Below are positions 1-37,957 of a stretch of DNA of 37,957 nt, piece after piece; the first letter of the stretch is position 1, and every line of letters starts with the position of its first letter. The stretch is from an uncultured Actinomycetes bacterium (GTDB lineage Bacteria; Actinomycetota; Actinomycetes; S36-B12): contig CAIKZY010000170.1 of the NCBI GenBank assembly GCA_903832025.1, forward strand, positions 1 through 37,957. The letters run 5' to 3'. The position numbers and the translations under genes were made by a program. The notes under the pieces were generated by a model. That model did not search any database. It was not told the origin of the DNA and saw nothing but the letters and a program-made list of their open reading frames with translations.

Positions 1-1340
1 GCCATGATGGCTCGGGCTTCATCAGGGCTGTATCGAGTTGCCAACTGAGCGGGATCTTGCACGATGGCGACCGTTGCGATGTTGTGCCCGCGCCCGTCGG
101 CCAAGAGGCCGGGCAGTTCCGGTAACGGACACACGTGCACGACCTCGTTGAGCAGTAACAGAGCTGGCGGAACAAGGCGTGAACCTGCTGCCAGCTCACG
201 AAGGCAGGCGGCTACTTCACTGGCCAGCAGCGTGGTCCAGGGTCGATACACCAAGTGTGAGTCAGGCTCGGCAGGTGCCAGGGCATAGATCGTGCCTGCG
301 TGCTGGAGAAACTCGGTCAGGTCTAGTGAGCGATCCGTGGGAGTGAGGTACTGGCTCAGCGTGCTGTGTTGAATGCCGATCAGCGTCCCGGCCAAGGTTG
401 CAACGATCGAGCTGGACGTGCGCGGATCGAGCGAGGCATCCTCGCGAAGTTGCGCGTGCCAGGTTGTCTCGCCCAGTGCGGCAAGCCGGCCGGCTGCGTA
501 TAACCAGCCGGTCACGCTCGTGGCCATTTCGCACGCCTCGAGCACCGATCCATGAGTCAGTGCTGCGGCGTGCAGTGTGGCCCGAAGAATCCGGGTGGCA
601 GCGGTAGCCCAGAACTTCTCGGTGAGGGAAGGAAGACCGCCGGCGATCAGTGCTGCAGCGCGACGAGCGGCGACATCCTTCATCTGGCACCCAGTGATGG
701 GATTCCACGTCAATTCGTCGGTGAACCTTAACGGAAATTGCGCGGGATTGAATACCGCGACAGGTCCGTGGTGGATGCGGTGATGACGGGTGCCTTCGAG
801 GAGATCGGTCTTGGTTGAGGTCACCAACGCGAAGCCTGGCCATTGCGAGAGCAGCGGCATCGCCACGCGTCTGTCCTTCCCGGAGCCAGGTGGCCCGATA
901 ACCAGCATGGATTCATCACAGGTGAACATCACTGCACGTCCACGCGCGTCTGAGCCCAAGGTGACGGCGGCGTCAGCGACCGTCGCGTGAGCTCTGCCAG
1001 GCAGTACGAAGGGCAGTCGCCGTCGAACCGCTCGTGGGTGCATCGGACTGTTCGCGGGAACCGGTATCCAGCCGCTGGCCTTGAGGAAACGCCGTCGAAG
1101 TGCGCGCGGTTGCAGTGCCGAAGTGCGCCTGCGGATGAATATGCCGAGTGTCACGACGCCCAGGGTGATCGTTGGAGCCGCCAGGTGAAACAGGACCATG
1201 TGCGCGCTGTGGGCCGTGGGAATGTCAGCAGGATTTGCCCGAAAGGCCAGCGCCCATCCAATCCCGAGCGGAATACCACTCAGTGGAAGGACCAGCAGCC
1301 ACTTTGACGGACTTGGCGTTGCATGCCAACGAGCATCCAC
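1..1340 (-). CDS. VirD4/TraG-family type IV secretion coupling protein (partial; C-terminus beyond window start)
   Basis: Reverse-strand frame not in the ORF track because it runs off the edge. Manual translation gives GTG start MDARWHATPSPSKWLLVLPLSGIPLGIGWALAF... (TM segments), Walker A MLVIGPPGSGKDRRVAMPLL, and C-terminal ...GHNIATVAIVQDPAQLATRYSPDEARAIM typical of T4CPs. An in-frame TGA lies just upstream of the GTG. Confidence 0.85.
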   Translation of the reverse strand, partial: MDARWHATPSPSKWLLVLPLSGIPLGIGWALAFRANPADIPTAHSAHMVLFHLAAPTITLGVVTLGIFIRRRTSALQPRALRRRFLKASGWIPVPANSPMHPRAVRRRLPFVLPGRAHATVADAAVTLGSDARGRAVMFTCDESMLVIGPPGSGKDRRVAMPLLSQWPGFALVTSTKTDLLEGTRHHRIHHGPVAVFNPAQFPLRFTDELTWNPITGCQMKDVAARRAAALIAGGLPSLTEKFWATAATRILRATLHAAALTHGSVLEACEMATSVTGWLYAAGRLAALGETTWHAQLREDASLDPRTSSSIVATLAGTLIGIQHSTLSQYLTPTDRSLDLTEFLQHAGTIYALAPAEPDSHLVYRPWTTLLASEVAACLRELAAGSRLVPPALLLLNEVVHVCPLPELPGLLADGRGHNIATVAIVQDPAQLATRYSPDEARAIM

Positions 1341-1388
1341 AGCGTCTCATTCCTGCGCACCCGGTGAAATCCGATGTGTGCGGCGGTC

Positions 1389-1640
1389 ATCACGCGCTGA
1401 CCAGACGCCTTACATGGCATACGACGTAAGAAATTTCAGAACAGTTCCCGGCACTTGCCATCAATTTGAGAACGTGACGACCCGATGTCGGTAGGCAGAC
1501 GGAGAGCAATCGCCACGAGACACACCCGGAATCAATCCCAAAATCCACAGCAATAGCACGCATACAATCGGTCTGCGGCGCGATTGTGGTCGAGTGGTGC
1601 CCGCTCCCTCGACACACCATCTCTTTGTTCCGGTGGAGAC
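1389..1640. promoter_or_regulatory. Divergent intergenic region between T4CP and relaxase; candidate oriT/promoter region
   Basis: Position between T4CP and MobF relaxase. Inverted repeat GTCGAG(1589-1594)/CTCGAC(1608-1613) and CTTAC...GTAAG near 1410-1431. Confidence 0.35.
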
Positions 1641-1643
1641 ACT

Positions 1644-4301
1644 ATGGCGCGCGGCGGCATGAAATTTATGCGTGGACCTGTGAAGGGCTACGTCAACTAC
1701 TTCCTTGGCGAGCATGGTCGTGGCTGTTTTGACCACGGCTACTACGGTGCCGGGCAGCGATGGCTGGTCGACTCGACAGCGGTGACGTTGGACGGACCGT
1801 GGGATGCCACCGCGTATGCCCATTGGCTGGGGGGCCGGGATCCGCTCACCGCTGCTCAGCGTGGTCGTGCGATGGTGAACGGCGATCATCTCAATGCTGT
1901 CCGCGGCTACGAGTTCTCGGTGAATATGCCGAAGTCTGCATCGATCATGGCTGCACTTGATCCTGAACTTGCCTTGGCCCTCATCGGAGCGCAGGAGCGA
2001 GCAGCTCAGGCCGGATTGCAGATGATCGCCCGAAGGGCTCGCACGCGGATCACTCGTGGCGGGGTCACTGAACTTGTGAGCGTGTCGCAGCTGGAAGTCG
2101 CGGTGTTTTGCCACGATGGCTCACGCGAAGGTGACCCGCACCAGCACCTGCATGTCCAGGTCGGGCCCAAAGTATTCGTCAATGGGAAGTGGTACTCCCT
2201 GGCCGGCCGCACGATGGCTGGTGCGGTCCGTGATTGGCAGTCCACGATTGAAGCCGCCCTTGCCACTGATCGGCAGTGGATCAGCGCCTGCGCCGAGCGA
2301 GGCCTCACTGTCGGCGCCGGAGGTGCCATTGTGGAGATTCCCGTCGAATGGGAGCAAGAGTTCTCCGTACGACATCGGCAGATCGTCCAGATGACGTCCG
2401 AGATGGTGACACGATTCCGAACAGACCATCAGCGTCGGCCAAATGCGAAGGAACTTCGTGCCATTGATCAATTGGCCTGGGAACGAACGCGTCCGCGCAA
2501 AGGCGAAGTCCCCCTCCTGACCGGCGCACACATTCGAGACCGGCTCATAGAGCTCGGCGCGGCTGCTCTCCTGGAGCGATTTGCCCAGCGTCGATCGGGC
2601 ACCCGGGTGCCCGAAGTCGATGTGTCCGTGGCCTTGACTCTTGCGATTGCCGAAGCCGAATCACGCGCAGTGCTGTCTGATGATGACCTTCGAATCGTGG
2701 CCGGACTGGGAATCGCCGCAGCAGGTGGTGCCTGTGATGACGTGCTCAGCCTGATCGACCAGCTAGCACTGCGAGTGCGCGCATCCTGCATCGCCGTGGA
2801 GATGCCTGGCGGGCTCCATGGCTGGGTGAGTGCCCGAGTCATGAAGGCTGCCGAAGTGGTCCACGAACACTTGGGAGCAAGTCGTTTGACCGCTCAACCA
2901 CACAGTGCCGGAGCCCGGGAGTTGGACGTCCAAGGACTGTCACCCGGCCAATTGATGGCCGCGGAAGCGATCGCGTTGGGGCTCCCGGTCGTGGTGGAGG
3001 GACCGGCAGGCACGGGGAAGACAACCGCGCTTCGTCGAGCGTTAGATGCGCGCAATCGTGCGGGCTTGAAGTCGGTGGCAGTTGCCCCCAGCGCAGTGGC
3101 GGTGGAGCAGCTAGGGGACGGTTGGACGTTCGCCGGTACCGTCCATGCGCTGCTAATCCGCGCGGGGTGGTCCCTGGACGACGCGTCCGGTGCGTGGCAG
3201 CAGCCGCAGCAATTTCAGCGCATGGATGAACTCACCCACGCCGCGATCATCGTCGATGAGGCGGGAATGCTTGACCTGCACACGATGTCGGCATTGGTCC
3301 AGTTAAGCACCGCGCACGCAGCACGAGTGGTGATGGTCGGTGATGATCGCCAACTGGGACCGGTGGGCGTCGCGGGTGGATTCGCGTTGGCGACGAAGGG
3401 GGCAGATGCCATCCACTTGCGGCAGGTGCAGCGCTTTCATGACCCCAACCACGGTGATCTCGCCGCATTGTGGCGATCGGGTACTGACGTGGAGTTGATC
3501 GCGCAAGCCGTTCTGGAGGCCGGGTGCGTGGTGCTGCATGACAGCGAAGAAGATGCGCAGGTTGCATTGGCTGAGATCGCTGCGTCGGGGAACAAGTCCA
3601 TCGTGATGGCCGCCGACAATCTCACCGCGGTAGCGATCAACCGATTTGCGCATGCTGAGCGCTCGGCCGCAGGCCAAGTGCATGCTGAGCGGGACGGGAT
3701 AGGCCGATATCGGGAAACCATCGGCGTCGGTGATTTGGTGCAAACGCGACGGAACGACAACATTGCCGGTGTCATCAACCGCCAGCGATGGATTGTGCGG
3801 CAGATCAACGAGGACGGATCCCTTCGCGTTGCGCGCGCGAACAACCACGCCATCGAGCAGGTGTTGGACGCGAACTATGTGGCAGATCATGTCCACCGCG
3901 CCGATGCGGTGACAGTGCATGGCGCTCAGGGAGCTACAGGTGATCACGCACATGCACTGATCGACCACACCTGGTCTCGCGAGCAGGCGTACGTGGCACT
4001 GACTCGTGGGCGAAACGTCAACCAATTCCACATCGTGGCTTCTGATGTTGACGAGGCCCGAGAGATCCTGGTTGCCGTCCTTGAGCACTCTGATCGTGCG
4101 CACGGCCAGGTGCTGGCAGACCTGACCGTCGATCGCGTTCGACAGGCACGACTTGAATCAATGCCCACGCTGGGCGAGCGGATTAACCAGGTACTTGCTC
4201 CGGTGGTTGCGCGCGTGGCAGACAGCTGGCGGGGGAATGAGCCCGTTACCGCACAGGTGGAACCCAGATCGATTGATCCGCCGCCTGCGCCGATGCTGTG
4301 A
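1644..4301 (+). CDS. MobF-family conjugative relaxase with RecD-like helicase domain (TrwC/TraI-like)
   Basis: N-terminal TrwC-like domain with His triad DPHQHLHVQV; Walker A VVEGPAGTGKTTALRR; Walker B AAIIVDEAGM; GDDRQLGPV; C-terminal VTVHGAQGATGDHAHALI...AYVALTRGRN. Internal ATG preferred over the TTG at 1584. Confidence 0.92.
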   Translation: MARGGMKFMRGPVKGYVNYFLGEHGRGCFDHGYYGAGQRWLVDSTAVTLDGPWDATAYAHWLGGRDPLTAAQRGRAMVNGDHLNAVRGYEFSVNMPKSASIMAALDPELALALIGAQERAAQAGLQMIARRARTRITRGGVTELVSVSQLEVAVFCHDGSREGDPHQHLHVQVGPKVFVNGKWYSLAGRTMAGAVRDWQSTIEAALATDRQWISACAERGLTVGAGGAIVEIPVEWEQEFSVRHRQIVQMTSEMVTRFRTDHQRRPNAKELRAIDQLAWERTRPRKGEVPLLTGAHIRDRLIELGAAALLERFAQRRSGTRVPEVDVSVALTLAIAEAESRAVLSDDDLRIVAGLGIAAAGGACDDVLSLIDQLALRVRASCIAVEMPGGLHGWVSARVMKAAEVVHEHLGASRLTAQPHSAGARELDVQGLSPGQLMAAEAIALGLPVVVEGPAGTGKTTALRRALDARNRAGLKSVAVAPSAVAVEQLGDGWTFAGTVHALLIRAGWSLDDASGAWQQPQQFQRMDELTHAAIIVDEAGMLDLHTMSALVQLSTAHAARVVMVGDDRQLGPVGVAGGFALATKGADAIHLRQVQRFHDPNHGDLAALWRSGTDVELIAQAVLEAGCVVLHDSEEDAQVALAEIAASGNKSIVMAADNLTAVAINRFAHAERSAAGQVHAERDGIGRYRETIGVGDLVQTRRNDNIAGVINRQRWIVRQINEDGSLRVARANNHAIEQVLDANYVADHVHRADAVTVHGAQGATGDHAHALIDHTWSREQAYVALTRGRNVNQFHIVASDVDEAREILVAVLEHSDRAHGQVLADLTVDRVRQARLESMPTLGERINQVLAPVVARVADSWRGNEPVTAQVEPRSIDPPPAPML

Positions 4302-4392
4302 GTGGGCAGAGCCAGTTGTCGCAGCGGCCGTCACCGTTCAGGTACGCTCTCAGGACTCCAGCACGATGATGCACCCCTAAGAAACGAGAATC

Positions 4393-5118
4393 ATGGAATT
4401 GCTCACGGGAAAGCGCGCATTGGTGACCGGTGCGGGTCAGGGGATTGGCCTGGCCATCGCCCAGACGTTGGCATCGCACGGTGCCGCGGTGATGCTGGCC
4501 GACCTGAACACCGATGCCTTACAGTTGGCACGTCAGACGATCGATGGACAAACGGGCTGGGTGCCCTGTGACGTCAGTCAATTGGAGCAGGTCTCCGAGG
4601 CGGTACAACGCACCGTTGACGAACTCGGTGGCCTGGACATCCTGGTCAATAACGCAGGCATTACTCGCGACGCGTCATTGAAGAACATGACTGAGCAGCA
4701 ATTCGACGACGTGATCTCTGTCCATATGCGCGGAACATGGAATGGTTTGAAGGCAGCGTTTCCAGTGATGCGGAACCACTCAGGATCCATCATCAACATC
4801 TCATCCCTGTCGGGTCGCGTGGGACTATTCGGTCAAACGAACTACTCGGCGGCCAAGGCTGGCATTGTCGGGATGACCAAGGCAGCTGCCAAGGAATTCG
4901 CACGAGGCGGCTGTCGAGTCAATGCGGTCATGCCCGGGATGATCGACACTGCGATGACGCAGGCCATGCCACCGGAGGCGCTCGCGCGGTTGGTGGAAGA
5001 CATCCCCTTGGGCCGCCCAGGGCAACCCATTGACGTGGCAAACGCCGTGCTCTTCCTGGCAAGTGATCTGTCCGGCTTCATCACAGGCTCGGTCCTGGAA
5101 GTCACTGGCGGGCAATAG
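4393..5118 (+). CDS. Short-chain dehydrogenase/reductase (FabG-like)
   Basis: TGAGQGIG cofactor motif, NNAG, S-YxxxK (SGRVGLFGQTNYSAAKAG), C-terminal GSVLEVTGGQ. Confidence 0.9.
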   Translation: MELLTGKRALVTGAGQGIGLAIAQTLASHGAAVMLADLNTDALQLARQTIDGQTGWVPCDVSQLEQVSEAVQRTVDELGGLDILVNNAGITRDASLKNMTEQQFDDVISVHMRGTWNGLKAAFPVMRNHSGSIINISSLSGRVGLFGQTNYSAAKAGIVGMTKAAAKEFARGGCRVNAVMPGMIDTAMTQAMPPEALARLVEDIPLGRPGQPIDVANAVLFLASDLSGFITGSVLEVTGGQ

Positions 5119-5265
5119 GGCAACACGCCAGCGCCATGTGGGCGCAGGTATGCGCCGAAGCCGCCTGCGACTAGCCTTGACGTTGAGCTGACCGTCATTC
5201 ACGCTGTTTCGGAATCCGGTGCACAGTGACCATTCGCTGGGCCGTGCTCGAGGAAGGATCACCTG

Positions 5266-6057
5266 ATGTCCGTGACCTTGATTACCGGTGCGGGTTCGGG
5301 AATTGGCGCCGCAATCGCCAGACGTCTTGCGGCTGATGGCTGGGATGTGGTGATTACTGGCCGCAGGCAGGACGCCCTGGCGAATGTCGCCGCAGGCGTA
5401 CCCAACATCGCGCCATACCCCGCGGACATGTCCGAGCGTGAGCAAGTCCGCGCGGCGATTCAGTTCACGGTGGAGCACTTCGGGGCGTTGGATGCGGTGA
5501 TCGCCAATGCAGGGATCATGACGAGCGGAAGTGCGCAGGAGACAGAAGTCAGCCAGTGGGATGCGGTGCTTGCCACCAACCTCACCGCGGCATTTCTGCT
5601 GGCCCAGGAGGCGATCCCTCATGTGCGCGCTGCACGCGGGAGCTTCGTGGCGATCGGATCAATCGCGGCGCTGCGAGCTCCGGCCGGAGCCAGTGCGTAC
5701 GCCGTGTCCAAGGCGGGACTGAGCATGCTTGTCCGCACCATCGCTATAGATGAAGGACCTGCCGGGGTGCGGTCCAACATCGTGCATCCGGGATGGGTGC
5801 GCACGGAAATGGGTGATGCGGAGATGCACGATTTCGGCGCGCACTCGGGAATGACCGTGGATCAGGCATATGAGCACGTCACCGCGCTCGTGCCAGCCCG
5901 GCGTCCGGGGTTGTCCTCAGAGGTTGCGGGAACCGTGGCGTGGCTTGTCGGCCCCGACGCCAGTTATGTCAACGGCGCCGAGATCGTGGTTGATGGCGGC
6001 ACGATTCAAGTCGATCCGGGAACGGTGCCGCTCGACGTGCAGATTGCGCGCCGTTAG
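5266..6057 (+). CDS. Short-chain dehydrogenase/reductase
   Basis: TGAGSGIG, NAG, YAVSKAG, C-terminal VNGAEIVVDGG. Confidence 0.9.
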   Translation: MSVTLITGAGSGIGAAIARRLAADGWDVVITGRRQDALANVAAGVPNIAPYPADMSEREQVRAAIQFTVEHFGALDAVIANAGIMTSGSAQETEVSQWDAVLATNLTAAFLLAQEAIPHVRAARGSFVAIGSIAALRAPAGASAYAVSKAGLSMLVRTIAIDEGPAGVRSNIVHPGWVRTEMGDAEMHDFGAHSGMTVDQAYEHVTALVPARRPGLSSEVAGTVAWLVGPDASYVNGAEIVVDGGTIQVDPGTVPLDVQIARR

Positions 6058-6698
6058 GAAACAGCGGATTTTCGCGTGTAGGAATCCACCAAGGCCACGA
6101 ATGCCAGGATCGCACAGGCTACGGCGTATGAGGCCACCACATCGCTGAACCAATGCTGGCCGGGAATCAGACGAATCAATCCCATGCCGAGAAGGATCAC
6201 GGTCGCAAGCGCCACTGACCAGGCACGCCACGCCTTGGTCAGATGCGGCCACAGCAAATACACCGCTACCAAGACGACGGTGGAAACCACCAGCACGTGT
6301 CCGGAGGGGAAGGACGCTTCGGTTTCTGGACGAAGATTGATCGGCGCGGCAGGACGTGAGCGACCGATGACTTTTTTCGCCACCTCTGTGACTCCGACCG
6401 CGCTGAGGGTGGCAAGTGCCAGCAAGCTCGCGTCTCGGCGGTGGCGCAGGAACCACAAGAGGACCGCCACCACGAGCGCAACTCCAGCCACGACCGCCGG
6501 TGCGGTGAGTGCCGATGCATCAAGGCTGAGGGATGCCAGGTGCTTTCGGTGGCCCGCAAACCAGTGTGCGATGGACAGGTCCCGACCCGCCAATAGCGTA
6601 TTGCTCGCCTCGGATATCCAGCACAGGACGAATATCACCAGTGACACCGCCAAGGTGAGCCAGGCCGCAGCTCGAGACATTGGGGTGGAAGCGGGCAC
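6054..6698 (-). CDS. PAP2-family phosphatase (membrane)
   Basis: KKVIGRSRP, PSGH and GQHWFSDV phosphatase motifs with multiple TM segments. Confidence 0.87.
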   Translation of the reverse strand: MPASTPMSRAAAWLTLAVSLVIFVLCWISEASNTLLAGRDLSIAHWFAGHRKHLASLSLDASALTAPAVVAGVALVVAVLLWFLRHRRDASLLALATLSAVGVTEVAKKVIGRSRPAAPINLRPETEASFPSGHVLVVSTVVLVAVYLLWPHLTKAWRAWSVALATVILLGMGLIRLIPGQHWFSDVVASYAVACAILAFVALVDSYTRKSAVS

Positions 6699-6819
6699 TA
6701 CGCAACGTCACTCGCGTTCTCTGAGCAGGGCACCGTTTGACACGCAGGCTGGCCCACAGGCCAGAAACCTGGTGCATACTCAGTCTGAGTTCTGTTCCGC
6801 AGTGCACCTGGTTGCCGCG

Positions 6820-7656
6820 TCAACTGGCTTGCAGGGTTCCGGTCACCAGCAGGGCGGCCACCACGATCGCCAGAGCGAATCGGTACCACACGAATACCGT
6901 GATCTTGTGAGCAGCGACTAAGCGCAGCAGCCAAGCGATACAGGCATATCCCACGATGAAACTAATAATCATTGCCAGGAGTGTCTTGCTCCAGCCCACC
7001 GAATGGGAAATGTCATGGAACTTGGTCAGTGACTCAAATCCGCCGGCAGCCAGCATGGCCGGGATCGACAGCAGGAAGGAGATTCGGGTTGCTGTGACAC
7101 GATCGAGGTTGCGAAACAGACCACCGCTGATCGTGGCGCCGGAGCGGGAAACGCCTGGCACCAGGGCGATGCACTGATACAGACCGATAATGAACGTGTC
7201 CTTCACGCGAACGTCGTCGATACCTCGATCACGCGCCGATGCGCGTTCAGCGGCAATCATGACGAAGCTCCAGGCGATGAGCGCGAACACCACGATCCAG
7301 AGATTGCGCAGTGGGCCATCGACCAGGTGACGGGTGATGAAGCCAATCACCAAGATGGGGAGCGATCCCCACACGATGTACCACGTCAGGCGATAATCAG
7401 GATTGTGGCGGGCATCGTGATTGGTCAAGCCCGCAAACCATGCCGAGAGGAGTCTGGCCAGGTCCGAGCGGAAGTACAAGATCAGCGCCAAGATCGCCCC
7501 CACCTGGATGACCGCGGTGAACGCGGTGATGCCCGCATCCGCGATGGGCAGCTTCATCAGCTGTTCCACGATGGTGAGGTGACCAGTGCTGGAAACGGGG
7601 AGAAACTCGGTGAGTCCTTCAACGATGCCCAGGATGATCGCTTGAATGAAAGTCAC
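6820..7656 (-). CDS. uppP: Undecaprenyl-diphosphatase UppP/BacA
   Basis: GIVEGLTEFLPVSSTGHL and PGVSRSGATI signature motifs. Confidence 0.96.
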   Translation of the reverse strand: MTFIQAIILGIVEGLTEFLPVSSTGHLTIVEQLMKLPIADAGITAFTAVIQVGAILALILYFRSDLARLLSAWFAGLTNHDARHNPDYRLTWYIVWGSLPILVIGFITRHLVDGPLRNLWIVVFALIAWSFVMIAAERASARDRGIDDVRVKDTFIIGLYQCIALVPGVSRSGATISGGLFRNLDRVTATRISFLLSIPAMLAAGGFESLTKFHDISHSVGWSKTLLAMIISFIVGYACIAWLLRLVAAHKITVFVWYRFALAIVVAALLVTGTLQAS

Positions 7657-7785
7657 GGGAGCCCGTTCTCTTGACGTCTGAGTACTACGAAAGCCTAGCG
7701 TTCATGCGGACCCGCCTCACGATGCAACACAGGCGAGGCAGGAATCATCACGGCCCGGTCAGTGCGTTGAGGCATAGTGTCGTCA

Positions 7786-8870
7786 TGACAGCAGCCCTCC
7801 CGGTCGGCTATTCGCCCGATTTGCCAGCCCTGGAGCGGTGGATGCGCGGTCAGGGGCTCCTGGGTGATGAATCGGTCTCGATGGCAGCGACGCTGCTGAC
7901 AGGCGGCCGGTCAAATCTGACCTACTGCCTGACGGCGGGCCCGAATACCTATGCGTTGCGCCGACCTCCGCTGGGGGATTTGATGCCAACCGCGCATGAC
8001 ATGGCACGCGAGTTTCGCATCCTGAGCGGCCTTTCTCGAGTGGAATTCCCGTCCGCGACACCTGTGGCACTGTGCCAGGACACCGACGTGCTGGGCGCGC
8101 CATTCCTCCTGATGCGGTTCGTGGAAGGAACCGTCTACGCAAGTCGGGATGCAACGGCACGATTGTCGGCCGCGCGCGCGGACCGCGTGAGCCAAAGCCT
8201 GATTGACACGCTGACAGCCCTGCACCGCGTGGATCTGCCCGCAGCCGGATTGGCCGATCTTGGCCGACCTGACGGATACCTGCAGCGCCAGCTCGTCAGG
8301 TGGGCTCAGCAGTGGGAATTGTGCAAGACCCGGGAGCTTCCGGACGTTGCTGCCCTGCACCGGCGCATTGTGGATCGCCTTGCATCAGTGACGCATCCTT
8401 CAGCCGCTGTCATGGTTCACGGTGACTACCGCATCGACAATGTGATCTTTGATCCCAGCAGCGATCAGGTAGCTGCAGTGGTGGACTGGGAAATGTCCAC
8501 GATTGGTGATCCCGTCGTCGACTTGGCAATTTTGCTCGTCTACTGGACACAACCAGATGACAGCTTGCGATCTGAAGTTCCGGTCGCTCCGGGCATCACC
8601 AGCGGACCAGGTTTTTGGTCTCGTGCCGAGATCATCGATGCTTACCAGCGCATCGCGGATATCCCCGCGGACCGACTGGACGTGTCATGTGCCTTCGCCT
8701 GCTACAAGCTCGCGGTCATCATGGAGTCCATTCGCCAACGTGTCTTGGCCGGCGCGCAACTCGGCTCAGCCGCCGACCAGGCGTCGGAAATGGGCGCAGC
8801 TACCGTGGCGCTGACGCAGATGGGCCACCACGTGCTTGATTCGGGCGCCGTGATGGGACTGGCAAGCTAG
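7786..8870 (+). CDS. Aminoglycoside phosphotransferase-fold kinase (APH/ACAD10-like phosphotransferase)
   Basis: GGRSNLTY, VMVHGDYRIDNVIFD, VVDWEMSTIGDPVVDLA motifs. ATG at 7786 preferred over upstream ATGs in the ORF. Confidence 0.87.
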
Positions 8871-8953
8871 GCGATGATTCAGGGACACATCAGGTCCGCA
8901 TGTCCCAAAAGACCCAACGGTGTGCAACATTGGTGGTGACCGCCGAATAAGGA

Positions 8954-9385
8954 GTGATTGTGAACCTGAAGTACGCCGCGTTGACACTGGTTGCCGTCGT
9001 GGCTTCGCCCTTGGTGGCCACCGGGATTGCGCACGCTGCCACACCCAAGCCGAATACCATCGTCAACTGCGCCGGCAAGCAGGTCACCAAACCTGCAAAT
9101 ATCGTCCTCACATGCGCTGATGCAGGCGTTGCACTGACCAAGATCACCTGGACCAGCTGGACGCTGAATTCAGCGAAGGGCAAGGGCATGCTGACCTGGA
9201 ATTCGTGCCTTCCCACATCGTGCGCGGCAGGTGTGGTGGTGAATTACCCGGCAGACATCACCTTGGGAGGTCTTGCTTCAGGGCCAGGAATGAACGTGTT
9301 CTCCAAGGTCAGTGTCACATTTCCCAAGGGCGGCCCGGCTGCGCTGGAGAGCGGGACGTACACGTTGAATAACTCACTGCGCTAG
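8954..9385 (+). CDS. Secreted hypothetical protein
   Basis: N-terminal signal peptide (LKYAALTLVAVVASPLVATGIAHAA), Cys-containing mature domain, RBS-like AAGGAG upstream of GTG. Confidence 0.7.
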   Translation: MIVNLKYAALTLVAVVASPLVATGIAHAATPKPNTIVNCAGKQVTKPANIVLTCADAGVALTKITWTSWTLNSAKGKGMLTWNSCLPTSCAAGVVVNYPADITLGGLASGPGMNVFSKVSVTFPKGGPAALESGTYTLNNSLR

Positions 9386-9491
9386 CACGGCTGACAATCG
9401 CGGGAATGGGTATCAGATATTCCTGCGCACAAGCTGGTAACCGATTCCGGGGTAGCCGGCGATATGAGCACGTGACGCCCGAACAGGCACT

Positions 9492-10490
9492 GTGTGCCAC
9501 GATACGCACGTGGCCCACAAGACCGTCAAACTGACCGCATTCGCGATCGCCTTGATCGTGGTGGTCTTGCTGCCCGGAGCACTGCTGTCCGCCGCAGGGC
9601 TGCCATATGCCGGGAGCGCCGCATCCTTGGGTGGCATAACTGGGGTCTGCGCGGTGATCGTCGTTGGCCTGCGCGGAACTGTTCCTGTGGCGCTATGCGC
9701 CGGGGTGCTGGTGATGCTGGCGATGACCGCGTATCACCGTCCCTGGTGGGCGTTCATCGTTCTGGCAACCGCCGCAGCACTGCTTGGCCTGGTGGACATC
9801 AAGGGACTGTCCGCCGCGTATGCGTTCGTGCCGATCTGTGCGGGGTTCGCCCTGGCAATGCCGCCAGTGCTTGCGCACAACACGGTGTTCGGGGCGGTCA
9901 TCGGAGGGCTCGCGACCACTGCGAGCGCTCTCCTGGCCGCTGGCTTTTCCTGGATCCTGCTCAGGAAGTTGCCTCGACCGAAATTGGTCCCATTGTCCAG
10001 GCAGCGGAGTTACCTGTACGCGTTGAATTTGGCATTCCTGATCGGCATTGCCGCATTCATCGTGGCAAAGCTGCACTTGGACAACGCCGGAGCCTGGCTC
10101 ATTTTGACGCTGGCCATCGTGGTCCAGCCATACGTGCAGGACGGAATCCCCAAGACGCTGTCGCGTGTTGGCGGTACCGTCATCGGATTCTTCATTGCGA
10201 TCGGCATTGCCACATCGGTATCCCAGCCGGCGCTGTACTACGCGTTTGGTGTGGCCTGTGTATCGGTTGCGCTCGGTCTCAAGCTGACGCATCAGAGCTA
10301 CTGGACCTATGCCATGTTCTTGACCCCGGGTGTGGTTCTGTTGGTGGGGACCAGCTCCTCGGTCACCAGCACCGCTCAGGCGCGACTGTGGGCAACCATT
10401 GCCGCCGGTGCAGCTGCGCTTGCCGTGATGCTGATCACCGCACCGTGGTATCGCCGTGACGCGCAGCGGCTGAATCTGCCGAGATACTGA
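9492..10490 (+). CDS. Polytopic membrane protein (FUSC-like)
   Basis: About 10 hydrophobic segments; C-terminal half (LDNAGAWLILTLAIVVQPYVQDGIPKTLSRVGGTVIG) resembles FUSC family. True start may be the GTG at about 9510. Confidence 0.75.
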   Translation: MCHDTHVAHKTVKLTAFAIALIVVVLLPGALLSAAGLPYAGSAASLGGITGVCAVIVVGLRGTVPVALCAGVLVMLAMTAYHRPWWAFIVLATAAALLGLVDIKGLSAAYAFVPICAGFALAMPPVLAHNTVFGAVIGGLATTASALLAAGFSWILLRKLPRPKLVPLSRQRSYLYALNLAFLIGIAAFIVAKLHLDNAGAWLILTLAIVVQPYVQDGIPKTLSRVGGTVIGFFIAIGIATSVSQPALYYAFGVACVSVALGLKLTHQSYWTYAMFLTPGVVLLVGTSSSVTSTAQARLWATIAAGAAALAVMLITAPWYRRDAQRLNLPRY

Positions 10491-10601
10491 TCCCACGCCC
10501 TTGCATGTCCGACCATGATTGGTCACTAGCCACTCGGCGTATGGCTGTCATTGCCTGATCTGCATAGCCTGTTGTTGAACTTCGACGGCATGGGGGTAGC
10601 G

Positions 10602-11081
10602 ATGGCGCAGCTGGTGGTCGGGATAGACGGATCCCCGCAGTCTCGGGATGCACTTGCCTGGGCCCTGCGACTGGCACCGGCTTTTCCGGCCACGATTCAC
10701 TGCGTGATTGCGTGGCAGTTCCCGAACATCTACGGCTGGGGCATGGGCGGACTTCCCAATACTCCGGAGATCCTGGAATTGGATGCTGCTGCGCTGCGCA
10801 CGGTGAATGAGGTTGTCGAGGAGGTAGCCGGTGGTGATGCAGCCGGTGCCATCGAAACCTCAGTTGTCTCGGGCAACCCCGCAAGCGCGCTGATTCACGC
10901 CAGCGCTTCCGCGGCGATGCTGGTGGTTGGCAGTCGAGGACTTGGTGGGTTCACCGGGCTGCTACTCGGTTCGGTGTCGATCGCCTGCACCGAACACGCC
11001 AAATGCCCTGTGCTTGTCGTGCGCGGAAATACCGGGTTGCCGCCCGATCTCCGCAATCCAGCACCGGGATCCACGACATGA
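10602..11081 (+). CDS. Universal stress protein (UspA family)
   Basis: VVGIDGSPQSRDALAWAL and LVVGSRGLGGFTGLLLGSVS...CPVLVVR motifs. Confidence 0.93.
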   Translation: MAQLVVGIDGSPQSRDALAWALRLAPAFPATIHCVIAWQFPNIYGWGMGGLPNTPEILELDAAALRTVNEVVEEVAGGDAAGAIETSVVSGNPASALIHASASAAMLVVGSRGLGGFTGLLLGSVSIACTEHAKCPVLVVRGNTGLPPDLRNPAPGSTT

Positions 11082-11869
11082 GCATCTGGGCCTGGGTGGT
11101 AGTGGCTGCCGGGGTCGTTCTCCTGCTTGTTCTGCTTCGGTTGTCGATTCGGATTGTGCAGCAGTATGAACATGGCGTGCACTTTCGACTCGGGCGAGTG
11201 ATCGGTGTGCGCCAGCCGGGAATCCATTTCATTATTCCCGTAGTGGACACCCTTCGGCTGGTGTCCCTGCGCGTTGTGACGATGCCGATCCAGTCCCAAG
11301 GAATCATCACGCGGGACAACGTGAGTGTGGATGTTTCGGCGGTTGCGTATTACAAGGTCGTGGATGCCAAGAAGTCCGTCGTCGCCATCGAGAGTGTGTC
11401 GGAAGCCATCGATCAGATCGCGCAGACAACGCTTCGCAAAGTGGTGGGCCAACATTACCTCGATGAGATTCTGGCCGAAACTGACCGATTGAACCTCGAT
11501 ATTCGCCGCATACTGGAAAGCACGACTGAGGTATGGGGTGTTGAGGTCGTGCTGGTGGAGCTCAAGGACATCCAACTCCCCGATTCCATGAAACGCGCCA
11601 TGGCTCGGCAGGCTGAGGCCGAGAGGGAAAAGCGGGCCAAGATCATCAATGCCGAGGGTGAGTCGCTCGCCGCCGCTGCCCTGGGTGAGGCGTCCGATGT
11701 GATGATGGCGCACCCGATTGCTCTGCAACTGCGCAATTTGCAGTCTCTGGTGGAGATTGGCGTTGACAAGAACACCACAGTCGTCTTTCCTTCACCGATC
11801 ATGACCACCATTGAGGAACTCAAGGCCTTTATCCTGCGGGAGAAGGGATCTGCTGAGCGCGGTTCGTGA
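11078..11869 (+). CDS. SPFH/Band 7 (stomatin-like) membrane protein
   Basis: N-terminal TM, VQQYEHGVHFRLGRV, PGIHFIIPVVDTL, AEAEREKRAKIINAEGE. Start overlaps the USP stop (ATGA). Confidence 0.93.
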   Translation: MSIWAWVVVAAGVVLLLVLLRLSIRIVQQYEHGVHFRLGRVIGVRQPGIHFIIPVVDTLRLVSLRVVTMPIQSQGIITRDNVSVDVSAVAYYKVVDAKKSVVAIESVSEAIDQIAQTTLRKVVGQHYLDEILAETDRLNLDIRRILESTTEVWGVEVVLVELKDIQLPDSMKRAMARQAEAEREKRAKIINAEGESLAAAALGEASDVMMAHPIALQLRNLQSLVEIGVDKNTTVVFPSPIMTTIEELKAFILREKGSAERGS

Positions 11870-11878
11870 GCAGGTGCA

Positions 11879-13192
11879 TCATCCTGCTTTGGTGTTCCAC
11901 AGTCGGGCTTCACGCTCACTTCGCGCCGTCTGCACCAGCCAGGAGCGCCGGCCCGAGACCGCAGTCTCAACGCTCCACAGAAATTCTCCGGTGCACACAT
12001 CCCTGATCGTCTGCGTTTCGGTGATATTCAGTCGCAGGAGCTGTTGGGCCTGTGCGGCGTCATCGGCGGTCAGATGACCCAGGATATGCACGTCGGATAG
12101 ATGAAAGACTGTCTCCACCGACGCTCGATGTGTTGAGCCTGGCTGGCCAAACATGGCGATGTCACCTGGCCTGTGCATGATCATCATGGTCGCCAGGTTC
12201 TGCGCACGTGCCAATCGCAATCGTTCGGCATGCGCCACAGCTGCTGACTCGTGCTTGAGCAATTGCCATGCCTCATCCAGGACGAGAAGCCGATCTGCCG
12301 GTTCACCCAGTGCCATCGTGTGCATCCACCCCTGGACAGCAGCAAAGGCGCACTCGCGAAGTTCGGTGGGCCCGGACAGCTGACCGAGAGAAGCGACGAA
12401 GAACGCAGTGTCCGGATTGAAGCAGACCGTGCTGGGTCGATCAAGGAGGTTGGCGAAGGAGGATCTGGGGGCAGTGAGTCGATCAAGTGGCGGCAGGAGC
12501 GTTCGTCCAGCATCGCGCAAGTCGGCAGCAGCCTTCAATGAGTACCCGACAGGATCTGCGATATGCATGCGCACATCCGTCAGCCTGGCATCGGCTGGCA
12601 GTTCAGCGGTGGCACGTGACAAGGCCAGGAGCTCCACGTCTGTCAGACGGCGTTCGCCCACGATCTCCAGGAGAACGCGCACTGCGCGCATCCGCTGCTC
12701 TCCAGCGCTGGCTGCATCGAGTCCCGCCGGCACGTCCAGGGGGTTCAGGGCAATGTCAGGCTCACCAAATCGGACCGCAACGCCGCCATACGCGTCGGCG
12801 TACCTGGCCCAGTCGCTCTTGCCGTCGACGACCATGACTTTTCTGCCCTGATGGGCAAGTGCGCGCAGGGCGATGGCGCAGGCAGTCGTCGATTTTCCCG
12901 AGCCGGTGGAACCGAGCATCGAGATGTTCATGGCGTTCGTGATGCCTGATCGATACCAACTGTGGGCATCGAAACTGAAGGGTGACCCGTCAGGAAGGGG
13001 CCCGATCACCGGTCCGCCTGCGTCGGGAGCGGCCGAGGTAAGCCAGGGCCAGGCAGTTGCCGCTGCCATCGATGAGATGGGCGCGGCGCTCCTCGGCCTA
13101 TCGGTGACGGCATCCCATCCGGTGCTGCGACTGGGCCCCTGGCTGGAAGCCGAGCGTGGCGGTGCAATGACACGGGAGCGCCGATTCCTCAT
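11879..13192 (-). CDS. VirB4/TraC-like T4SS ATPase
   Basis: Walker A MLGSTGSGKSTTA, LLVLDEAWQLL Walker B, VETVFHLSDVHILGHLT; operonic with SCO6880-like gene. Confidence 0.85.
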   Translation of the reverse strand: MRNRRSRVIAPPRSASSQGPSRSTGWDAVTDRPRSAAPISSMAAATAWPWLTSAAPDAGGPVIGPLPDGSPFSFDAHSWYRSGITNAMNISMLGSTGSGKSTTACAIALRALAHQGRKVMVVDGKSDWARYADAYGGVAVRFGEPDIALNPLDVPAGLDAASAGEQRMRAVRVLLEIVGERRLTDVELLALSRATAELPADARLTDVRMHIADPVGYSLKAAADLRDAGRTLLPPLDRLTAPRSSFANLLDRPSTVCFNPDTAFFVASLGQLSGPTELRECAFAAVQGWMHTMALGEPADRLLVLDEAWQLLKHESAAVAHAERLRLARAQNLATMMIMHRPGDIAMFGQPGSTHRASVETVFHLSDVHILGHLTADDAAQAQQLLRLNITETQTIRDVCTGEFLWSVETAVSGRRSWLVQTARSEREARLWNTKAG

Positions 13193-14631
13193 AGCAAGCC
13201 GCCAAGGGGAGTCAAGGTGAACAGCACGGTCGGCGTTGGGTAGGCAACCGAAGTGAACCGAAGTGGGGCGGCTTCCCGAATCAGCACTGACGTGGCTGCC
13301 GCAACGGTCTCACGGTCGGATCCGCTGACCACTGCGTGGATGACCAGTTCGGTTTCCACGTGTCCACGAGCCGCCTGCGCGCCCATCTGATGCAGTGACG
13401 CCATCTCGCGTTGCAATCGGTGCGTATCGATCAGCAGACCCGACATCGGCGAGGTGTCGGCTGCAATCTGTTGGCGTCGCAGTTTCAATTGCCTGACCCG
13501 TGTGCGGGCTTGAGTTCGCTCAGGCGGAATCGGACGGATGGTCAGTGCGAAGGCCACCTGAACTCCCGGTCGTACCGCCATCAGCGGGGCCAGAACATTC
13601 CCGTCAACTTCGATGGCTGTGGCGCAGACGGCGCTCAAGGCTGTGTGGGCGCTATGCGGGGTTACCAGAAACTCGGCAGTGTCCTGATACGACGGAAATA
13701 TCGGTCGCTGCTTGGGAGTCTGCGTGTGTTCGCGGCCCGTTGGCCCGTCTGGCAGTGGAAGAAACGGGGCGAGCAGTGCCTCTTGCACCTGATCTCGAGT
13801 GATTTGACCAGTGACGGAAATTCCCGCCTGCCGCATCGCGGATGTCAGTGCCGCACCGCCGGCCTGCAACGTCCCCGACGCCTGCTTGAGCAGGCGTGCA
13901 TCAAAGGTTGCGGCAAAGACGGTATGCGATGTTTGAGCCGACAGGTGTGCCAGGAAATCCTGGTATCCCTCTCGCGCGAGTGGAACGGCATCGCTGCGAT
14001 GTTCACGATGCCAGGCATGGGCGGACGTGAGCGCATCGGCAGTTGACGTCCGGTGGTGAACGGTAACTCCGATCAAGCCCGGTGTGAGCGCGAACGTATT
14101 GATGGCGCTGGCCCAGCGCGAGATCGCGTGATCCTGGTCGGGCCCGTCGAGCAATTGATACGCCGGACCTTCCACATGCCAGGCAAGCGTCTGGCGAGCT
14201 CCGGGTTTGCCCGATCGCGGCCTGGGCAAGGTGAACACGTCCTGTTCGTCGACACGGCTGACTCCTGCTCGGGCTAATCGGCCAGGCGCCGCACTGAACA
14301 GCAGATCCGTAGTGCCGCGGTGGAACTTGCGAGGGACGTTGATTGCCTCATACCGGGACAGTCGGGAAGTCTGGCGGCGCGCGGCTCGCACCTGGTGAGC
14401 CAGGAGGTACCACCCGTTGCGTTGATTCCTGCGGATACAGCTGATGACCGCCAATTCGGTGATCAGCAGCACCAGCCAGGGCCAACCGGGCGGCCCGGTG
14501 ACCGTGAGAACCACTGAGCACAGCACGGCACTGATCGAGGAGATGAGTTGCAGACCTGAGATTGGGCCGACAAGGTATGCCGCTCGTGGTGCGGCAAGCA
14601 GGACTGTGCGACGTGTCAGAGTCTCGGTCAT
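13189..14631 (-). CDS. SCO6880-family T4SS-associated protein
   Basis: Start MTETLTRRTVLLAAP; two N-terminal TM segments; actinobacterial conjugation-module protein by context and resemblance. The N-terminal extension in the ORF track (to 15363) looks non-coding and overlaps the VirB6-like gene. Confidence 0.75.
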   Translation of the reverse strand: MTETLTRRTVLLAAPRAAYLVGPISGLQLISSISAVLCSVVLTVTGPPGWPWLVLLITELAVISCIRRNQRNGWYLLAHQVRAARRQTSRLSRYEAINVPRKFHRGTTDLLFSAAPGRLARAGVSRVDEQDVFTLPRPRSGKPGARQTLAWHVEGPAYQLLDGPDQDHAISRWASAINTFALTPGLIGVTVHHRTSTADALTSAHAWHREHRSDAVPLAREGYQDFLAHLSAQTSHTVFAATFDARLLKQASGTLQAGGAALTSAMRQAGISVTGQITRDQVQEALLAPFLPLPDGPTGREHTQTPKQRPIFPSYQDTAEFLVTPHSAHTALSAVCATAIEVDGNVLAPLMAVRPGVQVAFALTIRPIPPERTQARTRVRQLKLRRQQIAADTSPMSGLLIDTHRLQREMASLHQMGAQAARGHVETELVIHAVVSGSDRETVAAATSVLIREAAPLRFTSVAYPTPTVLFTLTPLGGLL

Positions 14632-14633
14632 GG

Positions 14634-15470
14634 CTATCTCACCAGCCCCAGTGCGATGGATTGTGCCGCTGAGGCGGCGTGGTGGCCAGCACCAATGCGA
14701 GTGGCCCCCTCTGCTCCGGTACTGGGCAGTGCGCGTGCGATTGTTGACAGGACGGTAAATGGCGCAAGTCCGGCCAGGATGACTCCGATGGCAAGGGCCA
14801 GTGGTGCTTCGGCTGGCGGGCTGATCTGTTGCATCATGACTGCGATGGCAAGACCCAGGGAAGCCCACAGCGGGGCAAGGAGCAGCGTGCCGAACCAGGT
14901 TGCCCACTTCACAGCGGCATTGAGGCCGCCGCGAAACGCCACCATGGAAGCAGCAATCGGAGCCATGATGACGGTGAAGAGAAAGGCATAACTGGCGATC
15001 AATCCAGCAACCACGTATGTGATCGCAGCAATCGTGGTCATGATTGTTGCGAGCAAGCTGGAGACATCTGTGGGGCTTGCCAGTGCTGGCCCCAGCCCGG
15101 CAGCGGTGATGATTGAGCGCGCGGTGTCGATCACTGGCTGCCGGACCTGCGCAGCCAGCCACAGGGCACTTGGCCCGATGCCAGCGGCGAGCATGACACC
15201 AAAGAGCGCCTGCGCCATACCTCGAACATCTGCAGCTGTCATGCTGATGATGACCACCGGAATCGCGAACCATAATCCGATCACCACACCTAGACCGGTC
15301 ATGCCGATCATGAGCCAGTTCCAGGCACCGTGTGCATTCAAAGCCGTGAGGTCCGGAGTCCACACGCCGAGGTAGTCCGAGACCAGTGAATGCAATCCGT
15401 CCTGGATATTGATGGGGGACAGTTGGGCGATGAAGTACTGGAAGGCTGATACCAGCCAGCTATTGAACAT
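14634..15470 (-). CDS. TrbL/VirB6-like polytopic membrane protein of T4SS
   Basis: MFNSWLVSAFQYFIAQLSP... with 6-7 hydrophobic segments, between SCO6880-like and small membrane protein genes. Confidence 0.75.
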   Translation of the reverse strand: MFNSWLVSAFQYFIAQLSPINIQDGLHSLVSDYLGVWTPDLTALNAHGAWNWLMIGMTGLGVVIGLWFAIPVVIISMTAADVRGMAQALFGVMLAAGIGPSALWLAAQVRQPVIDTARSIITAAGLGPALASPTDVSSLLATIMTTIAAITYVVAGLIASYAFLFTVIMAPIAASMVAFRGGLNAAVKWATWFGTLLLAPLWASLGLAIAVMMQQISPPAEAPLALAIGVILAGLAPFTVLSTIARALPSTGAEGATRIGAGHHAASAAQSIALGLVR

Positions 15471-15472
15471 CG

Positions 15473-15745
15473 CTACGAGATCGCCAGGTTGGTGGAGACC
15501 CACGAATACAGGCCGGCTATCCCGGCGATAACTGCTGCACCGGCGATCCAGACGGCCAGTGCGCGCCACCATCGTCCTGAATCTCGGTCCGCCACATGTG
15601 ACCAGATCAGGCCAATCGCGATCATGATGCCGATCGCTATTACCAGCGTGGTCCCGAGCATGGTTGCGGTGTCCTTGGCAATCGAAGCCATCTTGTCCAC
15701 GATGGGGAATGTGGCGGTTGCCGTGATGCTGGTACTGCTGTTCAT
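15473..15745 (-). CDS. Small two-TM membrane protein (VirB2/pilin-position T4SS component)
   Basis: MNSSTSITATATFPIVDKMASIAKDTATMLGTTLVIAIGIMIAIGLIW...; two TM helices; position upstream of VirB6-like gene. Confidence 0.65.
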   Translation of the reverse strand: MNSSTSITATATFPIVDKMASIAKDTATMLGTTLVIAIGIMIAIGLIWSHVADRDSGRWWRALAVWIAGAAVIAGIAGLYSWVSTNLAIS

Positions 15746-15792
15746 GATGTGCCTTTCGGTGCTCGTCGTTCGGAAGAGGTGGTCGATCGCGG

Positions 15793-16518
15793 TCAGGACG
15801 GGAGTTTCTCGGGTGGTCGAATCACCCGTCCAAATCCAGAGAGATGCGCGGTGTACCAACCTGGTGTCAACGTGCTTTGGACCACCCCTTGGCTGGGATT
15901 TGCCGCTTGCACAAAAGTGATCGCCGGACCGGTGACTGAATCGACAATGGCCACATGGTGGACTCCGCCGGCGAACCAGAAGACGAGATCTCCTGGCTGA
16001 ACGTCGGATTGCGCGATGTGCTGTACCTCGTCCCATTGCGAGTACGAGTACGCGGTCAGGTGCACCCCCGCAGCGCCCCACGCTGCCGCAGTCAAGGTCG
16101 AGCAGTCCCAAGTCCATGGTGGCCGTGCCATTCCATCGGCCACGTATGGCTTTCCCAATTGCTCCACCGCAAAAGCAATGGCCGCCCGTGCTCGTGCATC
16201 GGGGGCTTGCAATTGTGATACGACGGGAAACTGTGCCACCGCGCTCAAAGTTGAGCACAGCGCGTGCAGACCGTTCGGTGTGGAACTCTGGTCTGACGGA
16301 TTCGGGCTGCTGGCCAAAGCCGGTGCCGGTGTCTGCATCGGTATCGGCAGTGCTGCAGCAGCATGCCTGTCAGTGCACGTGTGCTGCAACGACAGTGCAC
16401 ACATCGCCGAGCCGAGAAAGAGCAGCGGAGCCATGCAGACGCCCAGTGTCATTGCGCCAAGCAGGGCAAGTGGCTTGCGAAAGCGCACAGCCAGCTGGAC
16501 GAGCAGCGCAACGGGCAT
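15793..16518 (-). CDS. NlpC/P60-family peptidoglycan hydrolase (VirB1-like role in T4SS)
   Basis: N-terminal TM, GKPYVADGMARPPWTWDCSTLT (catalytic Cys), GDLVFWFAGGVHHVAIV (His). Confidence 0.87.
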   Translation of the reverse strand: MPVALLVQLAVRFRKPLALLGAMTLGVCMAPLLFLGSAMCALSLQHTCTDRHAAAALPIPMQTPAPALASSPNPSDQSSTPNGLHALCSTLSAVAQFPVVSQLQAPDARARAAIAFAVEQLGKPYVADGMARPPWTWDCSTLTAAAWGAAGVHLTAYSYSQWDEVQHIAQSDVQPGDLVFWFAGGVHHVAIVDSVTGPAITFVQAANPSQGVVQSTLTPGWYTAHLSGFGRVIRPPEKLPS

Positions 16519-16540
16519 GAGTCCTCCAGATCAGGCAGGT

Positions 16541-16585
16541 GCAGTACCGGTCGGACTCCGGGGGAGGTCGTCCGACCGGTACTGC
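16541..16585 (-). repeat. Perfect 16-bp inverted repeat with 13-nt loop (intercistronic hairpin)
   Basis: GCAGTACCGGTCGGAC (16541-16556) and GTCCGACCGGTACTGC (16570-16585) are exact reverse complements. Confidence 0.95.
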
Positions 16586-16640
16586 GGTCCGCGAAGTCGC
16601 CGATTGGTCAGATCAACGTCGGCGCGGACAGCGGGGGGTC

Positions 16641-16800
16641 AGGGCATGCTCTTTCGCATGTCATGACGCAGTTGAGGCAGGGATATTGCGGCGAGTAGTC
16701 GAATGAAGGCGAGTTCGACAGCACTGGCCAGATGCTGCCAGCGCCAGACTTGCGGCCAGTTGTCCCAGCCGCGATCGACCGGGGAGATCGTGGCACTCAT
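16641..16800 (-). CDS. Small hypothetical protein (about 52 aa)
   Basis: Manual translation MSATISPVDRGWDNWPQVWRWQHLASAVELAFIRLLAAISLPQLRHDMRKSMP*; ATG overlaps the ssb stop codon (ATGA coupling). Below the ORF track length cut-off. Confidence 0.5.
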
Positions 16801-17147
16801 GCGCCCACGCAATTCCACGCAGCAAATCGCAAGGAGGCGCCAATTTCCTCGACGTTGAGTTCGATTGAGATTCGCTCCTGCCCGTCCTTGTCGGTGAAGG
16901 TGTGCTGTTCCAGGGAGCCTGCAGCGAGCACTCGGCTGCCCTTAGTGAAGGTGTCGGCCATGTGCTCGGCCAGCACCCCCCAACTGGTGCAGCGCAGGAA
17001 CAACGTCTCCCCGTCAATCCAGCCGGCGCTGTCCTTGTCGTACCGCCGAGGCGTGGATGCGATCGTAAAGTTGCACACTGCGGTTCCGCTTGTTGTGAAT
17101 CGAAGCTCCGGCTCGGCAGTGAGATTGCCGGTGACGGTTGTTGACAT
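16797..17147 (-). CDS. ssb: Single-stranded DNA-binding protein
   Basis: MSTTVTGNLTAEPELRFTTSGTAVCNFTIASTPRR...FLRCTSWGVLAEHMADTFTKGSRVLAAGSLEQHTF, OB-fold SSB signature; short, lacks acidic tail. Confidence 0.92.
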   Translation of the reverse strand: MSTTVTGNLTAEPELRFTTSGTAVCNFTIASTPRRYDKDSAGWIDGETLFLRCTSWGVLAEHMADTFTKGSRVLAAGSLEQHTFTDKDGQERISIELNVEEIGASLRFAAWNCVGA

Positions 17148-17188
17148 GGCCGTTCCTTTCATTGGTGTTGTGGTGGATTTGGCTGGAT

Positions 17189-18286
17189 CTACTGGATGTC
17201 TGAGTTGTCGTGTGCAGGAGCCGAGGCAAGGCCAAGGCAGCTCTCCTTAGACACCGCGCCTCCGAACAGGTTGGTGAACTGCTCCGAGGGCATGCCGCAC
17301 AAGAGCGCGGTTTCGATGAGTTGGGCCATCGAGCATTCCGGTTCGGCTGCGCGGGCGCGGGCGATGGCCACGTTGGCACGAGCACCGTCGCCGATCAGCC
17401 AGTGCAAGATGGCAAGCAGAGTGACACTGTTGGCGGCATAGATGTCGGGGGTGTCCTGGGCAATTTGCGTGAGTCGCTCGATTGCGGACAGCCGATGTGA
17501 TCGCGATGCTGGTACCAACTCGAAGAGGACGAGATCGCGCACCGGCAAGTGCATGAGCGCGGCCACGATAAAGGCCTCCTGCCGGATACTCAAATGCCCG
17601 GTGTGCAGCAGGAGATCGGTGATGGCATCGCATGCTTCCAGCATCCGGTCGGGATCGGTCAACGGAGCTTGGATCAGGTCCGGCACGAGTTCGGTCAGTT
17701 GGTCGGCTCGTGAGCTCGGCCTGAATTGACTTTCTTGGACCAGGATGGCCCGGTTGGCCACGGGTGCTCGACCAGCGAGCACGAAATTGGCGGCAACTTC
17801 GTCACGCACATGTGCCAGGACCGGCTGGCCGTGCCAGGGGGAGTCGGCAAATTCATGGCCATAGACCCAGACTCGTTCGGTATCGGTATAGAGCACGTCC
17901 ACGATTTGGACACCCTTGGCGAACAGATACTCCTCAACTCGTGCCACTAATGCCTCATGAGGTTGGTACCCGACGGCGACCCCGACTTCATCGGAGAACA
18001 CGACCAGGAGCACCGCAGTGACAGCATGTTGATTGACGATGGCTGACCAAAGGTGCTCAGCCAGGGTGGCTGGGTAATCGACATCATCATGGTCAAGGTC
18101 GTATCGAGCCGCCATCACCACATGCGCTGGATGCGCATCGCCGTTGAGTCCAACGGCCACGAGGGATCGCTGGGGATGAAATCCCAGGAGGTATGGCAAG
18201 GCAGCGACCATGTGCTGCGGGTCATGCATCGTGATCAGCCCGACATCGAATGGACTGGCAGGATCGAACTGAGGGTCTGGTGACAT
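17189..18286 (-). CDS. DUF4192 domain-containing protein
   Basis: AALPYLLGFHPQRSLVAVGL and downstream pattern typical of actinobacterial DUF4192 proteins. Confidence 0.8.
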   Translation of the reverse strand: MSPDPQFDPASPFDVGLITMHDPQHMVAALPYLLGFHPQRSLVAVGLNGDAHPAHVVMAARYDLDHDDVDYPATLAEHLWSAIVNQHAVTAVLLVVFSDEVGVAVGYQPHEALVARVEEYLFAKGVQIVDVLYTDTERVWVYGHEFADSPWHGQPVLAHVRDEVAANFVLAGRAPVANRAILVQESQFRPSSRADQLTELVPDLIQAPLTDPDRMLEACDAITDLLLHTGHLSIRQEAFIVAALMHLPVRDLVLFELVPASRSHRLSAIERLTQIAQDTPDIYAANSVTLLAILHWLIGDGARANVAIARARAAEPECSMAQLIETALLCGMPSEQFTNLFGGAVSKESCLGLASAPAHDNSDIQ

Positions 18287-18336
18287 CGTGACTCCTTGAG
18301 TGCGCGAGGAATGCTGGCCGGTACGTCTGTGGTGCC

Positions 18337-19461
18337 CTAGGCGAGCACGGTGCGAGCTTGCTTGGCCTGGTGGCTGACGTACTGGGTCCCGTCATCGCTC
18401 CAGCCAGCAGGAGCGGGATTCTTCGTTGTCCAGCCGTTGCCCGTGTCGGTGGCACCAGCCGGTGTTGGATCCTTCACGGTGATGGTCGTCGGTGACGGGC
18501 AGTACAGGTCCAGTCCGGTGGCACTGGCCGGGTCCGGCAGGTAATTGCACGGTCCTGTGGCCGGGACGGTTTCGGTGTGGAATGTGTAGGAGACCGTGGT
18601 GTAGGTGTACGGGGCGAACTTCGTGCAGTCGCTGCCTGCATCGGTATAGCCGTCCGGACAGACGTAGATCGTCTTCGTGGACGGCGCCGATGGACCAGAA
18701 GCGGCGACTGAAGCCGCGGGCGGGGCAGGAGTCACCACATTGGCGGCATGCGTGGGTGCGGATGGATTGAGCTCAGCCAAGGTTTGCGTCATCGTGGCAG
18801 TGGATGCGATTCCTTGGGTGGCACTATTCAACGGAGTGACGGTAAAGGCGTACAGCGTGTCCAGATCCAGGCCGGAGATCAGGGCAGCTGGGAGTGACAC
18901 CGTCATCGACACCGCCGGTGCCGGGCTGACCTCAGCCAGTGAACGGGGCGTTGCTTGGAGGCTTGCCGCTTCCACGGGGGTGGCGGTCACGAGGTATCGG
19001 ATGGCACCACCTGCAGCCGAAGCCTGCTGTCTCCAGGACAGTTGCAGTTGATTCGAAGCGCTCGTGGTCGTCACTGTCAGGCCAAACGCTGCCCCCGGTG
19101 ATGCCACCGGGGTTGCCAAGGCAATCCGGACGCCGGCAATCCGGACGCCGTAGGTCTTTCCTGGCTTGAGTCCGGTGAAGACCACTGGGCCAGAACCGGT
19201 TCCCCGTGCAACTCGAGTCTTCTCGCCGGGGGCGCTGAGTGTGACCGGTTGGCCTTGCGAGCCGCGAACGGTAATGCCATTCACTACATCGGCGTCTACC
19301 CCGATGACTTGTGCCTGTGGGGGAAGTAGCGGCGCTGCTGCCAGATCTTGGGCGATGACGGTGCCCGCCTGAGCATGTGCCGTAGGGGAGAGTGCGATGG
19401 CAGCAGTGAGGATTGCCGGGGCTGCGATAGCGACGAGAGCGATTGGCATGTTGACCTTCAT
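18337..19461 (-). CDS. Secreted protein with fibronectin type III-like domain(s)
   Basis: Signal peptide MKVNMPIALVAIAAPAILTAAIALSPTAHAQA; FN3-like segments (FTGLKPGKTYGVRIAGV; ISGLDLDTLYAFTVTPLNS). Long upstream extension in the ORF track overlaps the regulatory region. Confidence 0.75.
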   Translation of the reverse strand: MKVNMPIALVAIAAPAILTAAIALSPTAHAQAGTVIAQDLAAAPLLPPQAQVIGVDADVVNGITVRGSQGQPVTLSAPGEKTRVARGTGSGPVVFTGLKPGKTYGVRIAGVRIALATPVASPGAAFGLTVTTTSASNQLQLSWRQQASAAGGAIRYLVTATPVEAASLQATPRSLAEVSPAPAVSMTVSLPAALISGLDLDTLYAFTVTPLNSATQGIASTATMTQTLAELNPSAPTHAANVVTPAPPAASVAASGPSAPSTKTIYVCPDGYTDAGSDCTKFAPYTYTTVSYTFHTETVPATGPCNYLPDPASATGLDLYCPSPTTITVKDPTPAGATDTGNGWTTKNPAPAGWSDDGTQYVSHQAKQARTVLA

Positions 19462-19477
19462 GACCACTCCTTTTCCG

Positions 19478-19494
19478 TTCCGGACCATCCGGAA
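19478..19494. promoter_or_regulatory. Palindrome TTCCGGA-CCA-TCCGGAA, candidate operator
   Basis: Perfect 7-bp arms, 3-bp spacer, in the divergent intergenic region between the secreted protein and the TetR gene. Confidence 0.6.
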
Positions 19495-19496
19495 AC

Positions 19497-19582
19497 TTTG
19501 TACACGCAGCTGTGACGGAATAGGGAGACATCTGGTTCCACGATGTTGCATATTTGTAATCGCAGATGTGACAGAATGGGAG
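19497..19582. repeat. Pair of about 30-bp imperfect direct repeats (TTTGTAnnCGCAGnTGTGACnGAATnGGGAG-like) 56 bp apart
   Basis: TTTGTACACGCAGCTGTGACGGAATAGGGAG (19497-19527) and TTTGTAATCGCAGATGTGACAGAATGGGAG (19553-19582). Confidence 0.8.
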
Positions 19583-19607
19583 TATTCGGGCGAATGGAGG
19601 GAGCACC

Positions 19608-20231
19608 GTGGCACCGGCAGACGATGAGCGAAGTGCACCGTTGGGTATTCGCACCGGCGGTGCGGCATGGAACGCCATCCATCTGCAGATTGCCCAAGGC
19701 GCCCTGACTGAACTCGCGCAAGAGGGCTATTCGGCATTCAGTATCGAAGGAGTGGCAGCGGTTGCTGGGGTCAATAAGCGCACCATCTACCGTCATTACT
19801 CCAGTCGGCTGGAACTGGCACTTGCCGGGATCGCCCAGATGCAAACATTTCAGGGGTGGGGTTCGAACACTGGCACTCCCAAGCAACGACTTCGTGCGGC
19901 CGTGGAGCGCGGTGCGAAGAATGCCGACCTGCTGCCCGCCATCATGGCTACCTGCGCGATGTATGAGGATCAGGAACCGGAATTGATGGCACAGTTACGC
20001 GAACGTGTGCTCAGTGCCAGGCAGGATGCCATCAGCGCGTTCCTCGCGCAGGGTGTGCAAGAGGGCTGGGCTCGCGCTGACATCCATGCTTGGCAAGTGC
20101 TCGCCTTGATTGACGGGTTGAATGCTTCGGTCACCGCCGGGCTTGGACCATTGGGTAACCCGCGCAAGCGAGTGTCGGCATATACCGATGCAGTGTGGAG
20201 GTACCTTGCCTGTGACCCGGATGCGGAGTAG
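19608..20231 (+). CDS. TetR/AcrR-family transcriptional regulator
   Basis: N-terminal HTH: LTELAQEGYSAFSIEGVAAVAGVNKRTIYRHYSSRLELALAG. Confidence 0.93.
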   Translation: MAPADDERSAPLGIRTGGAAWNAIHLQIAQGALTELAQEGYSAFSIEGVAAVAGVNKRTIYRHYSSRLELALAGIAQMQTFQGWGSNTGTPKQRLRAAVERGAKNADLLPAIMATCAMYEDQEPELMAQLRERVLSARQDAISAFLAQGVQEGWARADIHAWQVLALIDGLNASVTAGLGPLGNPRKRVSAYTDAVWRYLACDPDAE

Positions 20232-20291
20232 TGGCTCGTCACATGACCTGCATGTGACACCCAGCTGACTTGGAGCACCCAGCAGTTTCGG

Positions 20292-20861
20292 TCACCGAAG
20301 TCTGAGGTGGTAGTTCCATGGTAGGAATCCCGGGCGCGGCGAGGAACTCCAGCTGATCACGACCGATTGACTCTCGGCGCCGACGGTCAGCAGGTGGTCG
20401 GACACGGTGCAGGATGCTGACGGAAAGCACGCCACCAGGACATGAGTCCTGCTTCCGCTGCGCAGCGTGGGGGCATCCAGGAGCACCTGGCTTGGCGTTG
20501 GCCGTGACGGTTTCCAGTTGTCAATCGGGCGATCGGTGGTCCCGTGCCGCGCCACGGGCGCGACCGTTGATGCCAGAGCAGGCGAATCACGTGGTGGCTG
20601 CAGAGCAATCGTGGGCTGCGGTGACTCCGGAACCGGCGCCAGGGCATCAGATGGTGGCTTGCGGGAGTCCGGTCGTTGAACGGCAGTACCGGGTGGGCGT
20701 TCTCCAGCAAGGAGAAGCGAAGGTTGAGAGGTATCGGGACGCCGGCCGCTACTGGATTGCGCTTGCACGTGGGATGAAGTTGGCCGCACGGAGAATGCCA
20801 ATCCGACGATCGGCACGGCAAAGGCTGCGCCAATTAGGGCAAGTCGAATTCTGGGATCCAT
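20292..20861 (-). CDS. Hypothetical membrane-anchored/exported Pro-rich protein
   Basis: MDPRIRLALIGAAFAVPIVGLAFSV TM/signal segment followed by Pro/Ser-rich region; single continuous ORF. Confidence 0.5.
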   Translation of the reverse strand: MDPRIRLALIGAAFAVPIVGLAFSVRPTSSHVQAQSSSGRRPDTSQPSLLLAGERPPGTAVQRPDSRKPPSDALAPVPESPQPTIALQPPRDSPALASTVAPVARHGTTDRPIDNWKPSRPTPSQVLLDAPTLRSGSRTHVLVACFPSASCTVSDHLLTVGAESQSVVISWSSSPRPGFLPWNYHLRLR

Positions 20862-21105
20862 CACGCCTCGATTCGGTATCTGTCACATAGACGTGCATAG
20901 ATGCCATTCAGTTCCCTGGCACGCGAAATGATCTGAAGTCCGAAGGGCGCAGGACGCAGGACGCCGTGCTCGATCGAGTGCGCGCGACCGTTGACAGGCC
21001 GCGGTCCAGCAGCTTCCGTTCGCCCATGCCGTGCTCAAGCGCTCAGAAGTGCCCTGCCATTCGTGCCGCAAATCCGGCATTGGTCCTGGATCGGGTCAGA
21101 GGGCG

Positions 21106-21927
21106 CTATTGCGCCATGCGATCCAGCAGCCGTGATGACCATAGGATCATGACCGTGGCCGCAACGATGAGGACTGCGTAATCCAGCCACAAGTTGGTTG
21201 GGAGGCCGATGAGCAGTCCGCGTAACGCGCTGACTTCATAGCTGAGGGGATTGACCTTGCTGATTACTTGAAGCCATTTGGGCATCAGGGCTACGGGGTA
21301 CAAGGCGTTTGACGCGAAGAACAGAGGCATCGTGATGGCCTGTCCGATGCCCATAACTCGGTCTCGGTTCTTCACCAAGCCAGCGATCATCATGGAGAGG
21401 CAGGCGAAGAAGATCGTTCCCAAGGCCACGATGGACGCTGCCCCAAGGAGTCGAATGGGATTCCACGTCAAAGCCACGCCCAGCAGCGCGGCGGTGATTA
21501 ACACGATCACGACCTGCACCAAGGCACGCACCGTTGCCGCGAAGGACTTTCCGGCAACCAATGCCGCACGGGGAGTGGGGGTGACCAGGAGCTTTGCCAG
21601 AATGCCGGCATCCCGGTCCCAGACCATCAGCACCCCGTAGAAGATGGCAACGAACATGCCGGACTGGGCGATGATTCCCGGGGCGAGGTAATCCAAGTAG
21701 GGGACGTTCCCCGTTGGAATCATCCGGATATGGGTGAAGGTCTCGCCGAAGATCACCAGCCACAGCACAGGCTGAATTGCTCGGGTGACCAGTTCGAGTC
21801 TGTCGTGCCGGAGCTTTTGGATCTCCACGAGGCAAAATGTCCAGGCCCTGCGGGGAAGCAAGGTCAGGGAGGACACCGTGCGCTGCTCAGCCAACGCGGC
21901 GTGCTGTACGACGGGTGCTTCGGACAT
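21106..21927 (-). CDS. ABC-2 type transporter permease (DrrB-like)
   Basis: ABC-2 membrane protein pattern with 6 TM segments; overlaps the ATPase gene. Confidence 0.9.
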   Translation of the reverse strand: MSEAPVVQHAALAEQRTVSSLTLLPRRAWTFCLVEIQKLRHDRLELVTRAIQPVLWLVIFGETFTHIRMIPTGNVPYLDYLAPGIIAQSGMFVAIFYGVLMVWDRDAGILAKLLVTPTPRAALVAGKSFAATVRALVQVVIVLITAALLGVALTWNPIRLLGAASIVALGTIFFACLSMMIAGLVKNRDRVMGIGQAITMPLFFASNALYPVALMPKWLQVISKVNPLSYEVSALRGLLIGLPTNLWLDYAVLIVAATVMILWSSRLLDRMAQ

Positions 21928-22696
21928 TGCCCATCCCTCCCTTCGCAGTAGCTTCCAATGTGTCGCCGGTGTGGTAGCGGAAGACATCTTCCAACGAGGT
22001 GCCAGGTCCCAAGGCGGCCTTCAGGTCCGCGGGAGCGCCGAAGGCGCGAAGCTGGCCTCGGTGCATCAACGCCACTGCGTCACACAACTGGTCAGCCTCC
22101 TCCATGTAGTGCGTCGTGAGCAGTACGGAGGTCCCGACTTCATCGCGCATAAAGCGCACTCGCTCCCACACGCTGTCTCGAGCCACGGGGTCCAGGCCAA
22201 CGGTCGGCTCGTCGAGGATCAGCAGCGCAGGAGCGTTCACCAGCGCCTGCGCTAATTCAAGCCGGCGAACCATGCCGCCGGAATATCCACCCGCCGGGCG
22301 ATCGGCCGCATCCAGCAAATTCATTGCGGCCAGGACCTCATTGACCCGGTCGGTTCGTTGCTTTCGGGGGATATCAAACAGCCGGGCGAACAACTCCACG
22401 TTCTGACGGCCGGTCAGGGCAGCCTCAATCGATAACTGTTGAGGGACGTAGCCAATGAGCCGGCGAACGGCCATCTTCTGGCGCGCGGCGTCCAGGCCGA
22501 AGATGTGCACACTGCCCGTCTGGATTGGCAGCAGGGTATTCAGGACGCGAATGGTCGTGGTCTTCCCCGCTCCATTCGGGCCGAGCAGGCCCACAATTTG
22601 ACCTTGTTCAACGGTCAGATCCAGCCCGCTGACTGCAGCAAAATCCTTGAACATATACGTCAAGTCGCGGCATTCCACCGCCGGCGAAGTGTTCAC
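21887..22696 (-). CDS. ABC transporter ATP-binding protein (DrrA-like)
   Basis: Walker A GLLGPNGAGKTTTI, signature YSGGMVRRLELAQAL, Walker B LLILDEPTVGLD. Confidence 0.96.
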   Translation of the reverse strand: MNTSPAVECRDLTYMFKDFAAVSGLDLTVEQGQIVGLLGPNGAGKTTTIRVLNTLLPIQTGSVHIFGLDAARQKMAVRRLIGYVPQQLSIEAALTGRQNVELFARLFDIPRKQRTDRVNEVLAAMNLLDAADRPAGGYSGGMVRRLELAQALVNAPALLILDEPTVGLDPVARDSVWERVRFMRDEVGTSVLLTTHYMEEADQLCDAVALMHRGQLRAFGAPADLKAALGPGTSLEDVFRYHTGDTLEATAKGGMGNVRSTRRTARRVG

Positions 22697-23157
22697 GCCG
22701 CGGCCGCATTCAGTGACGCGGCGATCCGCTCCAGGACAGGCAGCGAGCTCTTGAGCAGGGTTCGATCATCGGGGCTCAGTTCAGCAAGAGCGAGTTGAAC
22801 CGCATCCATCCGCGCATCGCGCCAATCCTGCACCTGTCGAGCAGCACGTGGGGTCAATCGCAGGCGCTTGACACGTCGATCATCACCGTGTGTATCCGAT
22901 TGCAGCAGTCCGGCCTCGCGCAACGTCCGTACCAGCGTGGAAACGGTGTTTGGCGCCAAGGCAAGTGCCGAGGCGGCGTCGTTGACGCAGATATTCGGCA
23001 TGCGGCGCACACACCGAAGCAGCTCCATCTCAGCGGTGGTGACCGATCGGATGTCTTCGGGCGGAACGGCCGCCGCGGCGATCGCTCGTCGCAGGAGCCC
23101 ATTGCGTTCCACCAGTTCTTCTGCGAGCCGGGCTACCGCAGTGGTGCTGAGTGCCAT
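22693..23157 (-). CDS. MarR-family transcriptional regulator
   Basis: wHTH: NICVNDAASALALAPNTVSTLVRTLREAGLLQSDTHGDDRRVKRLRLTPRA; 4-bp overlap with ABC ATPase gene. Alternative start at 23163. Confidence 0.9.
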   Translation of the reverse strand: MALSTTAVARLAEELVERNGLLRRAIAAAAVPPEDIRSVTTAEMELLRCVRRMPNICVNDAASALALAPNTVSTLVRTLREAGLLQSDTHGDDRRVKRLRLTPRAARQVQDWRDARMDAVQLALAELSPDDRTLLKSSLPVLERIAASLNAAAA

Positions 23158-23168
23158 GCACATCACAT

Positions 23169-23187
23169 TATCTCTGTTACAGAGATA
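23169..23187. promoter_or_regulatory. MarR operator candidate TATCTCTG-TTA-CAGAGATA
   Basis: Perfect 8-bp inverted repeat with 3-bp spacer, 11 bp upstream of the MarR start. Confidence 0.8.
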
Positions 23188-23375
23188 CTTCAAGAGCAGA
23201 TCAGGACCACTGGGCTTACCGCAGGGACATGCACCGTGGCTTGGTCCATCAGCCGTTGAAGTGGGTGCAGCCACCGTCACTCAGCGTCATGCTGTGCACG
23301 GGTACACGGGTCGGGTCAGAACATGCTGCGGGAGTCGAACACCGTCGTGGCCGCTGCTCCGGATTGCCGAGCGCG

Positions 23376-23645
23376 TCAGGACCTGGTCATCTCCGCTGGT
23401 GCGGAATCCAAGACCCGTTGTATCGCGAGCACGAGCTCGCGGGCCCCCTGAGCGGTGAGCTCAAGGGCCACTCGCTCCCCGGCAACAGCATTCGGAATCG
23501 CAAAGTCAATATTCACGGTGTGCTCAGCGGTCGCATGAGCCGGATGGTCGAAATACACCACCGCCTGCTGGACGCGGGACCACTGCGTACCTGGCCCTTT
23601 CACGCTGGCGGTCACCGGTGCAGTCACCGTCAGGTAGGTGCACAT
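23376..23645 (-). CDS. DUF6295-like hypothetical protein
   Basis: MCTYLTVTAPVTASVKGPGTQWSRVQQAVVYFDHPAHATAEHTVNIDF..., resembling the small actinobacterial DUF6295 family. Confidence 0.7.
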   Translation of the reverse strand: MCTYLTVTAPVTASVKGPGTQWSRVQQAVVYFDHPAHATAEHTVNIDFAIPNAVAGERVALELTAQGARELVLAIQRVLDSAPAEMTRS

Positions 23646-23646
23646 G

Positions 23647-24390
23647 TCATGCCCCCAATGCGTGAGCGAAGAAATCCCGGATGCGATCCCAGCCGTCCAA
23701 TGCCGCCTCGACTCGGTACGAATCGCGATCGACGTTGAAGAATGCATGCCCTGCACGTGGGTAGGCATGGATCTGGTGCTGCTTGCCGTTGGCGCTGAGT
23801 ACCTGGCTCAATTCAGCGACCTGTTCTGGGCTCGGGAATTGATCGTCCTGGCCGAAGAGGCCAAGCAGGGGTGCACGAAGATTCGGCAGTTGATCCACCA
23901 GGTTCGTGACTTTCAGCGGAAATTCATCGGTTGGTGTCCCGGTGACGAATGCGCCGTAGCAGTCCACGACGGCATCGACATGCACATTGCAGCCGGCAAG
24001 GACGGCTTGCCGTCCACCCGAGCAGTAGCCGATCACCCCAACTTTGCCGTTGGCCGTGTCCAGGCTGCGAAGCAGTGCTGCCGCACCGGTCACGTCGTCG
24101 ATGAGCTGGCTGTCCAATATTCCGCCGGCAGCGCGCACCAGCGCGGCCGCATCGTCGGGGGTGGCTTGGGGAGCCTGCCGCCAGTACAAGTTCGGCATCA
24201 CCGCGTCGTACCCCATCGCCGCGAATCGACGCGTGATTTCCCGGGAACCGCGATCAAATCCGGGCAGGTGGTGAATGACCACCACCCCGCCGCGGGCGCT
24301 TTGCCCGGTGGGGCGGGCCAGATACCCCTGGATGGCATCGCCGTTCCCACTGGGAAACTCGATGAATTCACACTTCATGGCATCGCTCAT
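23647..24390 (-). CDS. Dienelactone hydrolase-family alpha/beta hydrolase
   Basis: GYLARPTG, VVVIHHLPGFD, GVIGYCSGG nucleophile Cys, FGQDDQFPS, YPRAGHAFFN. Confidence 0.9.
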   Translation of the reverse strand: MSDAMKCEFIEFPSGNGDAIQGYLARPTGQSARGGVVVIHHLPGFDRGSREITRRFAAMGYDAVMPNLYWRQAPQATPDDAAALVRAAGGILDSQLIDDVTGAAALLRSLDTANGKVGVIGYCSGGRQAVLAGCNVHVDAVVDCYGAFVTGTPTDEFPLKVTNLVDQLPNLRAPLLGLFGQDDQFPSPEQVAELSQVLSANGKQHQIHAYPRAGHAFFNVDRDSYRVEAALDGWDRIRDFFAHALGA

Positions 24391-24473
24391 GGCGGGCAGG
24401 GTAGCGTGTTTGAACTGTGCATGTTGGCCATGCACTGGTCACCTGAGGCAGGGATTCCAGATACCGTGGCGTC

Positions 24474-24947
24474 GTGCCCGCACCAGTCGTCCGCCTGAGT
24501 GTGCTGAACGCGGATCAGCCAACGCCGCTGGTGGAATCCAGGTTCGACCAGTGGGGTGAGACCACCCATCGGCCAGAAGGCCTGGAGCGGTGGGCTATCG
24601 AGCTTGATCCTAGCGGTGAATGGGTGATCGCCGGTTCGGTTAGCGCGCACCAGGTGTGGTACGGGCCAAACCAGGGCTCCATGGCTATCAACATCGGGAT
24701 CTCGCTGCGGCCAGAGTTTCGAGGAAGCGGCATCGCGCAGGTGGCCGTGTGCGATCTGGTGGCTCAGTTGCATGATCGAGGTATCGCCAGAGTCGAGGCT
24801 TCCACTGACGTGGACAACACACCGGCCCAGCGATTGCTGAGCCGGTGTGGATTTACCTATGAAGGTGTGGCTCACGGCGCTCAGGTTCGCGCTGATGGCC
24901 GTCATGACCTGCAGATATGGTCACATCTGCAGGTCACCAACGGCTAG
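24474..24947 (+). CDS. GNAT-family N-acetyltransferase
   Basis: INIGISLRPEFRGSGIAQVAVCDLV...VEASTDVDNTPAQRLLSRCGFTYEGV. Confidence 0.88.
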   Translation: MPAPVVRLSVLNADQPTPLVESRFDQWGETTHRPEGLERWAIELDPSGEWVIAGSVSAHQVWYGPNQGSMAINIGISLRPEFRGSGIAQVAVCDLVAQLHDRGIARVEASTDVDNTPAQRLLSRCGFTYEGVAHGAQVRADGRHDLQIWSHLQVTNG

Positions 24948-26425
24948 ACGACCCTGTAATCGCGCGAGGTGGAGTAGGCATTCCATTGACCGGGAATCTC
25001 CGGTGCGGTTCCCCTGACCGAGCAACGGCCTCGCTTGACCAATTTCAGCACGCGCGCACCGTACTTGTCGGTCGCGACCTTGCAGTAGGACCCACCGGCG
25101 GTCACTTGCCAGGTGATGGCCTGGTTGAGATTGGTGACGGTGCCCTTCTTCGCCAGCGTCAAGACCTTGTTGACCTTGTAACTGCCCGACTTCGGTGCCG
25201 AGACATTGGCGGTTTGCGTTCCGGCACTTTGGGTGATGATGAAGACCAGCTTGCCCGGGGCGTACCCATTTCCACCGGCGGTGGTGGCAGTCACGGTGCA
25301 GTTGCCGCCGACACCCCGCACGCTAAACGTGGTAGTCGTCGGATCGTAGGAGCACGGCCCCACCACAGCGACATTGACCGGCAGCCCGGCCTGTGAGGAA
25401 ATCGTCGCTTTCATCGAGGCGCCGTTGGCCAGGCGGTAGGAGGCATTGTTCAAGATCGGGCCGCTGGGCCCATCCGGATTGATCGTGATGACATCGCTCT
25501 TCAGCGCAGGGACAACGGCCACCACTTTGGTATCCGATGAGGCAGAAACGCCATTGCCACCGGAGTAGGTGGCCACGACCTGCGGATTGCCGAGCGCGGT
25601 GGGCACCCACGTCACTGATGCAGATCCATTGGCCACGGCTCGGGTCCCGATATTGGTGCCATTGACCGTGAACGTCACGTTGCCAGTACCGGATGTCGGA
25701 TTGATATTCGCAGTCACTGTCACCGGGGAGTTCTGGTAATTGGTCTGGGGAACGACCAGCGAAACGGTCGATCCCTGGGCGGATACGCGCGTGGTGGTGG
25801 TGGGGCTTGGGTTCGAGCGCGTGGCGTTGGCGTCACCGTTATAGATGGCGTAGAAGGCGACGTTGCCATTGACGTTCCCCACGTTGTAACTCAAGTTGGC
25901 GGTTCCTTGGGCATTGACCGATGCGTTGCCAATGCTGTTCCCACTTGACGTGGTGTAGAAGCTCACCGATCCGGTCGGGGCGTAACTTCCGGTCTTGGCT
26001 CGCACCTGAGCACTCAGGGTGATGGTGGACCCACTGGCAGCAGTACCCGGGGAGGTGATAGTGGTGGTTGTCCCAACGGTGGATATGTACACGCTGGTGG
26101 AATCACTGCCGCCCTGGTTGTAGGTCGCGGACAGATTGACGCGCTGCCCGCCAACGTTGGGAATCCAGTTCACTTGAGCGTCATAGCCGTACTGCGGGCC
26201 GACATTGTCGGTGCCAATCACCGTGCCGTTGGCGGTGAAGGTCACTGTTCCTGATGAGCCGAGGCCACCGGAATTCACCTGCGCATCAATCACTTGGCTC
26301 ACACCAACAGTGCCTGGATTGACGGACAAGGTCACCTGCGAGTCAGCGCTCGCCGGCTGTGCGGCAACCAATCCGATTCCGGCCACCGCTATGGCTGCGA
26401 TTGCAGCAATAACACCCTTCACCAC
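24944..26425 (-). CDS. Secreted protein with bacterial Ig-like repeats
   Basis: Signal peptide MVKGVIAAIAAIAVAGIGLVAAQPASA; repeated Ig-like modules (GTVTFTANGTVIGT..., GSVSFYTTSSGNSIG..., GNVTFTVNGTNIGT...). Confidence 0.87.
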   Translation of the reverse strand: MVKGVIAAIAAIAVAGIGLVAAQPASADSQVTLSVNPGTVGVSQVIDAQVNSGGLGSSGTVTFTANGTVIGTDNVGPQYGYDAQVNWIPNVGGQRVNLSATYNQGGSDSTSVYISTVGTTTTITSPGTAASGSTITLSAQVRAKTGSYAPTGSVSFYTTSSGNSIGNASVNAQGTANLSYNVGNVNGNVAFYAIYNGDANATRSNPSPTTTTRVSAQGSTVSLVVPQTNYQNSPVTVTANINPTSGTGNVTFTVNGTNIGTRAVANGSASVTWVPTALGNPQVVATYSGGNGVSASSDTKVVAVVPALKSDVITINPDGPSGPILNNASYRLANGASMKATISSQAGLPVNVAVVGPCSYDPTTTTFSVRGVGGNCTVTATTAGGNGYAPGKLVFIITQSAGTQTANVSAPKSGSYKVNKVLTLAKKGTVTNLNQAITWQVTAGGSYCKVATDKYGARVLKLVKRGRCSVRGTAPEIPGQWNAYSTSRDYRVV

Positions 26426-26865
26426 ATGCTCCCTCTACCTACCGGTGATCCGATGGGATCTCCTTTGGAAGGCTACCTGCGGTACTCGGCTTTGCCTACG
26501 GCCAACACGGCTACGGTTTGGTAAAGACTTCCACGGCTGCGCGGGACTGCTCGTCAGCGATTGCAGCCCCGCCACCCGAAATGATGAGCACCCATACTCC
26601 GGTCACCGCATTGGGCCGACGTGGCCGTACTCCAATGCGCCCAGGTGCCCCTGAGTCGTCCGAAGTCGAAGGCACCTTTCTCCTCTATGTGAAGATCGCG
26701 TCGGCGTGCGGCACGGTGCTCATGGGTACCGAGGTCGTGAAGCTCATGGGCCACGCCATGCACTTGGGTAACGACATCGTGCTCAGCATGCGTTTGTGCG
26801 CAGCATGCATTGGGGGCTGCATGCATTTGGGCAGGCGGACCGGTCCCGATCTGCCGTCCGGGCGC

Positions 26866-27960
26866 TCATCCCTGGGCGATGAGACGCTGGAGCAGCTCGA
26901 TGTTGGTCTGGATGTCCGGGTCATTTGGGAGGAACTCCTGAGCCTTGCGGTTGTGCTTCAGCGATAGCCTCAGATTTCCCACTTTGTAATAGCACAGGCC
27001 AAGCTCCTTATGCGGTAGCCAGGTGCGGTACGGATGCAATTGCACCGACCAGGCGCTGTCACTGCCCGACGCAGGGGTGAGGGCCTGCTGATACCAGTAG
27101 ATGGCCTGGCTGTACTGCTCGCGACGAACGAAGCGTTCGGCAACGCGACAGGAGAACTCGGGCTGGGGAACGTCGAGGTCAAAGGACCGAAGCGTGCACT
27201 GCCACTCGCCGTCCAGATCTCCGACATGGTGATAGCAGATACCGAGATTGTGCAGCGTGAAGAGCTTGAGATGGGTCTCGTTTGGGTTTCCTGCGAGGAA
27301 TCGCTCATGCATCTGGATTGCTTGCTCATACCGTTCGTGCATCTGCAGTTCACGACCGTAATGGAAGATATCGGTGAGGGATAGTTCCCGTCCGGCAGCA
27401 ATGTGCCGCTCGTAGATCGAGAGATTTCGATCCGATTTGAGTCCGTCTCCGGTCGGCTTTTGATGGGTCACGACAATGTCACTGTCCAGGAAGTGGAACA
27501 TGCGCTCGGTGCTGAGATCCTCATGAACGATGCCGTGCCATTGGAATCCCATTGACTTGCGAACGATGCGAAAACGACGCGTGCTCGACGTGACATTTCC
27601 AGCCTCGTCGAACGAGGTGTGATAGACCATGGACACCGCATCGACGCCGGGATCCAGCGTGGCCTTGAGCGCTGTGAGTTTGCGGCGATCTGGTTCACGC
27701 AGCACATCGTCAGCATCGAGCCACATGATGTAGTCCATCTCCGCATGGGCGAAGGACGCATTGCGGGCGGCAGCGAAATCGTCAATCCAGGTGAAGTCGA
27801 ATACGCGGGCTCCGTGCTCGATGGCAACAGACTTGGTCGCGTCAACGGACCCGGTGTCTAGCACGATGATTTCATCGGCGATCCCGGCCATCGAGTCCAG
27901 GCACCGTCCCAGCGTGTGCTCCTCGTCTCGGACGATCAGGCACAGGCTCAGCGAAATCAC
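26866..27960 (-). CDS. Family 2 glycosyltransferase with C-terminal TPR repeats
   Basis: SLCLIVRDEEHTLGRCLDSMAGIADEIIVLDTGSVDAT..., IMWLDADDVL (DxD), C-terminal TPR-like LGICYHHVGDLDGEW..., ELGLCYYKVGNLRLSLKHN. Confidence 0.92.
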   Translation of the reverse strand: MISLSLCLIVRDEEHTLGRCLDSMAGIADEIIVLDTGSVDATKSVAIEHGARVFDFTWIDDFAAARNASFAHAEMDYIMWLDADDVLREPDRRKLTALKATLDPGVDAVSMVYHTSFDEAGNVTSSTRRFRIVRKSMGFQWHGIVHEDLSTERMFHFLDSDIVVTHQKPTGDGLKSDRNLSIYERHIAAGRELSLTDIFHYGRELQMHERYEQAIQMHERFLAGNPNETHLKLFTLHNLGICYHHVGDLDGEWQCTLRSFDLDVPQPEFSCRVAERFVRREQYSQAIYWYQQALTPASGSDSAWSVQLHPYRTWLPHKELGLCYYKVGNLRLSLKHNRKAQEFLPNDPDIQTNIELLQRLIAQG

Positions 27961-28171
27961 GTCGGAATCCTCTCACGGTCCCTGACCGTTTGCTGCTGTC
28001 GCTGAGTGTCTGCCCGTGACGTGGCGGCAGGGGACTCGTTACCTCCTGATGGGCCCGCACGACCGCTCCGGAGCGTACCGAAGGTCCTCGGGCTCAGCGG
28101 CTTGGTGCACGCGCATCGGGGCTGGCTGATCATTCACGGGACACGATCTGAGGCACATGATGAAGTCGGGC

Positions 28172-28247
28172 GACGTGCCCGGACCTGCGACGTGCCCGGA
28201 CCTGCGACGTGCCCGGACCTGCGACGTGCCCGGACCTGCGACGTGCC
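28172..28247. repeat. 17-bp tandem repeat GACGTGCCCGGACCTGC, about 4.5 copies
   Basis: Exact units at 28172-28188, 28189-28205, 28206-28222, 28223-28239 plus partial GACGTGCC. Confidence 0.97.
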
Positions 28248-28285
28248 ACGCGCTACGCGTCGAGTTTTCAGTCAGACTCAGTCGA

Positions 28286-28316
28286 TGTCACGTTGCGGTG
28301 TCACGTTGCGATGTCA
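28286..28316. repeat. 13-bp tandem repeat TGTCACGTTGCG(G/A), about 2.4 copies
   Basis: TGTCACGTTGCG at 28286-28297 and 28299-28310, then TGTCA overlapping the propeller stop codon. Confidence 0.9.
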
Positions 28317-29570
28317 GGGAGCAATTGCCAGTCCTTGAACACCGGAGCCAAAGTTGATGGTCCTCACCACGCTTCCGGCAGGGTCGAATTCCGTCACTGT
28401 GCCGTGCACGTAGCTTCCCACGTAGACGTCACCGGCTTGACTGCCGGAGGCCGCGACCGCCAGTCCCCTGGGGATGACCGTGTCAGGGATTGTCGGCCAG
28501 ATATTGCCCAGGTCCGTGCCGTTTGGCTGGAAGGCGTTGAAGTTGTTGTAATAGCCAATGGCATAAATATCGCCTGCCATGGGACCAGTGGGACTAACCG
28601 AGAGTTGCATGGGATAGTTGGGTGCGCCAGAAATGGTGCCGCTGACCCGGTTGTCCGTTCCAATCACCGAGATGGTGTTGTCGGCGTAGTTCCCGACGTA
28701 AACGGTGCCGGCGTTGGCGCCGGTCGGACTGATCGCAATGCCCTCAGGCTGGCCGCCGACCGCAACACTGGTGATCACGGTGTTCGTTGGGTCGATGACC
28801 GAAACGGAACTGCCGGCGATATTTGTGATGTACACATCGCCGGCATTGGCGCCGGTCGGGCTGACCGCAACGCCAAACGGACTCACACCGACCGACAGTG
28901 TCGCGATCACGGTGTTCGTGGGGTCGATGACCGAGACGGTGTTGTCGTTGTAGTTGGTGACGTACACATCGCCGGCATTGGCGCCGGTCGGGCTCACGGC
29001 AAGGTTCCATGGGTTACTGCCGACCGTGATGGTCGCGATCACCGTGTTGTTCGGGTCGATCACCGAAACCGTCCCATCGGCGCCGTTTGCGACATAGACA
29101 TCGCCTGCGTTGGCCGTGCCGCTTGGGGCAATCGCCACGCCCAAGGGATTCGCGCCCACGGTGATGGTCGCGACAATGGTTCCGGCAGCGTCGATCACCG
29201 CGACGTACCCTGCGGTCTCTGCGACGTACACATCGCCGGGTTGCTGGAAATGAGCCGGGCCGGCTGACTGGCTCCATGCCCAGGTCAGCTACCTGGTGCA
29301 GATGTAGCCGCCCTGGCCACCATTGGCCCATTGGGCCCAACTGGGATGCCAGCTCGGGCCGGACAGTGGATCGGCGGCATTTGCCCACGCGGCACGCCAT
29401 TCCTGCAGCGAGGTCGGGGGACTGTCACATGGGGCAGTGGCGCCACTGCGCTGATAGGCCTGGATCTGGATCTCGTCTGCCAAGGCCGGATGCGCACCCA
29501 CGCTCAGGCAGGTACTGGCTGCCACCACAGCCGCCGACATCCAAAAACCGGTGTTGCGCGCTGAACCCAT
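28314..29570 (-). pseudogene. Secreted seven-bladed YVTN-type beta-propeller protein interrupted by one in-frame TAG
   Basis: N-terminal ORF (29289-29570, MGSARNTGFWMSAAVVAASTCLSVGAHPALA...GGYICTR*) and propeller ORF (28314-29288) are in the same frame, separated only by TAG at 29289-29291. Seven blades of about 44 aa (GDVYVxN...TVSVIDPTNTVIAT..VG..P.G.AVSPTGANA). Confidence 0.75.
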
Positions 29571-29654
29571 GGTGACTCCTCCAGATGTGGATGCCGAACG
29601 CACCGATCGAATGACCGAAGGGAAGTGACAGGCGGGAAGTGACGCTGCCCAGGG

Positions 29655-31349
29655 CTACACGTGTATCCCCGCACCGATGTCCGGCGAGAGCCCGGCACAG
29701 GCCAACCGACATAACCCGAATGCCACGGCATATCGGTGCCCCAAGGTCGCGGCGACGTTGGCTCGGCCGAGACGAGCCCATGGCAGTTGCGAGCGAACCG
29801 CGTCGAACAGCTCACTGTCCGCTGCCGGCCCGCCAACCACCACCACATCCGAGGAATCGCCGGTGTGCACGTGTGCGGCAAGCCGCGCGGCGTTGGAGCC
29901 GAAGACCCGTTCCTTCAGCGACAGGCGCAGGGAGCGCCATTCGCCGCTGGCAATCGTGCGACTGAACGGCAGGTCCCCGGCTGGCCCGGACACCGCAAGC
30001 CAGCCCACTGCCCGTTGCGCGGTCTCGGCGAATCGACGAGTCCCGTCCTCGTCCACGAGCACTGAGGGAGCATCGATGCGGAATGCCGGTCCTCGCTTGA
30101 CCCACTCGGCCATGCCTGAGGAGATATCCAGCAGCTGTGCCGTTGCGGTGGTGACCAGTTCACCAGATCCGGCTCCGGTGCATGTGGTGCCGTCTGGGGT
30201 GATCACGTCAATGGTGCCGCCACCAAGGTCCAGCACCAGCGCATGCTCAGCGGTGCCGGGGGTGGTGATGGCCCCGTGAAATGCGGCCAGCGGCTCACTG
30301 GCGATGAGGCTGACCGAACCATCCCACCACTGCTGGAAGCGTCGCACCGGGTCGATCACGTCGTGGGCATCCAAGGTCGCCAGCGTGATCGGACGTTCGG
30401 TGCGCGCACCCTGACGAATTGCGGCACCGCCCAGGTCTTGCAAGTCCACCAGCCAGGTATCTGAGCACTTGATGTCGCGATCTGGCAGCAGCAGGCCAGC
30501 AATCGTGCCGGGAGGACTGGTGGACAGCTCATCGGCACATTCCCACAGGTCACGTCGGCGACCATCGGCGAACTCCACCAAGGACGCCCTGGACACCCTG
30601 GACGCCGGCGAGTGACGATGTTGGCTCAGGCCAACAGCGGCACACGGCAGGCCCTCGGTGAGTCGGGAGACCCGTGCGGCGAAGTCATGATCAGTGCTCT
30701 GCAATCCAAGGTGTGCAACCAGCCACATCGGATCATTGATGAAGCGTGCAAGCCGTGCATCCGCCGCAACCTCCATGGCCACCAGGTCGCAGGCAAGCAC
30801 GGCCTCGGTCGCCACGGCATCAATGATGGGAAGGGGACGGTCGATCCGGCGGCTGACCAGACGGGCCTCGTCACCGGCCATGAGCACCCCGAGCACGCAG
30901 ATGCCCGACTTAAGCCAGGTGTTCAGCACCGCAGCGGTGTGTACGTAGCCCAGCGGATCGGTCGCGACCGCGATGACTGCGCCATGCCTGGGCGGGTCCT
31001 GGCCGATCGCCACCGGCACGCCGACCCCGGCGCCGCCGCCGGCCGGTGTCGAAGCCCCGGCCGCTACCAGCGTCAAGGGACCGGTATCCACCAGGGGTGC
31101 CGGAAGGGATGCGTTGAAGGTCGTGACCGGTGTTTGCGGGGTGAGCACCACCTGATCGACTTGCACGTTGTGGATGCGCTGCATCCGCATGAGCAATCGT
31201 GCGGCTGCCTTGATCGAGTCATCAGAGCCCTTGGCGCCGCGGGTGCGTCCACGTTCAGCCGCGATGGGCATCGGCATGCCCGATGAGCAATCGGCAATCA
31301 CGATCTCGGTCGTGGAGTTGCCAATGTCGATGCCGGCGATGACGCTCAT
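29655..31349 (-). CDS. Diol/glycerol dehydratase reactivase large subunit (DdrA/PduG-like)
   Basis: MSVIAGIDIGNSTTEIVIA actin-like ATPase start, VLDLGGGTIDVI, VVVGGPAADSELFDAVR; adjacent to dehydratase subunits. Confidence 0.92.
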   Translation of the reverse strand: MSVIAGIDIGNSTTEIVIADCSSGMPMPIAAERGRTRGAKGSDDSIKAAARLLMRMQRIHNVQVDQVVLTPQTPVTTFNASLPAPLVDTGPLTLVAAGASTPAGGGAGVGVPVAIGQDPPRHGAVIAVATDPLGYVHTAAVLNTWLKSGICVLGVLMAGDEARLVSRRIDRPLPIIDAVATEAVLACDLVAMEVAADARLARFINDPMWLVAHLGLQSTDHDFAARVSRLTEGLPCAAVGLSQHRHSPASRVSRASLVEFADGRRRDLWECADELSTSPPGTIAGLLLPDRDIKCSDTWLVDLQDLGGAAIRQGARTERPITLATLDAHDVIDPVRRFQQWWDGSVSLIASEPLAAFHGAITTPGTAEHALVLDLGGGTIDVITPDGTTCTGAGSGELVTTATAQLLDISSGMAEWVKRGPAFRIDAPSVLVDEDGTRRFAETAQRAVGWLAVSGPAGDLPFSRTIASGEWRSLRLSLKERVFGSNAARLAAHVHTGDSSDVVVVGGPAADSELFDAVRSQLPWARLGRANVAATLGHRYAVAFGLCRLACAGLSPDIGAGIHV

Positions 31350-31351
31350 CG

Positions 31352-31720
31352 CTAGTCCTGTCGCAGGAGGCCGCGCTGTGCGTAGATCTGTGCCGCTTCG
31401 GCAACCAGTGCCGCGTTTCGCTGGGCGCCGGCCGCCTTCAGTGCATTCACGATCGTTGCCAATTCCTGCGCGGTGGATCGATGCGGGCGAAGTGCTTCGT
31501 ATATCGCCATCACCTGCTCGTCGGGAAGCGCCGTGAGCTCAGCGGCGCGCAGGAAGTTCTCAGCGAGCTGCTGATTGCCGTACTCAGCAGCCACGTCCGC
31601 CTGTGCGATCAGCGTGTCCGGGTGAATGCGAACATCGTCCAACTGCAATGCACCGGCCCGGACCTGGTCGATCGTGATGTCCGCGGCATTCATCCCGGAC
31701 CATGCGTTGCGGCGACTCAT
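31352..31720 (-). CDS. B12-dependent diol dehydratase small subunit (PduE-like)
   Basis: LPDEQVMAIYEALRPHRSTAQELATIVNAL matches the conserved RP(Y/H)RST motif; coupled to large subunit stop. Confidence 0.9.
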   Translation of the reverse strand: MSRRNAWSGMNAADITIDQVRAGALQLDDVRIHPDTLIAQADVAAEYGNQQLAENFLRAAELTALPDEQVMAIYEALRPHRSTAQELATIVNALKAAGAQRNAALVAEAAQIYAQRGLLRQD

Positions 31721-33945
31721 GGCTGGTCCAACTCCAATTGCTGCGGTGAACTTCCGTCGACGAACTGCCGTTCGATCGCCACCAAGGCCACGACCTTGGT
31801 GTGGTACCTGGCCTCGATTGCCTCGTCGGAATACGGATTGCGCTGCGGTTGAGGCGTCGCGCCTTTGGCATGGCGGCCGGCGTTCAGCCCCAGTTGCCGG
31901 TACGCCGCGCGGTCCAGACTTGGGGCTACTGAGTACAGCTCAAGGTTTGCCAGCGGAGACAGGTCGCGTCGGTGAATGAGTGCGGTTCCTTTGGCTTGCA
32001 ACCCGATGCCGATCCCCGATCCGGACATGCGTGCGGCCTGAAGGCCGATTAGGCCCAGATCAATGGTGTCGGTAAACCGGACAATGCGGCCGACACAGCC
32101 TTCTTCTTCCAAGCCGGCCAGTAATTCGTCCAGCCCCTGATCCACCCCGAGCCCGCACAGGGTTTGCCAGATCGCCTGGCCGGTCGCCGGGGAAACGCCG
32201 ATGACCACGTCCCGTGGGTCGTCACTACGCTGCGCGGGCCCGATCACCGACAGGCGACTATTGGCGTGCTGCAGCTGCCGTGCGGAAATATCCAGGACCG
32301 ATTGCTGCTGCCGAATTGCGTCGATTTGGACTTGCCGCTGCAAGCTGGGTGAGTAGCCGGTTCCAGGCCCGGCGTAATCGTTGGGGTCGGTGATCGCTGA
32401 CAGGACGTGCATGGACTCATCGAAGATGGCGGATGTTTGCAGATAGTCCCCGCTGACACGGGCGATGAGCATGTCCAGCATGCGCTGGGCCTCAATGTCA
32501 TAGCCGGCTTCGTCCAGGGCTGCGATGACGTCCAGCATGGTGACCTTGGTGTCGCGAATCAATCGTGATGCGGTCAGCGGTGTCATCAGATCAGCGTCGG
32601 GTACGTCCTTGCTGCCGGCAGCATCGATCGCCTGGGCCAGCCACTGATCGGTGAAGTCGGCCAGGCCCAAGATCGCATAGACATCGCGCACGGCATGGGC
32701 AGCGCGCTCACGAAGCCGTGCCACTTCGTGTTCGTCGGGAGTGCGCAGCCCGCCGTCCACGCCCCAATCACGCTGCATGGCCAGGTAATCGTCCAGATCC
32801 TCTGCGTTCCACTGGCTGGGGCCGAACATGTTGTCGTAGCGCTGGATGGAGCCAAATCCGGAGCAGATGAAGTCCGTTCCGGCGATGAAGATCGGGTGCG
32901 TGCGCGATGTCCGGCGAACATCGGATTCGCTCATCAGCGCATCATTGCCGGTGCACGATTCCAGTGCGCGCAGCATCACCATCAGGTTCTCGGCCATCAT
33001 CGCCTTGGCGCCACCGGGCACTGATCCGGCGACCGATGCGGAGTCGATCCCCCCGTTTTGCACCCCCTGACTGCCGATCGCTCGTGCGAGGGCGACACAT
33101 CGGGCTTCCAGGTAGAACATCGAGCAGCCTTCGGCAGCTCCCATGAGTGCCTCAGCGCCACCGCCACTGGTCACGCGCATCTTGATACCCCGCGAGGCGT
33201 ATCCGCTGGTCAAGAACGCCTTGGACCACGGGGTGTCATCCCCGTCGATGAAGATCTGCTCAGTTCCGTATAGGGAGACCGTCTCGGCGTAGGAGACCAG
33301 GCCGCGCATGCCCATCTCCAATTCCATGGCCTCTTCCACCGAGCACTGCACCAGCACGCCGGGGGAGCCGACGGCAGCCCCGATGGACACCGCGATGGCA
33401 TTGGACGGTGCATCACCGAGCACCGGCACCGTGGTCTCGATTTCGCGGAATCCGAATGCGGCAGCCAGTGCGGCGTCGGCGGCAAGCAACAAGGGGTCAT
33501 CGGATCGATTGGTGACATGCGCCTGATTGCTCGGTGTCTTTCGGGCACGACACTTGGTGACGGCCATGACCAGTTCGGCCGGGCGAAGCACCGACAGGGC
33601 CTTGGCGAGCTTGGCGGGCGTCATGCCGCCAGCCAGTCGCACGCATTCAGCCCGTGACACACCCGGATCAATCAGCATGTGCGCGTAGGTGGCGTCATCG
33701 ATGGCCATCGCCTCATCTGCCACTGTCAGGTCCAGGCCGTGTCGGGCGATGAATTCATCCACGATGTCAAACTGCGCCTGGTGCTTGCCATCCATGAACA
33801 CAACCCGGCCATCGTCGATGTCCAGGCCGGGCGCCGGATCGTTGGGCGAGTTGAACGCGATCAGGCCCAGGTCTGGATTGACTGCGGCAAAGCCATCCAG
33901 ATTGACCGGCTGCTCGTTCATGAACCGGTAGCGGCCAATGGTCAT
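31717..33945 (-). CDS. B12-dependent diol/glycerol dehydratase, fused large + medium subunits (PduC-PduD-like)
   Basis: PduC motifs PVNLDGF, SPNDP, AHVTN, YGTEQIFIDGDDTPWSKAFL, YASRGIKMR, SMFYLEARC, GTDFICSGFGSIQRYDNMF, NDYAGPGTGY; then PduD motifs DVVIGVSPATG, LEEEGCVGRIVR, RMSGSGIGIGLQAKGTALIHRRDLSPLANLELY, AYRQLGLNAGRHAKGATPQP, all in one ORF. Confidence 0.95.
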   Translation of the reverse strand: MTIGRYRFMNEQPVNLDGFAAVNPDLGLIAFNSPNDPAPGLDIDDGRVVFMDGKHQAQFDIVDEFIARHGLDLTVADEAMAIDDATYAHMLIDPGVSRAECVRLAGGMTPAKLAKALSVLRPAELVMAVTKCRARKTPSNQAHVTNRSDDPLLLAADAALAAAFGFREIETTVPVLGDAPSNAIAVSIGAAVGSPGVLVQCSVEEAMELEMGMRGLVSYAETVSLYGTEQIFIDGDDTPWSKAFLTSGYASRGIKMRVTSGGGAEALMGAAEGCSMFYLEARCVALARAIGSQGVQNGGIDSASVAGSVPGGAKAMMAENLMVMLRALESCTGNDALMSESDVRRTSRTHPIFIAGTDFICSGFGSIQRYDNMFGPSQWNAEDLDDYLAMQRDWGVDGGLRTPDEHEVARLRERAAHAVRDVYAILGLADFTDQWLAQAIDAAGSKDVPDADLMTPLTASRLIRDTKVTMLDVIAALDEAGYDIEAQRMLDMLIARVSGDYLQTSAIFDESMHVLSAITDPNDYAGPGTGYSPSLQRQVQIDAIRQQQSVLDISARQLQHANSRLSVIGPAQRSDDPRDVVIGVSPATGQAIWQTLCGLGVDQGLDELLAGLEEEGCVGRIVRFTDTIDLGLIGLQAARMSGSGIGIGLQAKGTALIHRRDLSPLANLELYSVAPSLDRAAYRQLGLNAGRHAKGATPQPQRNPYSDEAIEARYHTKVVALVAIERQFVDGSSPQQLELDQP

Positions 33946-34379
33946 CAGGACTGCCGCGCGATCTCGAAGACTGCTGCTGCAGCAGCAGCAATGGCAGCAT
34001 CTTGTTCGGCCGATCCGCCGGAGACTCCAACGCCAGCAACAACCCTGTCCTGGTCCCACAGCGGCAGTCCGCCGGCGAATGCGATGTATCGGCCGTGATC
34101 GGCGGTGTTCATGCCTGCCAAATCTGCACCTGGAGCGACCAATGCGGTCAGCTCGGCCGTGGCGATGCGGTGGGCCACGGCGGTGAAGGCCTTATCCACT
34201 GCCAGGACAGGCCCGGCAATCTCGGCTCCGTCCATGCGGGCAAAGGCAATCAAATGGCCGCCGGCATCGACCACCGCAATTGAGACATGGGCATGCACGG
34301 GTTCGGCTGCTGCTCGCGCAGCGGCGATCATGGCGTGCGCCAGGTCCAGGTCAATCTCAAATCGCTCTACGCGCGCCAT
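33945..34379 (-). CDS. GlcG/HbpS/PduO C-terminal-like (DUF336) protein
   Basis: AHVSIAVVDAGGHLIAFARMDGAEIAGPVLAVDKAFTA...IAFAGGLPLWDQDRVVAGVGVSGGSAEQDAAIA. Confidence 0.92.
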   Translation of the reverse strand: MARVERFEIDLDLAHAMIAAARAAAEPVHAHVSIAVVDAGGHLIAFARMDGAEIAGPVLAVDKAFTAVAHRIATAELTALVAPGADLAGMNTADHGRYIAFAGGLPLWDQDRVVAGVGVSGGSAEQDAAIAAAAAAVFEIARQS

Positions 34380-35377
34380 GCGGCCGCCTTTCGTCGCATG
34401 TGATCATGCATGCCTGCGGCCGCGACCGCGCCGCGCAGGTGCGCCTTGGCGATCTTGCACACCACGGTGTAATTCGTGTCGACGACATTGGCAATCGGGG
34501 TCAAGGCGGTTTGGGACACGAATTGGTAGGAGTCCAAAGTCGACTGTCCGGTCAGTTCGGCGATCCACAGCACCATCTGCTGGTGCGCGATGCGAAAGGC
34601 GTCCTCCAAGGGACGAGCCGAGCCGGTGGTCATGATGAAGTCATCGGATTCCAGCCTCGGCCAGGAAATCGGGGCTCCGGCAACCACGTCCAGCATGAAG
34701 ACAGTGTCCATCTCGCATTCCACGGCCACGCCGCAGGTTTCACCTTCGCCCTGGCGGGCATGCCCGTCGCCGAGGCTGAACAACGCTCCGGGGACGTGCA
34801 CCGGCAGGTAACAGGTCACGCCGGCGCGCATTTCCGGGGTATCCATGTTGCCGCCCCAGTCACCGGGAGTCAGCGATGAGCGCACTTCGCCCAGCGGCGG
34901 TGCCACGCCAACCGTGCCATGCATCGGGTCCAGTGGCAGGGCGGCGGTGAAGTCGGTGTCAGCTGCGGCATAGCGAACCAGCCGTTCGACCAGATCCAGC
35001 TCGTAGATCCAGGTTCGCTCGGTCAGCGCCGAATGCAGCATCGCGGTGGTCGGGGTGGCGGTCAGCGAGCCGAAGAACGGAACTGTGCTGGAAACGCCCC
35101 AGCCCTGGCGCGGTTCGATCGAGACAAAGTGCACTGCCAAGGTGTCGCCCGGGTTGGCTCCTTCCACATAGAAGGGACCGGATTGGGGATTGAGCATGCG
35201 CGGATCGCAGACCTGCGAGGCCATGTCAGTGGTGGCTCGCACACGCCCGCCAAAGCAGTCCATCGTCCAGGTGGAGATGATCTGACCGGGGCGAACCTGG
35301 ACAGCTGGCTCCACGCCACCGAAGGTGTAGGTGTACGTCGCCGGATCCGCATCCGGGTCTGGGCCCCAATTCAGCAC
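34367..35377 (-). CDS. Acetamidase/formamidase family protein (possibly N-terminally truncated)
   Basis: LNPQSGPFYVEGANPGDTLAVHFVSIEP, DPMHGTVGVAPPLGE, GDWGGNMDTPEMRAGVTCYLPVHVPGALFSLGDGHARQGEGE. Only a GTG start at 35377; in-frame TGA 7 codons upstream. Confidence 0.88.
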   Translation of the reverse strand: MLNWGPDPDADPATYTYTFGGVEPAVQVRPGQIISTWTMDCFGGRVRATTDMASQVCDPRMLNPQSGPFYVEGANPGDTLAVHFVSIEPRQGWGVSSTVPFFGSLTATPTTAMLHSALTERTWIYELDLVERLVRYAAADTDFTAALPLDPMHGTVGVAPPLGEVRSSLTPGDWGGNMDTPEMRAGVTCYLPVHVPGALFSLGDGHARQGEGETCGVAVECEMDTVFMLDVVAGAPISWPRLESDDFIMTTGSARPLEDAFRIAHQQMVLWIAELTGQSTLDSYQFVSQTALTPIANVVDTNYTVVCKIAKAHLRGAVAAAGMHDHMRRKAAAWRA

Positions 35378-35757
35378 TTGGCTGCATCGCGGCGATCAAG
35401 GCCCTGGAAATCTGCTCGCGCACCGAAACGCGATCGATGGTGCACTACATCGCCGACCGCATCGGGCGCGGATTGCGCGACATCATGGCCACGTATCCGG
35501 ACTGGTTCACCGGCATTCGCCAGAACGGGGTGATCTTCGGCCTGGAATTCAACGACCCGCAAGGCGCAAAGCTGGTCATGAAGCACCTGTATGAGAACGG
35601 GGTCTGGGCCATCTTCTCCACGCTGGATCCACAGGTCCTGCAGTTCAAGCCCGGCATCCTGCTCAAGCCCGAAGTCGCCGATGAGCTGCTGGATCGCACC
35701 GAGGTCGCCATTGGCCGTGCCGCACGTGAGGCTGCTGCGAATCGGGGTCGGCGATGA
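35377..35757 (+). pseudogene. C-terminal fragment of class III aminotransferase-fold enzyme (aminotransferase or phospho-lyase)
   Basis: Open frame ...LGCIAAIKALEICSRTETRSMVHYIADRIGRGLRDIMATYPDWFTGIRQNGVIFGLEF...GILLKPEVADELLDRTEVAIGRA. Homology-like sequence starts at the NPLxC-equivalent position. The N-terminal about 300 residues (including the PLP-lysine region) are absent. Confidence 0.82.
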
Positions 35758-37346
35758 CGATCACGAGTATCGATATTCCGATCGAGCCGTCCGGAGTTGC
35801 CCGTGGTCGGGCCATGGTCGAACGCGCGCAGTGGGCCGCAAAGGCCTTCGCCACCTACGACATCGACACCGTGCGCCGCATCGCCAAGGCCGCGGCCATG
35901 GCTGGCGAAGCGGTCGCGGGCCAACTGGGCAAGGATGCGGTGGCCGAAACCGGCTTCGGGGTTGCCGAGCACAAGCTGCTGAAGAATGTCGCCTGCTCCA
36001 TTGGCATCTGGAATACCTACGCCGACCAGGATTTCGTATCGCCGCACGTGGACGAGCAGGCCAAGCTGGTGTCACTGCCTCGACCGGCAGGAGTGATCTT
36101 CGCGCTCACCCCATCCACCAATCCGGTGGCAACGGTCTTCTTCAACATCATGCTGGCACTGCTCACCCGCAACACCATCATCATCTCCCCGCACCCATTC
36201 GCGGCCACCTGCAGTGTCGAGGCCGCGCGCATCATGGCCGAAGCAGCGGTGGCAGCCGGTGCCCCTGATGGCTGTGTGCAGTTCGTGGAGACGCCATCGC
36301 TCCCGCTGATCAGTGCCCTGATGCAGGATCCTCGCGTGGACGTGATCGTCGCCACTGGCGGCACGCCAATGGTGCGATCGGCCTACCGCAGCGGCAATCC
36401 CGCACTGGGGGTGGGGCCGGGCAACGTGCCGGTCCTGGTCGATGCCAGCGCACGACTGACCGATACTGCTGCGCGCCTGGTCGCCAGTAAGAGCTTCGAC
36501 AACTCCATCCTGTGCACCAATGAGTCGGTGCTCATCGCCGAGGCGGAGATTGTCGAACCACTGACCGCGGCGATGAAGCGTGAAGGCGCGGTGTTCTTGG
36601 ACGCCGAGCAGACCGCGGCCGTCAAGGCCACGATCTTCGACGGGGATCACTTCAACACGGCCTGGGTCGGCAAGTCCGCCGTGGCCATCGCCGCAGCAGC
36701 GGGCATCACCGTGCCGGCAGCCACCAAGATCCTGGTCGCCCCGTTCGATCTGGTCGTTCCGGAAGAAATGCTGGCCCACGAAAAGCTCTGCCCGGTCCTG
36801 GGCATGGTCAGCGTGCCCACCGCAGCACGCGGCATCGAAGTGGCCCGGGCCGTCCTGCGTATCGCCGGGGCGGGGCATAGCGCGGCGATCCACTCCACCG
36901 ATGCCCGCACGATCATGGCGTTCAGCACGCAGGTCCCGGTCTTGCGTGTCAGCGTCAATGTGGGCAACTCCCTGGGAAGCTCGGGGATCGAAACCAACCT
37001 GGCCCCATCGATGACCATCGGCACCGGCTTTGCTGGAGGCTCCTCGCTGGGGGCCAACTTGCGGCCCGATCACCTCGTGAACCACACGGTGATTGCCTAC
37101 AACGCCGACGCATCAGTGCCCATGGCTGACTTCGCCGGGATTCAGGCGTGGGAGCCGCCAATCGGCCATACCCCTGCGTACCCGTATGCGTCCAACCTTC
37201 CCCAGGCTGCGCAGTTGCGGGCCCAGGAGACCGGTATCGCGCCGCCGGCTTCGAATTCGGTCCGCTACGACGATGGCACCGATGAGATCCGTGATGAGAT
37301 CCGTCGCATGGTCATTGAAGAACTTCGACAGATTCTCAAGGGATGA
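35754..37346 (+). CDS. CoA-acylating aldehyde dehydrogenase, microcompartment-associated (PduP/RMM-type)
   Basis: GVIFALTPSTNPVATVFFN, ISPHPFA, VIVATGGTPMVRSAYRSGNPALGVGPGNVPVLVD, FDNSILCTNES (catalytic Cys); C-terminal amphipathic tail DEIRDEIRRMVIEELRQILKG. Confidence 0.93.
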   Translation: MTITSIDIPIEPSGVARGRAMVERAQWAAKAFATYDIDTVRRIAKAAAMAGEAVAGQLGKDAVAETGFGVAEHKLLKNVACSIGIWNTYADQDFVSPHVDEQAKLVSLPRPAGVIFALTPSTNPVATVFFNIMLALLTRNTIIISPHPFAATCSVEAARIMAEAAVAAGAPDGCVQFVETPSLPLISALMQDPRVDVIVATGGTPMVRSAYRSGNPALGVGPGNVPVLVDASARLTDTAARLVASKSFDNSILCTNESVLIAEAEIVEPLTAAMKREGAVFLDAEQTAAVKATIFDGDHFNTAWVGKSAVAIAAAAGITVPAATKILVAPFDLVVPEEMLAHEKLCPVLGMVSVPTAARGIEVARAVLRIAGAGHSAAIHSTDARTIMAFSTQVPVLRVSVNVGNSLGSSGIETNLAPSMTIGTGFAGGSSLGANLRPDHLVNHTVIAYNADASVPMADFAGIQAWEPPIGHTPAYPYASNLPQAAQLRAQETGIAPPASNSVRYDDGTDEIRDEIRRMVIEELRQILKG

Positions 37347-37951
37347 CCATGGCTGAACTTCGCTCGTTCATCTTCTTGGACCGTCTGCAGCCGCAGACGT
37401 TGAGCTACTTGGGTACGTGGATCAAGGGCGCGCTGCCGCGGATGGGCGATGCCTCGCAGATCATCGAAGTGGCTCCGGGACTGGACATCGAGCCGCTGAC
37501 CGATGTTGCCCTCAAGCACGCCCACGTGTCTGCCGGCATCTTGATCGTGGAACGGCAATACGGATACCTGGAGATCCACGGCTCACCCAGCGCCGTCCGC
37601 AGCGCGGCAGATGCGGTGCTGCAGTCGCTGGACGCATCCGCGGACAGTGCCACACGGCCGCAAATCCTGGCATCGCGCATCGTGCCTCGGTTGGATCGTC
37701 AGCACGCGTTCTTGATCAACCGCAACAAGGCCGGTTCGATGGCATTGCCCGGTGAGTCAATGTTCGTCCTGGAAATGCAGCCGGCTAGTTATGCCATCCT
37801 GGCAACCAACGAAGCCGAGAAGGCCGCGAACATCAAGGTGGTCGACTATCGGATGATCGGTGCGACCGGACGTGTGTATCTCACCGGTGCCGAATCCGAG
37901 GTGCGCGCTGCCGCCGAGGCAGCCGAAGCTGCCCTGAGGAGCGTGCGCTAG
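37343..37951 (+). CDS. Tandem-domain bacterial microcompartment shell protein (BMC-T)
   Basis: About 200 aa with two alpha/beta repeats: ...ALKHAHVSAGILIVERQYGYLEIHGSPSAVRSAADAVL... and ...MFVLEMQPASYAILATNEAEKAANIKVVDYRMIGATGRVYLTGAESEVRAAAEAAEAAL; immediately downstream of ALDH with start overlapping the ALDH stop. Confidence 0.88.
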   Translation: MTMAELRSFIFLDRLQPQTLSYLGTWIKGALPRMGDASQIIEVAPGLDIEPLTDVALKHAHVSAGILIVERQYGYLEIHGSPSAVRSAADAVLQSLDASADSATRPQILASRIVPRLDRQHAFLINRNKAGSMALPGESMFVLEMQPASYAILATNEAEKAANIKVVDYRMIGATGRVYLTGAESEVRAAAEAAEAALRSVR

Positions 37952-37957
37952 CCATGA

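Follow-up and report, generated by a model that had tools for sequence, protein, structure and literature searches.

An RMM2-type microcompartment locus of an uncultured actinobacterium, with a diol dehydratase that may serve the same aldehyde dehydrogenase as an aminopropanol pathway

The 37,957-nucleotide stretch of actinobacterial DNA analysed here (the window) carries at its right end genes of a microcompartment (BMC) locus, which is a new example of the published RMM2 (Rhodococcus and Mycobacterium Microcompartment 2) type and not a new kind of system. Judged by sequence, the genes of the locus are those of RMM2 and are ordered and oriented as in that type, an AdoCbl-dependent dehydratase operon facing an aminopropanol shell operon. 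It is probably best explained as an RMM2-type locus whose two parts lie on separate contigs of one actinobacterial MAG and in which two inputs would converge on one toxic aldehyde, propionaldehyde, used by an encapsulated aldehyde dehydrogenase (ALDH). RMM2 was defined as an RMM1 locus to which diol dehydratase genes are added on the opposite strand (Axen et al. 2014, PMC4207490), and both types were retained by Sutter et al. 2021 (PMC8217296). A preliminary description of the window, in which a B12 diol dehydratase module was joined to an RMM-type BMC module, is right on this point and agrees with the gene set and order of intact relatives. Its term "unusual hybrid" has to be given up, as the arrangement had been described as RMM2 by Axen et al. 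2014 (PMC4207490), who preferred to regard the dehydratase as unused by the BMC and already proposed a bifunctional locus as the alternative. The interpretation offered there is, overall, partly supported; a flow of aldehyde from the dehydratase to the same encapsulated ALDH is what we infer.

The window is one complete contig of a 2.2-Mb genome in 187 contigs, which is 98% complete. Every gene named in the preliminary description is present where it had been placed and in that orientation, and chance is excluded for the gene identities by Pfam E-values ranging from 3e-228 (PduC) to 2e-7 (the aminotransferase fragment). The minus strand encodes a DdrA/PduG-like large subunit of a diol dehydratase reactivase (29655–31349; 564 aa; Pfam DDR 4e-35, DDR_swiveling 5e-14; 3e-46 against TIGR04491, which is under the model cut-off), the dehydratase small subunit PduE (31352–31720; 122 aa; Dehydratase_SU 1.6e-35) and a natural PduC-PduD fusion of ~742 aa (31717 to ~33945; LU 3e-228, MU 2e-24), an AdoCbl-dependent diol/glycerol dehydratase whose reading frame is open to 34059 and whose start is placed at ~33945 by homology. 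Also on this strand are an HbpS/GlcG/PduO-C-like protein (33945–34379; HbpS-like 2e-32), which adjoins the dehydratase in most relatives and is likely a cofactor accessory, and an acetamidase/formamidase family protein (FmdA/AmdA; 34367–35377; FmdA_AmdA 1.7e-26) with 68–81% identity among relatives. An acetamidase homologue (L045) occurs in a genome without the dehydratase large subunit (G025), and this protein can thus be found apart from the BMC locus. Conjugation-type genes, comprising a T4SS coupling protein on the minus strand and a TrwC relaxase/helicase on the plus strand, occupy the left contig end (3–4301), ~25 kb away from the BMC genes. The BMC locus is absent from the two same-genus genomes searched.

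The fused PduC-PduD is 74–80% identical to nine relatives and aligns end to end with the glycerol dehydratase of K. pneumoniae. All seven catalytic residues, which we take to be Gln141, His143, Glu170, Glu221, Gln296, Asp335 and Ser362 in the numbering of Klebsiella diol dehydratase, are identical in this alignment. Enzymes of the diol/glycerol dehydratase family accept 1,2-propanediol and glycerol, and diol dehydratase converts 1,2-propanediol to propionaldehyde. The window genome contains genes for a cobalamin adenosyltransferase and methylmalonyl-CoA mutase, and no DdrB partner was detected in it or in the relatives searched.

On the plus strand, the window encodes the C-terminal remnant of a class-III aminotransferase-fold enzyme (35377–35757; Pfam match 2e-7), a putative aminopropanol-phosphate phospho-lyase, followed by a BMC-type acylating ALDH (35754–37346; Aldedh 1.5e-20), for which acylating acetaldehyde dehydrogenases give the best NCBIfam matches, each under cut-off, and a BMC-T shell protein of the CcmP-like double-pore (dp) kind (37343–37951; BMC 1.6e-12; 1.7e-63 against the NCBIfam CcmP model, also under cut-off). 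The last four bases (37954–37957, plus strand) are assigned to the next gene, coding for a ~150-aa protein, by the gene order of intact relatives and the reading frames. As the start codon of this gene forms the end of the window and contig C40 of the same MAG begins ~10–15 codons inside it, the two contigs very probably adjoin, with a gap estimated at 30–45 bases. The gene continues on C40 (L003, 4968–5390, minus strand) and is followed by BMC-P, BMC-H, a second BMC-T, an APH-family kinase, an SDR and GntR, and intact relatives show the same succession immediately after BMC-T; the second BMC-T is a paralogue of that in the window and likewise a sub-cut-off match of CcmP type. The shell, kinase and regulator genes that the preliminary description proposed to seek to the right of the window are all on C40. 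Over the two contigs the RMM2 shell set is complete (BMC-H, BMC-P and two BMC-T(dp)), and the aminopropanol set comprises ALDH in the window and APH, SDR and GntR on C40, with the aminotransferase reduced to a remnant and the permease missing, both of which are present in relatives.

The ~150-aa conserved protein, encoded between the first BMC-T and BMC-P, carries an N-terminal amphipathic peptide (alignment A2) and is present in the shell loci examined for it, while it was undetected in shell-less loci. It matches no Pfam family and no PDB sequence, and its structural model has a low pTM and no significant fold match. Its tail shows a weak similarity to PduM (20.8% probability), to be taken as a lead only.

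Comparison with relatives places a junction at 35376–35380, where ~2.8 kb coding for an amino-acid permease and the N-terminus of the aminotransferase is missing. In relatives, the acetamidase and aminotransferase matches lie ~2.8 kb apart, the interval coding for the permease and the first two thirds of the aminotransferase, and PduC and BMC-T are separated by 6.1–6.5 kb in most of them against 3.4 kb in the window. The aminotransferase fragment reported earlier is present, though it has to be redefined as a C-terminal remnant of an enzyme that is intact in most relatives: it corresponds to residues ~320–448 of a 448-aa relative (82% match) and lacks the PLP lysine, residue 285 by alignment. 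The acetamidase is short of a few N-terminal residues at the junction, as judged by comparison of starts. The missing 2.8 kb is most likely an assembly collapse, which is preferred over a real deletion. With a real deletion, the permease and aminotransferase would be gone and only the dehydratase would feed the compartment, so that an RMM shell would serve a reduced pathway resembling PDU; this reading concerns the window copy only and is compatible with RMM2 as the best explanation for the locus type. We consider it rather unlikely, even though the contig runs across the junction without Ns and no other copy of the permease or of the aminotransferase N-terminus was found elsewhere in the window genome despite its completeness, since twelve other genomes with the locus have a near full-length aminotransferase and the first residues of the acetamidase are lost at the very same point. 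In addition, G014 (C44/C195) and G031 (C188/C141) lose the same permease/aminotransferase interval at plain contig ends, so that the stretch seems to be assembly-fragile.

In a survey of 166 genomes from the order, 33 have the dehydratase large subunit and 39 have an RMM-type BMC-T; both occur in 32 genomes, the dehydratase only in one, BMC-T only in seven and neither in 126 (Fisher p = 3e-26, relatedness among genomes being ignored). The dehydratase-only genome (G016) has a contig end inside ALDH, five of the seven BMC-T-only genomes are 63–86% complete, and the other two have only a distant (39–40%) BMC-T. The two genes lie 3–6.5 kb apart in 21 genomes of the order, including that of the window, and the contiguity of the two halves, on which the preliminary description depended, is borne out by their position side by side in many independent genomes. 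That unrelated halves were joined by misassembly, as the broken gene pair at the junction might suggest, has practically no chance of being correct and is refuted by synteny: in 20 other genomes of the order a single contig carries both halves, within 3.4–6.5 kb of each other, and named isolates such as Nocardioides islandensis, Microtetraspora fusca and Kineosporia have them together on large contigs.

A scan of named genomes gave 80 loci, and in those with enough flank the dehydratase mostly adjoins aminopropanol genes. The linked loci show three arrangements, with the dehydratase head-to-head, in the same direction behind GntR, or convergent, and linkage kept in all three argues for selection and not inertia. 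On a quick tree of the fused dehydratase, with SH-aLRT support only, the arrangement changed at least two times and the presence of the shell at least four times, both being minimum parsimony counts. Eight linked loci (L102, L109, L115, L117, L120, L124, L126 and L138), which between them represent all three arrangements, keep the dehydratase, aminotransferase, kinase, SDR and GntR, but RMM shell genes are not recognisable among these genes or next to them, and the BMC ALDH is absent from most of the eight. The shell has apparently been lost or gained repeatedly among linked loci, and as the linkage is kept in loci that have no shell and mostly no BMC ALDH either, a supply of aldehyde to the encapsulated ALDH cannot fully account for it. 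The tree also has nine mycobacterial and related loci in which the dehydratase has no recognised aminopropanol genes within 10 kb. L117 and L126 have a possible ALDH remnant at the aminotransferase end, which is too weak to use, and L097 was dropped as a shell-less locus because its aminotransferase runs into the sequence end.

The ALDH of the window ends in a C-terminal encapsulation peptide, DEIRRMVIEELRQILKG. An amphipathic peptide at this position is conserved in all of the 21 shell-bearing loci examined, a figure that measures conservation and not discovery, as the peptide profile was built from the same ALDHs with leave-one-out, and it is absent from the sole shell-less locus with a matching ALDH. 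The peptide scan gave 0/21 for PduCD and 0/21 for PduE at a limited sensitivity, since in the positive control (the K. pneumoniae pdu operon) the PduD peptide was found and those of PduE and PduP were missed. Independently of the scan, the shortness of PduE and of the PduC-PduD linker indicates that the regions holding the peptides in PDU systems are missing here. The window PduE has no N-terminal extension of the kind that bears the encapsulation peptide in PDU-type PduE (122 aa versus 174 aa in Klebsiella, with the match covering positions 58–173 of the 174-position NF011972), and the PduC and PduD parts are joined by a linker of ~20 residues. The dehydratase probably works outside the shell, or enters it without PDU-type peptides.

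The locus resembles described RMM2 loci in its permease-to-GntR synteny, with the aminotransferase, ALDH, shell genes, APH, SDR, GntR and an opposite-strand dehydratase, and in having no phosphotransacylase or alcohol dehydrogenase, as judged by the gene order of intact relatives. It differs from them in that an acetamidase and an HbpS-like gene lie inside the dehydratase operon, whereas the RMM1 hydrolases are absent from RMM2 according to Axen et al. 2014 (PMC4207490), in being distributed over an order whose members are uncultured actinobacteria, mostly from fresh water, and, for the window copy, in being on two contigs with 2.8 kb missing. The aminopropanol module and shell genes are shared with RMM1 (also called Aaum or Aut), the BMC of M. 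smegmatis and R. erythropolis for using aminoacetone or 1-amino-2-propanol. RMM1 has no diol dehydratase genes; their presence on the opposite strand within the locus is the feature that separates RMM2 from RMM1. As in the PDU systems of Klebsiella and Salmonella, an AdoCbl diol dehydratase, a DdrA-type reactivase and an aldehyde dehydrogenase are found beside BMC shell genes, but PduC and PduD are fused here, PduD/PduE targeting extensions and DdrB are lacking, no PduL, PduQ or PduA/B/J/K/T/U set is present (by the gene order of relatives), and the shell and ALDH are of RMM type. Short medium and small subunits also occur in dha-type (non-BMC) glycerol dehydratase operons, such as operon L147 of a Klebsiella oxytoca plasmid; that operon, however, lacks shell genes and encodes a 1,3-propanediol dehydrogenase and a dihydroxyacetone kinase. 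What is added here to the published type are the three arrangements, the shell-less loci with dehydratase and aminopropanol genes, and the contrast between a shell-linked ALDH peptide and a dehydratase without PDU-type extensions.

In the proposed mechanism, the SDR, the kinase and the aminotransferase-fold phospho-lyase would convert aminoacetone or 1-amino-2-propanol to propionaldehyde, 1,2-propanediol would yield the same aldehyde through the dehydratase, and the encapsulated acylating ALDH would convert it to propionyl-CoA. Work on M. smegmatis is reportedly the basis for assigning the kinase and phospho-lyase steps. Such a dual-input mechanism is plausible, and we infer its steps beyond the identification of the genes. 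According to works cited in PMC6620236, aminopropanol induces the cluster and a dehydrogenase of the cluster has been characterised; RMM has been proposed to lead from aminoacetone to propionyl-CoA (PMC8156839). An experimental hint from Paracoccus yeei is conflicting, as this species, which has RMM2, grows on 1,2-propanediol (PMC8156839), while its genome report describes no pdu operon and growth on 1,2-propanediol via pyruvate (PMC5773746).

Tentatively, the conserved unit may be a two-input propionaldehyde module for which the shell is optional, and where a shell is present, the ALDH would be enclosed by its peptide and the dehydratase would deliver the aldehyde from outside. In PDU, unlike in such a layout, the signature enzyme is inside the shell. 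The dehydratase could also be a neighbour without a role in the compartment, i.e. a separate cytosolic operon for propanediol (or glycerol) that travels with an aminopropanol BMC. Its position on the opposite strand in a separate transcript, the missing PDU-type targeting extensions, and the dehydratase-only mycobacterial loci and linked shell-less loci in other actinobacteria are consistent with this, and Axen et al. 2014 (PMC4207490) preferred it, yet the linkage survives at least two arrangement changes on the tree, the two genes co-occur almost perfectly in the order, and the product expected from the enzyme family, propionaldehyde, is the proposed substrate of the BMC ALDH, so that we give this reading a small share of probability. 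More improbable still is a serial pathway, in which the aminopropanol branch would yield lactaldehyde and then 1,2-propanediol, to be converted by the dehydratase to propionaldehyde (the second scenario of PMC6620236). It would explain why the dehydratase is kept with the aminotransferase, APH, SDR and GntR even without a shell, and the step from lactaldehyde to propanediol has been published as a scenario, but its own authors called it "not very likely" (PMC6620236), RMM1 loci have no dehydratase, and a kinase for (S)-1-amino-2-propanol, characterised from the M. smegmatis system, better fits a route by phosphorylation and phospho-lyase.

The survey makes the question of 2014, whether RMM2 compartments use their dehydratase, testable, as it names culturable species for the head-to-head and convergent shell arrangements and for linked shell-less loci, and it gives a concrete prediction of where the dehydratase is located. 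It also documents RMM2 in an order that is probably Candidatus Nanopelagicales, for which no paper on microcompartments was found in the open-access literature searched. No relative of the fused dehydratase at ≥60% identity was found on plasmids, and in the plasmid matches H3 (Shinella) and H5 (Agrobacterium) PduC and PduD are in one piece, as one annotated gene, so the fusion seems to occur also in Rhizobiales. Four copies of the locus (L072, L073, L084 and L125) are on contigs titled Bifidobacterium breve, which look like mislabelled MAGs; on the tree, L072 and L125 fall together with the copies from uncultured actinobacteria.
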